Below, piece after piece: positions 1-64,000 of a stretch of 64,000 nucleotides of DNA (within the stretch, counting starts at the first letter, position 1; each line of letters begins with the position of its first letter). A program made the position numbers and the translations under genes. The notes beneath the pieces are model-generated. The model searched no databases. It saw nothing but the letters and a program-made list of their open reading frames with translations, and was not told the DNA's origin. The DNA comes from an uncultured Clostridia bacterium (GTDB taxonomy: Bacteria; Bacillota; Clostridia; Christensenellales; Aristaeellaceae). The stretch is taken from positions 85,787 through 149,786 of the forward strand of contig CAMJPQ010000002.1 in NCBI GenBank assembly GCA_946407745.1, read 5' to 3'.

Positions 1-693
1 CTTCTTGTGTGTGCAAATGCATTCGCATTCACCTCTGTGAAACCCGGCCGTTCGGGAGGCGGAACCGATCTGTCTTCTGCCGGTTACGGTGACACGGTCA
101 TCTTCGGCCGATACAACCAAAACGGCGGCAGCGCGGATCCCTTGGAATGGATTGTTCTGGAAAGGAACGGGACAGAGCTGATCATGATGACGAAGAACGC
201 CATCGCGGCGATGCCCTTCAGCGACGATCCGGATATCAATCAGTGGGCCTACTGTTCTCTTCGCAAGTGGCTCAACCGCCAGTTCATGAACAGTGCATTT
301 GACAGTGATGAGCGCGCGGCCATGCTGCAGGTTCAGCTGCCGTCGGAGCGCAATCCCTTCTATGATACACTCAGCCCAGGCCCAGGCACCACAGACTATG
401 TATTCCTGCTCAGCTGGCAGGAGTGGCGCGACTACGTCAGCGGGTCCAATTTCAGCATCTGTGGACTGACGCCCACCGCAATGCGGACCATTACGCGCAC
501 CGAAAGCGAACAGTATGTAATTGGCCATACAAACTGCTGGTGGTGGCTGCGCAGCGTCAGCTTCAGTGACAAGGATGCCCAGTTTGTCAATAAGGACGGT
601 GGGTCGACAAGGGCCAATCACCTTGCAACTGCGCTCCCTCACGGTGGTGTACGGCCAGTCATCTGTGTCGATGTTTCCAGATACTACAAATAA
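1..693 (+). CDS. DUF6273 domain exported protein, 5'-truncated
   Basis: The reading frame is open to the window edge: the codons before the listed start give LL, so LLVCANAFAF looks like the end of a signal peptide whose beginning lies outside the window. The mature part carries the pattern of DUF6273 proteins (YGDTVIFGRY near the start, then LEWIVLE, then a Trp/Tyr-rich C-terminus with WWWLRSVS). These domains occur in exported proteins of gut Firmicutes, often beside lectin-like or sulfatase-modifying-type folds; the function is unknown. It converges on the GH31 gene and shares a long bidirectional hairpin with it. The family call is from pattern memory, the truncation is seen directly. Confidence 0.7.
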   Translation, partial: LLVCANAFAFTSVKPGRSGGGTDLSSAGYGDTVIFGRYNQNGGSADPLEWIVLERNGTELIMMTKNAIAAMPFSDDPDINQWAYCSLRKWLNRQFMNSAFDSDERAAMLQVQLPSERNPFYDTLSPGPGTTDYVFLLSWQEWRDYVSGSNFSICGLTPTAMRTITRTESEQYVIGHTNCWWWLRSVSFSDKDAQFVNKDGGSTRANHLATALPHGGVRPVICVDVSRYYK

Positions 694-703
694 ACAAAAT
701 CCT

Positions 704-751
704 CCATGAAATGAAAAAACGCAGGAAACCCTGCGTTTTTTCATTTCATGG
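704..751. terminator. Bidirectional terminator, 22-bp perfect stem
   Basis: A perfect 22-bp inverted repeat (704-725 with 730-751) with a 4-nt loop. An AAAAAA/TTTTTT block lies inside each arm next to GCAGG/CCTGC, so an inner GC stem followed by a U-run is read in either direction. It sits between two convergent genes and should end both transcripts. Confidence 0.92.
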
Positions 752-766
752 GAAGCACCTATCCGG

Positions 767-2791
767 TCAGCCGATCCGCTCAAACACGGGAATGCTGTCG
801 ATCGGCGCGTCAGCGACGATCGTCTTTCCACCGTCAAAGATCTCTCCGCTGCGGATGTCCTTCCATTTGCCTTCCGGCAGATAGACACTGCGCTGGAAGG
901 TTTTGGGCGTGATGACAGGCGCGACCAGATAGTCCGGACCGAACATGTACTGGTCGCTGAGCTCCCAACACTTTTCATCCTGCGGGAATTCATAGAACAT
1001 GGCGCGCATCAGCGGGCTGCCGTTTTCATGCGCTTCGCGGAAAATGCGGATGAGATAGGGCTTCAGCGATTTGCGCAGCTCATAATGCTTGCGCATGATG
1101 ACGTAGTTTTCCTCGCCGTAGCTCCACATTTCGTTGTCCTGGCCGGTATGCAGGTAGCCGCCGCCCCAGTCCCTGTCGTCCAGCTGAGGGATCGTGAAGG
1201 GCTCACGGTCGCCGTGCAGCCTCATCACTGGCTGGAACACCGCCCATTCGTACCAGCGGATCAGCAGCTCCTTGAAGTCTGGATCGAAAACGTTGCCCTC
1301 CATAAAGCCGCCGATATCCGTATTCCACCACGGAATGCCGGCCAGGCCGATGTTCAGGCCGGCGGCGACCTGGTCGCGGAGGCTCTCCCACGAGGAGGGC
1401 ACATCGCCGCTCCACAGCACATTGCCATACTTCTGGCTTCCCGCCCAGCCGGAACGGAGCAGATTCACAACCCCCTGGTTGCCCAGCGCCGTCTCGTGAT
1501 CATAGAAGATGCGGCTGTACCACTGCGGATAGATGTTGGAGCACTCCATCGCGGGGCCGATGTAATAGCGAAAATTGTCGAAGTCATACTTCGTCAGGTC
1601 GGGCTCGGAGTTGTCCAGCCAGAAATAATCGATGCCAAGATCGTAGTAGTGCTGCTTGCACTTTTCCCACACGTATGCTCTGGTTTCGGGGTTGGTGGGA
1701 TCAAGCTGCACGCAGTCGCCCTGGAAATCATAGGTCTGCGCCGCGCCGCGCTCCGTGCGCATCAGCAGCCCGCGCTCGCTCATCTCCGCAAAGTTCTCGC
1801 TGCGCCTGTCCACAGAGGGCCATACGGAAACCATCACCTTGATGCCCATGCTGTGCAGCTCGTCCACCATGGCCTTTGGATCAGGCCAGTAGGTCTTGTC
1901 AAACTTCCAGTCGCCCTGCACTGTCCAGTGGAAGAAGTCGATCACGATCACGTCCAGCTGAATGCCCAGCTCCTGATACCTGTGAGCAACGCTCAGCACC
2001 TCTTCCTGTGTGCGGTAGCGCAGCTTGCACTGCCAGAAACCCATGGCGTCCTCACGCATCATCGGCGCGCGGCCGGTCACGGCGGTGTAGTTCTCCAGCA
2101 GCTGTTTCGGTGTATCGGCGACTGTGATCCACCAATCCATGTCCTTGCAGGCGGAGGCCACCCATTCGGTGACGTTCTTTCCAAAGGCTACCTGCCCGAC
2201 AGCAGGATTGTTCCACAGGAAGCCGTAGCCCTTGCTTGAAACGCAGAAGGGCACCGTTGTCTGGCTGTTCTTCTGTGCCAGCTCCAGCACACAGCCCTTC
2301 AGATCCATGTAGGGCTGCTGGTACTGACCCATGCCGAAGAGTTTTTCACCGTCGTTCGGCTCAAAGCGCACAGTCAGCTTGTAGTCACCGCCGATGTAAG
2401 GGATCCATTCCCGCGCGACCTTCTTCAGGCAGTGGCTTTCCCTGGTTACCGTGCCGTCGTAGAACAGATACTGTTCCTTGAGGATTTTTTCTCCATCCCG
2501 AAAAACAGTGAGCACACCGGAATGATTGACCTTGACAGAAACGCGGCCCCAGGTGATGGTGGCATTGGGATACTGCGAAATTGAGCCGTCCCCTTCCCTC
2601 CAGGGGTCCGTGCCGAAGACGATGTCAGCCTCACCGGATGCAACAGGCTCTGTCAGCGCCCAGTTTTCATCTGTCAGCTTCGGAAACATCGTGGCTCTCA
2701 CACGAAGCGAATCCTTGCCCCATGGCTCGATACGCAGCGTTTCACCCTGCCTGCGGCACACCAGTACGCCGTGATCGTTGATAAACTGCAT
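767..2791 (-). CDS. Glycoside hydrolase family 31 (alpha-xylosidase or alpha-glucosidase)
   Basis: A 674-aa cytoplasmic enzyme with no signal peptide, predicted to remove alpha-linked xylose or glucose from oligosaccharides by a retaining mechanism. The order of parts matches GH31: N-terminal beta-sandwich (about 1-230), TIM barrel (about 235-570), C-terminal beta domains. The nucleophile is the Asp in WLDNSEPD (about D393) and the acid/base Asp lies in WSGDVPSSW (about D463). NIYPQWYSRIFYD is common in the alpha-xylosidase-like branch. AAAGGAG precedes the ATG by about 11 nt. It follows the uridine-kinase-like gene by 65 nt on the same strand and may be co-transcribed. Substrate (xyloglucan oligosaccharide, isoprimeverose or malto-oligosaccharide) cannot be fixed from sequence. 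Confidence 0.9.
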   Translation of the reverse strand: MQFINDHGVLVCRRQGETLRIEPWGKDSLRVRATMFPKLTDENWALTEPVASGEADIVFGTDPWREGDGSISQYPNATITWGRVSVKVNHSGVLTVFRDGEKILKEQYLFYDGTVTRESHCLKKVAREWIPYIGGDYKLTVRFEPNDGEKLFGMGQYQQPYMDLKGCVLELAQKNSQTTVPFCVSSKGYGFLWNNPAVGQVAFGKNVTEWVASACKDMDWWITVADTPKQLLENYTAVTGRAPMMREDAMGFWQCKLRYRTQEEVLSVAHRYQELGIQLDVIVIDFFHWTVQGDWKFDKTYWPDPKAMVDELHSMGIKVMVSVWPSVDRRSENFAEMSERGLLMRTERGAAQTYDFQGDCVQLDPTNPETRAYVWEKCKQHYYDLGIDYFWLDNSEPDLTKYDFDNFRYYIGPAMECSNIYPQWYSRIFYDHETALGNQGVVNLLRSGWAGSQKYGNVLWSGDVPSSWESLRDQVAAGLNIGLAGIPWWNTDIGGFMEGNVFDPDFKELLIRWYEWAVFQPVMRLHGDREPFTIPQLDDRDWGGGYLHTGQDNEMWSYGEENYVIMRKHYELRKSLKPYLIRIFREAHENGSPLMRAMFYEFPQDEKCWELSDQYMFGPDYLVAPVITPKTFQRSVYLPEGKWKDIRSGEIFDGGKTIVADAPIDSIPVFERIG

Positions 2792-2856
2792 GATTCATGC
2801 TCTCCTTTTTTATCATTTGCCAATAACGGCATGATTGAACAGTGATTTCTGTATTA

Positions 2857-4503
2857 TCAGTCAGAAAGCTCCATCGTGCATCCGCCAATGAACTCCCTCA
2901 GCAGTGACAGCGGCGGTATCTCACTGAGCAGGTCTTCTTCCGCATCCGGTACATAATTCAGAAGCTTCCGCAGGTGGCTGGCCAGCACGTAAACCGGCGA
3001 GCTTTCCGGTATGCGGCAGATCATATCGTATACCTTGTGCCTGAGGAAGGGAAGCTCATAGTGCAGCGCGGTGTTGAACATGCTGTCTGCCAGCTCCTGG
3101 CAGGGGAAGATCCACTTTTCCTCACCCCTGCGCACACTCGACCACATGGCGAGCGTCTCCTCCGGCGTTGTTCCTCTGAACTGGTAATCGCGCACTACCC
3201 TGCGAAGAAGCCGCACATCCGTCGTGCGGATCCTGTTGTGATCATCCAGGTTGATGCAGGTCAGCGCAGAGACAAAGATCCGGTGTATATCCCGCTGCGG
3301 CAGCTGTTCGGCGATCATCGGATTCAGCGCATGGATACCTTCGATAATCACCGCCTCATCGCTGCCCAGCTTCAGCGGCATCGTCTCTGTCATCCTTTTG
3401 CCGGTCGTAAAATCAAAACTGGGCACCTGTACCGTTTCACCGTCCAGCAGGCGCTGAAGGTGATTGCACAGCAGCGGCAGGTCCAGCGCCTGTATGTGCT
3501 CCAGGTCAACACTCCCGTCTTTTTCACGCGGCAGCTCATCACGGTCCCTGTAATAATCGTCCATGCTCAGCCGGTACGCTCTTCGGCCTTCTACCTGCAG
3601 CTGTACAGCCATTCGGCCTGAAAAAGTTGTCTTCCCCGAGGAGGAAGGCCCCGCAACAAAAACAATCCGTTTTCCCGCATTCACTATTTCGCGGGCAATG
3701 GCGCCCATAGCCTGCTCATGCAGCGCCTCATTGACCCGGATGAAATTGCGCATCCTTCCCTCTTGCTTGAGCCGCACGAGGTCAACGACATTATTGACTC
3801 CCAGAATGGAGCACCACTCGGCGCTCTGGCTGAATACAGCCAGGTGCTTTGGCTGCTCAACATAGCTTGACGGCTGGAGAGGCGAGTCCGGATCAGGCAG
3901 CTGCATGGAGAAGCCGTTTGAGCGGTAGAGCAGCTCAAATACCTTCACATATCCTGTGGAAGGCGTCATGGCGCCGTAAAAATAGGCCCACATACCATCA
4001 CAGCCATACAGAGTGATTGTTTGCTTTTTCCTTCTTTTCAGCAGGGCCGCCTTCTCGCTCTGGGCTTCACGAAGATAGTAATCTATGGCCTTTTCCACAG
4101 GCCACTCTTCTTTGATAAACGGGAGATCCAGCCGGATGATGTTCCGCATTTCCTCGGCAATCCGGCGGACATCGCTGCTGGACACCTTTCTGTCACGCAG
4201 CGTCACCAGCACACCGCGGCCAATGGAATATTCAATGCGCACCTGCTGCGCGGGAAAGCATCTGCGTACAGCCAGCAGCATCACATAGCGAAGTGATCGC
4301 TCATAGATTCTGCGCCCTTCCTCATGCTTGATTGTCAGGGGTGTAAGCCGGTCTCCCTCAGCAGCCTGCTCGTTCAGTTCAACGATCTGATAACCGCGCA
4401 GCGCAGCAAGCGCTCCGTCAGCGCATCCGGCCGCCGTGAAGGCATCCAGCACTGTAGCATTGTCATTCAGCGAAATCTGTTCACCACCACAAACGACTTT
4501 CAT
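2857..4503 (-). CDS. Uridine kinase-like nucleoside kinase with N-terminal TGS/ThrRS-like region
   Basis: A 548-aa protein of the Firmicutes type that joins a TGS-like domain (about 1-60) and a threonyl-tRNA-synthetase-like second domain (about 60-220) to a uridine kinase/phosphoribulokinase domain. The P-loop is GPSSSGKTTF (about 284-293), and DDYYRD and FDFTTG are typical of uridine kinases. It should phosphorylate a nucleoside using ATP or GTP; the exact substrate is not known for this branch. The longer ORF start at 4584 would run into the exonuclease gene. ATG 4503 has TGGAGGG at good distance and starts the TGS-like sequence, so it is preferred. The gene lies 22 nt behind the exonuclease gene in a minus-strand operon. 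Confidence 0.85.
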   Translation of the reverse strand: MKVVCGGEQISLNDNATVLDAFTAAGCADGALAALRGYQIVELNEQAAEGDRLTPLTIKHEEGRRIYERSLRYVMLLAVRRCFPAQQVRIEYSIGRGVLVTLRDRKVSSSDVRRIAEEMRNIIRLDLPFIKEEWPVEKAIDYYLREAQSEKAALLKRRKKQTITLYGCDGMWAYFYGAMTPSTGYVKVFELLYRSNGFSMQLPDPDSPLQPSSYVEQPKHLAVFSQSAEWCSILGVNNVVDLVRLKQEGRMRNFIRVNEALHEQAMGAIAREIVNAGKRIVFVAGPSSSGKTTFSGRMAVQLQVEGRRAYRLSMDDYYRDRDELPREKDGSVDLEHIQALDLPLLCNHLQRLLDGETVQVPSFDFTTGKRMTETMPLKLGSDEAVIIEGIHALNPMIAEQLPQRDIHRIFVSALTCINLDDHNRIRTTDVRLLRRVVRDYQFRGTTPEETLAMWSSVRRGEEKWIFPCQELADSMFNTALHYELPFLRHKVYDMICRIPESSPVYVLASHLRKLLNYVPDAEEDLLSEIPPLSLLREFIGGCTMELSD

Positions 4504-4525
4504 GCCACGTCCCTCCACGTTCTGT

Positions 4526-5515
4526 TCAGTCTTCAAACGGCACATTGGAGCGCTCAGCATTCCGCAAAGCTGTTTCAGGGTCAAACGTCATGCCCTGCGC
4601 GAGTCTTTGCGCCTGCTGGTACTGCTTTGCGTGAATATAAGCGACATTGTTACGGGTTGCCTTTGAAACATTCAGCCCCATCCACACACGCCTGTCGGAC
4701 ACGGCACGAAGCCTCAAGCGCAGCATCAGTATACCGTGTCCGGAGCATTTGGCCAGTCCAATATACTTATCTGGTGACTGCTGTACATAGCCATCTTTTT
4801 CCACTGCCGCCGCTTTGCCGCATACCGGGCATTTGGGCTTCATGGCCAGGTCGCTGCGCATCCCCTCGGCGATGGTTTCAAAAGTTTCCCCTTTGTTGCG
4901 AATCAGCCTGTCCTGTTCCTGATGGATCAGCTGCCTCGGCTGCTGTGGATAGTTCAGCACGTCGCCCGGGCTTGGCAGCTTCTGGAACACAAGGGCCGTA
5001 TACCACGCATCATTGACCGCGTTGTGAAACGCCTTATTCTCCTCCGGGTCGATGCCGAGCTGCTCCATGGCCGCGCTCAGGCCGGCGCGGTTCTTTTGAT
5101 TGAACGCCTTGCTGTACAGCTGCTGTATGTCGCAAAGTGGCGGCAGCTGCGGGTGAACGCCGAAAAAATCCATGTTCTGCTGCAGCACGCTGACATCGTC
5201 ACAGCCCCAGGTTAGCAGAGCGTAATCCTCTCCGCACCAGGCGGTAAACCGGTTCAGCGCTTCCTCGAACTGAGGCTGATCGGAGAGGTTCTCCTCGTTG
5301 AGGCCTGTCATGCGCGCAATGCGCGGATGGATTCTCGTGTAATGCGTTGGTCTGATCGGAACAGACAGGCTGTCAACGATTGAAAATGTTTCATCCAGCT
5401 TGACAGCGCCTATCTGTATCATCTCAAAAATGAGCCTGTCTCCGACCTGGCGGTAGGTTCGGTTGTAATGGTTGATCGGCTGGTTCCATTCAAGATCCAG
5501 AATAACGTAGTGCAT
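4526..5515 (-). CDS. DEDDh-type 3'-5' exonuclease with C-terminal zinc-ribbon-like part
   Basis: The protein (329 aa from ATG 5515) begins MHYVILDLEWNQP, the first acidic motif of DEDDh exonucleases; further motifs follow (LLTWGCDDVSVL, and HNAVNDAW with the catalytic His and last Asp). It resembles the KapD/RNase T-like exonucleases of Firmicutes. The C-terminal third contains CPVCG and a later Cys and His, suggesting a small metal-binding domain that could aid nucleic acid binding. The upstream ORF extension to 5656 overlaps the flavoprotein gene and is not supported; AGAGGTG precedes the chosen start. The target (RNA or DNA) is not known. Confidence 0.82.
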   Translation of the reverse strand: MHYVILDLEWNQPINHYNRTYRQVGDRLIFEMIQIGAVKLDETFSIVDSLSVPIRPTHYTRIHPRIARMTGLNEENLSDQPQFEEALNRFTAWCGEDYALLTWGCDDVSVLQQNMDFFGVHPQLPPLCDIQQLYSKAFNQKNRAGLSAAMEQLGIDPEENKAFHNAVNDAWYTALVFQKLPSPGDVLNYPQQPRQLIHQEQDRLIRNKGETFETIAEGMRSDLAMKPKCPVCGKAAAVEKDGYVQQSPDKYIGLAKCSGHGILMLRLRLRAVSDRRVWMGLNVSKATRNNVAYIHAKQYQQAQRLAQGMTFDPETALRNAERSNVPFED

Positions 5516-5528
5516 TGGAAGCACCTCT

Positions 5529-6767
5529 CTATGATTCCCTTGTTTTCGCGGCAGCCCTGCCTGCCGCACGGCCGGTTGAGAACGCGATCTGCAGGTTGTA
5601 GCCTCCGGTGTGCGCGTCCACGTCAATGGCCTCACCGGCAAAAAAGAGGCCGGCAATCTTTTTGGATTCCATGGTTGTTGGATTCAGTTCCTTCACAGAA
5701 ACGCCGCCGCGGGTCACAATCGCTTCTTCAATCGGCCGCAAAGCAGCGATATGGAGGGTGAGCGACTGCATCATGGCGGCGATTTCTTCTCGTTTTTTTC
5801 TGGTGACCTGTCCGCAGAGCGTTTCCGCTGCAATGCCGCAGAGTGAAAGGATGACTTCGCCCAGCCTGGCCGGTACCAGCGAGGGCATGATGCTGCCAAG
5901 CTGGCGGCGCGGGGTGGCTGACAGCTCGCGCTGAAGACGCTGATCCAGAATTTCCCTGCTCAGCCCGGGCTTCAGATTGATGGTAAGCTCGCACTCACTC
6001 ACCTCTTCCGGCAAATGGCAGCTCGCCTCCAGCACGAGCGGCCCGGAAACGCCGAAATGTGTGAAGAGCATCTCCCCTGTCTGCTGATAGATACACTTTT
6101 TGCCATGTGTGAGTGTAAGCTCTGTATTCCGCAGTGACAGCCCCTGCAGCTCCGCCGGCCAGCTTTCTTCGGTAATGACTGCCGAAAGGCTGGCCCGCCG
6201 CGGTTCAACTCTCAGGCCCAGTGAGGCGGCAAAGCGGTCCCCATCCCCTGTCGATCCCGTTTTCGGATAGGAGGTTCCGCCGCAGCAGACAATCACAGCG
6301 TCAGCTGACAGGCTTTCTCCGCCTCTCAGTCGTACCCCGGTTACCTGTTCATCCTGCGTGAGAATGCTCTCAACCTCAGTGTTAATCCGCACCGCAGCGC
6401 CGGCTTGAGTCAGTGCCGCCTGCAGTGCCCGGGTCACATCGCTGGCCTTTTCACTGACAGGGAAAACCCTTCTTCCTCTCTGCACCTGCAAAGGGCAGCC
6501 GCAATCCTCCAGCAGCCGCATCATATCCTGCGGCGAAAAGGCGGTTATCGCACTGTACAGAAAGCGCGCATTATGCGGCACCTCCTGCATAAACTCATCC
6601 AGCGTACAGTGATTGGTCACGTTGCAGCGGCCTTTTCCTGTCAGATAGAGTTTTTTTCCCAGTTTCTCGTTTTTTTCGAGCAGCAACACATCCGCTTTCT
6701 CCTGTGCGGCGGACAATGCGGCCAGCATGCCGGCAGCACCGCCGCCGACAACGATTACCTTACTCAC
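5529..6767 (-). CDS. HI0933-type NAD(P)/FAD-dependent oxidoreductase
   Basis: A flavoprotein of the HI0933/YhiN family, about 412 aa. It starts with an FAD-binding Rossmann motif (VIVVGGGAAGMLAALSAA), followed by GKKLYLTGKGRCNVTN, and ends with FAGEAIDVDAHTGGYNLQ, both hallmarks of this family. The biochemical role remains poorly defined; some relatives have been linked to tRNA or redox chemistry. GTG 6767 is preferred because GAGAGG lies about 10 nt upstream and it overlaps the stop of the RpiR gene by a few bases (translational coupling). ATG 6788 is the alternative. It is followed after 13 nt by the exonuclease gene. Confidence 0.9.
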   Translation of the reverse strand: MSKVIVVGGGAAGMLAALSAAQEKADVLLLEKNEKLGKKLYLTGKGRCNVTNHCTLDEFMQEVPHNARFLYSAITAFSPQDMMRLLEDCGCPLQVQRGRRVFPVSEKASDVTRALQAALTQAGAAVRINTEVESILTQDEQVTGVRLRGGESLSADAVIVCCGGTSYPKTGSTGDGDRFAASLGLRVEPRRASLSAVITEESWPAELQGLSLRNTELTLTHGKKCIYQQTGEMLFTHFGVSGPLVLEASCHLPEEVSECELTINLKPGLSREILDQRLQRELSATPRRQLGSIMPSLVPARLGEVILSLCGIAAETLCGQVTRKKREEIAAMMQSLTLHIAALRPIEEAIVTRGGVSVKELNPTTMESKKIAGLFFAGEAIDVDAHTGGYNLQIAFSTGRAAGRAAAKTRES

Positions 6768-7635
6768 CCTGACTTTCCTCTCCCGCATATACCTCATAGG
6801 TATCCCAGATTGCCTCCAGCTGACGGAAATGCTCGCGCAGCGCATCCTCCCTGTGGAGGCCGAGCGCGACCAGAAGCGCGTTGATCAGCGACAGCGGCGC
6901 CGCCAGAGAATCCACGAAGGAGGCCATATCCGTATGCGCGGTCAGCGCAACATCGGCCATGGCACACAGAGGCGACATGGGCCCGTCCGTGATAGCCAGC
7001 GTCTGTGCGCCGCTGTGCTTTGCAAAGCGCATGGCGTCCAGTGTCCGTTTGGAATAGCGAGGGAATGAAATGCCGATAATCACATCTCCGGGGCGCAGGT
7101 TGGCAATTTCCTCGAATACATCCGCGGCACCGGAGGATACCAGATGCACAGAGTCAAACATATAGTTGAGGTAAAAGCCGAGGAACTGTGCCAGCGGAGC
7201 CGCGCTTCTCAGCCCCATCACGAATATGCTCTCAGCACCGAGAAGGAGAGAAACTGCCTTGTCAAATGTTGCGCTGTCCAGTTCCTCCAGCGTGGAGCGA
7301 ATATTCTGCATATCGCTTTTCAGTACGGCGGACAGCGCATGCTGCGGGTCCCTGGCGGTCTGCATATCCATCCGCTGAGAAGAGGTGAGGCGATGACTGA
7401 CCAGCTCCTGCAGAGCCCGCTGCAGCTGAGGGTATCCTTCATATCCCAGCGCGGAGGCAAAGCGCACCACTGTAGACTCACTGACGCCCACAGCGCAGCT
7501 GAGCTTGCTGGCCGTCATGAATACCGCTTTTTCATAGTGTTCGGCCAGATAGCGCGCAATCAGCCGCTGCCCCTTGCTGAGCCTTTTCCCGCTCAGGTTC
7601 AGCTGCTCAACAAGATCAGTCATCGAATCTTTCAT
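6760..7635 (-). CDS. RpiR/MurR-family transcriptional regulator
   Basis: A 291-aa regulator with an N-terminal helix-turn-helix of the HTH_6 type (SKGQRLIARYLAEHYEKAVF through GVSESTVVRFASALGYEGY, about 10-70) and a C-terminal SIS domain (about 120-270) that normally senses a phosphosugar. ATG 7635 has GAGGTG in front; the longer ORF runs through the promoter. It is the first gene of the minus-strand operon, directly behind a near-consensus promoter, so the whole 7635-to-2857 (perhaps 767) block may be under its control. A sugar-phosphate effector would fit the terminal GH31 gene, but the other operon members are not sugar genes. Confidence 0.88.
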   Translation of the reverse strand: MKDSMTDLVEQLNLSGKRLSKGQRLIARYLAEHYEKAVFMTASKLSCAVGVSESTVVRFASALGYEGYPQLQRALQELVSHRLTSSQRMDMQTARDPQHALSAVLKSDMQNIRSTLEELDSATFDKAVSLLLGAESIFVMGLRSAAPLAQFLGFYLNYMFDSVHLVSSGAADVFEEIANLRPGDVIIGISFPRYSKRTLDAMRFAKHSGAQTLAITDGPMSPLCAMADVALTAHTDMASFVDSLAAPLSLINALLVALGLHREDALREHFRQLEAIWDTYEVYAGEESQGE

Positions 7636-7669
7636 AAAGCACCTCATCAGCCCTTGATATGGCGCACTT

Positions 7670-7698
7670 ATTATAATAGAATTAAAGATGATTTGCAA
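7670..7698 (-). promoter_or_regulatory. Sigma-A-type promoter for the rpiR operon
   Basis: Read on the minus strand: TTGCAA, 17 nt, TATAAT, about 35 nt before the RpiR start codon. The -10 box is perfect and the -35 box matches 4 of 6. Confidence 0.8.
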
Positions 7699-7751
7699 GA
7701 TATCAATCTGTCGTGTCCTGCGCAAACACACACTTTGATGCCGTGTATGTA

Positions 7752-7768
7752 ACCGACTGTGTATCGGT
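7752..7768. promoter_or_regulatory. Small dyad in the divergent rpiR/LRR intergenic region
   Basis: ACCGA-N7-TCGGT lies upstream of both divergent genes, flanked by two direct GATGCC copies. It could be a regulator site for either side; the arms are short, so chance is possible. Confidence 0.25.
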
Positions 7769-7856
7769 CGATGCCATCATTTAAGGGAAGAAAGCAAGCC
7801 GGCCAATCGTCTGAATATATGAAGATATCAGGCCGCCTCAGAGGAGGAATGTGTCC

Positions 7857-9551
7857 ATGAAGAAGAGCGCTGCTGTTATACTGCGTACTGCGGTCACACT
7901 GGTATTTGCTTTGACCGCCCTGCTGCCGCTGCTGCCGGTATGCTCGTTTGGCGAGGATGAGTGGGAAGACGCTGCCGACTGGCGCGCAGACTGGGAAGAG
8001 ATGGGCCTCTTTGAATACGCCGATCTGCAGGGGGACACACTGGTAATCCTGGAAGGTGTGGAATGCCTGGGTATGGTCGAAGACAGCGAGTGGGCCTTTG
8101 AGGGCCAGCCGTATAAGGCAGGCGAGTGGCAGGATGGGCCAAGGTTTGACAGTTCTTTTGACAGAAAAGGCTTCAGAAGAGTCTCGCTTCCGTCAACGCT
8201 TCGCTGCATTGGCGGGGAATCCTTCATCGGCTACGATTTTGAGTCATTCACCCTGCCTGCTTCGCTGGAGCTGATCGCTGAAGATGCTTTTGCCTACTGC
8301 TGCTTTGATACACTGCGCATCGAATCCACGCTGCCGATCGAAGTGATCCTGAACAGCGTATACGAATGCTATGTGAAAGCCTACGAGGTGCCTGAGGATC
8401 ATCCACTGTACAAAAGTGTGGACGGCGTGCTTTTTTCAAAAGACGGGAAGACGCTGCTCTCCTACCCAGACAGCCGCCGTGATACCCACTATGACGTGCC
8501 GCGTGGTGTAGAACGCATCAGAGGCATCCACAATGAATACCTGCAGACCGTCTCCCTTCCCATCGGGCTGAAGTCCATCGATGACTACGGCTTTTCCGGC
8601 TGTACCCGGCTGCAGGCCATCGCGGTGCCACTTACAGTGCAGGGAATTGGAAAGGAGCCCTTTTTCGGCTGTGTTTCGCTGGAACTGGTTTCGCTGCCGG
8701 AGGGTTTGTCGGCAGGCAAGGATACAGACGGAGTATGGGCGGAGTACTATCCGGATGACAACCTTTATCGCGGTGACAACGGTGACACGCTGGCCGGAGT
8801 AAAAAGTACAGGCAGCATCGACGCGCCGGGGAGACTCTTCAGTCCCACTGCGAAGGAATCCTATGTTTACAGTAATGATGTTTTTGTAAAGCAAAGCCTG
8901 GTTACAGTCTACGATACTGCGGACGCCCCGAATGCTTACCGATGGTACCGTCAAGGAAAGACTGTGTACATGGGCGCATATGAAAACGGCCGCGTGGCAC
9001 TTTACGAGCCGCTGGGAGGTACATATGTGGATGCCGAGGGCCACGGCAGCATCATCGGATGGGTTCCGATCACAGACCTTCAGTACCTGTCTCCTGAAAA
9101 CCTGTTCACCTATGCTGCAGTAAGGCCCCACAGTGTCATGAAGGTCTGGTGGAATCACCTGCCGGATTACGAATGGTGGACGCCCTGGGAGACAGTCATC
9201 CCCATTGAAGAACGTGACTTTAAGCCCACGTTGTTCGGTGAGTTTGTCCGCTTTGACGACCCTTTGACACACGCCGTGTTTGGGTGCGCCATTCAGGATG
9301 CGGAGCTGACCCGCATACCTGACGGAACGGATGCTGTGTATGGCATCGTCTACAACGACAGTTTTCTGGAAGACATTCCCCTGCAGTCAGCACCGGAAAG
9401 CAGCACTGTGAAGATGATGATCGGCGGTACTCAGGTACAGATTTTGGACGAGAAAGGAAATTGGACTCAGGTCACAGACGGCACAGATACCGGCTGGGTG
9501 AAAAAGAGCTGTCTCATGATCGTTCCCGAAGAACAGGAGGTAAACAAGTGA
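7857..9551 (+). CDS. Exported BspA-type leucine-rich repeat protein with C-terminal SH3-like domain
   Basis: A 564-aa exported protein. Residues 1-28 form a signal peptide. About residues 90-280 hold LRR_5 (BspA-type) repeats, such as VSLPSTLRCIGGESF and VSLPIGLKSIDDYGFSGC. The rest contains beta-rich, SH3-like segments ending in QILDEKGNWTQVTDGTDTGWV, the bacterial SH3 pattern. Such proteins usually bind glycans, peptidoglycan or host proteins at the surface. No sortase or lipobox motif is visible. ATG 7857 is chosen over GTG 7851 because GAGGAGG is 9 nt upstream. The stop overlaps the ATG of the next gene by one base, showing tight coupling in a three-gene exported-protein operon. Confidence 0.8.
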   Translation: MKKSAAVILRTAVTLVFALTALLPLLPVCSFGEDEWEDAADWRADWEEMGLFEYADLQGDTLVILEGVECLGMVEDSEWAFEGQPYKAGEWQDGPRFDSSFDRKGFRRVSLPSTLRCIGGESFIGYDFESFTLPASLELIAEDAFAYCCFDTLRIESTLPIEVILNSVYECYVKAYEVPEDHPLYKSVDGVLFSKDGKTLLSYPDSRRDTHYDVPRGVERIRGIHNEYLQTVSLPIGLKSIDDYGFSGCTRLQAIAVPLTVQGIGKEPFFGCVSLELVSLPEGLSAGKDTDGVWAEYYPDDNLYRGDNGDTLAGVKSTGSIDAPGRLFSPTAKESYVYSNDVFVKQSLVTVYDTADAPNAYRWYRQGKTVYMGAYENGRVALYEPLGGTYVDAEGHGSIIGWVPITDLQYLSPENLFTYAAVRPHSVMKVWWNHLPDYEWWTPWETVIPIEERDFKPTLFGEFVRFDDPLTHAVFGCAIQDAELTRIPDGTDAVYGIVYNDSFLEDIPLQSAPESSTVKMMIGGTQVQILDEKGNWTQVTDGTDTGWVKKSCLMIVPEEQEVNK

Positions 9552-10603
9552 TGAAAAAGCTGCTTTGTGTTTTACTGTTTCTCCAGATGCTTGTGGTGAC
9601 CGCAGTGGCTGAAGAGACTACGGAAGCCGAGGCTTCCACAGGCTCCTGGAGCCAGATCAATCAGGCCGTGGGTAAAAGTGAGAACTGGCAGCAGCTTGAG
9701 ACGGACGGCCGCTTTCATCTTGGGGAAAAGCGGACGCTTGAGGGCTATGACAAACTGTACATCATGGACTGGGGGACATGGCCCAGCATGGATGGCAGCA
9801 CAGTCTGCGTGCCCATAGCCATGGAGCTGGCCCGCCAGTGGCTGGGGTTGGATGAAGGTGACCTGAATGGCTTTGTGAACTTCTCCACCACCCCCTATGC
9901 TTACGACAGACTGACTCAGGGAAGGCCCAATCCCCTGGTGACGATCAAGAGTCAGGGGGTGATGATGGATGACGCCCATCCCATTGATCTAGTGCTGGCC
10001 ACCTATCCCAACGCCGATGAACGACGGGCTGCGGAAGACGCCGGCCTGGAGCTGGTTTATGTGCCTTTCTGCTATGATGCCTTTGTGTTCATGGTCAATG
10101 CTGCGAATCCGGTAGACAGCCTGACGGTTTCTCAGATTCAGGGAATCTATACAGGGCAGTATGAAACCTGGAAAAGCCTCGGCGGCACCAGCCAGCAAAT
10201 TTTCGCCTACCAGCGCCCGCACGGCAGCGGCAGCCAGACCGCCATGGAAGAGCTGGTGATGGACGGACTGGAAATAGAGAATGTGCCGGAGAACTATGTG
10301 TCAGACGGCATGAGCGAAGCCGTGCAGCAGATCGGCAACTACGACAACGGTCCGGGAGCCATTGGTTACAGCTACCTTTACTATGTCAGCACCCTGGTGG
10401 AAAGTAGCGGCATTAAAGTGCTGTCTGTTGACGGCGTTGCGCCTTCTCCGGAAAACCTTCAGTCCGGGGCATATCCCTTCACTGTGAACTATTACGCGGT
10501 TTACCGAAGGGGTGACACCAACACGGAAGCCTTCGTGAACTGGCTGGTCAGCGCGGAGGGACAGCGGGCAGTTCAGCAGGCTGGGTACATTCCGCTGCAC
10601 TGA
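9551..10603 (+). CDS. PstS-like periplasmic-binding-fold protein, exported
   Basis: A 350-aa protein with signal peptide MKKLLCVLLFLQMLVVTAVA and a PBP-like fold of the phosphate-binding group: DGSTVCVPIAMEL matches the GSTS-type ligand loop, and the central region (LTVSQIQGIYTGQYETWKSLGG) and the end (FVNWLVSAEGQRAVQQAGYIPL) are typical of PstS-like proteins. No pstCAB genes are nearby, and the partners are LRR and SH3 proteins, so an uptake role is unsure; it may sense or bind a ligand at the wall. TGATG overlap with the upstream stop and AGGAGGT support the start at 9551. Confidence 0.8.
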   Translation: MKKLLCVLLFLQMLVVTAVAEETTEAEASTGSWSQINQAVGKSENWQQLETDGRFHLGEKRTLEGYDKLYIMDWGTWPSMDGSTVCVPIAMELARQWLGLDEGDLNGFVNFSTTPYAYDRLTQGRPNPLVTIKSQGVMMDDAHPIDLVLATYPNADERRAAEDAGLELVYVPFCYDAFVFMVNAANPVDSLTVSQIQGIYTGQYETWKSLGGTSQQIFAYQRPHGSGSQTAMEELVMDGLEIENVPENYVSDGMSEAVQQIGNYDNGPGAIGYSYLYYVSTLVESSGIKVLSVDGVAPSPENLQSGAYPFTVNYYAVYRRGDTNTEAFVNWLVSAEGQRAVQQAGYIPLH

Positions 10604-10653
10604 CTTCGTTTCCTCACTGACAATATCGTTTCTGCAAAGGAGAACGCTGTATT

Positions 10654-12213
10654 TTGAAGAAGACAGCTCTGTTCAACGTGGCGCTCCTGATGTGTCTCTT
10701 CGTTTCCTCGTTTTCATACGCCATGGACGGATCGCAGCTCAGCGCTGCGCTGCTTCAGGCAGGTATTAGTCAGCCGTTGCAGCTTTCGCAGTGGGGCGAC
10801 ACGGCGGCCTGCTTCGCCGAGACGAACGGCGTCAAAAGGCTGATCCTTCTGGAGCGGCATGACGGCGCGTGGCAGATTGCCATCGACAATTCCAAGGCGC
10901 TGTTTCAGGACAGGGATTGGCCGCAGCTCCTGCTGGACAGCGACAACGCCGTGTTCTGGACCTATATCCTGTCGGATACGGAGATGGTGCGCTACCACAG
11001 CAGCCGGAACGCTGACGGAATCTGGGATCGGGTGGAGCAATACCATTCCGACAGCGGCTTCGGTGAATACACCCATGTCTGGAACACGTCCTGGGACGGT
11101 TTGAACGGCGGAGAGATCACCCGCACTTTTTCCATGTCGGATGAAAACGACAATGACCTTGGCGAACATGTCATGCAGATTCTTCCGGCGTCTTGGCTGG
11201 CGGACTGCATCCGGCTGGCAGACTTCGACGTTTCGCGCTTTCCAACCATGCTCATCGCGTCAAACGATTCTTTTGCCTTCGAGAACAAGCGCTTTTTCCG
11301 GGAAGCCGCTGCAGCCCTCATGCCGGAATACACCTTCGTCAAGGGCATGCTGAAAAACGGCGCCATGCATTTCCTGATGGAGAAGCCGGACGGCAGCCGG
11401 GTGTATGTGATCTGTGAGTACATGAGCCACCAGGCTGTTAACCTGATTGAGAGCAGTCCGCTGCCCGCCGACACCATACTGGGATACCAAAACTTCACCG
11501 ACAGCCTGTGGATCGACGGGCGCTGTGTGACGATTCAACTGTTATTTGACGGCACTGCGGGAATCGAATACATCTATGACGACGCTGCATACTCCGAAGA
11601 ATCGGGAGGCTTCCTGTTCTTCGGACACCGGACGGTCTGGGATGGTTCAGAGGTGCATGCACAGACCATTCTCTACGGAGACCATCCATGGGACGACATC
11701 ACGCAGATCAACTGGAACACCCTGCCACACAATCTGTCGGAAGCCTCCGCGCAGATGGATTCCGGCAATTATGCCATGGTGGTGAATCCGAATCCAGCCG
11801 ACCGCCTGCACTTGCGGGAGCGGGCAGACAAGCGCAGCCGCTCCCAGGGCAAGTATTACACCGGAACGGCAGTTGGTGTCATGGCTCAAGACGGCGACTG
11901 GATGCAGGTGACATTCGGCGATTGGAACAGCTGGGTTCATGGATACATGATGAAGCGCTACCTGACTTTTGGGCAATCCGGCAGCGCGCTGCAGCTTGAT
12001 CTGTCTGCCATGCCGCAGCTCTCCCCGGCTCACCCCATCCTGAAGGTTTACCGGCAGCCGCAGGCAGGATCCTACGTCACCCATTGGCAGGAGAGCCACG
12101 AATCGATGCGGGTGATCGGGATCATCGGTGACGAATGGTACCATGTCTGGTTCCCGGCCACCGGGGAGTATGGGTTTGTGCGGTGGAGTGATCTGTCGCC
12201 CGGAAACGGATGA
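10654..12213 (+). CDS. Exported protein with two C-terminal SH3-like domains
   Basis: A 519-aa exported protein starting at TTG 10654, with AAAGGAGAA about 10 nt upstream and no ATG in frame close by. Residues 1-22 are a signal peptide. The first 350 residues match no family I know. A bacterial SH3 domain covers about 375-445 (LHLRERADKRSRSQGKYYTGTA), and a second similar unit about 455-517 (VYRQPQAGSYVTHW through YGFVRWSDL). SH3b domains usually bind cell-wall peptides. It is last in the operon with the LRR and PstS-like genes. Function unknown. Confidence 0.72.
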   Translation: MKKTALFNVALLMCLFVSSFSYAMDGSQLSAALLQAGISQPLQLSQWGDTAACFAETNGVKRLILLERHDGAWQIAIDNSKALFQDRDWPQLLLDSDNAVFWTYILSDTEMVRYHSSRNADGIWDRVEQYHSDSGFGEYTHVWNTSWDGLNGGEITRTFSMSDENDNDLGEHVMQILPASWLADCIRLADFDVSRFPTMLIASNDSFAFENKRFFREAAAALMPEYTFVKGMLKNGAMHFLMEKPDGSRVYVICEYMSHQAVNLIESSPLPADTILGYQNFTDSLWIDGRCVTIQLLFDGTAGIEYIYDDAAYSEESGGFLFFGHRTVWDGSEVHAQTILYGDHPWDDITQINWNTLPHNLSEASAQMDSGNYAMVVNPNPADRLHLRERADKRSRSQGKYYTGTAVGVMAQDGDWMQVTFGDWNSWVHGYMMKRYLTFGQSGSALQLDLSAMPQLSPAHPILKVYRQPQAGSYVTHWQESHESMRVIGIIGDEWYHVWFPATGEYGFVRWSDLSPGNG

Positions 12214-12221
12214 AAAGTATA

Positions 12222-12253
12222 ACGGGATGCACCGGCCATCGGATGCATCCCGT
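12222..12253. terminator. Hairpin between convergent genes
   Basis: ACGGGATGCA pairs with TGCATCCCGT around a 12-nt loop just after the SH3 gene. Only a poor T-run follows, so termination may be partial. It lies between the convergent SH3 and PepSY-like genes. Confidence 0.55.
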
Positions 12254-12293
12254 ATTTGAGCTGTTTTCTATCTGCCTATGGAACAAGGTATGT

Positions 12294-14699
12294 CTATCCA
12301 TTTCCTCCCAGTTCCAGCTGGGCCAATATCACATCTCCATCCTCTGTGATATAAGCAGAGGCATGCTGGTTATAGCAGCCATAAGTATCGTCCCAGACAA
12401 AGAAGAAGACTCCCCAGGTGGGTTCCTCCACTTGGTACAGCCCGTCCACCGTTCCGTTGACAGCCAGCAAAGCGTTGATTTTGAAATCATTGATATATTC
12501 CGGGCCGACTTCCGTGTCACCGACTTCATGCAATGCCTTAACGGCAATTTCAACAGCCTGTTCCCTTGTGATTTTTCCTTCCTGCGGAAAGGTGCAGTAA
12601 TACGGTTTTTCTTCCTTCAGTTGATCCGCATTGTGCAGAGCCATGATGCTGGAGATGACCTGGCATTCGTAAGGCGCAAACATGAAATCACCGTATTGGA
12701 AATACCATTCCTGCTCCTTCTGTTCGTAGTTTTCAGCATTGACACCAAACTCGTCCATGGCTTTTTCCAGCTTGTCCCAGAATTCCGTTGGGGCGAAGTC
12801 CATGCCCCACATCCATGGCTTTCCATCAGGCTGCGGCTCCGGTGTAGCAATTGGCTCGCTGAAAGAGACATCCCGATTGCGCAAGCCGGGAATGCCGTCA
12901 AAGCATTCCAGCTGGAAAACCTCGCCAAGCATGCTTTCCAGCCAAACAGAGCCGACTTTCACACCGTCAGGCCGATACAGATTCACCTGCCAGGCGTTAT
13001 GGCCTTCATACATGTAATCAAACCAGAAGGAAAAGGCTCCTTTTAATGTGCTCACATCCAGACCCGGCAAGCCTTCCTTATACTCCTCTTTGAAAGCGTC
13101 CTTCGCAATACGCAGCGCTTCTTCTTCGGAAACATCGTCAGCTGATGGAAGGCCCGGAAAATCAATGATATCCCATTCCGGTTCATCACCCAATTGTGTC
13201 AGGAACTCAATAGCCTGTGCCTCCAGCGGCCAGAAGCAAGGATCATATCCGTAATGTGATACCCAGCTCTCGTAGAGAGCTTCTTCGGCCCCTGCGCTGT
13301 TATATCCGACCGCATTCAGCTTTTCCCAGTACCATTCAGGCGCAAGCTCTGTATCACCCCAGAATGCGGGAAGTCGCCAGGCGGGCAACGTTTCAGCTTT
13401 ACTCTGCGTTTTGCCTGAGCTCCGAGCAGGCTTTTCTTTTTGCCAATATTCCTCCGTCACATACTGACGCCATCCACGATAAGCATCGGCTTTGCTTGTG
13501 TCGGTGCACAATATCTCACCGGTAAGCGCATCAAGCTGAGCAAACACGTATCCACCGCCCTGCAGCCGCAGGGAGACCTTCCATACAGGTTTTCCATCCG
13601 CACTCTCCATGCACACAGCAACTGCGGAATTACTGTACAATGCTTCAAAGTCCAGCTTGCCGCAGGCATCTCTGGCCTTTTCAACAGCTGCCTCCTTGGA
13701 CAGCATGGTATCATTCGGTATCAGGTAAGTCATCTCAAGAATTGGGTATTCTTCGTTCAGAAAATGCTCCGGTCCGACCAGGGTCTGCCGGTGTATCATC
13801 GCTTCCTGGTATTTCAGCAGTATCTCACTGTTCCAGTTGATATAGCCATACTGATCACCATACACACGGATGAACCGATCCATCATGAATTGGCCATGTG
13901 CCTCCCAGCTTGAGCCCATAATGCCATCTACGCTGTATTCATTCTTGATGTGTCCTGCGGTGTCCAAAGTCAGATTGTAATCTGTGCCATACAGATCCCG
14001 GGCTTCGTATGAAAGACTCCATTGGCGTGAAGTCATTCCCTCACCCAGTCTGCTTTCCCGGTAAGTCAGATACCGCTGATACTTCTCCGTATCATCCAGG
14101 TTTACATCGGGGTCATACTTTTGATGGATGAAATCCTTTGCTATCGTCAGAATCTGATCCTGGGTGTATTCATCACCTTCCGGAAGTACGTTGCAAATCA
14201 CATCGTCATCCAGGCCGCAGGCCTCCATCATTTCTTCATACCAGTGCTGCACCTCAATCGGCCATGCATCCGGATAGAAGCCATACTCTGTTTTTACAAA
14301 ACGGCGCATCAGTTCTTCCTTGAAATATCCCTTATCCTCCAGATGCGTGAGAGTGTACATGTCCTCTTCACTCAGAATCAGATTGTTTTCTGAAGCGATG
14401 CGAAGGATTTCATCGATCTCTTCCTGAGTAAAAAGATCAGAATTCGTTTCTGCGGCTTTGGGAGCCATAATTCTCTCAACAAAATCTTTTCCGCCAAGCA
14501 TGGCTACTGCCAGCGCAGTCGCAGTGATCAGCAGCAGTACGATGGTCAGCACAAGGCTGTAACTCAGCTTTCTTTTCACTCTATATCCTCCTGTAGCATT
14601 TTCATAATAATGAACGCGCTGGCGGGAGGTCGTGCGTAGTCCGGAAAGCTCCGCATTCAGCGAATGCCGGATCCTTTCCTCTATAGTTTTATTCCTCAT
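12294..14699 (-). CDS. Large anti-sigma-like membrane protein with repeated PepSY-like modules
   Basis: 801 aa from ATG 14699, which has GGGAGGTG upstream and overlaps the sigma-factor stop by 11 nt. Residues about 1-38 are basic and cytoplasmic, one membrane helix follows (SLVLTIVLLLITATALAVAML), and the remaining roughly 730 residues are outside. The outer part repeats a module: an APEWYWEKL / APTEFWDKL element, a YG...WPLEAQ element, then EEALRIAKDAF or REQAVEIAVKAL followed by beta strands, as in PepSY domains. I count about four PepSY-like copies. Coupling to an ECF sigma gene and the topology suggest an anti-sigma factor or envelope sensor. The function is inferred and the size is far above usual anti-sigma factors. 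Confidence 0.7.
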   Translation of the reverse strand: MRNKTIEERIRHSLNAELSGLRTTSRQRVHYYENATGGYRVKRKLSYSLVLTIVLLLITATALAVAMLGGKDFVERIMAPKAAETNSDLFTQEEIDEILRIASENNLILSEEDMYTLTHLEDKGYFKEELMRRFVKTEYGFYPDAWPIEVQHWYEEMMEACGLDDDVICNVLPEGDEYTQDQILTIAKDFIHQKYDPDVNLDDTEKYQRYLTYRESRLGEGMTSRQWSLSYEARDLYGTDYNLTLDTAGHIKNEYSVDGIMGSSWEAHGQFMMDRFIRVYGDQYGYINWNSEILLKYQEAMIHRQTLVGPEHFLNEEYPILEMTYLIPNDTMLSKEAAVEKARDACGKLDFEALYSNSAVAVCMESADGKPVWKVSLRLQGGGYVFAQLDALTGEILCTDTSKADAYRGWRQYVTEEYWQKEKPARSSGKTQSKAETLPAWRLPAFWGDTELAPEWYWEKLNAVGYNSAGAEEALYESWVSHYGYDPCFWPLEAQAIEFLTQLGDEPEWDIIDFPGLPSADDVSEEEALRIAKDAFKEEYKEGLPGLDVSTLKGAFSFWFDYMYEGHNAWQVNLYRPDGVKVGSVWLESMLGEVFQLECFDGIPGLRNRDVSFSEPIATPEPQPDGKPWMWGMDFAPTEFWDKLEKAMDEFGVNAENYEQKEQEWYFQYGDFMFAPYECQVISSIMALHNADQLKEEKPYYCTFPQEGKITREQAVEIAVKALHEVGDTEVGPEYINDFKINALLAVNGTVDGLYQVEEPTWGVFFFVWDDTYGCYNQHASAYITEDGDVILAQLELGGNG

Positions 14700-15216
14700 A
14701 TGCCGCACCTCCCTCAAGCGAGACTTTCAGGAGCTCTTCCGCTTTTTTCAGTCTGCGCTGTACGGTCGATTGGGATGTGCCAAGTGCCCTGGCAGTTTCC
14801 TGCATCGTCAGCCCCTGAAAGTAGTAGAGAAGAAGGACTTGCTTATATCTGTCCGGCAGGTCCATGATAATCAGAGTGAGGGTGTGATCCTCCGGCTCTA
14901 CCGCCACAAGCTGCGGCGGCAATTCATCCAATGCCCGCTTCCGGTCCATATGCCGAAACCATGCAGAGCGCCTGTAGTCCTTGCAGGTGTTAATCGCTAT
15001 GCGCAGAAGCCATGCCTTCTCATTGGTATAGTCCTGTTGATCATAATCACTCATGTGCTTCCAGGCTTTGATCCACGTGTCCTGCATTGCGTCTTCCGCC
15101 TGTCCAAGATCGGACAGATAGAGAAAGCAAGTGCGAAGGATCGAATCAGAGTATTCTTCGATCCATTCCGCGAGTCTCTGCTCGCGATCCATGCCGGATA
15201 CCTCAGCATGTTCCAC
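14689..15216 (-). CDS. ECF-type RNA polymerase sigma factor
   Basis: A 175-aa sigma-70-family protein. Region 2 is visible in LSDLGQAEDAMQDTWIKAW and LLRIAINTCKDYRR, and region 4 in LPDRYKQVLLLYYFQGLTMQETARALGTSQSTVQRRLKKA. It should direct RNA polymerase to envelope-stress-type promoters and is probably held by the membrane protein encoded just downstream. The start is GTG 15216, preceded by a 12-nt sequence complementary to the end of 16S rRNA. No clear ECF-type autoregulatory promoter could be assigned upstream. Confidence 0.9.
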   Translation of the reverse strand: MEHAEVSGMDREQRLAEWIEEYSDSILRTCFLYLSDLGQAEDAMQDTWIKAWKHMSDYDQQDYTNEKAWLLRIAINTCKDYRRSAWFRHMDRKRALDELPPQLVAVEPEDHTLTLIIMDLPDRYKQVLLLYYFQGLTMQETARALGTSQSTVQRRLKKAEELLKVSLEGGAAYEE

Positions 15217-15220
15217 CGTC

Positions 15221-15232
15221 GATCACCTCCTT
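15221..15232 (-). promoter_or_regulatory. Extended Shine-Dalgarno of the ECF sigma gene
   Basis: AAGGAGGTGATC on the minus strand is complementary to the whole anti-Shine-Dalgarno tail of bacterial 16S rRNA. It lies a few bases before GTG 15216 and decides that start over ATG at codon 9. Confidence 0.75.
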
Positions 15233-15326
15233 CACCTATACAGACGAGAGAGAAGTTGGTTTTCTCCCACCTGCAATCATTTTCGTATTTTATTGGGGAG
15301 ACTGCTGTATTGCCGAACGCGATGAA

Positions 15327-15361
15327 ATAAAAAGCCTCCCCAAGGTTCCTCCCGGGAAGGC
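15327..15361 (-). terminator. Rho-independent terminator after rlmD
   Basis: On the minus strand, GCCTTCCC and GGGGAGGC form an 8-bp stem with one G-U pair, followed by TTTTTAT. It ends the tsaD-nth-serA-gtrA-rlmD unit before the sigma gene. Confidence 0.8.
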
Positions 15362-15402
15362 GTTAGAATTGGCTCAATTTACAGGTTTGAGGACAGCATA
15401 GT

Positions 15403-16746
15403 TTAAACTCTGGACAATAGGCATGCTGTCTCCACTCCGCTGGTCCAGCAGAACAGATCAACAGGCTGGGCTCTAACTACACGATAACCCTGCCGGGAAA
15501 GCAGAGCTGCATCCCTGGCCAAGGTGGCAGGGTTGCAGGAAACGTACACAACACGCTCAGGCGCTGCGGCTGCAATGGCATCAATCACACGCTGCTCAAG
15601 GCCTTTTCTCGGAGGATCGACGACAATCACGTCTGGCCGAAGCCCCTCGTCAACCAGTTTGGGAAGCATCTCCTCCGCAGCGCCGCAGTAAAAGCTGACA
15701 TTGTGTATGCCGTTTCGCACGGCGTTTTTGCGCGCGTTTTCCACGGCAGCGGGTACGATTTCGATACCGACAGCTTTTTTGCAATGCTGCGCCATGGTCA
15801 ATGTGATTGTGCCTGCACCGCAGTACACATCACAGAGGATATCGTCCGCCTTCAATTCAGCAAAGGATTGCGTGGTTTGGTACAGCACCTCTGCCTGCGT
15901 GGGGTTGACCTGCAGGAAGGCATCCGGGCTGAGAGAAAAGCGCAGGCCGCAGAGCTCGTCGTCCAGCGTGTCCGTGCCATAGAGCGTACGAAAGCGCGGG
16001 CCGAAAATTACATTGGTCTGTTTCGTATTCTCATTCAGAATGACGGAAATGCAGCCGGCTTCCCGGAGTGCGGATATCAGCCCGTCCTGATGTGGAATGC
16101 GGTTCCCGTTGACAACCACTGTCGCCATGGCCTCACCGGCACGGTTTACACGCACGACCAGGTGACGCAGCAGGCCGCTGTGCGTCGCCTCATCGTAGGG
16201 CGCCACGTGTGCTTCGCGAATCCATTTGAGAAAAGCGCCGGCGACTTTATCAGCGGGGTGCATGGCATTGGGGCAGAAGTCAACCGGTATCAGCCTGTGG
16301 CTGCGCGGCGCAAAGAAGCCGAGCACAGGCGCTTCAGCAGTTCCCCCCACCGGCATTGCGGTTTTGTTTCGATAGTATTCCGGTCTGTCCATGCCCAATG
16401 TCGGCAGTACTTCCACATCCATTCCGCCAATCCGGCTGAAGCAGTTTTGCACCTGTTCCCGCTTTGTGCGCAGCGTCGCCTCATAGCTCATATGTCTGCC
16501 GGTGCATCCGCCGCATTTAGGGTAAGCAGCACAGCCGGGTGCTTTCCGGTCGGCAGAGGGCTCAGAGCACAGATGCTCCATTCTGCCAAAGGCATAGCGC
16601 TTTTCAACCTTGACGATGCGGACCTCTGCAGTCTCTCCCGGCAATAAGCCGGGCACAAAAACCGCCATCCCCTGATGGCGGCATATACCCTCAAGCTCAG
16701 CGCCGAGGTTTTCACAAGTCAGCGTCAGCATATCATTCCGTTGCAT
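15403..16746 (-). CDS. rlmD: 23S rRNA (uracil-C5)-methyltransferase RlmD/RlmCD family
   Basis: About 447 aa from ATG 16746. It uses S-adenosylmethionine to methylate C5 of a uridine in 23S rRNA (or tRNA in some relatives). An N-terminal TRAM-like domain (about 1-60) is followed by an iron-sulfur cluster motif C-x5-C-x2-C in CAAYPKCGGC with a later Cys in FCPNAM. The methyltransferase fold contains VYCGAGTITL, DPPRKGLE and the catalytic Cys in VYVSCNPATLARD. Several start codons are possible (16764, 16746, 16731); 16746 has AAAAGGG 7 nt upstream. It overlaps the end of gtrA. Assignment to RlmD rather than RlmCD or TrmA-like is not certain. Confidence 0.85.
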   Translation of the reverse strand: MQRNDMLTLTCENLGAELEGICRHQGMAVFVPGLLPGETAEVRIVKVEKRYAFGRMEHLCSEPSADRKAPGCAAYPKCGGCTGRHMSYEATLRTKREQVQNCFSRIGGMDVEVLPTLGMDRPEYYRNKTAMPVGGTAEAPVLGFFAPRSHRLIPVDFCPNAMHPADKVAGAFLKWIREAHVAPYDEATHSGLLRHLVVRVNRAGEAMATVVVNGNRIPHQDGLISALREAGCISVILNENTKQTNVIFGPRFRTLYGTDTLDDELCGLRFSLSPDAFLQVNPTQAEVLYQTTQSFAELKADDILCDVYCGAGTITLTMAQHCKKAVGIEIVPAAVENARKNAVRNGIHNVSFYCGAAEEMLPKLVDEGLRPDVIVVDPPRKGLEQRVIDAIAAAAPERVVYVSCNPATLARDAALLSRQGYRVVRAQPVDLFCWTSGVETACLLSRV

Positions 16747-17158
16747 TCTTTGTCCCTTTTTCATCCACATGCCCGCGATAAACAACAAAACGCTGGAAGA
16801 GGAATTCCGTGATAAAATTGACGATCATATTGAACGCCTCCACCAGCCAGTCGTGCACACCGGCATTGGACATCGCCTGCCCCCACCAGGTGGAGGCAGG
16901 GGTAAAGACCAGGTAATACAGTGCCACCAGCAGCATGGAGCGTGCAAGCGGCGCATCCGAGCGGAAGGTATATTTTCTGTTGATGGTGAAATTCCACAGA
17001 ACACTGAGCACCAGGGATGGAAGATAGCTCTGCCAGTAATCCCAATGGAATACATCGTGAAAGAGCGCAAATGACGCGATCTGTATCAGCCCGGCCGAGA
17101 TGGAGAACAGGGTGAATTTCAGGGCCCGCAGGCCTTCCTTTTTTCCTTCCTGAGCCAT
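16733..17158 (-). CDS. GtrA-family membrane protein
   Basis: A 141-aa protein with about four membrane helices (FTLFSISAGLIQIASFALF, then LPSLVLSVLWNFTINRKYTF, then two more). The WNFTINRKYTF stretch is the GtrA hallmark. Family members act in polysaccharide or teichoic-acid decoration, possibly as flippases of lipid-linked sugars. It starts 10 nt after serA with GAGGAACC as ribosome site and overlaps the rlmD start, so expression is likely tied to this operon. Confidence 0.85.
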   Translation of the reverse strand: MAQEGKKEGLRALKFTLFSISAGLIQIASFALFHDVFHWDYWQSYLPSLVLSVLWNFTINRKYTFRSDAPLARSMLLVALYYLVFTPASTWWGQAMSNAGVHDWLVEAFNMIVNFITEFLFQRFVVYRGHVDEKGTKNATE

Positions 17159-17168
17159 GGTTCCTCAC

Positions 17169-18341
17169 TCAGCCCTCAATGCGGCGGACACGCAGCACGC
17201 CTTCGATCGCCTTGAGCTTCTCAACGGTGTCCTTCGGCATGGGAGAGGAAAGGTCCAGAAGCGTATAGGCATAAGCGGCCTTGCTCTTGTTTGCCATGTT
17301 TTCGATATTCAGACCGTTCTGACCGAAAAAGGTAGTGATCTGGGAAAGGATATTCGGCACGTTGCGGTGCAGAATGGCGACACGGGCGCCGGTAACGCAT
17401 TTGCCAGCATTCAGGTCGGGATAATTGACAGAGTGGGTGATGTTTCCGTTATCCAGGTAATCCTGAAGCTCGTCCACCGCCATCACAGCACAGTTATCCT
17501 CGGCCTCCTCCGTGGAAGCACCCAGGTGCGGCAGCACAACTGCCTTCTCGAGGTTCGCGCTCAGCGGGTTCGGGAAATCGCTGACATAGCAGGAGATCTT
17601 GCCGCTTTCCAGCGCCTCGGCCATTGCCTTTTCATCCACCAGCACATCGCGGGCGAAATTCAGCACCTTTGCGCCGTTCTTCATTTTCGCGATCGCGTCG
17701 GCGCCGATCATTCCCTTGGTATCGGCGGTTGCGGGCACATGGATTGTCACATAATCGCTGACAGCATAGACCTCATCGGCCTTGTCAGCATGAATGACCA
17801 GCGGGGAGAGATTCCAGGCAGAGCGCACTGACAGGTAAGGATCGTAGCCGTAGACCTTCATGCCAAGAGCGACGGCTGCGTTGGCAACCAGCACGCCGAT
17901 CGCGCCCAGACCGATCACGCCCAGGGTCTTGCCCATCAGCTCATTGCCGGCGAAAGCTTTCTTCGCCTTCTCCACTGTTTTCGCGATGTTCTCATCGGCG
18001 GCGTTGGCCTTGACCCAGGCACAGCCGTTCACGATGCCGCGGGAAGCCAGCAGTAGTCCACAGAGCACGAGCTCCTTCACAGAGTTGGCATTCGCGCCCG
18101 GGGTATTGAACACAACGATGCCTTCCTCCGCGCAGCGCTCCAGAGGAATGTTGTTGACACCAGCGCCGGCGCGCGCGATCGCCCTCAGCTCGCTGGAGAA
18201 GGTCATTTCCTTCATGTCAGCAGAGCGGACAAGGATACCCGCAGCGTGGTCTGCGGTGTCCGCCAGCGTGTAACCCGCACGGAAGCGGTCAGTGCCAACC
18301 TTGGCAATGTTGTTCAGGCAATAGATGCTGCGTTCTTTCAT
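17169..18341 (-). CDS. serA: D-3-phosphoglycerate dehydrogenase
   Basis: A 390-aa NAD-dependent dehydrogenase, first step of serine synthesis. The NAD-binding motif is LGVIGLGAIGVLVANAA (about 140-160). Catalytic residues appear in the order Arg (RAGAGVNNIP), Glu, and His (LPHLGASTEEAEDN). A C-terminal ACT domain (about 320-390: ARVAILHRNVPNILSQIT) suggests serine feedback. ATG 18341 is chosen since AAAGGAG stands 9 nt upstream; it begins 4 nt after the nth stop. Its length matches the short ACT-containing SerA type common in Clostridia. Confidence 0.92.
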   Translation of the reverse strand: MKERSIYCLNNIAKVGTDRFRAGYTLADTADHAAGILVRSADMKEMTFSSELRAIARAGAGVNNIPLERCAEEGIVVFNTPGANANSVKELVLCGLLLASRGIVNGCAWVKANAADENIAKTVEKAKKAFAGNELMGKTLGVIGLGAIGVLVANAAVALGMKVYGYDPYLSVRSAWNLSPLVIHADKADEVYAVSDYVTIHVPATADTKGMIGADAIAKMKNGAKVLNFARDVLVDEKAMAEALESGKISCYVSDFPNPLSANLEKAVVLPHLGASTEEAEDNCAVMAVDELQDYLDNGNITHSVNYPDLNAGKCVTGARVAILHRNVPNILSQITTFFGQNGLNIENMANKSKAAYAYTLLDLSSPMPKDTVEKLKAIEGVLRVRRIEG

Positions 18342-18345
18342 GGCT

Positions 18346-19017
18346 TTATTCTCCTTTTTCATCGCCGGTTTTACCGGGTGCAGTAGGTACGCTGTTCTTC
18401 TCGCAAAGGCTGTTCAGTACGCAGCCTTTGCAATTGGGATTTCGGGCAGTGCACACCGCCCTTCCGTGGTCTACCAGGCGGTGGCAGAAGGCGTTGCTCT
18501 CCTCCGGGGGCAGCAGCTTCCAAAGGCAGGCCTCAACTTTGGCCGGCTCTTTCACGTTATCCACCAGGCCGATCCGGTTGCACAGCCGTATGCAATGTGT
18601 GTCTGTGACGACAGCGGGTTTTCCGAACACATCGCCCATGATCAGGTTGGCGCTTTTGCGGCCGACACCGGGAAGGCTCAGAAGGTCGTCGAAGCTTTCC
18701 GGAACCTTGCCTCCGTATTCGTCCCGGAGACGCTTCATGCACAGGGAGATGTCCCTTGCCTTGTTGTGACCGAGCCCGCAGGGCTTGACAATCTGTTCAA
18801 TTTCCGCTACATCGGCCTCGGCCAGAGCATTTACTGATGGAAACCTGGAAAAAAGCTCCCGGACAACAATATTGACTCGTGCATCGGTACACTGCGCCGC
18901 GAGACGCACACTGACCAGCAGCTTCCAGGCCTTGTCATAATCGAGAGTACATTCTGTCTCAGGGTACGCTGCTTTCAGCTTCTCAATCACCGCAGCGGCC
19001 AGGCTGATTTTGTCTAT
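18346..19017 (-). CDS. nth: Endonuclease III (DNA glycosylase/AP lyase), unusual start
   Basis: Base-excision-repair glycosylase with AP-lyase activity for oxidised pyrimidines. The helix-hairpin-helix with catalytic Lys is LPGVGRKSANLIMG, the catalytic Asp is in VTDTHCIRL, and the 4Fe-4S cluster follows C-x6-C-x2-C-x5-C (CTARNPNCKGC...C). Family-like sequence begins at IDKISLAAAVIEKLKAAYP. There is no ATG, GTG or TTG at the expected place: the codon at 19017 is ATA, preceded 7 nt upstream by GGGGG, and overlaps the tsaD stop. The next usual start is GTG 18990, with no ribosome site. The longer ORF to 19305 is tsaD in another frame. The start is open; the enzyme call is firm. Confidence 0.88.
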   Translation of the reverse strand: MDKISLAAAVIEKLKAAYPETECTLDYDKAWKLLVSVRLAAQCTDARVNIVVRELFSRFPSVNALAEADVAEIEQIVKPCGLGHNKARDISLCMKRLRDEYGGKVPESFDDLLSLPGVGRKSANLIMGDVFGKPAVVTDTHCIRLCNRIGLVDNVKEPAKVEACLWKLLPPEESNAFCHRLVDHGRAVCTARNPNCKGCVLNSLCEKNSVPTAPGKTGDEKGE

Positions 19018-20048
19018 ACCGGATCCCCCCGTTTCATGGCAAGGCGCAGTGCGGGCACCGCATTCAGCGTCAGCTGTGCTACTTCCCCTTTCAAAAACCT
19101 GTAATAAGCCGCAGAGCCGATCATGGCCGCGTTGTCGGTACACAGCCCGATCTCCGGCATATACAGCGGGATTCCCAGTTTGCCTGCCTCTTCGGACATC
19201 ATGCGCCGCAGAAGCTTGTTGGCAGAAACGCCGCCTGCCATGGCCAGCTGTTTCGCGCCTGTTTCGCTGGCGGCAAGAATCGCCTTGTCCGTCAGGGCAC
19301 GGCACACCGCGTAGCGGAAGGACGCCGCCAGATCCGCCTTTTTCAGCTGCTCGCCTTTCTGTGTCGCCTGATGCACCGCGTTGATAAAGGCAGTTTTCAT
19401 TCCGGAGAAGGAATAGTCATACCTTCCGGGTGTGTGGGGAGTTGGCAGCGGCAGATAGTGCGGGTCCCCTTCCTCAGCGAGCACATCCATTCTTGGCCCG
19501 CCCGGATAGGGCAGGCCGAGCACTCTGGCAGCCTTGTCAAACGCCTCCCCTGCCGCGTCATCATAAGTCTGGCCAAGCAGCTCATATACACCGTAATCCG
19601 GCACGCGCACAAGATGGCTGTGACCGCCGCTGACCACCAAACACACAAAGGGCGGTGTCAGCTCGGGATGTGTCAGAAAATTTGCGGAAATATGGCCTTC
19701 GATGTGGTTTACGGCAACCAGCGGCTTATGCGCCGCATAACTCAGCCCCTTCATGCAGCTGACACCGATCAGGAGCGCACCGACCAGCCCGGGGCCATAG
19801 GTCACAGCAAGCGCGTCGATCTCCTTCATGGGAAGCCCTGCCTCCTGCAGCGCGAGGTCGATCACACGGCTGCAGGCCTCCACGTGGGCCCTGCTGGCAA
19901 TTTCCGGCACTACGCCGCCGTACAGCGCGTGCAGGTCAATCTGGCTGAAAATGACATTAGACAGGATCCTGCGCCCGTCCTCCACGACGGCCGCCGCTGT
20001 CTCGTCACAGGAGGATTCAAGAGCAAGGATGCGAAAAGGTTTGGTCAT
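19014..20048 (-). CDS. tsaD: tRNA N6-threonylcarbamoyladenosine synthase subunit TsaD
   Basis: The 344-aa catalytic subunit that transfers threonylcarbamoyl to A37 of ANN-decoding tRNAs. Seen in sequence: LALESSCDETAAAVV at the N-terminus, the metal-binding HxxxH in AVNHIEGHISAN, the ASKH-fold ligand loop VSGGHSHL, and GLCTDNAAMIG near the end. TsaB and TsaE are not in the window. ATG 20048 has AAGGGG 6 nt upstream. It opens the unit with nth, serA, gtrA and rlmD. Confidence 0.95.
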   Translation of the reverse strand: MTKPFRILALESSCDETAAAVVEDGRRILSNVIFSQIDLHALYGGVVPEIASRAHVEACSRVIDLALQEAGLPMKEIDALAVTYGPGLVGALLIGVSCMKGLSYAAHKPLVAVNHIEGHISANFLTHPELTPPFVCLVVSGGHSHLVRVPDYGVYELLGQTYDDAAGEAFDKAARVLGLPYPGGPRMDVLAEEGDPHYLPLPTPHTPGRYDYSFSGMKTAFINAVHQATQKGEQLKKADLAASFRYAVCRALTDKAILAASETGAKQLAMAGGVSANKLLRRMMSEEAGKLGIPLYMPEIGLCTDNAAMIGSAAYYRFLKGEVAQLTLNAVPALRLAMKRGDPV

Positions 20049-20132
20049 CAAGCACCCCTTCGTATAATAAATTACCTATACAGAATACTCATTTCCTGAA
20101 AACTTTCAAGTCTTCTGCTGCTTTTTTCATGT

Positions 20133-20161
20133 TTGCTTTTTTAGTTAGAATATGCTAATAT
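20133..20161 (+). promoter_or_regulatory. Promoter of the DtxR-family gene
   Basis: TTGCTT, 17 nt, TAATAT, about 36 nt before the start codon. The region overlaps a dyad that could be an operator. Confidence 0.65.
20141..20158. promoter_or_regulatory. Possible autoregulatory operator
   Basis: TTAG-N10-CTAA covers part of the spacer and the -10 box of the DtxR-family gene. DtxR/IdeR boxes also have TTAG/CTAA ends, so self-repression is plausible. Only the outer arms match. Confidence 0.4.
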
Positions 20162-20197
20162 GTAAAAGATGACAAATCAGCACAGAGGAGGTGTATG

Positions 20198-20632
20198 ATG
20201 AACATCCATGAATCGGCAGAGGATTATCTGGAAGCGATACTCATGCTGAAGCAGGAAAAGGGCTTTGCCCGGTCTGTCGATATCGCAACACGCCTTGCCG
20301 TCACAAAGCCTTCCGTATCCTTCGCAATGAAAAAGCTGCGTGAAAACGACTATATTACCATGGATTCGGATAACCTGATCAATCTGACAGAAAAGGGAGA
20401 GGCCATTGCCTCCCGCATCCTGGAAAGGCACAAAATCATCACAGCTTATCTTTGCAGTCTCGGTGTTGCCCCCGAAGTAGCCAGGGAGGATGCCTGCAAA
20501 ATGGAGCACGATCTTTCCGAGGAAACCTATGCCGCTATGAAGACAAAGGTTCACTCCCTGAACCAGACCAGGGCGGAGTCCTGCCCTGCCTTCCGTGCCG
20601 GGGAGTGCGTCGGAGACTGCCTCTCTGAGTGA
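20198..20632 (+). CDS. DtxR/MntR-family metal-dependent regulator
   Basis: About 144 aa: a winged-helix domain (about 1-65, VDIATRLAVTKPSVSFAMKKL) and a dimerisation domain (about 66-125), without a C-terminal SH3-like domain. The likely metal ligands are mixed: EDYLE gives Asp and Glu as in manganese-sensing MntR, the next ligand is His in LERHK, and ACKMEH gives Cys-Glu-His as in iron-sensing DtxR/IdeR. A Cys-containing tail (SCPAFRAGECVGDC) follows. The second of two ATGs (20198) is preferred because GAGGAGG is too close to the first. It stands alone, ended by a strong hairpin; no metal transporter is next to it. The inducing metal is not certain. Confidence 0.87.
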   Translation: MNIHESAEDYLEAILMLKQEKGFARSVDIATRLAVTKPSVSFAMKKLRENDYITMDSDNLINLTEKGEAIASRILERHKIITAYLCSLGVAPEVAREDACKMEHDLSEETYAAMKTKVHSLNQTRAESCPAFRAGECVGDCLSE

Positions 20633-20634
20633 AC

Positions 20635-20670
20635 GATATCGCCCCCTGCCAGCAGGCAGGGGGCGATATC
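20635..20670. terminator. Strong hairpin after the DtxR-family gene
   Basis: A perfect 16-bp stem (20635-20650 with 20655-20670) and AGCA loop, 3 nt after the stop. The T-run is poor, but the stem is very stable and lies between convergent genes. Confidence 0.75.
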
Positions 20671-20683
20671 TGTCTTGCGGAAC

Positions 20684-21289
20684 TCATCCAGCTGTAAAGT
20701 GGAAGCAGACCACCCGCATCACGGGCGCCTTTTGCACAATGACAACCAGTTTCTCGTTGATCGTCTCATCAAAGCTGACAGTGTAAGCCGGGAAGGCCTC
20801 CTCCATATAATAACAGGTATACTGATGCGCTACAGCGATTTTCTGCGCCGAGGGCACCAGCGCCTTGGCAAAGGCAGCAAGGAACTGCGCTTCGTCCTCT
20901 GCGGCGGGCGTGCCGGCCAGTTCGTCTTCGTTTTCAGAAAGAGCCGATTCGCTTTCAACAAATGCCAGTCCGTTCTGTCCTTCCACCGGCAGGCCGGTAT
21001 AGCGGCTGATGATCATAAACAGGCCGTTCTCTTCGTTCAAAACGCCTTCACTGTAACGACCATAGACATGAAAATTGCCCTCGCCGTCGTCAAAGGCGCC
21101 CCAGCCGCCCTGCTCGCTGTCCTGGCTGAAGAAATCGCTGGTCCACACTAGCCTGGCATAGGCAGTTGCTTCTTCTTCATCAAATATCCTGCCGGGGGTG
21201 ATGGTCTTGTAAATCACCGGGATCGTGCTTTCCGCCGCGCAGGTCACAGTCATCGCCAGCAGCAGCAATACCGCAAAAATCTTTTTCAT
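20684..21289 (-). CDS. Small exported protein, paralogue of the upstream gene
   Basis: A 201-aa protein with signal peptide (MKKIFAVLLLLAMTVTCAAE); no family recognised. After the signal it has AYARLVWTSDFF, a Gly/Asp-rich beta part, and a C-terminal half ending VVIVQKAPVMRVVCFHF. The same plan is seen in the product of the gene just upstream (RLAKLVWGSDFT, ending VTLLMDGTPRVVAVSPV). GGGGGAG lies before the ATG. The fold may be PepSY- or NTF2-like, which is a guess. Confidence 0.6.
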   Translation of the reverse strand: MKKIFAVLLLLAMTVTCAAESTIPVIYKTITPGRIFDEEEATAYARLVWTSDFFSQDSEQGGWGAFDDGEGNFHVYGRYSEGVLNEENGLFMIISRYTGLPVEGQNGLAFVESESALSENEDELAGTPAAEDEAQFLAAFAKALVPSAQKIAVAHQYTCYYMEEAFPAYTVSFDETINEKLVVIVQKAPVMRVVCFHFTAG

Positions 21290-21303
21290 GATGCTCCCCC
21301 TTT

Positions 21304-21879
21304 TCAGCCCCAGACAGGTGAGACCGCAACCACGCGCGGCGTACCATCCATCAGCAGCGTCACAATATAAGAGAAGTCGTATGTGTCGCCAAGGAGCACT
21401 TCAAAATCGCAATAGCGCGGGTCCCAGCTGTCAAAGGCGATGATTTCCGCATCAGCCGGAGCCTTGGCCGCAGCGCAGACCGCAAAGCGTCGCAGCAGGG
21501 AAAGAAGCTGCTCATTCTTTGGCTCCTCAATGACCACTTCGTCATAGCCTTCCGGTTCAGGCGCTCGCTGCGCCAGCATGCTGTAATTGCGCAGCGACCA
21601 CAGCGTTCCGTCGCGCAGCAGCGTCATTTCCAGCTCAGCGCCTTCTTCGCCGTCCAGATAGCCTGAAACCTGGAAGCTGTCTTCCTCCGTCTCAGTGCTC
21701 CATTTATAGGCTTCTGCATCCACCCCGGTGAAATCAGACCCCCATACCAGCTTTGCAAGGCGCACGGCTTCATCGCCATTGCCGATTTCATTCAATGTGA
21801 ATTCCTGCGCCGCGGCAGCGCCAAAGATCATCAGCAGCGCCATGGCGGCCGCAATCACTGTTTTTATTGTTTTACCCAT
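21304..21879 (-). CDS. Small exported protein, first of a tandem paralogous pair
   Basis: 191 aa from ATG 21879, which has GGAGG 5 nt upstream; the longer ORF start at 22002 would cross the promoter of the divergent gene. A signal peptide (TVIAAAMALLMIFGAAAAQE) is followed by RLAKLVWGSDFT, a charged middle part and a beta-rich end. It shares motif order and length with the next gene, 14 nt downstream, so the two look like a tandem duplication. Function unknown; both end with what may be a four-strand sheet. Confidence 0.6.
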   Translation of the reverse strand: MGKTIKTVIAAAMALLMIFGAAAAQEFTLNEIGNGDEAVRLAKLVWGSDFTGVDAEAYKWSTETEEDSFQVSGYLDGEEGAELEMTLLRDGTLWSLRNYSMLAQRAPEPEGYDEVVIEEPKNEQLLSLLRRFAVCAAAKAPADAEIIAFDSWDPRYCDFEVLLGDTYDFSYIVTLLMDGTPRVVAVSPVWG

Positions 21880-21890
21880 TCTTTCCTCCA

Positions 21891-21920
21891 TTGACGAATG
21901 TTGCGATTCCATGTTAGAAT
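21891..21920 (+). promoter_or_regulatory. Promoter of the NAD(P)HX repair gene
   Basis: TTGACG, 18 nt, TAGAAT on the plus strand, about 100 nt before GTG 22026. It begins just upstream of the divergent small exported gene. Confidence 0.65.
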
Positions 21921-22025
21921 GAAACCGATATGATATTTTTCGGCATATTTGTTCGGATTCCTGCCTAAGCGGTGCCGAAACTGTACATTTTACAGCCGTC
22001 ACATGTTTTCAGGAGGTACAGTCAA

Positions 22026-23522
22026 GTGGATGTTTCCATCACCCCGGAACAGATGCGGCAGCTGGAAAAGCAGTGGCTGTCCGAAACATGCGTTCCCTCC
22101 ATTGTGCTGATGGAAGAAGCAGCCAGGGGAATCGTGCATCGCCTCCTTACGCTTTGCCCGAGTGCCGGCCGTGTGCTGTTTCTCTGCGGGACTGGGAATA
22201 ACGGCGGCGACGGATACGCTGCTGCACGCTTCTGGCAGCAGCAGGGCGGCAGGGCACTGATGATCGAGCTTCAAGCCACAACGTCTGGTGATGCCGCGCA
22301 CGAGCGACTGCTGGCTGTCATGTCCGGTGCGACTGTCATTAACTGGGAGGAGGGTTCTTCTCTTCCGGAGGCGGACGCCGTTGTGGATGCCTTATTCGGC
22401 ACCGGTATGAACAGACCGTTGGAGGGCAGGGCGCTTGCGCTGGTCAGGCAGGTGAACAGCCTGGCGCTTCCCGTGCTCAGCGTGGATATTCCCTCCGGGC
22501 TGAGCGGCAGAGACGGCCGCGTGATGGGAGACTGCATCCGAGCCAGTGTGACAGTAACCTTTCACCGCATCAAGCAGGGGCTGCTGTTGAGAGAGGCGCC
22601 ACGGTATACGGGCAGTATAGAAGTGCATCCCATCCTGATCCCTGCGGATTACGGCGGCTGCGATGGCTTTCAGTCAATGCGCCCGGCTGAACTGCAGTCC
22701 TTCCTTCCTCTCAGAAACAAAGTATCGCACAAGGGCGACTATGGGCGTGTACTGATTTTTGCTGGTTCCATGGGCATGGCCGGTGCCGCCTGCATGTGCG
22801 CAAGGGCAGCCGTTCGCTCTGGTGCAGGGCTGACGACCCTGCTCTGCCGTGAGTCACTGGTGCCGATCTTTCAGGCGCTTGTACCCTCCGCCATGTGTGT
22901 GGCGCTGCCGGAGCGGGGCGGTATGCTCACGGAAAGCGCATCGGAGCTGGCCGTTGCGGCCCTGAGAAAAGCGGACGCCGCTGTTATCGGCTGTGGTCTT
23001 GGCCTCAGTGATGATCTGCTACCGCTGCTTCATGCGTTCCGCGCAGCAAAGCAGCCCATAATATGGGACGCTGACGCACTGACACTGCTCAGCCGGAATG
23101 AAGCGCTCCTCCCACTCCACTCCAATCACATCATCACACCGCACGCCGGAGAGGCAGCCAGACTGCTCTGCACCGGTGTCGAAGCAGTTCTTGATGAGCC
23201 TCTGTTTTCTCTGCACCAGCTTCACAGAAAAACCGGCGCAAGTGTCCTGCTGAAGGGGCCTTGCTCACTCATGTACGACGGAAACAGCGTTGCCGTGAAC
23301 CGCTTTGCCTCCCCCGCGCTGGCCAAGGGCGGCAGCGGAGATGTGCTTGCCGGCATACTCGGCGCTCTGGCCGCAAGAAGGGATATTCGTCTCAGCATGC
23401 TCGAGCGGATGCAGTGCGCAGCGCTGATTCACGGCTTGGCCGCACAACGCGCCGCGGAGGCCCGGGGCGAGGATGGCATGACACCGGATGACCTCATTGA
23501 TGCCATTTGCCTCAGAGGCTGA
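22026..23522 (+). CDS. nnr: Bifunctional NAD(P)HX epimerase / ADP-dependent NAD(P)HX dehydratase
   Basis: A 498-aa fusion that repairs hydrated NADH and NADPH. The N-terminal YjeF_N domain (about 1-210) is an epimerase of S- and R-NAD(P)HX: MRQLEKQW, LFLCGTGNNGGDGYAAARFW and VDALFGTGMNRP are typical. The C-terminal ribokinase-like domain (about 225-495) is the dehydratase, with HKGDYGRVLIFAGSMGMAGAA and SPALAKGGSGDVLAGILGAL. GTG 22026 has AGGAGGT 9 nt upstream; the earlier ORF start lacks a ribosome site. The fused form is the normal bacterial arrangement. Confidence 0.92.
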   Translation: MDVSITPEQMRQLEKQWLSETCVPSIVLMEEAARGIVHRLLTLCPSAGRVLFLCGTGNNGGDGYAAARFWQQQGGRALMIELQATTSGDAAHERLLAVMSGATVINWEEGSSLPEADAVVDALFGTGMNRPLEGRALALVRQVNSLALPVLSVDIPSGLSGRDGRVMGDCIRASVTVTFHRIKQGLLLREAPRYTGSIEVHPILIPADYGGCDGFQSMRPAELQSFLPLRNKVSHKGDYGRVLIFAGSMGMAGAACMCARAAVRSGAGLTTLLCRESLVPIFQALVPSAMCVALPERGGMLTESASELAVAALRKADAAVIGCGLGLSDDLLPLLHAFRAAKQPIIWDADALTLLSRNEALLPLHSNHIITPHAGEAARLLCTGVEAVLDEPLFSLHQLHRKTGASVLLKGPCSLMYDGNSVAVNRFASPALAKGGSGDVLAGILGALAARRDIRLSMLERMQCAALIHGLAAQRAAEARGEDGMTPDDLIDAICLRG

Positions 23523-23602
23523 TGAATCATCAGGACGCTGCAGCCGTGAACACAAACGTGCCTGCACATCAGAAGCAATCCCATTTCAGAAGCATCCGTT
23601 TG

Positions 23603-23640
23603 AAAAGCAAATTGCCGGAAAGGGCCGTTTGCTTTTTCCC
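23603..23640 (+). terminator. Terminator overlapping the next promoter
   Basis: AAAAGCAAA (23603-23611) pairs with TTTGCTTTT (23628-23636), with an inner GCC/GGC pairing, followed by CCC rather than more T. The T-rich arm also forms the -35 region of the amylosucrase-like gene. Confidence 0.6.
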
Positions 23641-23657
23641 TTCACCTTTGCTATAAT
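23629..23657 (+). promoter_or_regulatory. Promoter of the amylosucrase-like gene
   Basis: TTGCTT, 17 nt, TATAAT (perfect -10), about 30 nt before ATG 23688. Confidence 0.8.
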
Positions 23658-23687
23658 ATTAACAATGACAAAACCGGAGGCGGTCGT

Positions 23688-25532
23688 ATGGAAAACAGGC
23701 AAATGGATACCGCATTCGAGGCCCGCTTTGCTGAACGCGTGGATGAGTTGAAATGGCTGTTCTGCGAGCTTTATCACAATAATCAGGCCGCCTGGAGCAG
23801 CTTTGCCGAGATGCTCCGCCGACTATGGCAGGATCGTCCGGTTCAGCTGAAAGAGCTGGATAACAGGCGGGAGGCAGATCCGGACTGGTATAAGAGCAAG
23901 AGCCTGCTGGGCATGGTGATGTATGTGCAGGCCTTTGCCCAAACGCTCAGGGGGCTGGAGCAGAAGCTGGACTATGTGCAGGAGTGCGGTGCGAATGTGC
24001 TGCACCTCATGCCGCTTCTCCAATCGCCGGAAGGCCGGAATGACGGCGGCTATGCTGTGAGCGATTTTACCCGGGTTCAGCCTGAGCTGGGCACCATGGA
24101 GGATTTGAACGAACTGAGCCAGGAGTGCCACAGCCGCGGCATCAGCCTCTGTCTTGATTTTGTGATGAACCACACCAGTGAGGATCATGAGTGGGCAAAG
24201 AAGGCCAGGGCCGGAGACAGAGCTTACCAGAACAGGTACTTCTTCTACAACACCTGGGATATACCGAATGCCTATGAGCAGACCATGCCACAGGTGTTCC
24301 CCACCACCGCACCCGGTAATTTCACCTGGTGCGAGGAAGCCCAGCAGGTAGTGATGACAACATTCTATCCCTATCAGTGGGATCTGAACTACGCCAACCC
24401 GGTTGTGTTCAGAGATATGACAGAGTATCTCCTGAACCTGTGCAACCATGGCATAGATATTATCCGCCTGGATGCCGTGCCGTACATCTGGAAGGCCCTG
24501 GGCACAAGCTGCCGCAACCTGCCGCAAGTGCACACACTGGTCCGGATGCTCCGCCTCACCTGTGAGATCGTCTGCCCTGCCACACTGCTGCTGGGCGAGG
24601 TGGTAATGGAGCCCTCCCGGGTCGTGCCCTATTTCGGTACGGTAGAGAAGCCTGAATGTCACCTGCTCTACAACGTGACGACCATGGCCACCATCTGGCA
24701 CACCGTCGCGACCAGGGATACAGCGCTGCTCAACCACCAGCTGGCGCAGGTGTTCTCACTGCCGAAGCACTGCGTATTCCTGAATTACCTGCGCTGCCAC
24801 GATGACATCGGCTGGGGGCTGGATTACGGCTTCCTCGCAGGAAAAGGCCTGAGTGAGGTAAGCCACAAGAAGTACCTGAATGATTATTTCACAGGCAAGT
24901 GGCCCGGCAGTGTTTCCCGCGGAGAGCTGTATAATGACGATCCGCGCCTTGGTGACGCGCGCCTCTGCGGAACAACCGCATCTCTCTGCGGCATCGAGGC
25001 AGCGAAGAAGTCGCGTGATGTGGTTGCCCTGAATGAAGCAGTGCAGCTTGACCTCACGCTGCACGCGCTGATGATGACGCTCAGCGGCCTTCCCATGATC
25101 TACTCCGGCGATGAAATCGCACAGGAAAACGATTTGTCCTATCATGACCAGCCATTGAAGGCGGATGACAGCCGCTATCTTCACCGCGGCAATATGGACT
25201 GGGAGAAGGCAGAAAAGAGAACAGACCCGGCGCAAACGGAGGGCAAGGTGTTCAGGGGGCTGCGGCGCCTTGAGCAGCTGCGCACGCGCCATATGGTTTT
25301 TGACACAGCCGCTTCCATTGAACTGCTGCCGACCGCGAATGAGCATGTGCTGGGTATTTCACGCAGCGGCGGTGGTGAAAAGCTGCTCGCGCTGTTCAAT
25401 TTCTCAGAGCACGAGGAAACCGCCCTGCCGCGGGACCGTTCACTGTATCTTGACCTGATGACAGGAGAAAGCCTGTATGCCGATGCAGTGCGTCTGCCTG
25501 CCAAGTCCTTTGCCTGGCTGCTGATGCACTGA
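23688..25532 (+). CDS. Amylosucrase-like GH13 enzyme
   Basis: A 614-aa enzyme whose whole length follows amylosucrase (GH13 subfamily 4). An N-terminal helical part with FCELYHNN precedes the barrel: LDFVMNHTSEDHEWA, nucleophile Asp in IDIIRLDAV, acid/base Glu in LLLGEV, and LRCHDDIGWG, a hallmark of this subfamily. RLCGTTASLCG and DDSRYLHRGNMDW also fit. The expected reaction is transfer of glucose from sucrose to an alpha-glucan, or sucrose hydrolysis; sucrose phosphorylase- or hydrolase-like activity is possible. No signal peptide, so it acts in the cytoplasm. CCGGAGG stands 7 nt before ATG. The YitT gene follows after 5 nt. Confidence 0.85.
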   Translation: MENRQMDTAFEARFAERVDELKWLFCELYHNNQAAWSSFAEMLRRLWQDRPVQLKELDNRREADPDWYKSKSLLGMVMYVQAFAQTLRGLEQKLDYVQECGANVLHLMPLLQSPEGRNDGGYAVSDFTRVQPELGTMEDLNELSQECHSRGISLCLDFVMNHTSEDHEWAKKARAGDRAYQNRYFFYNTWDIPNAYEQTMPQVFPTTAPGNFTWCEEAQQVVMTTFYPYQWDLNYANPVVFRDMTEYLLNLCNHGIDIIRLDAVPYIWKALGTSCRNLPQVHTLVRMLRLTCEIVCPATLLLGEVVMEPSRVVPYFGTVEKPECHLLYNVTTMATIWHTVATRDTALLNHQLAQVFSLPKHCVFLNYLRCHDDIGWGLDYGFLAGKGLSEVSHKKYLNDYFTGKWPGSVSRGELYNDDPRLGDARLCGTTASLCGIEAAKKSRDVVALNEAVQLDLTLHALMMTLSGLPMIYSGDEIAQENDLSYHDQPLKADDSRYLHRGNMDWEKAEKRTDPAQTEGKVFRGLRRLEQLRTRHMVFDTAASIELLPTANEHVLGISRSGGGEKLLALFNFSEHEETALPRDRSLYLDLMTGESLYADAVRLPAKSFAWLLMH

Positions 25533-25537
25533 GCTCG

Positions 25538-26437
25538 ATGCTGGAGATAAGCATTCAAATGACCCGAAATCAAAGCCTTCACAGCCGCCTCGGCTGGCCG
25601 GAAATGACCTTTGCCTATACACAGATCGTTATCGGCTGCCTCATTGCCGGCGCGGCTTATCCGCTTTTTCTGACTCCAAACCGTATTGCCCCCGGCGGAC
25701 TGACCGGCGTGGCCACCATACTCAACCATTACTTTTCACTGCCTGTCGGTGCGGTCAGCTTTGCGCTGAACGTACCGCTTTTCCTGCTTGGCTGGCGCTC
25801 CGTCGGCGGGCGGTTTGTACTGCGGACCTTCTTTGCGACCATGCTCTTTTCGGCGGCTATTGACCTGCTTCCGTTGCCGAATGTCACCGATGACGCCATG
25901 CTGGCCGCCATCTGCGGCGGTGCGATGAGCGGTGTGGGCTTTGGGCTGATCATGCGCGGCGGTGCGACCACCGGCGGCACAGACATGCTGGCCAGAATCG
26001 TGCATCATCGCTTTCCTTTTATCACCGTCGGCGTTTTCCTGTTTGCCATTGATTTCGTAGTTGTTGCCGCAGCCGGTCTCACCATCGGCTCTGTGGAGGC
26101 GCTGTATGCTTTCATTACAATCTATCTGCAGAGCCGCGTCATTGATGTAGTCATGGTCGGTTTTACCGCAAACAAGGCCTGCTTTATCATGACCGACCGA
26201 TGGGAGGAGATCACCGACCGTGTGCTGCATGATATGGAGCGCGGCGTTACACAGCTGAAGGCACGTGGCGCCTACACCATGCAGGAGCGGCCTTTGATCC
26301 TCTGCGTGGTCAGCCGCTCTGAGCTGACGCAGCTCAAGGACATTGTGTCTCAGGTGGATGACCGAGCCTTCATGTTTGTAACCGAGGCCTTTGAAGCACT
26401 CGGCGAAGGTTTTCAGTCACTGAACAAGGGCACCTGA
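25538..26437 (+). CDS. YitT-family membrane protein
   Basis: About 299 aa with five or six N-terminal membrane helices and a C-terminal DUF2179 domain (about 215-290: GVTQLKARGAYTMQERPLILCVVSR). APGGLTGVATI and GGATTGGTDMLARIVHH are highly characteristic of the family. The transport or signalling role is still undefined. The start is 25538 or 25559 (Met 8); neither has an ideal ribosome site, though GGAGAT lies before the second. It directly follows the amylosucrase-like gene and is probably read from the same promoter. Confidence 0.85.
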   Translation: MLEISIQMTRNQSLHSRLGWPEMTFAYTQIVIGCLIAGAAYPLFLTPNRIAPGGLTGVATILNHYFSLPVGAVSFALNVPLFLLGWRSVGGRFVLRTFFATMLFSAAIDLLPLPNVTDDAMLAAICGGAMSGVGFGLIMRGGATTGGTDMLARIVHHRFPFITVGVFLFAIDFVVVAAAGLTIGSVEALYAFITIYLQSRVIDVVMVGFTANKACFIMTDRWEEITDRVLHDMERGVTQLKARGAYTMQERPLILCVVSRSELTQLKDIVSQVDDRAFMFVTEAFEALGEGFQSLNKGT

Positions 26438-26508
26438 ATGAGTTGCAATTTGTAATTAATTCGTAACACATACGAAATAAAACTGAAGCTTTTTGCTGCA
26501 GTCGGGTC

Positions 26509-26537
26509 TTTTCAAGAATTCGATTTTTTGTTATAAT
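26509..26537 (+). promoter_or_regulatory. Promoter of the BMP transporter operon
   Basis: TTTTCA, 17 nt, TATAAT, with about 65 nt of leader before ATG 26604. The -10 box is perfect and the surrounding region is unusually AT-rich. Confidence 0.7.
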
Positions 26538-26603
26538 CATATTGAGAAATGTGCGGGCAAATCACCTTGCACGAACTCGAACAATTGAAGGAGGAACCCT
26601 TTC

Positions 26604-27704
26604 ATGAAGAAGATTGTTGCTCTTCTCCTGGCTGCCGTGATGCTGATGGCGATGGCTTCCTTTGCCTCCGCCGAGGATGTCAGAGTTGCGATGGTGACCG
26701 ACGTTGGCACCATCACCGACCAGTCCTTCAACCAGACCACCTACGAAGCGGCCAAGGCTTACTGCGAAGCCAACGGCATTGATTTCACCTATTATCAGCC
26801 CGCCACCGACACGGATGCCGACCGTATTGCCATGATCGACAAGGCCGTGGACGAAGGCTTTACCGTGATCCTGATGCCCGGCTACAAGTTCGGCCCCGCC
26901 ATCGGTGAGGTGCAGGGCGAATACAGCGACATCAAGTTCGTGGCCCTGGATGTGAGCGAGGGCGACCTGGGCGGCGCTGCGCTGGCTGAGAACGTGTACT
27001 GCGCTGTGTATCAGGAAGAGCTGTGCGGCTACATGGCCGGCTACGCTGCTGTGAAGCTGGGCTACAAGCACCTGGGCTTCCTGGGCGGCATGGCTGTGCC
27101 CGCCGTGATCCGCTATGGCTTCGGTTTTGTGCAGGGCGCTGACGCTGCTGCCAAGGAGCTGGGCAATGCTTCCGAAGTAGCGGTTGAGTATGTGTACGGC
27201 AACCAGTTCTATGGCGACGCCGACATCACCGCTTATATGGACAACTGGTATCAGAACCTGGGTGTGGAAGTTGTCTTCGCCTGCGGTGGCGGCATCTACA
27301 CTTCCGCTGCTGAAGCTGCTGCCAAGGTTGAAGGCGGCAAGGTGATCGGCGTGGACGTTGACCAGGCCGCCACCATCGACGGCGCCTACGGTGAGGGCAT
27401 GACCGTGACCTCCGCCATGAAGGGCCTTGGCGCGACCGTGAACACCCTCCTGTCCGAAATCGTGGCCGGCAACTTTGCCAACTACGGCGGCAAGGTGGAG
27501 ACCCTGGGCCTGGTCAACGGCGAGGATCCCGCTCTGAACTATGTCCAGATCGCTCCCTCCACCCAGTTCTCCGAGACCTTCACCGAGGACGACTACAAGG
27601 CGCTTGTTGCCGCCATGTTCGCCGGTGACGTGACTGTCTCCAACGCGATTGATGCCATGCCTGCCACCGAAATCACTGTGACTGACGCTGGCAACGTGAA
27701 GTAA
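26604..27704 (+). CDS. BMP-family substrate-binding protein (nucleoside-type)
   Basis: A 366-aa exported binding protein with signal peptide MKKIVALLLAAVMLMAMASFASA. The mature part begins EDVRVAMVTDVGTITDQSFNQ, the clear start of BMP/PnrA proteins, and FLGGMAVPAVIRYGFGFVQGA is also typical. These bind purine or other nucleosides for ABC import (B. subtilis NupN, Treponema PnrA). No lipobox Cys is present, unlike most Gram-positive relatives. Codon use is strongly biased and two hairpins follow the gene, so it is likely made in excess of the transporter. AAGGAGG stands before ATG. Confidence 0.92.
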   Translation: MKKIVALLLAAVMLMAMASFASAEDVRVAMVTDVGTITDQSFNQTTYEAAKAYCEANGIDFTYYQPATDTDADRIAMIDKAVDEGFTVILMPGYKFGPAIGEVQGEYSDIKFVALDVSEGDLGGAALAENVYCAVYQEELCGYMAGYAAVKLGYKHLGFLGGMAVPAVIRYGFGFVQGADAAAKELGNASEVAVEYVYGNQFYGDADITAYMDNWYQNLGVEVVFACGGGIYTSAAEAAAKVEGGKVIGVDVDQAATIDGAYGEGMTVTSAMKGLGATVNTLLSEIVAGNFANYGGKVETLGLVNGEDPALNYVQIAPSTQFSETFTEDDYKALVAAMFAGDVTVSNAIDAMPATEITVTDAGNVK

Positions 27705-27717
27705 TCCTATCGTTCTG

Positions 27718-27749
27718 ATCCGGGGAGTGCGCTCATTCCCCGGATTTTT
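27718..27749 (+). terminator. Intra-operon terminator after the binding-protein gene
   Basis: ATCCGGGGA pairs with TCCCCGGAT around a 10-nt loop, followed by TTTT. It is a good factor-independent terminator between the binding-protein gene and its ABC ATPase gene. Confidence 0.85.
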
Positions 27750-27805
27750 GACAAAAGCCCCTGTTCTCTCTCTTTCAAACAGAACGGAAACAGGGGCTTT
27801 TGTCA
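27749..27805 (+). terminator. Second long hairpin in the bmp-ATPase gap
   Basis: A 17-bp perfect inverted repeat (27749-27765 with 27789-27805) around a 23-nt loop, beginning in the T-run of the first terminator. It may act as a processing or stability element or attenuator rather than a simple terminator. Confidence 0.65.
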
Positions 27806-27879
27806 GAAATGTAAGCTGCTTCTCCAGCATGGTAGATGCAGTCGGCGCATTTATTATATCTCATGGGGAGGGTTGTACA

Positions 27880-29409
27880 TTGAGCGAATATGCCATTGAG
27901 ATGCTGAACATCACAAAGCGGTTTCCGGGCATTGTGGCGAATGACAACATCACCTTGCAGCTGAAAAAGGGCGAAATACACGCGCTGCTGGGTGAAAACG
28001 GCGCGGGCAAATCAACACTGATGAGCGTGCTCTTCGGCCTTTATCAGCCTGAGGAAGGCATCATTAAGAAGGATGGCAAGGTTGTCAAAATCAATGACCC
28101 GAATGATGCCAACGCGCTTGGGATCGGCATGGTGCATCAGCATTTCAAGCTGGTGGAATGCTTCACCGTGCTGGACAACATCATTCTCGGTGTGGAGCCC
28201 ACAAGCAAGCTCGGCCTTCTGAAGAAGGCGGAAGCCCGCAAAAAGGTCATTGAGCTCAGCGAAAAGTACGGCCTTCAGGTAAACCCGGATGCCAAGGTAG
28301 CCGACATCACGGTGGGTATGCAGCAGCGCACCGAGATCCTGAAGATGCTCTACCGCGACAACGAGATCCTCATCTTCGATGAGCCCACCGCGGTGCTGAC
28401 GCCTCAGGAGATCGACGAGCTGATGCAGATCATGAAGAACCTTGCCGCTGAGGGCAAATCCATTCTGTTCATCAGCCACAAGCTGGCAGAAATCATGGCG
28501 GTTGCTGATCGCTGCTCTGTGCTGCGCAAAGGCAAATACATCGGCACCGTCAACACGAAGGATGTCACCATGGAGGAGCTTTCCGCCATGATGGTCGGGC
28601 GCAATGTCAATTTCCACGTTGAAAAAGCGCCGCAGAAGCTCGGTGATGTCATCCTGAAAGTTGAAAACATGACCGTGGCCTCCCGTGTCCACAAGAATAA
28701 CGCGGTGAAGAATGTCTCTCTTGAGGTTCGCGCAGGCGAGATTGTCTGTATCGCCGGTATCGACGGGAACGGACAGACAGAGTTCGTTTATGGACTGACA
28801 GGTCTGGAGCCGCTTGTTTCCGGCAAGATTGAGCTGATGGGGCGCGATATTACCCACAGCGCCATCCGCAAGCGCTCACTGATGGGTATGAGTCATATTC
28901 CGGAGGACCGGCACAAGCACGGACTGGTGCTGGACTATACCCTAGAGGACGACATCGTGCTCCAGCGCTATTTTGAGCCCGAATTCAGCAAATATGGCTT
29001 CCTGCGCAGGAAAAACATCCGCAATTATTCTGAAAAGCTGATCGATCAGTATGATATCCGTTCCGGTCAGGGTCCTGTCACTGTTGCCCGCTCCATGTCC
29101 GGCGGCAATCAGCAAAAAGCGATCATCGCCCGTGAAATCGACAAGGATCCCTGCCTGCTGGTGGCCGTACAGCCGACTCGCGGCCTGGATGTCGGTGCCA
29201 TCGAGTACATTCACAGGCAGATTGTGGCACAGAGAGACGCCGGAAAAGCGGTATTGCTTGTCTCGCTGGAAATGGACGAGGTGCTGGACGTATCGGACCG
29301 TATCCTGGTGATGTACGAAGGAGAAATCGTGGGCGAGCTGGATCCGAAGAAGACCAATCCCGAGGAAATGGGCCTGTACATGGCCGGTGCAAAAAGGAAG
29401 GAGATGTGA
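27880..29409 (+). CDS. ABC transporter ATPase, two nucleotide-binding domains (NupO/RbsA type)
   Basis: A 509-aa duplicated ATPase of the sugar/nucleoside importer class. The first domain has GENGAGKSTL (P-loop, about 39-48) and LIFDEPTAVLTPQE; the second has the degenerate loop GIDGNGQTE and the signature MSGGNQQK, as usual in this class. It powers uptake of the BMP ligand. The start is TTG 27880 with GGGGAGGG 7 nt upstream; the ORF-track start at 27727 only reads through the hairpins. Spacing to the first permease gene is 3 nt. Confidence 0.9.
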   Translation: MSEYAIEMLNITKRFPGIVANDNITLQLKKGEIHALLGENGAGKSTLMSVLFGLYQPEEGIIKKDGKVVKINDPNDANALGIGMVHQHFKLVECFTVLDNIILGVEPTSKLGLLKKAEARKKVIELSEKYGLQVNPDAKVADITVGMQQRTEILKMLYRDNEILIFDEPTAVLTPQEIDELMQIMKNLAAEGKSILFISHKLAEIMAVADRCSVLRKGKYIGTVNTKDVTMEELSAMMVGRNVNFHVEKAPQKLGDVILKVENMTVASRVHKNNAVKNVSLEVRAGEIVCIAGIDGNGQTEFVYGLTGLEPLVSGKIELMGRDITHSAIRKRSLMGMSHIPEDRHKHGLVLDYTLEDDIVLQRYFEPEFSKYGFLRRKNIRNYSEKLIDQYDIRSGQGPVTVARSMSGGNQQKAIIAREIDKDPCLLVAVQPTRGLDVGAIEYIHRQIVAQRDAGKAVLLVSLEMDEVLDVSDRILVMYEGEIVGELDPKKTNPEEMGLYMAGAKRKEM

Positions 29410-29412
29410 GAA

Positions 29413-30534
29413 ATGGAAAAGAAGAGAATACCCTTCCTGCGCATTCCCGCGGTACAGACCCTTCTAGCCTCCCTGATCTGCATTTTGCTTGGTCTGCTCA
29501 TCGGTTTCATCGTGCTTTTGCTGATCAATCCTTCCGGCGCATGGAACGCACTGAAAACCATTATTGAAAATTTCTGGTCCTTCTCTTCGGCAAGGGGACA
29601 GATCAAGAACTTTGGCAATACGCTGGTCAAGACGGCACCGCTTCTGATGTGCTCACTGGCCGTGCTGTTTGCCTATAAGGTTGGCCTGTTCAACATCGGC
29701 GCCGCCGGGCAGTATGTCGCAGGTGCTGGTGTAAGCCTGTTCTTTGCCATCGGGCTAGGCGCGCCCTGGTGGGTGTGCATGATCATGGCCATGCTGGCCG
29801 GAGCGCTGTTGGGCGCGATCTCCGGCGTGCTGAAGGCTCTGCGCAATGTGAACGAGGTCATCTCCTGCATCATGCTGAACTGGATCAGCCTGTATCTTGT
29901 CAACATGCTGCTGGCGCCTTATATGGACATCAACATGAGCGAGACCTGGTCGCTGAAAAAGAATTATCCGGCGGCTGTGCTTCCGACGCTCGGCCTGGAG
30001 CAGCTGCTGAACAACCACCAGTACATAACGATTGCAGTACCTATGGCGATACTTTTCGCCGTCTGCATTTGGGTGCTTCTGACAAAAACACAGCTGGGCT
30101 ACGAGCTGCGCGCTACCGGTCTCAACAAGAACGCCGCCAAATACAGCGGTATGAAGGACCGCTTCAACATAGTGCTGACCATGGCCATCGCAGGCGGTCT
30201 TGCAGGCCTCGGCGCTTCCATGTACTATCTGACCGATATGATCAAGTGGCCCTCTGCCGTAGCAGCCGTGCCGGCCATGGGCTTCAACGGCATCGCTGCT
30301 GCCTTCCTTGGCGGGTTGCATCCCATCGGCGCCATCTTTGCTTCCTTCTTTATCCAGCACATCACTGACGGCGGCTCCTTTATGGAGAAAACCTATCCGG
30401 CTGAAATCGCGAGCTTCATCTCTGCTGTCATCATTTACATGTGCGCCTTTGTGCTGTTCCTCAAGCAGCAAATGAACAAAGAAAGAAGAAGCAGCAAGCG
30501 CTCCGGCGTAAAGGAAGGGGGCAATGTGAAATGA
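29413..30534 (+). CDS. ABC transporter permease (NupP/YufP type)
   Basis: A 373-aa membrane protein of the BPD_transp_2 class with about nine helices. FNIGAAGQYVAGAG and GFNGIAAAFLGGLHPIGAIFASF are family hallmarks. It forms the channel with the next gene product. Its stop overlaps the start of the second permease gene (ATGA). Confidence 0.9.
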   Translation: MEKKRIPFLRIPAVQTLLASLICILLGLLIGFIVLLLINPSGAWNALKTIIENFWSFSSARGQIKNFGNTLVKTAPLLMCSLAVLFAYKVGLFNIGAAGQYVAGAGVSLFFAIGLGAPWWVCMIMAMLAGALLGAISGVLKALRNVNEVISCIMLNWISLYLVNMLLAPYMDINMSETWSLKKNYPAAVLPTLGLEQLLNNHQYITIAVPMAILFAVCIWVLLTKTQLGYELRATGLNKNAAKYSGMKDRFNIVLTMAIAGGLAGLGASMYYLTDMIKWPSAVAAVPAMGFNGIAAAFLGGLHPIGAIFASFFIQHITDGGSFMEKTYPAEIASFISAVIIYMCAFVLFLKQQMNKERRSSKRSGVKEGGNVK

Positions 30535-31469
30535 TCCTGCTGATTCAGTATACGCTGTTGTTCGCGTCCGTACTGCTGCTGGTGGCCCTGGGCGGGTGCT
30601 TCTCTGAGCATTCAGGTGTCATCAATATCGGTCTGGAAGGCATCATGGTCTTTGGTGCGCTCGGCGGCGCGCTCGTCATGCGCTATCTGCCGGCCGGCAC
30701 CTCGCCGTTCATGATCATTCTCCTCTGTGTGCTGGCCTCCATGACGGCAGGATTGTTGTATTCCCTGCTGCTGGCCGTGGCGGCCATCAACTTCAAAGCT
30801 GACCAGACCCTGGTCGGTACCGCCATGAATCTGCTCGGCACCGCCGCTGCGACCGTGCTAGTCAAGGCGATCAATACTGCCACCAACCCTGACAATCCGT
30901 CCGCAACCATATCCTATGTGGAAGCCAGAAAAGCCTTTCTGATGGTAGATGGAAAGGAATTCAGCTGGCTGACGATACTGACGGTTGTTTTACTGGTCGT
31001 TTCCTTTATTCTTCTTTACAAAACAAAGTTCGGCCTGCGTCTTCAGGCCTGTGGTGAGCATCCGCAGGCTGCAGCGTCCGTGGGTATCAACGTCTATAGC
31101 ATGCGCTATGCGGGCGTTATGATATCCGGTGTGCTTGGCGGACTGGGCGGGCTGGTTTACATCACCGCAGGTGTTTCCGAGTGGAAATTTGAAAACGGTG
31201 TGGCCGGCTTTGGCTTCCTCGCCCTCGCAGTGATGATCTTTGGTGGCTGGAAGCCTTTCCGGATCGCGCTGGCTGCCCTGCTGTTCGGTCTGTTCCGCAG
31301 TCTGAGCAACGTGTACACAGGCTTCGATTTCCTCAACCAGCTGAACCTGCCGAGCACAGTATACAATATGCTCCCCTACATCATCTCTCTGGTTGTCCTT
31401 GTGATCTTCTCCAAGAATTCTGCCGCCCCAAAGGCAGAAGGTATACCTTACGACAAGGGTTCCAGATAA
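30531..31469 (+). CDS. ABC transporter permease (NupQ/YufQ type)
   Basis: 312 aa from ATG 30531, overlapping the previous stop by 4 nt; the ORF-track start 90 nt earlier lies inside that gene. The NIGLEGIMVFGALGGALV segment near the N-terminus and GFGFLALAVMIFGGWKP near the C-terminus are typical of the smaller permease of nucleoside/BMP importers. About eight membrane helices are expected. It is the last gene of the operon, with a terminator 15 nt downstream. Confidence 0.9.
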   Translation: MILLIQYTLLFASVLLLVALGGCFSEHSGVINIGLEGIMVFGALGGALVMRYLPAGTSPFMIILLCVLASMTAGLLYSLLLAVAAINFKADQTLVGTAMNLLGTAAATVLVKAINTATNPDNPSATISYVEARKAFLMVDGKEFSWLTILTVVLLVVSFILLYKTKFGLRLQACGEHPQAAASVGINVYSMRYAGVMISGVLGGLGGLVYITAGVSEWKFENGVAGFGFLALAVMIFGGWKPFRIALAALLFGLFRSLSNVYTGFDFLNQLNLPSTVYNMLPYIISLVVLVIFSKNSAAPKAEGIPYDKGSR

Positions 31470-31483
31470 GAGCTTCACATTTC

Positions 31484-31520
31484 AAAAAGCCTGTTGGATG
31501 GATTTATCCAGCAGGCTTTT
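31484..31520 (+). terminator. Terminator of the BMP transporter operon
   Basis: AAAGCCTGTTGGAT pairs with ATCCAGCAGGCTTT (one G-U pair), then TATCAT. A-rich before and T-rich after, so it can work in both directions. Confidence 0.85.
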
Positions 31521-31738
31521 ATCATCCTGATACGATTGCAATATGAGTGAACAGTGGCAACCGCTGACACTGTAGTCCACTATCGCGGCTCTTGTTTTTG
31601 TGATAAAGATATGCAATTTTTCAATTATGCTGTCACTTTGACGCGGAAGGGTACACACGCAGTGATGGTTGCAGAAGCCTAGTCTACTGCATTTATTCGA
31701 GAATACCGATTCATCTCTGCATGATTGTTTACATGAAT
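31521..31738. other. Gene-free stretch between convergent units
   Basis: About 220 nt with no convincing ORF, promoter or RNA structure; AT-rich compared with its surroundings. I see nothing in it beyond the flanking hairpins. Confidence 0.5.
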
Positions 31739-31764
31739 ACAGCGGCAGGTTTCCCTGCCGCTGT
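31739..31764 (-). terminator. Hairpin after the IspH-S1 gene
   Basis: An 11-bp perfect stem (ACAGCGGCAGG with CCTGCCGCTGT, 4-nt loop) 15 nt after the stop. The T-run is weak. Confidence 0.6.
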
Positions 31765-31778
31765 GGTAGACCATTGTG

Positions 31779-33842
31779 TTACTCTTTTTCGGTTGCTTCT
31801 TCAGCGGCTTCCTCGACAGCCTCAACAGCCGGCTCAGCGGTGTCGATCGCGATGGCTACGACAGCCTCTGCGTCATCCGCAGGAATGTCAAGGTCCTCTT
31901 CCGCATTCTCAAGCGCTTCTTCTTCCAGCACCTGACGGATGCTCAGAGAGATACGCTTGTTTTCGGTATCAACGGCCAGCACCTTCACCTTCACGATGTC
32001 GCCAACCTGCACCGCGTCCTCAACCTTAGCGATTTTGGTCAGAGCACACTGAGAGATGTGCACCAGGCCATCCAGACCGGGCTCCAGCTCGACAAACGCG
32101 CCGAAGGTCGTGATGCGGACAACCTTGCCCTCAACGATCGCACCGACAGGATACTTCTCAGCTGCATTGTCCCAAGGACGGGGCTGCAGCTGCTTGTAAC
32201 CCAGCTGAATACGCTCGCGCTCGCGGTCCAGGGAGAGGACCTTTACGTCAATTTCCTGACCGGGCTTCACCACATCGCTCGGATGCTTCACATGGCCCCA
32301 GCTCAGGTCGGTGATGTGCACCAGGCCATCAACACCGCCGACATCCACGAAGGCGCCGAAATCAGCCAGACGACGAACGATGCCGTGGATAACAATGCCT
32401 TCCTCCAGGCGTTCCCAGGCTTCCTTCTTCTTGGCCGCGCTGTCTTCAAGGATGAAGGCCTTGCGGCTGGCAACGATGCGCTTCTTCGCGCGATCCACTT
32501 CAATGATCTTCAGCTTCATCTCTTTGCCGACGAAGTCGCCGATCTTCTCCACATAGCGGCGGTCCAGCTGGGACGCAGGCACGAAGGCACGAACACCGCC
32601 GACATCCACGATAAGGCCGCCCTTAACAGCCTCTTTGCCAACGCCGTCGATGTACTCACCGGCGTCGTTCTTGGCCATGAGCTCTTCCCAGACCTTCTTA
32701 TTGACGATGTTGCGCTGGGAGAGCACCACATTACCCTCGCCGTCGTTCACCTTGACGACCTCAACCTCAATCTCGTCGCCGACATTTACATTCTGGTCGA
32801 TGAGGTCAGAGCGCTTGATCAGGCCATCGGACTTGTAACCGATGTTGACGCAAACTTCCTCATCGCCCACCTGCACCACGGTGCCGGTCACGGTTTGGCC
32901 GTTGCGGATCCTGACGAAGGTCTTGTCGACTGCAGCCATGAAATCATTTTTGATTTCCTCTGCCGCGTCAACAACCTCTTCGGGGGTAACGGGAGCCTTG
33001 TTCTCGATGTCAGTCATTACAGTGACAACCTCCTCCAGTGCACTGCGCGGCGTAGACGCACCGGCAGTTACACCAATGAAATCTGATTGGATATTTGCAA
33101 AGGCGTGCGGTATCTCCGACGCGCTCTCTACCAGAATTGTCCGCTCACATAAGGCTTTGCAAGCCTCATAGAGCTTGCGCGTATTCGCGCTGTTGCGGCC
33201 GCCGACAACGATCATGCAGTCTGCCCGCCTGGCCAGCTCACGTGCTGCATGCTGGCGCTTCTGCGTGGCAAGGCATATCGTGCGGTGCACAGTGAGATTT
33301 GCGACACGTTTCTGCACATACTGCAGCAGCATTTCCCACCTGTCCGGCGGAAATGTTGTCTGCGCGCAGAGCATAGCGGCGTCCATCTCCGGCAGGGCTG
33401 TTATTTCTTCCGCTGAAGAAACGACATACACTGGACTCTGGGACCAGCCAGCCGTGCCTACGACCTCCGGGTGATCCTTCTCCCCCATCAGAATGATGGG
33501 CAATCCCCGATGTGAAGCCTCAGCAACCAGTGAATGCAGCTTGCTGACGAAGGGGCATGTCAGATCAATCAGCGAGCAGCCAGCATCCTTCAGTGCTTCC
33601 TGCTCGTCATGGCTGATCCCGTGGCTGCGAATCAGCACACGATGTCCTGCAGCCTCATCCACCGAATGTACCGGCGGCACACCCAGTTTGCTGAGACTTT
33701 CAACCACAGTTGGGTTGTGAATCAGTTCACCGTAAGTACAGCTCTTTCCTGCAGAGGTGCTTTCCGCTTCACGCATCGCGGCGGATACAGCCCTTTCAAC
33801 CCCCATGCAAAAGCCGGCATAGGATGCAACTTCAATCGGCAT
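31779..33842 (-). CDS. IspH (HMBPP reductase) fused to ribosomal protein S1-like domains
   Basis: A 687-aa fusion. Residues about 1-280 are IspH, the last enzyme of the MEP isoprenoid pathway, with iron-sulfur ligands in AGFCMGVERAV, LIDLTCPFV and TICLATQKRQ, plus DHPEVVGT. Residues about 300-655 hold four S1 RNA-binding domains; two carry ADFGAFVDVGGVDGLVHI and TTFGAFVELEPGLDGLVHI. The tail is acidic. This IspH-S1 fusion is known from Clostridia; the S1 half probably helps mRNA binding at the ribosome. GGAGG lies 8-9 nt before ATG. Strong codon bias suggests high expression. No break or frameshift is seen. Confidence 0.95.
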   Translation of the reverse strand: MPIEVASYAGFCMGVERAVSAAMREAESTSAGKSCTYGELIHNPTVVESLSKLGVPPVHSVDEAAGHRVLIRSHGISHDEQEALKDAGCSLIDLTCPFVSKLHSLVAEASHRGLPIILMGEKDHPEVVGTAGWSQSPVYVVSSAEEITALPEMDAAMLCAQTTFPPDRWEMLLQYVQKRVANLTVHRTICLATQKRQHAARELARRADCMIVVGGRNSANTRKLYEACKALCERTILVESASEIPHAFANIQSDFIGVTAGASTPRSALEEVVTVMTDIENKAPVTPEEVVDAAEEIKNDFMAAVDKTFVRIRNGQTVTGTVVQVGDEEVCVNIGYKSDGLIKRSDLIDQNVNVGDEIEVEVVKVNDGEGNVVLSQRNIVNKKVWEELMAKNDAGEYIDGVGKEAVKGGLIVDVGGVRAFVPASQLDRRYVEKIGDFVGKEMKLKIIEVDRAKKRIVASRKAFILEDSAAKKKEAWERLEEGIVIHGIVRRLADFGAFVDVGGVDGLVHITDLSWGHVKHPSDVVKPGQEIDVKVLSLDRERERIQLGYKQLQPRPWDNAAEKYPVGAIVEGKVVRITTFGAFVELEPGLDGLVHISQCALTKIAKVEDAVQVGDIVKVKVLAVDTENKRISLSIRQVLEEEALENAEEDLDIPADDAEAVVAIAIDTAEPAVEAVEEAAEEATEKE

Positions 33843-33964
33843 GGGGTGAGCCTCCGTTTCAGTTCGAACAGATGCAGGTAAATGTTGTTCAAATACCTAT
33901 TTCTGTTCATTTCTTATAAATTCTACGCCTTTAAGAAAATTCCTGCCTGAAAATTAAAAATTTG

Positions 33965-34002
33965 TAAATTTTTTTAAAAGGCTGCCGCATTGAGCGGCAG
34001 CC
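33965..34002 (-). terminator. Terminator of the orphan binding-protein gene
   Basis: On the minus strand GGCTGCCGC-TCAAT-GCGGCAGCC is followed by TTTT and then AT-rich sequence, a classic terminator just after the stop at 34024. Confidence 0.9.
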
Positions 34003-34023
34003 CCTGAGTTCAAACCAGAAGGA

Positions 34024-35370
34024 TTACTTGTTGAACGCGTCCAGCAGGCCCTGCCATACGGGGGTCTTGGACTCAAGCAGCTCGGCAGGAGTGCTTCCGC
34101 CCAGGTTCCACAGGAAGTCGCTGCCTTCGATATCGTTCACAGAGCCAAGCAGCAGCACGCGGTCCACAGCGCAGTGCTCGGACTCACGCAGAGCGGCATA
34201 AGTCTCATCCACAGCGCGGTCGTCGGTGAAGTTGTACTTGTTGCCGATCCAGTTGTCTTCCTCATAACCGGGGGTGTCGTTGGTCCACAGGTCATAAATG
34301 AAGGTGATCTTCGCAACAGTCTCTTCGTCATACACGTTGGGGATGACGGTGATGTTGTCGCTGGCAATGTGATAGAAGGTGTCGCCCTTGGGGCCTACGG
34401 GGAAGGCTACGCAGCCCCATTCATCAGCCATGTCAGCCATCTCGGAGTTGTCGTTGAAGCCGCCGTAGGTCTGATACATATAGAAGCCGCAGAAGCCCTG
34501 CTTCCAGGCATCCTTGTAGTAGTCCCAGCTGCCGTCAGCGGGCTGCTGATAGCCGTAGGTGTTCCAGATGTCCTTCGCCCAGGCCAGCGCTTCCAGGGTA
34601 TTGTCGCTGCCGGCAGTGATGACCAGCTTGCCATTCTCGTCATAGTCGAAGAAGGAGCCGCCATTGTTGAACACGGCCACGCGGTACATATCCACGTTGG
34701 AACCGGTCATGCCATAGATATCAGGGGTACCGTCGTTGTCGGTATCCTTCTGGATCTTGGCCAGCAGTTCCTGGAAGGCGTCAAAGGTCCAGGTGCCGTC
34801 ACGCTGCATGTCATAGATGGTTTCCCATTCGATGCCGGCATCCTCAAGCACGCGCTTGTTGAAGTACAGGCACTGACGGGGCTCAGACACACCGGACACC
34901 ACGCCGTATACCTTGCCGTCCTTGGTCATCAGCTCAAGGTCGGTCTTGTTCCACTTTTCGGCGGTCAGGTCGATCAGGTCATTGTTCCACGCAGCCAGCG
35001 CGTCGTTGCCCATGGGGCCGCCCACGAAGTCCGGGGGCAGGATGAACAGGCACAGAGAACCATCGGGAGCGCCAACAAAGTTGACCAGCTCCTGAGAGTT
35101 GGAACCCCAGTCGCCCTTCGCGATCTGCTCAACCTCGCAGTTGTAGGTGGACATGATCCAGTCGCGATAGTCATAGGTAGCCTGCTCTTCCTCGGTCGGA
35201 TCGTCCTTACGGGCAGAGCTGGAGGTCCAGTAGTCATAGATCCAGATCTTCTGGCCGCCCAGATCAATGCCTTCGACAACCTCAGGATATCCCTCGGGCG
35301 ATTCCGCCAGCGCGGGTACCATGGCAGCCACCATCAGAGCGGTCAGCAGCAGGGCAAGGAACTTCTTCAT
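34024..35370 (-). CDS. Extracellular solute-binding protein (family 1, sugar type), orphan
   Basis: A 448-aa exported protein with signal peptide MKKFLALLLTALMVAAMVPALA and no lipobox Cys. The fold is that of family 1 (maltose/oligosaccharide) binding proteins: GKVYGVVSGVSEPRQCLYFNKRVLEDAGI is the typical hinge region. DTDNDGTPDIYG resembles a calcium-binding loop. It has its own promoter, a leader of about 140 nt and its own terminator, and no permease gene beside it, so its transporter must lie elsewhere. AAAGGAGG lies before ATG. The neighbouring divergent GH94 gene suggests a beta-gluco-oligosaccharide ligand (inference). Confidence 0.85.
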   Translation of the reverse strand: MKKFLALLLTALMVAAMVPALAESPEGYPEVVEGIDLGGQKIWIYDYWTSSSARKDDPTEEEQATYDYRDWIMSTYNCEVEQIAKGDWGSNSQELVNFVGAPDGSLCLFILPPDFVGGPMGNDALAAWNNDLIDLTAEKWNKTDLELMTKDGKVYGVVSGVSEPRQCLYFNKRVLEDAGIEWETIYDMQRDGTWTFDAFQELLAKIQKDTDNDGTPDIYGMTGSNVDMYRVAVFNNGGSFFDYDENGKLVITAGSDNTLEALAWAKDIWNTYGYQQPADGSWDYYKDAWKQGFCGFYMYQTYGGFNDNSEMADMADEWGCVAFPVGPKGDTFYHIASDNITVIPNVYDEETVAKITFIYDLWTNDTPGYEEDNWIGNKYNFTDDRAVDETYAALRESEHCAVDRVLLLGSVNDIEGSDFLWNLGGSTPAELLESKTPVWQGLLDAFNK

Positions 35371-35521
35371 GCAACAAGCCTCCTTTTATTTCTGCGGGAG
35401 AATACCCGCCTTTTTATGGTGAAAACCAAAAGCAAGACTGCACAAGGCCGCCTTACCGTACTGGCACTTATGGACAGGCTATCCAAAATGCCATTGATTT
35501 CCGCCATATTTGACATGCTGA

Positions 35522-35550
35522 AGTATAGCACAATTTTTCCATCTTGTCTA
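35522..35550 (-). promoter_or_regulatory. Promoter of the orphan binding-protein gene
   Basis: On the minus strand TAGACA, 17 nt, TATACT, each 5 of 6 to consensus. The leader to ATG 35370 is about 145 nt. Confidence 0.8.
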
Positions 35551-35648
35551 TATCTTAGCTTAAGAATCCGCAAAAATTTCAAATAGCGATCGCTCGCACT
35601 GCAGATTCGGCCAATGCCGCTGGCTTTGTAAATCGCTAAGAAACCCCC

Positions 35649-35677
35649 TTTAATTCCCAGCAGGCTTATGATATAAT
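35649..35677 (+). promoter_or_regulatory. Promoter of the GH94-lgt operon
   Basis: A perfect TATAAT at 35672-35677 with a weak -35 (TTTAAT) at 17 nt. The start codon is 35 nt downstream. A weak -35 suggests an activator may be needed. Confidence 0.6.
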
Positions 35678-35711
35678 GTTTTCATCCTATCATTGCGAAG
35701 GAGAGACTGTC

Positions 35712-38108
35712 ATGCAATTCGGACACTTCGACAACCAGCGGCGCGAGTATGTCATCACTGACCCCCGCACCCCCATGCCCTGGGCTAACTATCTCGGTTC
35801 GCCCGCCTACGGTGCCATCGTCACACAGAATGCCGGTGGCTACAGCTTTGTGAAAAGCGGCGCAGCCGGACGCATTCTGCGCTATACCTTCAATCAGTTT
35901 GACGAGCCCGGCCGCTATGTTTATCTCCGCGACAATGAGACCGGCGACTTCTGGTCCGCTTCATGGCGACCGGTGGAAAAGCCCCTCGATGCTTTCACCA
36001 CGAAGACCCGTCACGGCACTGCCTATACCGTCATTGAGTCGCAGTACAGCGGTATTTCCTCTGAGGTTACCTATTATGTTCCCAACGGTGCCGACCATGA
36101 GGTTTGGCGCGTGAAGGTCAGAAACGATTCCGGCCGTGCCCGCGAAATCGGCGTGACCGGTTACTGCGAGCTGACCACAGAGAGCTTTTACACGCAGGAC
36201 CTTGTGAACATGCAGTATACGCAGTTCATCACAACTACTGAGTTCCATGACGACCACATCCTGCAGCGCATCAATCAGTTCTGCGACCTGAACGAGTATG
36301 GCGAAAACGGACGTGAGCGCTTCTTCGGCCTGGCCGGAAGTCCGGTCGTCAGCTATACAGGCCGTCGTGAGCGTTTCCTCGGCACGCACCGTTTCGCCAG
36401 TCCTCAGGGCATCCTTGACGGCAAGCTGGACAATTCTGTCAATTTCAACGGGAACCCCTGCGGCGCTCTGCATACCGTTGTGCGCCTTGCTCCCGGCGAA
36501 GAAGCCACCTTTGCCTTTGTGCTGGCGCAGAAGGGTGAAAGAGCGGCTCGCGCGCTCCTGGATACATATCAGGATACAAAGGCCAAGACCGAAGCGGAGC
36601 TTAACGAGCTCATCGCCTACTGGCACGGCAAGCTCTCCAATCTGAGCATTTCCACGCCTGACGAAGACCTGAACACCATGGTGAACACCTGGAATGCCTT
36701 CCAGTGCTTCACCACCTTTGTGTGGAGCCGCGCTGCCTCCCTTACCTACGCGGGCGAGAGGAACGGCTACGGCTACCGCGATACCGTGCAGGATATTCAG
36801 GGCATCATCCATCTTGATCCGGCAATGGCGAAGGAGAGAATCCGCTTCATGCTCTCCGCGCAGGTGCATCACGGCGGCGGTCTGCCCCTTGTTAAGTTTG
36901 ATCACAATGCGGGCCACGAGGACACACCGGAGCAAGAAAGCTATGTGAAGGCCACCGGCCATCCCCACTACCGCGCGGACGATGCCATGTGGCTCTTCCC
37001 CACCGTTTATAAGTACATTGCCGAAACCGGTGACAGGGCATTCATGGATGAGGTCATTCCCTTTGCCGACAAGGATGAGGGCACGGTGACCGAGCATCTC
37101 AAGCGGGCCATCAATTTCACACTGAATCACCTTGGCGCGCACGGCATGCCTGCCGGGCTGCACGCCGACTGGAACGACTGCCTGAAGCTCGGCGCACAGG
37201 GTGAGAGCAGCTTTGTGGCCTTCCAGTTCTACTGGGCGCTGCGCCTTCTGAATGAGCTGCTGCCGGACAGCGAGGAGAATGCCGAATACCGTGTCTTCCT
37301 GAAGGAAACCGGTGAGAAGATGCTTTCTTTGATCAATGAGCACTTCTGGGAAGGTGACCGCTGGCTGCGCGGCTACACGCAGGACGGCGCTGTGATCGGC
37401 TCGAAGCACGATCCGGAAGCCTCGATGTGGCTGAATCCGCAGGCATGGGGCGTCATTTCCCGCGCGGACACAGCGGAGCAGGCGAAGATTTCTCTTGAGA
37501 CCATGAACCGCCTCCTGAACACTCCCAACGGCGTGGAACTGATGGCGCCGTGCTATCGCAAGCACGCGTTTGACGGCGCTGCCATGCTGCTGTTTAACCC
37601 CACCACCAAGGAAAACGGCGGCATTTTCTGCCAGGCACAGGGCTGGGCCATACTGGCCGAAGCCCTGGTCGGCCATGGCGGACGCGCTTTTACCTATTTT
37701 AAAGAGAGCTGCCCCGCCGCCTACAACGATCGGGCCGAGATCCGCGAGGTGGAACCCTATGTGCATTCTCAGTTCATTGAGGGGCACGATACTCCACAGC
37801 CCGGCCGCGCTCACGTCCATTGGCTGACCGGTACGGCCTCCACTGTGATGGTCGGTATGGTGGAAGGCATTCTCGGCCTGCGTCCCACGCCGGACGGGCT
37901 GCGTATCAGTCCCTCCATACCTGCGGAATGGAACGGCTTTACCATGGAAAAGACCTTCCGCGGCAAGCACCTGCACATTTCGGTGGACAACAGTGCTCAC
38001 CATGAAGGAGGCCTGGAAAAGACCTTCCTGAACGGGAAGGAGATTCCTGGCGGTCTGCTGACGGACGATCTGCTTGCAGACGGTGACAGCATCACCGTTG
38101 TCATGTAA
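35712..38108 (+). CDS. Glycoside hydrolase family 94 phosphorylase (cellobiose phosphorylase-like)
   Basis: 798 aa from ATG 35712 with AAGGAGA 7 nt upstream; the ORF-track start is inside the promoter. GH94 enzymes split beta-linked glucobioses with phosphate, giving glucose 1-phosphate and saving ATP. The N-terminal beta-sandwich starts FGHFDNQRREYVITDPRTPMPW, nearly diagnostic of cellobiose phosphorylase and its close relatives. The catalytic acid is the Asp in HADWNDCLKL. No signal peptide. Cellobiose is the best guess; chitobiose, laminaribiose or cellodextrin cannot be excluded. Lgt begins 2 nt after its stop. Confidence 0.9.
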   Translation: MQFGHFDNQRREYVITDPRTPMPWANYLGSPAYGAIVTQNAGGYSFVKSGAAGRILRYTFNQFDEPGRYVYLRDNETGDFWSASWRPVEKPLDAFTTKTRHGTAYTVIESQYSGISSEVTYYVPNGADHEVWRVKVRNDSGRAREIGVTGYCELTTESFYTQDLVNMQYTQFITTTEFHDDHILQRINQFCDLNEYGENGRERFFGLAGSPVVSYTGRRERFLGTHRFASPQGILDGKLDNSVNFNGNPCGALHTVVRLAPGEEATFAFVLAQKGERAARALLDTYQDTKAKTEAELNELIAYWHGKLSNLSISTPDEDLNTMVNTWNAFQCFTTFVWSRAASLTYAGERNGYGYRDTVQDIQGIIHLDPAMAKERIRFMLSAQVHHGGGLPLVKFDHNAGHEDTPEQESYVKATGHPHYRADDAMWLFPTVYKYIAETGDRAFMDEVIPFADKDEGTVTEHLKRAINFTLNHLGAHGMPAGLHADWNDCLKLGAQGESSFVAFQFYWALRLLNELLPDSEENAEYRVFLKETGEKMLSLINEHFWEGDRWLRGYTQDGAVIGSKHDPEASMWLNPQAWGVISRADTAEQAKISLETMNRLLNTPNGVELMAPCYRKHAFDGAAMLLFNPTTKENGGIFCQAQGWAILAEALVGHGGRAFTYFKESCPAAYNDRAEIREVEPYVHSQFIEGHDTPQPGRAHVHWLTGTASTVMVGMVEGILGLRPTPDGLRISPSIPAEWNGFTMEKTFRGKHLHISVDNSAHHEGGLEKTFLNGKEIPGGLLTDDLLADGDSITVVM

Positions 38109-38109
38109 T

Positions 38110-39033
38110 ATGAACTCCGGATGGAATGCGATGGCTGTTCCGTACAGCCGCTATCTCATCGGTTCCCTCCCCTGGTACAGTGTGCTGGTCGTCGCCGGTA
38201 TGGCGGCAGCCATCGCACTGTGCATGAAGGAGGAGCGCCGTCTTGGGCTGCCGAAGGACACCGCGCTGGACCTGGCCCTGTGGGTCATTCCCGTGGGTGT
38301 CCTCGGCGCCCGTATCTATTATGTCGTTTTTACCTGGGAGCATTTTTCTGCCAACCCACTGTCTGTGTTCGCTGTATGGCAGGGTGGGCTGGCTATTTAC
38401 GGCGGCATCATCGCGGGCTTCTTGACAGTCGTGATTTTTGCACTGTGCCGCCATCTGTCCACAGCTATGTTGACTGACATGGTGGTACCCGGTGTCGCGC
38501 TGGCACAGGCCATCGGCCGGTGGGGCAACTACTTCAATCAGGAAGCGTACGGCGGTGTTATTGAAAACACCGCGCTGCAGTATTTTCCCGCCGGCGTGCT
38601 GATCGCCGAGAACGGCACCCTCGTGTGGCATCAAGCGACCTTTTTCTATGAGTCGGCATGGAATCTGCTGGTGTTTGTGCTGCTGTGGACAGGGAGACGC
38701 AAACGGGCCAGGCCCGGTGACACAACGCTGTGGTATCTGCTTTTGTACGGCGCAGGACGTGTGCTGATCGAAGGCCTTCGCACAGACAGCCTCATGGCCG
38801 GAAGCCTGCGAATCAGCCAGGTGCTTTCCGCTGTGATGCTGGCTGCTGTGCCGCTCTTCTTCATTCTTCGGCTTGAACAGAAGAAGGCACTTCAGGCAGA
38901 GCTGTGTCTTGCAGCAATGAATTTGGCCCTGTGGTGGCTGATGTGGCGCCAGGCCTCTGTGCTGCTGTGTGTCCTTCCCTGCCTGGGAATACTGCTTTTG
39001 ACCTTATACGCCGAGCGAAAAAGCCGACAGTAG
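38110..39033 (+). CDS. lgt: Prolipoprotein diacylglyceryl transferase
   Basis: About 307 aa with seven predicted membrane helices. It moves diacylglycerol from phosphatidylglycerol to the lipobox Cys of lipoprotein precursors. The signature is QAIGRWGNYFNQEAYGG (about 130-146), with WQGGLAIYGGIIAGF earlier. The start is uncertain: ATG 38110 lacks a ribosome site and may be read by coupling with GH94; ATG 38131 is the alternative. None of the exported proteins in this window has a clear lipobox, so its clients lie elsewhere. Confidence 0.9.
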   Translation: MNSGWNAMAVPYSRYLIGSLPWYSVLVVAGMAAAIALCMKEERRLGLPKDTALDLALWVIPVGVLGARIYYVVFTWEHFSANPLSVFAVWQGGLAIYGGIIAGFLTVVIFALCRHLSTAMLTDMVVPGVALAQAIGRWGNYFNQEAYGGVIENTALQYFPAGVLIAENGTLVWHQATFFYESAWNLLVFVLLWTGRRKRARPGDTTLWYLLLYGAGRVLIEGLRTDSLMAGSLRISQVLSAVMLAAVPLFFILRLEQKKALQAELCLAAMNLALWWLMWRQASVLLCVLPCLGILLLTLYAERKSRQ

Positions 39034-39048
39034 TTAATTATAAAGGAT

Positions 39049-40236
39049 GTGACTTTTCTGCCCACCACGCGTCTGAAAAACCTGATTTACCGGGCCGCAC
39101 TGCCTTTTGCGGCTCCATCACCGAGCGGGAAGATGGCGCATGTGACGCAGGGACATCATCTGAACCATCTCAGCCGCTATGAACACCTGCTCTGCCACCA
39201 CCACGTGTTGGGCGCTTCACTGCTCCTAAAAAGTGGAGAAGAGCAGTGTGCGGTGTTTACCTCGCTTCTTGACGAGCCTCAGCGCCACTGCGGACCGGAA
39301 ACTCTTTTTCGTGTCGCCTCGCTGACGAAAATGGCCACAGCGATGGTCCTGCTGCGGCTGTGTGAGCAGGGTGCTTTTACACTGGATACCCCTGTGGCTG
39401 CTTTACTGCCGGATGGGGAAAAAGAAGACAAGCTGAGCGGCATGACACTGCGCCATCTGCTGTGCCACACCTCCGGTCTGCGGGATCTACCCGCTGTGGA
39501 CGCGGCGCTTGAAAACGGAGACACCTGGCACAGTGTGCTTCAGGATGGAAAAATCCGCGCCAGCTATCCGGGCGAGCAATTCAGCTACTGCAACTTTGGC
39601 TTTGGTTTGCTGGGCTGTGTGATGGAGCAGGTCACCGGTCAGCCGCTTCCTCAGGTGTTTGAAGAGCAGCTTTTCATCCCTCTGGGAATGAAGGCTGTCC
39701 TGGATGCTTCCGGTTTGGACCGCGATACAGTCATGCCGATCTCTCGGGTGCTCCGCTATCACCCCGGTGAGACAGTTGTTGTCACAAAGCTCGGATCCAT
39801 TCCTCTGAATAAGCCGGATCCACTGCGTCATTTCGGCCATACAGCCGGCGCGATGTACACAGATGCCTCTTCACTTTCACTGCTGCTGGAGGTTATCTTT
39901 CAAGGAGGGTTGGGGCGTGAGAAGCGTTTCCTGAGCGAAGAAAGCATCCGGGAGATGACAAAGGCACACGCGAGCTATGGCAAACTCAGCCCGACGCTCA
40001 GCTACGGGCTTGGTCTTGTCATCATACAGGATAAGGCACTCAGCTCGCATCGCCTGCTGGGGCACCAGGGCTTTGCGTACGGCTGCGCGGACGGCGCCTT
40101 CTTTGAGGAGGAAACTGGCAGACAGATCATCTTCCTCAACGGCGGCTGTTCCGAGGCGCGCACAGGCAGGCTGGGCCTTTGCAACCGTGATATGCTGCGC
40201 TTCGGTCTCAAAAAGGAGCTGCCCTCATGGAGGTAG
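39049..40236 (+). CDS. Beta-lactamase-fold serine hydrolase
   Basis: Up to 395 aa with the class C beta-lactamase / DD-peptidase fold. The nucleophile Ser-x-x-Lys is in FRVASLTKMATAMVLL, the Tyr motif is FSYCNFGFG, and the third motif is probably LLGHQGFAYG. No signal peptide or membrane helix is clear, so it may be a cytoplasmic esterase or peptidase rather than a wall enzyme. The start is weak: GTG 39049 has AAAGGA only 1-2 nt away; ATG 39133 is possible. It lies between lgt and recX; its stop overlaps the recX ATG. Confidence 0.75.
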   Translation: MTFLPTTRLKNLIYRAALPFAAPSPSGKMAHVTQGHHLNHLSRYEHLLCHHHVLGASLLLKSGEEQCAVFTSLLDEPQRHCGPETLFRVASLTKMATAMVLLRLCEQGAFTLDTPVAALLPDGEKEDKLSGMTLRHLLCHTSGLRDLPAVDAALENGDTWHSVLQDGKIRASYPGEQFSYCNFGFGLLGCVMEQVTGQPLPQVFEEQLFIPLGMKAVLDASGLDRDTVMPISRVLRYHPGETVVVTKLGSIPLNKPDPLRHFGHTAGAMYTDASSLSLLLEVIFQGGLGREKRFLSEESIREMTKAHASYGKLSPTLSYGLGLVIIQDKALSSHRLLGHQGFAYGCADGAFFEEETGRQIIFLNGGCSEARTGRLGLCNRDMLRFGLKKELPSWR

Positions 40237-40841
40237 ATGCTGTTGAGAAGCGCCGTGGCAAGGTCTGGATAACAATCGGCGGCGAAAAATGGATCTTCAC
40301 CCGCGCACAGTATCAGGAGCGCTCTCTTCTTCCAGGCGATGAGGTTGACACGGACGAATTGGAGAAGTGGCTGCTGCTGAGGCAATTCCGTCCGGCGATG
40401 GAGTATACTGTATCCCTTCTTGCATCCCGGCCGCATTCGGAGGGCGAGCTGCAGCAGAAGCTGCGCCGCATCGGTTACCGGGACCAGACCGTGGAACTGG
40501 TGCTGTATAAGCTTCGGAAGTATCATCTGCTAGACGATGATGAGTTTGCACGGCAATGGGCGCAGGCCCGCGCTGCGCGTATGGGCTCACGCCGCATTGC
40601 CCTGGAGCTGCGCCAAAAGGGCATTTCAGACGATGGCATCAAACAGGCGCTGGAAAGTGTGGCCGATGAAGATTCCGCCGCCACGGCGCGTGCGCTTGCA
40701 GAAAAAGCCCTCCGCCGGGCCAAGCCCGGGGAGGACAGGGGAAAGACTGTGCAGAGAGCCATGGCCGCTCTGGCAAGGCGCGGCTTCAGCTATGAAGAAG
40801 CTAAAAACGCGCTGGATGCCGCCCTTGCGGAAGAGGAGTAG
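40227..40841 (+). CDS. recX: RecX-family regulatory protein
   Basis: A 204-aa protein with three-helix repeats of RecX: LLASRPHSEGELQQKLRRIGY, then LDDDEFARQWAQARAARMGSRRIALELRQKGI. RecX binds RecA filaments and limits recombinase activity. RecA is not in the window. It overlaps the end of the serine hydrolase gene by 10 nt and has GGAG about 8 nt before ATG. The N-terminal 60 residues are the usual variable part. Confidence 0.85.
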   Translation: MEVDAVEKRRGKVWITIGGEKWIFTRAQYQERSLLPGDEVDTDELEKWLLLRQFRPAMEYTVSLLASRPHSEGELQQKLRRIGYRDQTVELVLYKLRKYHLLDDDEFARQWAQARAARMGSRRIALELRQKGISDDGIKQALESVADEDSAATARALAEKALRRAKPGEDRGKTVQRAMAALARRGFSYEEAKNALDAALAEEE

Positions 40842-40844
40842 CGC

Positions 40845-41216
40845 TCATTCTTCTATGTGCTCGGTTCCCTGCTGCAGCAGCGTCGAGACATGGCTGTCAG
40901 CAAGAGAATAAAAGACGGTCTTGCCCTCTCTGCGGCTTTTGATCAAATGTGCCTGCCTGAGAATGCGGAGCTGGTGTGATATGGCGGATTGTGTCATTCC
41001 CAGCAGCTGTGCCAGGTCGCACACGCAAACCTCCTCCTCCAGCAGCGCATAGAGAATACGGATACGCGTGCCATCGCCAAAGACACGGAACAGGTCAGCG
41101 AGGCGGTTGAGGGTATCCTCGGTGGGCAGCAGGTTTTTCACCTGCTGCACGCGGTCTTCATGCACATGCATAAAGCCGCAGACCTCGAGTTCTTTTTCCA
41201 GGTACCTTTCTGCCAT
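40845..41216 (-). CDS. ArsR/SmtB-family metal-sensing repressor
   Basis: 123 aa from ATG 41216 (CGGAGG 8 nt upstream). The winged helix is LAQLLGMTQSAISHQLRILRQAHLIKSRREGKTVFYSL. Two sets of metal ligands are visible: CVCDL in helix 3 with an N-terminal Cys (EVCGFMH), as in CadC-type alpha3N sites for Cd/Pb, and D-x-H-x10-H-x2-E in the last helix (DSHVSTLLQQGTEHIEE), the alpha5 zinc site of SmtB/CzrA. It probably represses a Zn/Cd/Pb export gene elsewhere and itself. It converges on recX with a 3-nt gap. Confidence 0.9.
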   Translation of the reverse strand: MAERYLEKELEVCGFMHVHEDRVQQVKNLLPTEDTLNRLADLFRVFGDGTRIRILYALLEEEVCVCDLAQLLGMTQSAISHQLRILRQAHLIKSRREGKTVFYSLADSHVSTLLQQGTEHIEE

Positions 41217-41246
41217 GACTGACACCTCCGCATGTAAGTGAGGTAT

Positions 41247-41275
41247 ATTATAATCTGTTTGTTAGAAAAATGCAA
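41247..41275 (-). promoter_or_regulatory. Promoter of the ArsR-family gene
   Basis: On the minus strand TTGCAT, 17 nt, TATAAT. The AT-rich -10 area (TATATTATA) could also hold the repressor site. It overlaps the region just before the divergent gene at 41298. Confidence 0.78.
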
Positions 41276-41297
41276 ACAGCGCCTCGAGGGAGATAAG

Positions 41298-42680
41298 ATG
41301 TACAGAAAACTGCTGCCTCTTCTGGCATTGCTGCTGTTTCTTAGCGGCGCAGCTTTTGCAGAAAACGCCCAGGCGGTACTGGAAACGCTGATGGGCGACG
41401 ACTGGGCCGGCTATGAGCTGGCGGTCGTCACCAGCGCTGCCGGCAGCGCCGTGTCGCTTGACGACGAGCCCGGTGCAACCTTTGCCCTGACCGCAACGGA
41501 TGCCTGTGCTTTCGCCGTGATGCGGCAGGGAGAGCAGAACCTTCTTGTTGCCCTTGAAAAGGAAGACGACAACTGGCGAGTGACCGATCTCTGCGAGGGC
41601 ACGCTGCTCCAGGATGTTTGGATCCCCTGCCTTCGCATGCTGGACACCCAGCATCTTTGCATTGAGTACCTCGTCCCCGAAGGCTTTGATGCGTTTACGC
41701 TGATCTATGTCCGCGATGACCCCGAATGGAAGCTTGAAACCTTTATCATTGCCGCCTGGGACCGGGATGTACAGATCTCAGTGCAGGACAGCCGACTTGA
41801 ATACTATGATTCCCTCACAGGCAAGCGCACCACTGTGCGCGGTGCAGTGCGAAGGTCGCTGAGCCAGATCTATCTCACCAGCTTTCCGCGCACTGTGGAG
41901 CAGGCCCGCCATAAGCTTTCCTCCCCTTCCCTGCTGCCTGCTTTTGTCGGTTACCGCACCATACCCGAGCCGATCGACTTCCGCTTCTCAGCAGCTGAGA
42001 AATACCCTGTCTTCGCTGGACCGGGAGAGAATTACGCTCGCGAGGCCGACGGAAAGGCCTTGCTCTCCTCCTCTGACTGGGTTCAGATCTTTGGACGGGA
42101 GAGGGAGCATGACAGGGAGTGGCTGCTGGTGCAGTATCCGGTCAGCGGAGGTCAGATGAGATTCGGCTGGATCTGCACCGGGCTGACTGACGGAACAGAG
42201 CCGCTGTGGCTGAATACCCGCTGGCTCTGGAGCGTCGGCGAGCTGAGATCTCAGACCGAGCTGACAGATGACCCCCTCCACAGCCACAGCGCTGTTGTCA
42301 CATTGCCGTCCGAACAGAGAGTGACTGTTTTGGCTTATCTGGGTCCAGCCTGGGCCTATGTACAGGCGGAAGCTGACGGAAAAAACTATCGGGGCTTTGT
42401 TCTGTCAGACCATCTCCACGAGCAAAGTGTTCCCGCACTGAGCGAGGCCGAGGCAAGAGCCCTGGCGCTTGAACACCTGAAAACCGCCTATCCGGACTTT
42501 CAGACAAATGCCATTATGGAGTCACGGTCTGTTTATTATCAGGCCGATTCACTGACCTGCGCCCGCTGGCAATTTGATTTCTACCTTACCGATCAGCGGA
42601 AGCTGTATGACATATCAGTCTCCGCGCAGAGCGGTGCGGTGATCTCCGCAAGCGGTCCCGAAGACCCCGGCAACGGCTGA
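41298..42680 (+). CDS. Exported protein with SH3-like domains and C-terminal PepSY-like part
   Basis: 460 aa from ATG 41298; the ORF-track start lies in the promoter region of the divergent gene. A signal peptide (MYRKLLPLLALLLFLSGAAFA) is followed by an unfamiliar beta-rich N-terminal part, two SH3-like segments (about 235-300, AEKYPVFAGPGENYARE; about 315-385, WSVGELRSQTELTDDP) and a tail with EAEARALALEHLKTAYP, similar to the PepSY-type helix seen in the 807-aa anti-sigma-like protein. Function unknown; a wall-binding or envelope role is likely. It heads a six-gene run that includes argH, tyrA and recQ. Confidence 0.65.
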   Translation: MYRKLLPLLALLLFLSGAAFAENAQAVLETLMGDDWAGYELAVVTSAAGSAVSLDDEPGATFALTATDACAFAVMRQGEQNLLVALEKEDDNWRVTDLCEGTLLQDVWIPCLRMLDTQHLCIEYLVPEGFDAFTLIYVRDDPEWKLETFIIAAWDRDVQISVQDSRLEYYDSLTGKRTTVRGAVRRSLSQIYLTSFPRTVEQARHKLSSPSLLPAFVGYRTIPEPIDFRFSAAEKYPVFAGPGENYAREADGKALLSSSDWVQIFGREREHDREWLLVQYPVSGGQMRFGWICTGLTDGTEPLWLNTRWLWSVGELRSQTELTDDPLHSHSAVVTLPSEQRVTVLAYLGPAWAYVQAEADGKNYRGFVLSDHLHEQSVPALSEAEARALALEHLKTAYPDFQTNAIMESRSVYYQADSLTCARWQFDFYLTDQRKLYDISVSAQSGAVISASGPEDPGNG

Positions 42681-42691
42681 AAGGAGTTCCC

Positions 42692-43129
42692 ATGCTGATA
42701 CGCAGGGCAGAGGATAACGACATGGAAGCGCTGCTTTCCATGAGCCTTGAATTTGAACGGGAAGCCTGCTGTAATGGGGTGCGCGCCAACCAGCCCAGTG
42801 ACCTGGAGGGAATGGACGTATTTGTTGCGGAGGAATCAGGTTTTCTCACCGGCTATGCTTATGGCAGGGCCATTACCGACGACAAGCGATGCGTCTGGTG
42901 TGAAGAAGGCAAGTACTATGAGCTGGAGGAGGTGTATGTGCGGCCTGCCTGGCGAAGTCAGGGAACCGGACAGCAGCTGTTTGAGCAGATTTGCAAGGAA
43001 GCCAGGGGACAGGGGCTTCATGCGCTCTGCCTGTATGCTGTCGGAAAGGACTGGCAACGGCTCTTCCGCTTTTATATTGACAGGCTCGGCATGACCTTCT
43101 GGTCAGCCGCCATGCATATGACACTGTAA
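42692..43129 (+). CDS. GNAT-family N-acetyltransferase
   Basis: A 145-aa acetyltransferase. The acetyl-CoA-binding motif A is VRPAWRSQGTGQQLFEQI (about 88-105), preceded by beta strand YELEEVYV. The C-terminal part (FRFYIDRLGMTFWSAAMHM) is typical of the fold. The acceptor is unknown. AAAGGAG lies before ATG and the gene is 11 nt after the exported-protein gene, 27 nt before argH. An acetyltransferase beside argH could suggest a link to arginine metabolism, but the sequence does not look like ArgA. Confidence 0.82.
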   Translation: MLIRRAEDNDMEALLSMSLEFEREACCNGVRANQPSDLEGMDVFVAEESGFLTGYAYGRAITDDKRCVWCEEGKYYELEEVYVRPAWRSQGTGQQLFEQICKEARGQGLHALCLYAVGKDWQRLFRFYIDRLGMTFWSAAMHMTL

Positions 43130-43156
43130 TCACTATAGCCAACAGGAGGAAATACA

Positions 43157-44533
43157 ATGAAGCTATGGGGCGGACGGTTCTCCAAGGCAACAGACGGCCT
43201 GGTGGACGATTTTCACTCCTCCATCTCTTTCGACCAGCGCATGTATGAGCAGGACATTCTCGGTTCTATCGCCCACGCCACCATGCTTGGCGAGCAGGGG
43301 ATCATTTCCCGGGAGGATGCCGATAAAATCATTGATGGGCTGAAGGGAATACTTGAGGACGCGAAAGCGGGAAAAATTGAATGGATGGTGGATGCCGAAG
43401 ACATTCATATGAATGTCGAAACCCTGCTGACACAGCGCATTGGCGATGCTGGAAAGCGCCTGCACACGGGGCGCAGCCGCAACGATCAGGTCGCGCTGGA
43501 CGTGCGGATGTACTGCAGGGATGCCTGCAGTGAAACCTCCGCACTGCTCAAAGAACTGATCGAAGCCTTGCTGGATATTGCTGAGAAACACCTCCACACC
43601 ATCATGCCGGGCTACACTCATCTGCAGCGGGCGCAGCCGATCACCCTTGCGCACCACCTGATGGCCTATGTCCAGATGTTCATGCGCGACCGCAGGCGTT
43701 TTGCCGATACCTACAGTGAAGCCGATGTAATGCCGCTCGGCTCCGGTGCGCTTGCCGGCACGACCTATCCTCTCAACCGTCAGCGGGTGGCTGATCTGCT
43801 CGGTTTTTCCGCGATCACTCAGAACAGCCTGGACGGCGTCAGTGACCGCGACTTCCTGCTGGATTACCTCAGCGCCGCCAGCATCTGCATGATGCACCTC
43901 AGCCGCTTCTGTGAGGAGCTGATACTGTGGAGCAGCGCCGAATTCCACTTTGTGGAAATTGATGACGCCTTCTCCACCGGCTCCTCAATCATGCCGCAAA
44001 AGAAGAACCCCGATGTGGCAGAGCTGATCCGCGGAAAAACAGGCCGCGTATATGGCGACCTGATGACCCTGCTGACCGTGATGAAGGGGCTGCCTCTTGC
44101 CTATAACAAGGATATGCAGGAGGATAAGGAGGCCTTCTTTGACGCGAGGGACACACTGGTCAAGGGACTGTCGGTCTTCACCGCCATGATCAGGACAGTC
44201 ACCTTCCGTACAGAGGAGATGCGTCAGGGTGCTTCCGGCGGCTTTGCCAACGCGACAGACTGCGCGGATTATCTGGTCAAGAAGGGCATCCCCTTCCGGG
44301 ATGCGCACAGAGTAGTGGGGCAGCTGGTGGCCCATTGTCTCACCGAAGACAAAGCCCTACTTGATCTTACACTTGACGAGCTGAAAGCCTTCCACCCTGC
44401 CTTTGAGGAGGATGTTTATCAGGCCATCAGCCTGGAAACCTGTGTGGATGCGCGCGCCATTCCCGGAGCACCTGCGCCCCAGCAGGTCATGGCCTCGATC
44501 AGTGCGGCCAGGGCTGTTCTGGCTGATCAATGA
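43157..44533 (+). CDS. argH: Argininosuccinate lyase
   Basis: The 458-aa last enzyme of arginine biosynthesis, splitting argininosuccinate into arginine and fumarate. The fumarase/lyase signature is SSIMPQKKNPDVAE (about 275-288); TGRSRNDQVALDVRMY and MPGYTHLQRAQPIT are further hallmarks, with normal length and no breaks. AGGAGG precedes ATG. No argG or other arg genes are nearby. Confidence 0.96.
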   Translation: MKLWGGRFSKATDGLVDDFHSSISFDQRMYEQDILGSIAHATMLGEQGIISREDADKIIDGLKGILEDAKAGKIEWMVDAEDIHMNVETLLTQRIGDAGKRLHTGRSRNDQVALDVRMYCRDACSETSALLKELIEALLDIAEKHLHTIMPGYTHLQRAQPITLAHHLMAYVQMFMRDRRRFADTYSEADVMPLGSGALAGTTYPLNRQRVADLLGFSAITQNSLDGVSDRDFLLDYLSAASICMMHLSRFCEELILWSSAEFHFVEIDDAFSTGSSIMPQKKNPDVAELIRGKTGRVYGDLMTLLTVMKGLPLAYNKDMQEDKEAFFDARDTLVKGLSVFTAMIRTVTFRTEEMRQGASGGFANATDCADYLVKKGIPFRDAHRVVGQLVAHCLTEDKALLDLTLDELKAFHPAFEEDVYQAISLETCVDARAIPGAPAPQQVMASISAARAVLADQ

Positions 44534-44566
44534 CAGGAAATGCCGCTGAATAAAGGAGACGAGATT

Positions 44567-45316
44567 ATGAAACGCGTGTTCGCGCTGATGTCGCTGCTTG
44601 TGCTGCTTTTGCCGGCGTTCTCGTCCTCTGAAGAGGACGAGCCTTCGCCCAAAAAGAAGAACGGTGCCATTGTGATCGAGCTGAACTGGCGAAACGATGA
44701 GGATCAGCTGGAGCCCGTTGAACTCCTTGAGCTGGGCGCTATCGAGACACTTGTCAGAAAGGAAAACGGTGAGGAAGAGCTTGTGGCGACCTCGCGCGTC
44801 ACATGGGACACCAATGCCGATGAGGAGCAGCGCGTTGCCTATATCTTCGCGTCCAACGCGGACAAGGTGACTCTCCGTTTGACCAGGGCAGGCAAAAGCC
44901 GCATCCTGAAGCGGGTCTCCACCGGTCATGTTGCGTTTGTGTTTGACTATCACAGCGACTACACTGGCGTCATCATTGACGGCACCAGCGGTTATGTGAA
45001 CACCTCGCTGCTCAGGTTCCTTGACAGGCACGCAGATACCACCCCCGGCCTGCTGACCTACGGCGGCTCCACCGACCCAAAGAACAAGGTGAAGCTGCGC
45101 CAGTCCGGTTCGCGTGCGGGCAAAGTGCTCACATCTCTTCCGGCTGGCATAAAGGTTTACGTCTACCAGACTGAAGGCGATTACTCCGAGGTGGAGGCTG
45201 GCGACTGGCACGGCTGGATCCAGACCCAGTATATCAGCCCGTGGACAGAGCCCTCCGAGGCAGTCCCTGAAGTGCCGGAAACTGTTGAGGAACTTCCGCT
45301 GGAGGGTGATTTGTAA
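44567..45316 (+). CDS. Exported SH3-like domain protein
   Basis: 249 aa from ATG 44567 with AAAGGAG upstream. The signal peptide is MKRVFALMSLLVLLLPAFSSS, followed by an acidic/lysine-rich linker and a beta-rich middle domain of unknown type. A bacterial SH3 domain covers about 180-230 (KVKLRQSGSRAGKVLTSLP through HGWIQTQYI). It lies between argH and tyrA, and its stop overlaps the tyrA ATG (TAATG). A wall-associated role is likely; no enzyme motif seen. Confidence 0.7.
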   Translation: MKRVFALMSLLVLLLPAFSSSEEDEPSPKKKNGAIVIELNWRNDEDQLEPVELLELGAIETLVRKENGEEELVATSRVTWDTNADEEQRVAYIFASNADKVTLRLTRAGKSRILKRVSTGHVAFVFDYHSDYTGVIIDGTSGYVNTSLLRFLDRHADTTPGLLTYGGSTDPKNKVKLRQSGSRAGKVLTSLPAGIKVYVYQTEGDYSEVEAGDWHGWIQTQYISPWTEPSEAVPEVPETVEELPLEGDL

Positions 45317-46149
45317 TGAATGTCGGTATTATCGGGCTGGGACTCATCGGAGCCTCGATGGCACGAACGATCCACCTCCACACAGACTGTAAGGTGTGGG
45401 GAACGGATCTGTCCGAAGAGGTCATGCGGGAAGCCGTGCTTACCGAAACAATCGACGCCCCATTGAATGATAGTCTTCTCCGCCGGTGTGAGCTGGTGCT
45501 GGTTGCACTGTATCCCGGCGAGATAATCCGCTGGGTGGAGCTGCATGCCGACTGCTTTGCGGAGGGCTGCACCGTGATTGACTGCGGCGGAATCAAGCAG
45601 AGAATCGTCTCCGCGCTCCAGCCCCTTGCGGATACGAAAGGCTGGCATTTTATCGGCGGCCACCCCATGGCCGGCAGGGAGTTTTCCGGCATCAAGTATG
45701 CCAGGGATGATCTGTTTGATAATGCCTCCATGATTCTCACACCTTCTGAGCATGAGGATCCCGCTGTCTGCCAGAGAGCAAAGGAATTCTTCCTGGACCT
45801 CGGTTTCCGGCGCGTACAATTCACCACTCCTCTGGAGCATGACGAAATGATCGCCTACACCTCGCAGCTGGCACATGTGGTCTCATCCGCCTATGTCAAG
45901 TGTCCTCTGGCCAGCAAGCACAGAGGCTTCTCGGCAGGCTCCTTCGCAGACATGACCCGAGTTGCGCGTTTGAATGAGGACATGTGGACGGAGCTGTTTC
46001 TGGATAACCGGGACGCGCTGCTGCCGGAGGTTTCCGGCCTCATTGAAAGGCTGACGGCTTACCGTGACGCGTTGGAGGCGCAAAATGCTGAGCAGCTTAG
46101 AGCGCTGCTGCGTGAAGGCCGGGAAATCAAGGAGCAGCTTTCGGAGTAG
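45316..46149 (+). CDS. tyrA: Prephenate dehydrogenase
   Basis: A 277-aa NAD-dependent enzyme of tyrosine synthesis that turns prephenate into 4-hydroxyphenylpyruvate. The dinucleotide fold starts MNVGIIGLGLIGASMART; GGHPMAGREFSG contains the catalytic His; the helical C-terminal domain (about 170-275) is complete, and no ACT or chorismate mutase domain is attached. GGAGGG lies 9 nt before ATG, inside the end of the SH3 gene. RecQ follows after 5 nt. Confidence 0.9.
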   Translation: MNVGIIGLGLIGASMARTIHLHTDCKVWGTDLSEEVMREAVLTETIDAPLNDSLLRRCELVLVALYPGEIIRWVELHADCFAEGCTVIDCGGIKQRIVSALQPLADTKGWHFIGGHPMAGREFSGIKYARDDLFDNASMILTPSEHEDPAVCQRAKEFFLDLGFRRVQFTTPLEHDEMIAYTSQLAHVVSSAYVKCPLASKHRGFSAGSFADMTRVARLNEDMWTELFLDNRDALLPEVSGLIERLTAYRDALEAQNAEQLRALLREGREIKEQLSE

Positions 46150-46154
46150 GCGGA

Positions 46155-47837
46155 ATGGATAAATATGACGTACTGAAACAGTATTTCGGCCACAGCAGCT
46201 TCCGTGACGGACAGGAACCACTGGTCAACGCACTGCTGAACGGTGAGGATGCGCTTGGCATTATGCCCACCGGCGCCGGAAAATCCGTCTGCTACCAGGT
46301 GCCGGCACTGCTGCTCCCGGGCATCACACTGGTCATCTCTCCGCTTATTTCTCTCATGAAAGACCAGGTCGCAGCCCTGATCAGCGCAGGTGTGCCGGCT
46401 GCCTACCTGAACACTTCACTGACGCCCGCCCAGCTGGAGACGGCTACGGCCAGGGCTGCCCAGGGCGCCTATAAAATCATCTATGTTGCGCCGGAGCGCC
46501 TGGATACAACCTCCTTTCGCCGCTTTGCGCAAAATGCAGCTATCAGTCTGCTGGCGGTGGACGAGGCCCACTGTGTGAGCCAGTGGGGGCAGGATTTCCG
46601 GCCGAGCTATCTGAGAATTGCCGATTTTTGCTCATCACTCCCCCATCGTCCGCCCATCGGCGCCTTTACAGCGACTGCCACGCAGCGTGTGCGGCAGGAT
46701 ATTGTCCGCCTGCTCTGCCTGAATCATCCCCGCACTGTTGTCACCGGCTTTGACCGGCCAAATCTCTACTTCGAGGTGCTGAGGCCCAGGGACAAGAAAG
46801 CCGCCCTGACAGAAATCCTCGCACGGCAGGAAGGCCGCTGCGGCATTGTGTACTGCGCCACACGAAAAACTGTGGAGCAGGTGGCTGCGCTGCTTGACGC
46901 TAAGGGCTTCTCGGTTGGGCGCTATCATGCCGGTCTCAGCGTGGAGGAGCGCCGGATGAGCCAGGAGGATTTCCAGTATGACCGCATTCAGGTCATCGTG
47001 GCGACTAACGCGTTTGGCATGGGGATTGATAAGCCCAACGTCCGCTTCGTCATCCACTACAATATACCGCGCTCGATGGAAGCTTATTACCAGGAGGCTG
47101 GCCGCGCAGGGCGGGATGGTGACCCGGCGGAGTGTGTTCTGCTCTATTCCGGACAGGACATGATCACCGCACGGTGGATGATCGAGCACAGTGAGGTCAA
47201 CGAAGACCTGACACCGGAGGAGCAAACCCGTAAGCGCTCTGATGACTACCGCCGACTTGAGCAGATTGCCTCCTGGGCGCAGAGGAGAAGCTGCCTGAGA
47301 GCCGGTTTTCTGCGGTACTTCGGGCAAAACGCCCCCGACGGGTGCGGTCATTGTTCAGCCTGCCTAGGGCCCAAGTATTCCTTCGCGGCCTCGCAGTCAA
47401 GTAAAGCAGTCCGCCCCGCATTTGGAAGACAGCAGAGTGCTGCGGAGGCAAACCCATGGCCGGATCATGATGTTCCAGCCTGGAGTGGCCGGCGCGACGG
47501 CGAAGACGGTAATGATACCAATCTCTACAGCGAAAAGCCTGAGCTCCTTCCAATGAAAAAGGGGTATCGGCCAGGTGCCGGTGTTATGAAGGAAGCCGAA
47601 TCAGTCAATCCGGAGCTGCTTGAGCAGCTGCGCCGTGTGAGGGCCTCTCTGGCGGGGAAGCTGCGAATGCCGGCATATATCGTCTGCGACGACAAGGCAC
47701 TGCGGGACATGGCCGCCAAGCTTCCACATACTGTGGAGGAGATGACTGAGGTATACGGCTTCGGTACAGTCAAGGCAAAGAAATACGGCCCGGCCTTTGT
47801 CAAAGCGATCTCTGCATGGGAGACAGCTTCCCGGTAA
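46155..47837 (+). CDS. recQ: RecQ-family DNA helicase lacking the winged-helix domain
   Basis: A 560-aa 3'-5' helicase for repair. The helicase core is normal: GAGKS (40-44), DEAHCVSQWGQDFRPSY, GAFTATATQRV, then domain 2 with QEAGRAGRDGDPAECVLLYS. The zinc-binding cysteines follow (SCLRAGF and CGHCSACLG), but the winged-helix part of the RQC region is absent. In its place is a low-complexity linker of about 90 residues, and then an HRDC domain (about 485-555, LRMPAYIVCDDKALRDMA). It resembles short RecQ forms of some Firmicutes. No frameshift is evident, so this looks like the natural form. Confidence 0.88.
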   Translation: MDKYDVLKQYFGHSSFRDGQEPLVNALLNGEDALGIMPTGAGKSVCYQVPALLLPGITLVISPLISLMKDQVAALISAGVPAAYLNTSLTPAQLETATARAAQGAYKIIYVAPERLDTTSFRRFAQNAAISLLAVDEAHCVSQWGQDFRPSYLRIADFCSSLPHRPPIGAFTATATQRVRQDIVRLLCLNHPRTVVTGFDRPNLYFEVLRPRDKKAALTEILARQEGRCGIVYCATRKTVEQVAALLDAKGFSVGRYHAGLSVEERRMSQEDFQYDRIQVIVATNAFGMGIDKPNVRFVIHYNIPRSMEAYYQEAGRAGRDGDPAECVLLYSGQDMITARWMIEHSEVNEDLTPEEQTRKRSDDYRRLEQIASWAQRRSCLRAGFLRYFGQNAPDGCGHCSACLGPKYSFAASQSSKAVRPAFGRQQSAAEANPWPDHDVPAWSGRRDGEDGNDTNLYSEKPELLPMKKGYRPGAGVMKEAESVNPELLEQLRRVRASLAGKLRMPAYIVCDDKALRDMAAKLPHTVEEMTEVYGFGTVKAKKYGPAFVKAISAWETASR

Positions 47838-47845
47838 ATGAAACC

Positions 47846-47874
47846 TTTCATACAGATGAATTAACGTATATAAT
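47846..47874 (+). promoter_or_regulatory. Promoter of the SurA-like exported-protein gene
   Basis: TTTCAT, 17 nt, TATAAT, about 90 nt before ATG 47965. Confidence 0.68.
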
Positions 47875-47964
47875 TGATCATTTCTGAAGCCGGTGAAACG
47901 GCTGCTGCCATTTGTGTTCATGAAAGACTGATCATTCTGCCTGAACTGATGTGGAGGTGTCATC

Positions 47965-48648
47965 ATGCTCAAACGTATGCTCTGCCTGCTTCTGCTGCCA
48001 GCACTGCTGTGCAGCGCCGCTCTTGCGGATGAGTACTTTACCGAGACAGCTTTCATCCTGAATGGAACAGTCATTACACCGGCGCAGCTGTCCGCTGCGC
48101 TCCGCTTTGATCTGTTTGACGCCGCCGCTTCCTGTGCGGCAAACGGGTACGCTTACTCCATTGTCGACCCGGACAATATCGTGGACGCGCTGGACAAAAC
48201 TCTTTTTGAGCTGCAGTCCGATATCATCATGCTCCAGTGCGCGGAGGAAATGGGGCTGACTGAGCTGAGCTATTCAGATCTCGTTTCTGTGATGAAGGAT
48301 GCCGAGTCTCAATGGCAGCGTTATACAGACATCATCGGCAGTGAGAACGGCCTGGCCTATCTGCCGGCGGGCTTCCATAAACCGGAAGAGGGCGCAGACA
48401 GCGAGGAAATCACCCGACTTTACCTGGCAGGCTTTGGCGTGACGATGGACGAACTGCTCAGCCGCGCCTACAATGACATGGTGGAACAAAAGCTGAAAGC
48501 GGCCGTTACCGCTGAGATGGCTGACATCACAGAAGAAGAGCGCACCGAAGCGTACGCCAACTGGCTGGTAGAGCAGTTTGATTATGCCAGCCTTGAGGAG
48601 GACAGCATCGGCATCGCGGAGGCCTGCGTACGTCTCTGGCCACAGTAA
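47965..48648 (+). CDS. Exported protein with SurA/PpiD N-domain-like helices
   Basis: A 227-aa protein with signal peptide MLKRMLCLLLLPALLCSAALA. The next part, ETAFILNGTVITPAQLSAAL, resembles the start of SurA-N-type chaperone domains, and long helices follow (about 60-210), with no PPIase domain. It could be a foldase-like chaperone without the isomerase part, or an unrelated helical protein. GGAGGTG lies before ATG. The next gene is 85 nt away. Confidence 0.5.
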   Translation: MLKRMLCLLLLPALLCSAALADEYFTETAFILNGTVITPAQLSAALRFDLFDAAASCAANGYAYSIVDPDNIVDALDKTLFELQSDIIMLQCAEEMGLTELSYSDLVSVMKDAESQWQRYTDIIGSENGLAYLPAGFHKPEEGADSEEITRLYLAGFGVTMDELLSRAYNDMVEQKLKAAVTAEMADITEEERTEAYANWLVEQFDYASLEEDSIGIAEACVRLWPQ

Positions 48649-48698
48649 GGCAGTGCTTGATCTGGCTGCTTCTGAATACTGACCTGTTGATTAAATAC

Positions 48699-48716
48699 GC
48701 CGCGCAAATGCGCGGC
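48699..48716 (+). other. Small GC hairpin before the GH27 gene
   Basis: GCCGCGC-AAAT-GCGCGGC ends 8 nt before the GGAGG of the GH27 gene and has no T-run. It may be a leader structure or a weak terminator of the upstream gene. Confidence 0.45.
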
Positions 48717-48733
48717 AGTCAATGGAGGAAATA

Positions 48734-50008
48734 ATGAAAAAACGTGTTTTTACCCGTCCGCCCATGGGCTGGAACAGTTATGACAATTATGATACCAACG
48801 TCAATGAGGAGCAGGTGCTCGCGAACGCCAGAGTAATGAAGGAAAAGCTGGCGCAGTATGGATGGGAATACGTTGTGGTCGACATACAGTGGTATGCCGC
48901 CAACACCGGCTCACAGCGGCCCGAGGTGCAATACATCCCCTTCGGGCAGAGCAATCTGGATGAATACAGTCGTTTCTGGCCGGATGAAACCAAGTTTCCT
49001 TCTTCCGCAGGCGGGAAGGGCTTCAAGCCGCTCGCGGATCAGCTGCACGCGATGGGGCTGAAATTCGGCATCCACATTATGCGCGGCATTCCGCGCCAGG
49101 CAGCGCATGAGCACCGCAAGGTGCTCGGGACTGATTTGACAGCGGATCTGATTGCCGATCCCGCCTCTATTTGCCGCTGGAATCCCGACATGTACGGCGT
49201 AAAGAACACAGCAGCGGGACAGGCCTATTATGACAGCATACTGCGCCTGTACGCGGACTGGGGCGTTGACTACATCAAGTGCGACGACATCTGTAACACC
49301 AACATGTGGCCGGACGGCTGGCATGGCGCGGATGAGATGGTGATGCTGCGCAAAGCTGCCGACAAGGTAGAGCGTGATATCGTGATCAGCCTTTCCCCCG
49401 GCCCGGCGCTGGTGGAACACAGCTGGCACTATGCGGTGAACGCCAACCTGTGGCGCATCACCGACGACCTTTGGGATGACTGGAAGCTGGTAAAGGACAT
49501 GTTCACCCGCTGCGAAAAATGGCAGGACCATGTGCGCATGGGCAACTATCCCGATTGCGATATGCTGCCGTTGGGCCATATCGGTGAGGTGTTCGGCAAC
49601 GGGCGCGAGAGCAACCTCACAGAGGATGAGCAAAAGGCCATGATGACGCTGTGGTCCCTGTTCCGTTCTCCCCTCATGATCGGGGCGGATCTGACCAGGC
49701 TGGACGCACAGACGCTGAAGCTGCTGACCAACCGCGCTGTGCTGGACATGAACCTGGAGGGCCAGACTCCCCGCCAGCTGGAGCGTGATGACAGTCACGC
49801 CGTATGGCTTTCGGAGGGTGAGGGGCAGTGCTTCGCGGCGCTGTTCAATCTTTCCGATGATGTTCAGGAGCTGACGTTACCCTTGGATGATATTGGCTCC
49901 TCCTTCCGCGAGGCTCATGAACTGTGGACCAGGCGCACCAGCCTGATCGGGGATTCGCTGCAGACCACAGTGCCGCCGCACGGTGTAGCGGTGTTTCAAT
50001 TAAAATGA
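48734..50008 (+). CDS. Glycoside hydrolase family 27 (alpha-galactosidase-like)
   Basis: 424 aa from ATG 48734, with GGAGG directly upstream. The start PPMGWNSYDNYD is the GH27/36 hallmark. The nucleophile is the Asp in DYIKCDDICN (about 180) and the acid/base Asp lies near ITDDLWDDW. LMIGADLTRLDAQTLKLLTN closes the barrel, and a beta domain follows. It should release alpha-galactose (or N-acetylgalactosamine or another sugar) from oligosaccharides with retention. No signal peptide. The CDD in place of the more usual YDN after the nucleophile may indicate altered specificity. Confidence 0.85.
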   Translation: MKKRVFTRPPMGWNSYDNYDTNVNEEQVLANARVMKEKLAQYGWEYVVVDIQWYAANTGSQRPEVQYIPFGQSNLDEYSRFWPDETKFPSSAGGKGFKPLADQLHAMGLKFGIHIMRGIPRQAAHEHRKVLGTDLTADLIADPASICRWNPDMYGVKNTAAGQAYYDSILRLYADWGVDYIKCDDICNTNMWPDGWHGADEMVMLRKAADKVERDIVISLSPGPALVEHSWHYAVNANLWRITDDLWDDWKLVKDMFTRCEKWQDHVRMGNYPDCDMLPLGHIGEVFGNGRESNLTEDEQKAMMTLWSLFRSPLMIGADLTRLDAQTLKLLTNRAVLDMNLEGQTPRQLERDDSHAVWLSEGEGQCFAALFNLSDDVQELTLPLDDIGSSFREAHELWTRRTSLIGDSLQTTVPPHGVAVFQLK

Positions 50009-50022
50009 CCCAGAGGTCTGAC

Positions 50023-51669
50023 ATGATACGATTTTCCACAAAACAACTGCCGCCTGTGCTCACTACTCTGCTGGCCACACTGCTGCTGGCGGTGTTTCCG
50101 ATCGCCTGCGATTTCACCTACAGTCATATCACCCGTTCCAAGTGGATCATCGCGCTGTACCTTGGCGCAGTGTGCTTTGCAGGCGGACTGTCACTGCTAG
50201 TTATGCAGGTGCTTCCGCATCAAAAGAGTGCGGATATGGCAGCATCATCCGCATGTAAAAGCTGGTATCAGCGGCTTTGGGTGTGGTTCAGAACCCCCGC
50301 GGTTTGGCTGTCGCTCTGCCTCTTTCTTTGGATGGGGCTCTCCTGCCTGTTCGGCGCGGACCGTGACCTGCAGCTGCTCTACGGGCCAGACCTGGACCTT
50401 GCCGCAAGCGATGTCGGCGCGGAATGGCACTTTGTAACCTGGCTCGGAGACGGCCGCTATGAAGGGTACAGCACGCAGCTGTGCTATCTGGTCATCTGCC
50501 TCGCCTTCACCTTCTGTGTCCCCAGAGAAAAGCCCCTGGTGACCGCTGTCGCCCTGGGCCTGACCGCTTTCCTGGCCATCGTGGCACTGCAGTACACAGG
50601 TGCCAACCCCCTGGGGCTGTTCCCGAAGGGCAGAAGCATCTATACCAACTACGAGTTTCAGGGCACCATCGGCAATATTGACATGATCACAGCCTATCTA
50701 GCCATTGTTGTGCCGCTGCTGATCAGCTTCTGGGTGCTTCATGGCGGTGTGCTTGGCGGCATAACGCTGGCCACAGGGGTACTTGGAGTGCTCTATCAGA
50801 TTATGACAGATGTACAGGCAGGTCTTTTGGCAATTGCCGGGGGTGTTGTATTGCTTGTCTGCGCTGCTTTGATCGATTGGCGGCGGACAAAGGTTACCGC
50901 TCTCAAGGGACTGCGCTGGCGCAGCATCGCCGCGCTATCCGGAATCATCCTGTGCTTCTTCCTGCGGCGCGTGTTTTACCTTCCCTGGCTGGATGGCGAC
51001 CCCACGGCGGAGCGTGCCACGCTGGTCCTGCCGGGCGGGCTTCTGCCCTGGGCAGCGCTGCTGGCGGCCGGCCTACTGGCTGCGCTGAGTGTCTGGCTGA
51101 TTGGCTGTGACAGCGGCGGGCTGCATTGGAAGGCCGTGCTGGCGCTGCTGCTTGTGCTGCTCGTGCTGGCCCTGGCGCTCACCGCCTTCCTCCCCATCAA
51201 TGAGCGCTTCGGCGGGCTGTGGGAGCTGCACGAGATATTGAACGGACGTGCGCAGGATTCTTTCGGCAGCTGGCGTTGGGGCATCTGGCGTTGCACACTG
51301 GATATGAGCCGCGAAAATCTGCTTTTCGGCGGAGGTCAGGATTGCTTTGAAGATATGATGGATACCTATCTTTTTGAGCACGATGTGACGCTGGGTGAGC
51401 ATTATGACAATCCGCACAATCTGTTCCTGACCATACTGGCGAACAACGGACTGCCGGGTATGCTGCTGTATATCGCGCTTCTTGCGTATGTCATCACTGC
51501 CTGCCTGAGGCGCGGCGGCTTTGGCTGGGCAGTTGCCGCCTCCCTGATCTGCTATGTCATACAGGGCATGTTCACCTTCTCCATCTGCATTACCTCTCCC
51601 ATGGCCTGGTGCGTTATCGGCATGGCCGGCGCATACAGCTTTAAGCAGAGCAAAAAAGTCCAGTGCTGA
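50023..51669 (+). CDS. O-antigen ligase/polymerase-like membrane protein
   Basis: About 548 aa with ten to twelve membrane helices. Near the C-terminus NPHNLFLTILANNGLPGMLLY matches the Wzy_C motif of O-antigen ligases and polymerases. Such proteins join or polymerise lipid-linked glycans at the outer face of the membrane. A hydrophilic loop lies at about 100-150 and another at about 390-480. ATG 50023 has AGAGG 6 nt upstream; ATG 50005 overlaps the GH27 stop. The rfb genes at the window end fit a surface polysaccharide, but they are 10 kb away. Confidence 0.78.
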   Translation: MIRFSTKQLPPVLTTLLATLLLAVFPIACDFTYSHITRSKWIIALYLGAVCFAGGLSLLVMQVLPHQKSADMAASSACKSWYQRLWVWFRTPAVWLSLCLFLWMGLSCLFGADRDLQLLYGPDLDLAASDVGAEWHFVTWLGDGRYEGYSTQLCYLVICLAFTFCVPREKPLVTAVALGLTAFLAIVALQYTGANPLGLFPKGRSIYTNYEFQGTIGNIDMITAYLAIVVPLLISFWVLHGGVLGGITLATGVLGVLYQIMTDVQAGLLAIAGGVVLLVCAALIDWRRTKVTALKGLRWRSIAALSGIILCFFLRRVFYLPWLDGDPTAERATLVLPGGLLPWAALLAAGLLAALSVWLIGCDSGGLHWKAVLALLLVLLVLALALTAFLPINERFGGLWELHEILNGRAQDSFGSWRWGIWRCTLDMSRENLLFGGGQDCFEDMMDTYLFEHDVTLGEHYDNPHNLFLTILANNGLPGMLLYIALLAYVITACLRRGGFGWAVAASLICYVIQGMFTFSICITSPMAWCVIGMAGAYSFKQSKKVQC

Positions 51670-51716
51670 CAGGCGAACAAAGCCACCTGCGGCACAGCGT
51701 TTCGCAGAGATTGAAG

Positions 51717-51745
51717 CACCCCACCGCGATGCACACGGTGGGGTG
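51717..51745. terminator. Bidirectional hairpin between convergent genes
   Basis: CACCCCACCG pairs with CGGTGGGGTG around a 9-nt loop, extended by weak pairs. It lies between the ligase-like gene and the small helical protein gene. The T-run is poor on both sides. Confidence 0.7.
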
Positions 51746-51763
51746 TTGTGATGTTTCCGGGAA

Positions 51764-52027
51764 TTACTTGCCGAACAGCGCCTTGATCTTGTCAAGAATG
51801 CCTTTGGCATCGCCGCCGACCAGCTCTTCCAGGTTGAAGGAAGACAGGTCGATGTTCAGCTTGGCAGCCACGCCTTTTACAACCTCAATGAGCTGAGAGG
51901 GATTCAGAGCATCTCCGGTCAGCAGGCCTTTCACAGTGGCCACGGGGTCCTTGGTGAACTTCTCGATCAGAGAAGTGTCGAGATTCAGTTTGCTCACAAG
52001 CTCAGCAATGATTTTCTGCAGATCCAT
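51764..52027 (-). CDS. Small helical protein, 87 aa
   Basis: From ATG 52027 (AAGGAGGG upstream) the product is MDLQKIIAELVSKLNLDTSL..., acidic and helix-rich, ending ILDKIKALFGK. No membrane helix, signal or Cys is present. Similar short helical proteins occur in Clostridia without known function. It has its own strong promoter and a terminator hairpin, so it is a real single gene, likely well expressed. The ORF track began 180 nt too early. Confidence 0.75.
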   Translation of the reverse strand: MDLQKIIAELVSKLNLDTSLIEKFTKDPVATVKGLLTGDALNPSQLIEVVKGVAAKLNIDLSSFNLEELVGGDAKGILDKIKALFGK

Positions 52028-52076
52028 GGTAACCCTCCTTGCATATTCGGACGAATTATTACCAGAAACCACCAGC

Positions 52077-52105
52077 ATTATAGCGCGATGCTTCGCAAAA
52101 ATCAA
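52077..52105 (-). promoter_or_regulatory. Promoter of the small helical protein gene
   Basis: On the minus strand TTGATT, 17 nt, TATAAT, about 50 nt before ATG 52027. Confidence 0.78.
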
Positions 52106-52172
52106 GCATAGATTGTTGAGCCGCACACGTTGCCCGGCCATTCCGCAGTCATGCATCAGGCAAAGCGGCAGT

Positions 52173-53648
52173 TCAGACAGTATCCTGCTCCGGCGTGAAC
52201 AGAACATGTTCGATATCCACCCAGCCTCCCTGTCTGCCTGTGCTGTTCAGCGCGAAAACACCGGGCCTTGCGCTGCACCAGCCGCCACAGGTAAGCGGAT
52301 AGCTGTCCCCAAGCTGTGTGAGGCCATCTCGATCAGTGCCGTACCAGAAGGCCGCCTTCCCGTCCGACACGCGCAGCCGCAGTAGTGCGGACCGTTTTGA
52401 CCACGGGATGCTGCAAATGGTTTTTTCAGTTACCCGTTCTTTTTCCCAGCGGCTGATCTCCTCAGCACACCCGGCAACCAGTCTGATTTCTCCCTTTGTC
52501 AGCGCAAGGTAATGATAGCTGTATCCCATCACCGCAATACCGGCCATATCGCCTGCGTCCGCATGCAGTGAAAGAGGCACATCCATACAGAAGCAGCGGC
52601 TTTGCATCAGCTGGGACATGAACTGGCCCGCATGAAACAGGTTGTCCGCCGGCGCGCAGTGCAGGCGAAGTCCCGGCTTCAGCTCGGTGTACCATGCAGA
52701 CCTTGGATTGGCCTGCCACTGCCACTGCAGGCCCAGGCCGTTCTCAAAGGTATCCGACGTCGGTATGCCTGCCGCAGTGGGCGCAAAGCCGGTTTCGCCC
52801 TCGGTGACTGCTTCTCCTTTCTTGCCCATTACCGGCCAGCCGTCCGACCAGTCCACCGGCTGCAGGTGCGGGACACGGCCGTATTCTTCCACGTCCTGAA
52901 AATGGATGAACCAGTCTTTTCCGTGTCCATCATCGAACCAGCCACCCTGATGCGGGCCGTTGATCGGGCTGTTGCCCTGACGCAGCACGACGCGGCGCTC
53001 GTAAGGGCCGAAGCGGCTGTCAGAGCAAAGCGCAAGCTGGTACCCTGGCTTTACGCCGCCAGCCGGGCAGAGAATCCAGTATTTACCGTCACGCTTGTAG
53101 AACTTCGGTCCTTCCACCGTCACATCACCGTGGTCTGCACCGTTATAGACAAGCTTCCCTTTATCCAGCACACTGAAACCGTCCGCGGAAAGCTGGTGCA
53201 CATAGAGCATATTGTTAATACCTGCGCGGCTGGCTGCGAGGCCGTGAACCAGCCAGGCCGTACCGTCTTCCTCAAACAGTGGGCACGGATCAATCCACCC
53301 GACAACATCCTTGACGTAATGGAAGGTCCATTCCCCCACCGGATCCTCCGTGGTGAAGGCGATCAGCCCTTCGTCCGGCAGGCAGACGTAAACATAGAAC
53401 AGACCATTGTGCCAACGGATGCTCGGAGCCCAGGTGCCGCGCTTGTGCGCAGGCGAATCATACTGCGGAAAGGGAAGATGGCTGGCTGCGTAGCCGATCA
53501 GTTCCCAGTGAACCATGTCTTTGGAATGCAGCACGGGGATACCGGGCAAATAGGTAAAGGAGGAGGAAATCATATAGAAATCCTCCCCGACCCTGATCAC
53601 GTCAGGGTCAGAATAATCGCCGTACAGAATCGGGTTCGTATAATGCAT
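52173..53648 (-). CDS. Glycoside hydrolase family 43 (beta-xylosidase/arabinofuranosidase-like)
   Basis: A 491-aa inverting glycosidase. The five-blade propeller begins NPILYGDYSDPDVIRVGEDFYM with the general-base Asp. The second Asp is in GWIDPCPLFEEDG and the general-acid Glu in VEGPKFYKRDGKYW. A C-terminal beta-sandwich (about 300-490) as in long GH43 beta-xylosidases completes it. No signal peptide, so it works on imported xylo- or arabino-oligosaccharides. The ribosome site is TGGAGA. It follows the aldo/keto reductase gene after 54 nt, under the same promoter. Confidence 0.88.
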   Translation of the reverse strand: MHYTNPILYGDYSDPDVIRVGEDFYMISSSFTYLPGIPVLHSKDMVHWELIGYAASHLPFPQYDSPAHKRGTWAPSIRWHNGLFYVYVCLPDEGLIAFTTEDPVGEWTFHYVKDVVGWIDPCPLFEEDGTAWLVHGLAASRAGINNMLYVHQLSADGFSVLDKGKLVYNGADHGDVTVEGPKFYKRDGKYWILCPAGGVKPGYQLALCSDSRFGPYERRVVLRQGNSPINGPHQGGWFDDGHGKDWFIHFQDVEEYGRVPHLQPVDWSDGWPVMGKKGEAVTEGETGFAPTAAGIPTSDTFENGLGLQWQWQANPRSAWYTELKPGLRLHCAPADNLFHAGQFMSQLMQSRCFCMDVPLSLHADAGDMAGIAVMGYSYHYLALTKGEIRLVAGCAEEISRWEKERVTEKTICSIPWSKRSALLRLRVSDGKAAFWYGTDRDGLTQLGDSYPLTCGGWCSARPGVFALNSTGRQGGWVDIEHVLFTPEQDTV

Positions 53649-53702
53649 TTTTTATTCTCCAGACCGCAGTCTTTTGTGTGGATTCTAAATTCGTCGGGCT
53701 GT

Positions 53703-54833
53703 TCACCCGTTCAGCTCTTTCCATGCCGTCTGCAGGCTCTCAATGATGGGCAGATGCTGCGGGCAGGCAGCCTCACAGGCGCCACAGCCGACACAGCTTT
53801 CCGGGGATTTGCCCTCCTCAGCGAGCCGGCGAAGTCCCTGTACGCCCGGATTACTGCCGTAGAGGGCCGCGTTGTTCCACATGGAAAAGATTCTCGGTAT
53901 TTCCACATTGTTTGGACAGGGCATGCAATAGCGGCAGCCGGTACAGCCGATTTTGGTGCGGCTGAGGTAAGCCTCACGCACATTTTCCATCAGTTTCAAT
54001 TCCTCGTCCGACATGATGCCAGGCGCCACAGTATCGAAGATACGCAGATTCTCCTCGATCTGTTCCATTTCATTGCAGCCGGACAGTACCGTGGCCACCT
54101 GCGGATGGTTGCACAGCCAGCGGAAAGCCCATTCCACCGGTGTTCTCTTTACCGGGAAGGCATCATACAATGCCTGCACATTGTCCGGAGCCTTTGCCAG
54201 GCGGCCGCCCAGCAGCCCCTCCATGATGACCACCGGTATACCTTTTTCACCGGCAAGTTCCAGACCTTTCGTACCGGCCTGGTTGTTGATATCCATAAAG
54301 TTGTACTGAATCTGCACCATGTCCCAGTCGTAGTCATTCAGTATGTACTCAAATTCATCGTAGCTGCCGTGGAAAGAGCAGCACTTGTAGCGTATCTTTC
54401 CCTCTCTTTTCATGTCATCAAAGAACTGCGGCGCGCCGATGGACTTAAAGTAATCCCAGTCCTTCCTGTCAATGCCGTGCATCAGATAGAAATCGATATG
54501 ATCTGTCTGCAGCTTCCGCAGCTCCTCATTCAGTAGTGCCTCCATGCTGGCGCGGTCGTGCACTGCGCCTGAGGGCATTTTGGTGGCGATGGTCACTCTC
54601 TCCCGGTATCCGTCCCGCAGCGCCTTGCCAAGCACAGTCTCCGAGGTTTTATTGAGGTATACGTAGGCTGTGTCAAGATAGGTCACACCGCCGTCGATGG
54701 CACGGCGGATGAGTGAAATGGCTTTTTCCTCATTGATAATGCTGTCACCGCTGGGCTCGCCATTGAAGCGCATACATCCCAGTCCAAACGCGGAGCCTTT
54801 GATTCCCAGTTTGCCGAAAGTACGGTATTGCAT
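53703..54833 (-). CDS. Aldo/keto reductase with C-terminal ferredoxin-like 4Fe-4S domain
   Basis: About 376 aa. The aldo/keto reductase barrel (about 1-270) has GVTYLDTAYVY (Asp and Tyr), the Lys in TIATKMPSG and the His in YLMHGID. The C-terminus carries two Cys clusters, CTGCRYCMPCP and CVGCGACEAACP, for two 4Fe-4S clusters. This type is frequent in anaerobes and may draw electrons from ferredoxin instead of only NAD(P)H. Substrate unknown; the link to GH43 suggests a sugar aldehyde. Two adjacent ATGs exist; the second is better spaced from GGAG. Confidence 0.88.
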   Translation of the reverse strand: MQYRTFGKLGIKGSAFGLGCMRFNGEPSGDSIINEEKAISLIRRAIDGGVTYLDTAYVYLNKTSETVLGKALRDGYRERVTIATKMPSGAVHDRASMEALLNEELRKLQTDHIDFYLMHGIDRKDWDYFKSIGAPQFFDDMKREGKIRYKCCSFHGSYDEFEYILNDYDWDMVQIQYNFMDINNQAGTKGLELAGEKGIPVVIMEGLLGGRLAKAPDNVQALYDAFPVKRTPVEWAFRWLCNHPQVATVLSGCNEMEQIEENLRIFDTVAPGIMSDEELKLMENVREAYLSRTKIGCTGCRYCMPCPNNVEIPRIFSMWNNAALYGSNPGVQGLRRLAEEGKSPESCVGCGACEAACPQHLPIIESLQTAWKELNG

Positions 54834-54836
54834 CAT

Positions 54837-55064
54837 TTTCTCCTTCCTCGCCGCAGGGCGTCAGGGCCGCCAACTGCTTTGATCATACCATATTCATCGC
54901 GTTTTGACAATTGCATACATTTTTGCTGTCAGCGCAGTCACTTTAAAGCGGTAAATTTCTGCAAGAACCAAATCAATCTGATGCATCATTTTGTATTCAT
55001 GTGTGCAAAACAGGTGTAATGCGGACGTTTTTCTACACCTTTTTGTTCTAAATATGCATTTTAC
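54837..55064. other. Divergent control region, aldo/keto reductase / oppA
   Basis: The gap between the two genes is 329 nt (54834-55162). It holds one promoter for each side; apart from these it is AT-rich with no clear operator or RNA element. Confidence 0.5.
54882..54910 (-). promoter_or_regulatory. Promoter of the aldo/keto reductase-GH43 operon
   Basis: On the minus strand TTGTCA, 17 nt, TATGAT, each 5 of 6 to consensus. Confidence 0.78.
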
Positions 55065-55093
55065 TTGACAAGCTATAGCAGATGCCTTATACT
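55065..55093 (+). promoter_or_regulatory. Strong promoter of the opp operon
   Basis: TTGACA (perfect), 17 nt, TATACT. The leader before ATG 55163 is about 65 nt. This is the best -35/-10 pair in the window. Confidence 0.9.
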
Positions 55094-55162
55094 GTATTGC
55101 AAGGGACGACAGGCGCGTGAGGTGTCCTGCCGGTTTCGTGAATAACAAAGGAGGATTTTTCT

Positions 55163-57067
55163 ATGAAGAAGCTGATTTCCCTGTTGCTGTCTTTGGCTAT
55201 GCTGCTCTCCGTTGCATCCATGGCGGGCGCTGCCGAAATCACAGAGCTGCATACCTATGAGACGCAAGCGCGTGAAGTCGAAACCTGGAACGTGCTCAAG
55301 TCCCAGAAGGCCACCGACAACAACGTGATGGTCAACCTGGTGGACGGCCTGCTCACCAATAACAACAAGGGCGAGCTGATCCCCGCCGCCGCCAAGGAAT
55401 GGTATACCGAAGACGGCGGCGCTACCTGGACCTTCAAGCTGAATGAAGGCATGGTCTGGTGCGACCAGGCCGGCAATGTGAAGGCGCCCGTAAAGGCCTC
55501 CGACTGGCTGTGGGGCATGGAATGGGTACTGAACTTCGCGAAGAATGACGCCACCAACACCTCCATGCCTTTCCAGATGGTGAAGGGCGCTCAGGAATAC
55601 TACAACTACACCAAGGAACTGTGCGATACCGAAGGCGTGGAAGCCGCCAAAGCGCTGGAGCTGGAAAAGTTCTCGGAGATGGTGGGCGTGAAGGCCGTTG
55701 ACGACACCACCCTGGTTTACACCGCCACCTATCCGATGAGCTATTTCCCCACTGTGTGCACCTATACCTGCTTCTATCCCCTGTCCGACGGCCTGCTGGC
55801 TGAAATCGGCGTGGACGGCTACCGTGCCGCCGAGCCTGCGACCATCTGGTATTCCGGTCCCTATATCATGGAATCCTTCATTGCCGGCAATGAAAAGGTA
55901 TTCGTGCAGAATCCCAATTACTTCTATGCCAGCGATACCGAGGGACACAAGCGCTTCGAGCGCATCATCATCAAGATGATCGAATCCCAGGATGTGGCCT
56001 ATCAGCTTTTCCAGACCGGCGAGCTGGATCACTGCACACTGTCTCCCTCCAACCTGACCACCATCTACAACAATCCCTCCAACGAGTTCCACAAGAACCT
56101 GGTGGAAGCCCGTCCGACCAAGTACTCCTATCAGATCCACTTCAACTTCGACAAGCTGTTTGAAGATGGCACCCCTGACGAGAACTGGAACAAAGCCGTG
56201 GCCAACGAAGCCTTCCGTCAGCTGTGGTACTACGGCCTGGACCTGACTGAGTATCTGCGCACGCTGAACGCTATCAACCCGCTGGCCTGCGTGAACTATG
56301 CGTATTCCGCCAACCGTGTGGCCGTGAAGAGCGACGGCACCGATTACGCCGCGCTGGTCGTGGCCGGACAGGGTCTGAGCTATGACTCCGATACCTTTAT
56401 GCGCTACAATCCCGATAAGGCTGCCGAGCTGAAGGCCAAGGCCATCGAAGAACTGACCGCTGCCGGCGTGACCTTCCCCATCAGCGTGGATTACTACATC
56501 GCCGGCGGCAACCAGACTCAGCTGGACTCCGCCAATGCCCTGAAGCAGACCATCTCCGACTACATCGGCGATGACTTCATGGCGCTGAACATCCTGACCT
56601 ATGTTTCCTCCCTGTCCAAGGAAGTTGCCGCTGCGCACAAGGCTTCCATTTACATCAACGGCTGGGGCGCTGACTTCGGCGATCCCATCAACTTCCTGAG
56701 CCAGGAGACCTACGGCGAGGACGGCGCGTATTACACCAACACCTATTCCTTCGCCAACAATGCGACCGACGAACAGCTGATTGCCACCTACAAGGAATTC
56801 ACCGAGCTGACCAACGCGGCCCATGCCATCACGGACGACAACGACGCCCGCTATGACGCCTTCGCGAAGGCTGAGCTGTACATGATGGAGCATGCGCTGT
56901 GCGTGCCGATCTACTACGATGTGCAGTGGGAGCTGACCTGCGTGAATGACTACACCAAGGTGTACACTCCCTACGGTTCCCAGACCTACCGCTACATCAA
57001 CTGGGAGACCAACAGCGACATCTATACCACCGAAGATTACGCTGCCTTCGCTGCTGCGGCGCAGTAA
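55163..57067 (+). CDS. oppA: Oligopeptide-binding protein (SBP family 5)
   Basis: A 634-aa exported protein with signal peptide MKKLISLLLSLAMLLSVASMAGA, without a lipobox Cys. The mature part has ESQDVAYQLFQTGELDH and a large two-lobe fold typical of OppA/DppA. It delivers peptides to the OppBC channel. GGAGG precedes ATG. Codon use is very biased, leaving a long open antisense frame, which suggests high expression. The ligand may also be a sugar or nickel complex in this family, but oligopeptide is most likely. Confidence 0.88.
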   Translation: MKKLISLLLSLAMLLSVASMAGAAEITELHTYETQAREVETWNVLKSQKATDNNVMVNLVDGLLTNNNKGELIPAAAKEWYTEDGGATWTFKLNEGMVWCDQAGNVKAPVKASDWLWGMEWVLNFAKNDATNTSMPFQMVKGAQEYYNYTKELCDTEGVEAAKALELEKFSEMVGVKAVDDTTLVYTATYPMSYFPTVCTYTCFYPLSDGLLAEIGVDGYRAAEPATIWYSGPYIMESFIAGNEKVFVQNPNYFYASDTEGHKRFERIIIKMIESQDVAYQLFQTGELDHCTLSPSNLTTIYNNPSNEFHKNLVEARPTKYSYQIHFNFDKLFEDGTPDENWNKAVANEAFRQLWYYGLDLTEYLRTLNAINPLACVNYAYSANRVAVKSDGTDYAALVVAGQGLSYDSDTFMRYNPDKAAELKAKAIEELTAAGVTFPISVDYYIAGGNQTQLDSANALKQTISDYIGDDFMALNILTYVSSLSKEVAAAHKASIYINGWGADFGDPINFLSQETYGEDGAYYTNTYSFANNATDEQLIATYKEFTELTNAAHAITDDNDARYDAFAKAELYMMEHALCVPIYYDVQWELTCVNDYTKVYTPYGSQTYRYINWETNSDIYTTEDYAAFAAAAQ

Positions 57068-57130
57068 TCCATTGTAAACCACTGAGGCAGATCGTGCTGC
57101 GGCTTGCAGTCACGGGTCGTGCCGAAATTC

Positions 57131-57159
57131 GGGGGAGGCGCCCGGGCGGCGTCTCCCCC
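57131..57159 (+). terminator. Hairpin between oppA and oppB
   Basis: A 12-bp GC-rich stem (GGGGGAGGCGCC with GGCGTCTCCCCC, one G-U pair, 5-nt loop) followed by ACTTCCATATTTT. It may cause partial termination or protect the oppA mRNA, lowering downstream gene output. Confidence 0.7.
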
Positions 57160-57200
57160 ACTTCCATATTTTCTGGATGAACGCATAGGAGATAAGCAAG

Positions 57201-58151
57201 ATGGCAAAGTATCTGATCAAGAGGCTGCTGCAATCCGTGATCACCATCCTTCTGATCGTATCTGCGGTCTTTTTGCTGATGAGGCTGATGCCCACAGACT
57301 ACTATTTCAGCGAGGACGAGCTGATGAAGCTGACGGAGGAGCAGAAGAATGCCCGTCTGGAGGCGGAAGGGCTGCTTGATCCTCCGCTGGTGCAGCTTGG
57401 TAATTTTCTGGTAAGGCTTGCCCGCTTTGATCTCGGCACTTCCCGCCGCATCCAGATGAACAAGCCGGTGGTGGATGTGATCGGCAGCCGCTTTGAAATC
57501 TCCATGCGCATCGGTCTGATTGCCCTGGGCATTGCACTGGTGGTAGGCGTGGTGATGGGCGTGCTGCAGGCTCGCTTCAAGGACCGCACAATCGACCACA
57601 TCGGCACAGGCTATACTGTGTTTGTCAATGCGGTGCCGCATCTGGTCTCCTATTCGCTGGTGCTTGTCTTCGGCGCAAGGCTTCTGGGGCTGCCCTCTCT
57701 GTATTCCGTCCGCAAGGTGCAGGAATCCTCGGTACTGCCCATTGTCTGCCTCGCGCTGACATCCATTGCCGGCTACATGCTATGGACCCGCCGCTATATG
57801 GTGGATGAGCTGAACAAGGACTATATCCGTCTGGCAAAACTGAAGGGGCTCAATTCCCGTCAGATCATGTTCCGCCATGTGCTGAAGAATGCCTTTGTGC
57901 CGCTGGCGCAGTACCTACCCTATTCCATACTGATGACAGTGGGCGGCTCGCTGCTGGTGGAGAAATTCTTCTCGGTACCTGGCATGGGCCCGCTGCTGAC
58001 CGACGCCATTTCAAGATACGATACCAATGTGGTGCAGGGCTGTGTGCTGCTGTACGCCACGCTGGGCGTGCTGGGTGTGCTGCTGGGCGATTTGCTGATG
58101 GTGCTCATTGATCCGAGAATCACTCTGGGCGGGAAGGAGGAGACACGCTGA
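57201..58151 (+). CDS. oppB: Oligopeptide ABC transporter permease OppB
   Basis: A 316-aa membrane protein with six helices. LIKRLLQSVITILLIVSAVFLLMRLMP at the N-terminus and the EAA-type loop (DYIRLAKLKGLNSRQIMFRHVLKNAF) are diagnostic. It forms the channel with OppC. ATG 57201 has GGAG upstream. The stop overlaps the oppC ATG by one base (TGATG). Confidence 0.93.
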   Translation: MAKYLIKRLLQSVITILLIVSAVFLLMRLMPTDYYFSEDELMKLTEEQKNARLEAEGLLDPPLVQLGNFLVRLARFDLGTSRRIQMNKPVVDVIGSRFEISMRIGLIALGIALVVGVVMGVLQARFKDRTIDHIGTGYTVFVNAVPHLVSYSLVLVFGARLLGLPSLYSVRKVQESSVLPIVCLALTSIAGYMLWTRRYMVDELNKDYIRLAKLKGLNSRQIMFRHVLKNAFVPLAQYLPYSILMTVGGSLLVEKFFSVPGMGPLLTDAISRYDTNVVQGCVLLYATLGVLGVLLGDLLMVLIDPRITLGGKEETR

Positions 58152-59200
58152 TGAAAAAGCAGCTGAAAAAAACTGTTCAGGAGCTTGAACAGCCGAATGT
58201 CGACCTGAGTGTTGACTATACCGCTGTGGACCAGGAGCCGCAGAAGCAGCGGCCCATGGGACGCGAGTATCCTCTGGCGCGCAACAGGATGCCGGAAAAG
58301 CAGCTGTTTGAGTTTGCCGAGTACAAATCCATGGACGCCGAGCGCATTTCCTACTCGAATTATTCCTATTGGAAAAGCGTATGGCAGAACTTCCTGAAGA
58401 AAAAGCCGGCCGTCATCATGTCCGTTATCTTCATCCTGCTGATCATCTTTACCTTCATCGCCCCGCTGATCAGCAAATATACCATTGAGACAGCGCGCAT
58501 CGATTACGACAAGATGTTCACTTCGCCCAACGGGGAATACTGGTTCGGCACCGACAACATGGGGCGCGACTACTGGTGCCAGGTGTGGCACGCCACGCGG
58601 ACTTCAATATTCCTGGCTGTGCTGGTCGCAGCTGGCGAAATCATACTGGGTACCATCATCGGCCTTCTGTGGGGCTATGTTCGCAGCCTGGACCGGTTCT
58701 TTACAGAACTGTACAACTTCATCAACAATGTGCCGACTATCATCTATATGACGCTGATCGCCCTGATGGTTGGCAAGTCCTTCCTGGTGATGGCACTGGC
58801 TATGATATTCTTCAACTGGCTGAGCACAGCGAGAAATGTGCGCAACCTTGTGCTGATGTACCGGGACCGCGAATACAACCTCGCTTCGCGCTGCCTGGGC
58901 ACCAGCATCGGTCGGATCCTTGCCAAGAACATCCTGCCCTACCTTGTCAGCGTCATTATCCTGCGCCTGGCCCTGGCCATCCCCGGGACCATCGCCTATG
59001 AGACGACCCTGACCTACCTGGGACTGATGGATGTGACCCGCCCATCACTGGGTATCCTGCTGAGAAACGCGAGGACCTATTTCCTCGACTATCCCTATCT
59101 GCTCATTTTCCCGGCTGGTATTGTCTCCATTATTACCATCACCTTCTACCTGGTGGGCAACGCATTTTCGGACGCGTGCGACCCCCGCAATCACGTGTAA
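58151..59200 (+). CDS. oppC: Oligopeptide ABC transporter permease OppC, long N-terminus
   Basis: A 349-aa permease with a charged cytoplasmic N-terminus of about 90 residues before the first helix (PAVIMSVIFILLIIFTFIAPLI). Then come TDNMGRDYWCQVWHATRTSI and the EAA loop near RDREYNLASRCLGTSIGRILAKNILP. The long N-terminus is larger than in most OppC proteins. It pairs with OppB. Confidence 0.92.
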   Translation: MKKQLKKTVQELEQPNVDLSVDYTAVDQEPQKQRPMGREYPLARNRMPEKQLFEFAEYKSMDAERISYSNYSYWKSVWQNFLKKKPAVIMSVIFILLIIFTFIAPLISKYTIETARIDYDKMFTSPNGEYWFGTDNMGRDYWCQVWHATRTSIFLAVLVAAGEIILGTIIGLLWGYVRSLDRFFTELYNFINNVPTIIYMTLIALMVGKSFLVMALAMIFFNWLSTARNVRNLVLMYRDREYNLASRCLGTSIGRILAKNILPYLVSVIILRLALAIPGTIAYETTLTYLGLMDVTRPSLGILLRNARTYFLDYPYLLIFPAGIVSIITITFYLVGNAFSDACDPRNHV

Positions 59201-59215
59201 AGGAGGGCCTGAGCA

Positions 59216-61270
59216 ATGAGCGAAGCATTACGGAAAACCGTAGACTTTGAAGCGCGGGCCCGGCAGGTACTGTCCCAGGTGCCGCTGCTCTCTGCAAAGG
59301 AAGTGGAGGTTACATTCTCCCTGCGCGGACAGAAGCTGACAGCGATACGCCGCGCCTCGCTGGACCTGTACGAGGGAGAAACACTGGCCATCGTCGGTGA
59401 AAGCGGTTCCGGCAAAAGCGTGTTCACAAAGTGCTTTGTGGGCATGCTGGATAAAAACGGCAGCATCACGCACGGTTCCATTGAGTATGAAGGTCAGGAT
59501 CTGACACAGTTCAGGGAGCAGGACTGGCTGCGCATCCGCGGGCGGAAGATTGCCATGGTCACGCAGGATCCCATGACAAGCCTGAACCCGCTGAAAACCA
59601 TCGGCAAACAAATTCAGGAGTCTGTGGAACTGCATCAGGGCCTGCGCGGCCTGGCTGCAAAAAAGGAAACACTGCGCATTCTTGAGGCTGTAGGCATTCC
59701 CAACCCGGAGGTGCGTTACAAGCAGTATCCGCACGAATTCTCCGGCGGCATGCGGCAGAGAGTCGTCATCGCGACTGCCGTGGCTTGCAAGCCGCAGATT
59801 TTGATCTGCGACGAGCCGACCACCGCGCTGGATGTGACCATACAGGCGCAGATACTTGATCTGATCCGCCGCCTGCAGCGTGAGCAGAATATGACCATCA
59901 TCTACATCACGCACGACCTGGGTGTTGTGGCCAATGTGGCAGACCGGGTGGCTGTGATGTACGCGGGCCAGATCATTGAAATCGGCATGGCCAATGAGGT
60001 TTTCTTCGACCCTTGGCATCCATATACCTGGGCCCTGCTCTCTGCCCTCCCTCAGCTGGGCGTAAAGGGTGAAAAGCTCCCTGCGATCGATGGCACACCT
60101 CCCAACCTGTTTAATAAAATACAGGGTGATGCCTTCGCGCCGCGCAACCGCCATGCCTTGAACATCGACTTCCTCGAAGAGCCGCCTATGTACGAGGTGA
60201 CGGCAACGCATCAGGTCAAGGCCTGGCTGCGTGACCCTCGCGCACCGAAGGTAGAGCAGCCCAAATCCATCCTGCGGCTTTCCGAGCAGTCACAGAAATC
60301 GGAAATTGACACCGGCGCCAGCCACCCGCATCTCGACCCGAACCGCGAGGCGCTGATCGAAGTCAAAAACATGCAGGTGACCTTTGGCACCGGGCGAAGA
60401 AAGTTTATCGCCGTCGATGATGTCAACTTCACCATCTACAAGGGCGAAACCTTCTCCCTTGTCGGAGAAAGCGGCAGCGGAAAGACGACCATCGGCCGCG
60501 CCATTGTACGGATCAATCCGATCACCGGCGGCGAAGTGCTCTTCCGCGGCGAGCGGATCAGCGGCAAGATCAGCCGTGAGCTGGACACAAAGGTGATCCG
60601 TTCCATGCAGATGATCTTTCAGGACCCCATGGCCAGCCTCAACGAGCGTGCCAAGGTTGATTATATCGTGTCCGAGGGCCTGATCAATTTCCATATGTAC
60701 AAGGACGAGCACGACCGCCAGGACAAGGTGCAGAAGGCCTTGCAGGAGGTCGGGTTGCTGCCGGAGTTTTCAAGCCGTTTCCCGCACGAGTTCTCCGGCG
60801 GACAGCGCCAGCGCATCGGCATTGCACGCAGCCTGATCATGCAGCCGGAGTTCATCGTCGCGGACGAGCCGATTTCAGCGCTGGATGTCTCCATACGGGC
60901 CCAGGTGCTGAACCTGCTCAATGACCTGAAAAAGAGCCGCAGCCTCACCTATCTCTTCATTGCGCATGATCTGAGCGTTGTCCGCTTTATCTCCGACCGC
61001 ATCGCTGTGATCCATAAAGGGCGCATCGTTGAGCTTGCCGAGAGTGAGGAGCTGTTCCTGCATCCTCTGCACCCCTACACCAAGGCGCTGCTCTCTGCCG
61101 TTCCCAATCCCAATCCTTATGTGGAGAGAGCCAAGTCCCTCCTCGTCTATGATCCCACCGTGCATGATTACCGTGTAGACAAGCCGGTTTGGGAGGAGAT
61201 CCTCCCCGGGCATTTCGTCTACGGAAACGCGCGCGAATTGGACGGCTACCGCCGAGAGGTGGAGCTGTAA
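59216..61270 (+). CDS. Fused oligopeptide ABC transporter ATPase OppD-OppF
   Basis: A 684-aa protein that joins the two ATPases usually encoded by oppD and oppF. The N-terminal half has [19 protein letters not shown] and [11 protein letters not shown], with the OppD-type C-terminal extension ([14 protein letters not shown]). The second half, from about residue 385, has [19 protein letters not shown] and [11 protein letters not shown]. The fused form does the same job as the pair. AAAGGAGGG lies before ATG. A terminator follows. Confidence 0.93.
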
Positions 61271-61274
61271 AGAG

Positions 61275-61318
61275 AACCACCGTGGCAGCCTGCTCTTCAG
61301 ACTACCGCGGTGGTTTTT
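61275..61318 (+). terminator. Terminator of the opp operon
   Basis: AACCACCGTGG pairs with the CCGCGGTGGTT arm (one G-U), followed by TTTTT. It also lies between convergent opp and rfb units. Confidence 0.88.
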
Positions 61319-61331
61319 CTTATACTTTGTG

Positions 61332-62219
61332 TCAGTATCTCACCCTGCCCTCTGCCACGGCGCGCAGATGCGCTCCGTAAGGGCTTTTGCCATAATTGGC
61401 CGCGCTCTTAAGCAGCCCGTCTCTGTCGATCCAGCCGTTGACAAACGCAATCTCCTCAGGGGCACTGATCATGATGCCCTGCCGGCTCTCAATGGTCTGC
61501 ACAAAATTGGCAGCGGCAAGCAGGCTGTCCATCGTGCCGGTATCCAGCCACGCGAAGCCTCTGCCCAGCAGCTGAACATCCAACAGTCCATCCTGCAGAT
61601 ACGCCTCATTGAGCGTGGTGATTTCAAGCTCGCCGCGCTGGCTCGGCCTGACCATCGCCGCCCTTTTGCTCACATCTCCAGGATAGAAATAGAGGCCTGT
61701 TACAGCATAGTTGGATTTCGGGCTTGCCGGCTTTTCCTCAATGCTTGTCGCCTTTCCGTGCTCATCAAACGCAACCACGCCGAAGCGCTCCGGATCGTTG
61801 ACATAATAGCCGAATACGGTTGCCCTTCCCTTTTCCTCTGCAGCGCTGACTGCTGTCTTCAGCAGCCTGCGAAAGCCATTTCCATAGAAGATATTGTCTC
61901 CAAGCACCATGGCACCCGGCTCACCCGCGAGAAAGCTCTCCCCCAGAATGAATGCCTGTGCCAGGCCGTCCGGCGAGGGCTGCACACAGTAGCTTAGATG
62001 GATGCCGAAAGGTGAGCCGTCTCCCAGAAGGGCCTCAAAACGCGGAGTATCCTCCGGTGTGGAAATGATCAGTATGTCCCTGATGCCTGCCAGCATCAGT
62101 GTGCTGAGAGGATAGTAGACCATCGGTTTATCATAGATTGGAAGCAGCTGTTTGGAAGTCACCTTTGTCAGCGGATAGAGCCGTGTTCCGGCGCCGCCGG
62201 CCAGTACAATCCCCTTCAT
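61332..62219 (-). CDS. rfbA: Glucose-1-phosphate thymidylyltransferase
   Basis: 295 aa from ATG 62219 with AAGGAGG upstream. First step of dTDP-L-rhamnose synthesis: dTTP and glucose 1-phosphate to dTDP-glucose. The nucleotide-binding motif [20 protein letters not shown] is at the N-terminus, followed by [16 protein letters not shown]. Length is normal. The order rfbB-rfbC-rfbA on the minus strand is a usual rhamnose cluster; rfbD is not in view. Confidence 0.95.
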
Positions 62220-62229
62220 GTTGCCTCCT

Positions 62230-62835
62230 TCAGCGGGCAGTGATATCGCGCAGGCAGGGCCATTTCTGATCCTTTTCGCTGACAAGCAGTGGCTGGTCGT
62301 CAAGACGCCATCCGGAAGCGGAAGCACTGCCCTGGTAAACACCTGTCACCCCCGGCCAGACAATGCCAATCGCCGGGTCGTTCCAGGCCACCCCGCCCTC
62401 ATCCTCCGGGTGATAGAAATCATCACATTTATAGCAGAACTCCGCTGTGTCAGTCAATACAAGGAAGCCGTGCGCAAAGCCGCGAGGTATAAGCAGCATG
62501 CGATGATTCTCCGCGCTGAGCAGCTCACCGTGCCACAAGCCATACGTAGAGCTTGTTCGCCTGAGGTCAACTGCTACGTCGAACACTGCTCCGCTGATCA
62601 CGCGCACCAGCTTGGCTTGCTGATATTGCTTCTGGTAGTGCAGCCCGCGCAACACGCCTCTGACCGACTTTGACTGGTTGTCCTGTACAAAGCGGATGTC
62701 CAGCCGCGCTTCGACCATGTCGCGCTGGCTATAGGTCTCCATAAAGTATCCCCTGCTGTCGCAGTGCACCGTTGGGGTAATGAGGCAGAGCCCCTCAATG
62801 CCGCCAACACTTTTTTCAACTGTAATCTGTCCCAT
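62230..62835 (-). CDS. rfbC: dTDP-4-dehydrorhamnose 3,5-epimerase
   Basis: 201 aa from ATG 62835, which overlaps the rfbB stop (TGATG). It performs the double epimerisation of dTDP-4-keto-6-deoxyglucose. The cupin-like fold carries SRGYFMETY and the catalytic His in GVLRGLHYQ. The ORF-track start 96 nt earlier lies inside rfbB. Confidence 0.94.
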
Positions 62836-63869
62836 CAGCTCACTCCCAGGCCTCGGCAAATGTCTTCGTTTTCTCTCTGATACTGACCTGTAAGGATGTT
62901 CTCCCACCAGGTGCGGTTCGCCAGGTACCACTGTATGGTTTTTCGGATGCCTTCACCAAAGGGGGTCTGTGGCTGCCAGCCAAGCTCGTTTTTGATTTTT
63001 CCCGGATTGATGGCATAGCGCAGGTCATGTCCCTTGCGGTCTGTCACATAAGTGATCAGGCTCTCCGGCTTGCCGAGTTCGCGGCAAATCAGCCTCACAA
63101 TGTCAATGTTGCGCATCTCGTTGTGCCCGCCGACATTGTAGACCTCCCCCACACGGCCCTTCTGGAGTATCAGATCAATAGCTCTGCAGTGGTCCTCCAC
63201 ATAAAGCCAGTCGCGCACATTCAAGCCCTGACCGTACACCGGAAGCGGCCTGTCGTTCAGTGCGTTGGCAATCATCAGCGGAATCAGCTTTTCAGGGAAC
63301 TGATAAGGCCCGTAATTGTTGGAGCAGCGGCTGATGGTGACAGGCAGGCCATAGGTGCGGTGATATGCCATCACCAACAGATCAGCCGCGGCTTTGGACG
63401 CTGAGTATGCGCTGCTGGCATGCAGCGGCGTTTCTTCAGTAAACAGCAGAGCCGGCCTGTCCAGCGGCAGGTCACCGTAGACCTCATCCGTGGAAACCTG
63501 ATGGAAGCGCGCCACGTCATACGCCCTGCATGCGTCCATTAGCACCGATGTTCCAATCACATTTGTCTGCAAAAAGACAGACGGGTTGTCAATGCTGCGA
63601 TCCACATGGCTTTCCGCCGCAAAATTGACTACAGCCTCCGGGCGCTCCTGGTCAAAAAGCTTCATCACGGCATCACGGTCGCAGATGTCCAGCTTTACAA
63701 AGCGAAACCCGGGGTGCTGAAGCACAGGTGTCAGTGTGGACAGATTCCCGGCGTAGGTCAGCTTATCCACGCAAACCACCAGGTTTTCCGGATGCTCCCT
63801 GAGCAGGTAGAAAATGAAATTGCTGCCAATAAAGCCGGCGCCGCCGGTCACCAGTACACATTTCGTCAT
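62835..63869 (-). CDS. rfbB: dTDP-glucose 4,6-dehydratase
   Basis: A 344-aa short-chain dehydrogenase-type enzyme, second step of dTDP-rhamnose synthesis. NAD motif VTGGAGFIGSNFI at the N-terminus; catalytic TDEVYGDL (Asp-Glu) and YSASKAAADLL (Tyr-x3-Lys) follow, as in RmlB. TGGAGA lies about 8 nt before ATG 63869. Confidence 0.95.
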   Translation of the reverse strand: MTKCVLVTGGAGFIGSNFIFYLLREHPENLVVCVDKLTYAGNLSTLTPVLQHPGFRFVKLDICDRDAVMKLFDQERPEAVVNFAAESHVDRSIDNPSVFLQTNVIGTSVLMDACRAYDVARFHQVSTDEVYGDLPLDRPALLFTEETPLHASSAYSASKAAADLLVMAYHRTYGLPVTISRCSNNYGPYQFPEKLIPLMIANALNDRPLPVYGQGLNVRDWLYVEDHCRAIDLILQKGRVGEVYNVGGHNEMRNIDIVRLICRELGKPESLITYVTDRKGHDLRYAINPGKIKNELGWQPQTPFGEGIRKTIQWYLANRTWWENILTGQYQRENEDICRGLGVS

Positions 63870-63890
63870 CTGTCATTCTCCAATCAGGAA

Positions 63891-64000
63891 TCATGCGGAA
63901 GTGCCGCCAAATCTTTCGGCATACTGCTGCCGCAGTAAGGTCTTTCCATGCGGTTTGAAGCAGTTGCCGACTGCATCAGAATGCTCCTTAATCTCCATGC
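63891..64000 (-). CDS. C-terminal fragment of a gene running out of the window
   Basis: The minus-strand frame ending at 63891 is open to the edge and gives MEIKEHSDAVGNCF..., ending YAERFGGTSA, 21 nt before rfbB. It reads like a real protein tail, probably an upstream polysaccharide gene in the rfb operon. The visible ATG near the edge may be internal. It is too short to name a family. Confidence 0.45.
   Translation of the reverse strand, partial: MEIKEHSDAVGNCFKPHGKTLLRQQYAERFGGTSA

Follow-up and report, generated by a model that had tools for sequence, protein, structure and literature searches.

The gene pair and its promoter

The window, that is the whole stretch of 64,000 nucleotides that was analysed, comes from an uncultured bacterium of the Clostridia and carries on its reverse strand a gene for an ECF sigma factor, followed by a gene for a large single-pass membrane protein that is probably its anti-sigma factor (Table 1). 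The product of the first gene matches the Pfam domains Sigma70_r2 (E=1.2e-15) and Sigma70_r4_2 (E=2.5e-13), and with regions 2 and 4, no region 3 and a length of 175 aa (below ~200 aa) it has the make-up of an ECF sigma factor. Its GTG start is supported by homologues that begin MEHAEV with an ATG. The start of the anti-sigma ORF and the stop of the sigma ORF overlap by 11 bp. The coordinates and the length of 801 aa are as the initial annotation gave them, which also noted a gene overlap.

The promoter pattern GARAAAAN{12,14}CGTCTNTA has a single occurrence in the 3.77-Mb genome, and its reversed control has none. This fits autoregulation, in which the sigma factor would drive its own operon. 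On the other side of the pair, three adjacent genes for proteins of secreted type (7851-12213, + strand) converge on the anti-sigma gene and appear by eye to encode a leucine-rich-repeat/SH3-like, a phosphate-binding-like and an SH3-like protein; the last of these genes also adjoins a related pair, L054, where it lies on the opposite side of the sigma gene.

Table 1. Features of the sigma factor and anti-sigma factor locus, in coordinates of the window
Feature	Coordinates	Strand	Basis or remark
ECF sigma factor gene, 175 aa, GTG start	14689..15216	(-)	Pfam; 72-81% identical orthologues (rumen/gut Clostridia MAGs)
Single-pass membrane anti-sigma factor gene, 801 aa, ATG start at 14699	12294..14699	(-)	
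ECF-type promoter GAGAAAA-N13-CGTCTGTA	15239..15266	(-)	Kept 5' of related sigma genes; putative autoregulation
Ribosome-binding site GGAGG	15226..15230	(-)	Sequence; conserved block GTGAAGGAGGTGATCG
Putative cytoplasmic sigma-binding part, residues 1-45	14565..14699	(-)	44-71% identical wherever the sigma is at least ~60% identical; nothing detectable against type-B
Transmembrane helix, residues 46-66	14502..14564	(-)	Hydropathy; exchange junction inside, by codon-level identity crossover
AxA motif A62-L-A64, putative signal-peptidase-like site 1	14508..14516	(-)	Helix end
Juxtamembrane helix LGGKDFVERIMAPKAAE, possible cleavage guard	14448..14498	(-)	Predicted helix 70-84; RsiV (PMC6066255) as the model for a guard role
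Outer module R1, residues 92-262, helical part plus helix and four strands	13914..14426	(-)	
Outer module R2, residues 263-418, certain PepSY at 333-397	13446..13913	(-)	PF03413 7.8e-6 alone
Outer module R3, residues 455-620, probable PepSY	12840..13337	(-)	E=0.036 alone; counted in whole-protein match
Outer module R4, residues 640-801	12297..12782	(-)	R3-R4 z=5.6; predicted helix and strands

The cytoplasmic part and the membrane helix

The short basic cytoplasmic part of ~45 aa and the one hydrophobic helix after it (~47-66), both described in the initial annotation, are seen by hydropathy and in the predicted model. With a gene adjacent to that of the sigma factor, a cytoplasmic N-terminus, one membrane helix and an outer region, the protein has the layout of a transmembrane anti-sigma factor. 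In the window protein no anti-sigma domain of Pfam or NCBIfam was matched, and the Pfam searches gave no match to the RsgI N-terminal domain, to the YpeB-specific domains or, at E<=5, to DUF4179, the switch domain of RsiV. Subthreshold matches are found in relatives, to DUF4179 in L035 and L040 (E 0.025-0.036) and to the YpeB-specific models in one, L131. The cytoplasmic part forms two helices in a low-confidence predicted model, and at ~45 aa and with no Pfam match it falls outside the Class I anti-sigma domain, a four-helix domain of ~100 aa with a lower limit of 50 aa.

An AxA motif is present at the outer end of the helix in all 89 anti-sigma factors of the family described below, against 31 +/- 4 expected from shuffled segments, although as the 89 proteins are related these are not 89 independent cases. 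An AxA at the end of an alanine-rich helix is only suggestive of a signal-peptidase-like site. Three proteins of M50, the site-2 protease family, are encoded in the genome from which the window comes.

The outer region

The whole protein matches PepSY (PF03413) at 3e-12 and 47.1 bits (gathering cut-off 24) over three stretches; when the modules are searched singly against Pfam only R2 exceeds the cut-off, and R1 and R4 alone give no PepSY match. NCBIfam has no name for any outer region. Alignment of the modules, the limits of which were set by hand, against shuffled sequences links R1 to R3 (z=8.6) and R3 to R4, with no significant pairwise similarity between R2 and the others, and self-BLAST of the 801-aa protein returned no internal repeat. 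The repeats quoted in the initial annotation are real, with a likeness beyond chance for R1-R3 and R3-R4 and no significant pairwise one for R2.

A structure predicted from 12 sequences (pLDDT 63, pTM 0.43), with a fragment alignment that mis-paired the R2 of relatives with the R4 of the window left out, has R1, R2 and R4 as helices and then a helix with a four-strand sheet, and R3 without a reliable fold. The top PDB matches of this full model in Foldseek are PepSY proteins (4exr, 5boi YpeB and 3nqz), at weak E values of 2.6e-3 to 8e-3. An AF2 model of residues 70-262, which cover R1, is far more confident (pLDDT 93, pTM 0.84) but matches nothing in the PDB significantly; the best of the sensible matches is to a vibriolysin propeptide at E 0.67. 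The outcome that the initial annotation named as refuting, a predicted structure devoid of repeated PepSY folds, did not arise, though the PepSY matches of the full model are weak and R1 alone has no significant match. The description of the protein as multi-PepSY is fair but partly inferred: by profile R2 is certain and R3 probable, and R1 and R4 follow through repeat similarity and predicted secondary structure. The outer region is thus made up of one certain PepSY, one probable PepSY and two related modules that share their plan.

A family of sigma and anti-sigma pairs

Relatives were collected from 60 related genomes and from 308 genomes of the same family, 213 of which had a profile match, with further relatives reached through the sigma factor in named records, most of which are MAGs of Clostridia from rumen and gut. 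MAGs account for almost all of the relatives. Scanning of genome contigs with the 801-aa protein gave no relative, whilst alignment with the sigma factor did recover relatives. In the wider order full-profile matches are confined to the same family, and elsewhere it is mainly the PepSY part that is matched. The retained set is made up of 89 distinct anti-sigmas, each encoded after an ECF sigma and all with the N-terminus in common, with lengths of 272 to 970 aa. The anti-sigma starts at -4, -8 or -11 relative to the end of the sigma gene in 75 of the 89 pairs, an overlap that is not fully independent evidence of pairing as selection of the set required a nearby start and a similar N-terminus.

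In the 3916 comparisons among these pairs, similarity of the sigma factors is followed closely by that of the cytoplasmic part (r=0.81) and far less by that of the outer region (r=0.26). The pairing of sigma and anti-sigma proposed for the window is supported by an overlapping arrangement found in 89 distinct related pairs and a cytoplasmic part that tracks the sigma factor. Two further pairs of the same family, with other outer regions, are found in the window's own genome (G000:C56 and G000:C176); the anti-sigma of one, L025, has 421 aa, and that of the other, L024, is incomplete and runs off the end of the examined locus.

An outer region from another lineage

The sigma factors of close relatives (L033-L037, L039, L040 and L061) are 76-81% identical to that of the window and their cytoplasmic parts 58-71% identical, yet their outer regions are mostly unrelated (local scores 41-75, little above chance) or distant; L033, with a sigma 81% identical, has an outer region that is not similar (score 42). 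The reverse is found in type-B pairs from another genus of the family (L121-L124, L131, L132, L134 and L135), where the outer region is 49-69% identical over ~720 aa, the sigma is only 28-33% identical and the cytoplasmic part has no detectable similarity. In L122 these values reach 69% over ~720 aa for the outer region and 29% for the sigma. One MAG from goat reticulum (G188, RGIG3226) has both arrangements: an orthologue of the sigma (82%) whose 440-aa anti-sigma is unrelated, and a type-B pair with the shared outer region. No type-B N-terminus was found in the window genome.

Codon by codon, identity to the orthologues drops from mostly 60-90% before residue 60 to about 20-55% after residue 70, and identity to type-B rises from 23-47% before residue 40 to mostly 60-80% after residue 70, with the crossover falling within the membrane helix. 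The promoter, sigma gene, cytoplasmic part of ~45 residues and transmembrane helix can thus be assigned by their similarities to one lineage, and the four-module outer region of ~735 residues to another, where it is carried on a different pair. The anti-sigma gene has a GC3 of 54%, the lowest of the 43 non-overlapping ORFs of at least 200 aa in the window (median 67.6), but as in-frame GC3 along the gene has no step at the junction, composition was not used as evidence for transfer.

A tree of outer regions nests the window within the type-B clade, where L122 is its sister (97/96) and deeper type-B branches fall outside; the most likely source of the outer region is therefore the type-B system of a relative. 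To judge by its neighbours, the locus is one belonging to the window's genus: in L054, of the same genus, the equivalents of rlmD (67% identical) and of the SH3-like gene (73% over 519 aa) adjoin a related sigma that has another outer region. That the outer region of the window's anti-sigma was swapped as a whole is, like the pairing, well supported from these comparisons. The initial annotation, parts of whose PepSY and pairing reading have found support above, had missed that the outer region appears to be an exchangeable cassette.

Two other origins for such a gene deserve consideration. The ancestor of type-A and type-B may already have had this outer region, which the window kept while other type-A pairs diverged or replaced theirs, with no recent exchange involved; many type-A and type-B members (L034, L042 and L046 among them) do have outer regions with a similarity of 25-30%, and this distant similarity argues that the modules of the two types share an origin. 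Retention of this kind nevertheless requires an outer region far more conserved than the sigma factor, is at odds with an identity of 63-69% to the nearest members of the clade in which the window is nested, where the sigmas are 28-33% identical, and leaves the positional relative of the same genus without this outer region, so that it is judged unlikely. An artefact of assembly or binning that joined two organisms within one gene is more improbable still. It might be suspected where all data are from MAG contigs and the junction is inside the gene, but since both flanks match those of L054 a chimera would need two false joins, the contig is 164 kb long, the best match to the outer region is 69% with no near-identical one in the sampled genomes, and similar exchanges are seen in several other genomes.

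Recurrence across the family

Exchange of the outer region is not confined to the window. Among the 89 pairs one example is sigma cluster 0, in which 48 members carry 15 clusters of outer region, and seven outer clusters occur in two or more sigma clusters; outer cluster 1 is made up of 10 type-B members and the window, and a reciprocal case (L011) has a type-B sigma with outer cluster 0. In the 3916 comparisons there are 27 pairs with distant sigmas (<40%) and close outer regions, and 152 with close sigmas (>=65%) and unrelated outer regions. This shows the predicted antenna and switch to be separate plug-in parts in this bacterial family.

On balance we lean towards a family-wide exchange of sensor cassettes, in which each chassis of promoter, sigma, cytoplasmic part and helix with the common cleavage switch would cycle through at least 15 outer families by recombination at the helix junction, perhaps helped by tandem arrays, and so rewire which stimulus reaches which regulon. 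Tandem arrays of two or three sigma and anti-sigma pairs do occur (L037, L061, L040 and L052), and in L052 two neighbouring pairs have identical sigmas (177 aa) and outer regions only 51% identical. It is plausible that such arrays serve as a substrate for recombination.

A proposed mechanism

We consider it likely that the transmembrane anti-sigma and the ECF sigma form a fixed switch with an exchangeable antenna. The nearest model is RsiV, in which lysozyme moves amphipathic helices that guard the site, signal peptidase then cuts there and RasP afterwards cuts in the membrane (PMC6066255). By analogy the window pair is probably activated in the same order: the sensor moves, cleavage follows at site 1 and then at site 2, and the sigma is released. 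The cytoplasmic part would hold the sigma at the membrane until the outer region changes, either because it binds a ligand (a protein, a peptide or a part of the cell wall) or because it loses a partner; this might move the juxtamembrane helix and expose the AxA at the helix end to signal peptidase, a site-2 protease would then cut within the helix, and the freed sigma could transcribe its own operon and regulon. A cleavage switch common to all members would explain why it survives the exchange of whole sensors, since any outer region that controls access to it would fit. Neither a ligand nor a co-encoded partner was found for the window pair, nor any regulon beyond its operon.

Other anti-sigma factors use other site-1 proteases, such as PrsW acting on RsiW. 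It is quite possible, if not the reading preferred here, that the window protein is an anti-sigma that works without signal peptidase, through another such site-1 protease or through a ligand that releases the sigma without proteolysis, and AxA is also common at alanine-rich helix ends. This sits less well with an AxA in the same place in all members whatever the outer region, and with the equivalent arrangement being a proven switch in RsiV (PMC6066255). There is a much smaller chance that the large protein is not an anti-sigma at all, and is a PepSY protein anchored in the membrane, perhaps a protease inhibitor, whose gene only shares a transcript with that of the sigma. PepSY takes its name from the propeptides of peptidases and from YpeB, and Pfam gave no match to an anti-sigma domain, yet the cytoplasmic part co-varies with the sigma and persists in all 15 outer clusters, which suits a role in sigma binding better than an outer function.

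Comparison with known systems

The proposed fixed switch with an exchangeable antenna has several partial counterparts. As in the RsiV and sigma-V system of Bacillus subtilis, a single-pass anti-sigma lies beside an ECF sigma and has an outer sensor, a short helix after the membrane helix and an AxA-like site at the helix end. RsiV however has a lysozyme-binding domain (DUF4179 and DUF3298), whereas the window protein has a PepSY array of ~735 aa with neither Pfam domain matched, and its cleavage site is putative. YpeB and other PepSY proteins (4exr, 5boi and the vibriolysin propeptide) have PepSY modules and are the best fold matches of the model, but unlike the window protein they are not anti-sigma factors.

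Modular anti-sigmas are already known. DUF4179 is common to RsiV and an otherwise unrelated anti-sigma, and the RsgI paralogues, which are the anti-sigmas of sigma-I in cellulolytic clostridia, combine one intracellular part and membrane helix with different outer sensors (PMC12203970, PMC4711584). The window family resembles RsgI in joining one core to varied outer sensing domains. It differs in being unrelated in sequence (no RsgI_N match), in having an ECF and not a sigma-I factor, and in that sensors differ between close relatives of the sigma while one sensor is found with distant sigmas.

The window family is the opposite of the conservation within groups seen by Wu et al. (2020), who found fused sensing domains to be strikingly conserved within an anti-sigma/ECF group, suggesting that similar cues are sensed (PMC7406223). 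Like their Class I groups the window has an anti-sigma beside the ECF sigma, and its sensing domains follow the sigma-binding part on the C-terminal side; unlike these groups, one sigma cluster carries 15 outer clusters, and the cytoplasmic part of ~45 aa is below the 50-aa limit of that survey (PMC7406223). A search of the literature outside subscription journals found no anti-sigma class with PepSY arrays and little on the swapping of sensors, which agrees with the view of the initial annotation that the architecture is not that of a described anti-sigma class.

If the proposed exchange is true, the stimulus in this family cannot be predicted from the sigma group, and natural chimeras show at which point an anti-sigma tolerates cutting and re-joining. 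The way in which a single common switch is worked by different outer domains then becomes directly testable, and the junction may be usable for building synthetic sensors.

Related sequences apart from intact pairs

The outer plan is also found in two proteins (L012, G001:C43:128728-130818, and L021, G010:C1:266236-267681) in which a signal peptide replaces the anti-sigma part; no sigma was detected near either, and they appear to be free secreted versions of the sensor. These secreted forms could be decoys, or could represent the soluble origin of the cassette. Elsewhere, a fragment 80% identical to residues 1-47 of the window sigma lies within a 505-aa frame (G202:C11:53293-53430), and is possibly a broken sigma copy or an artefact of the contig end.
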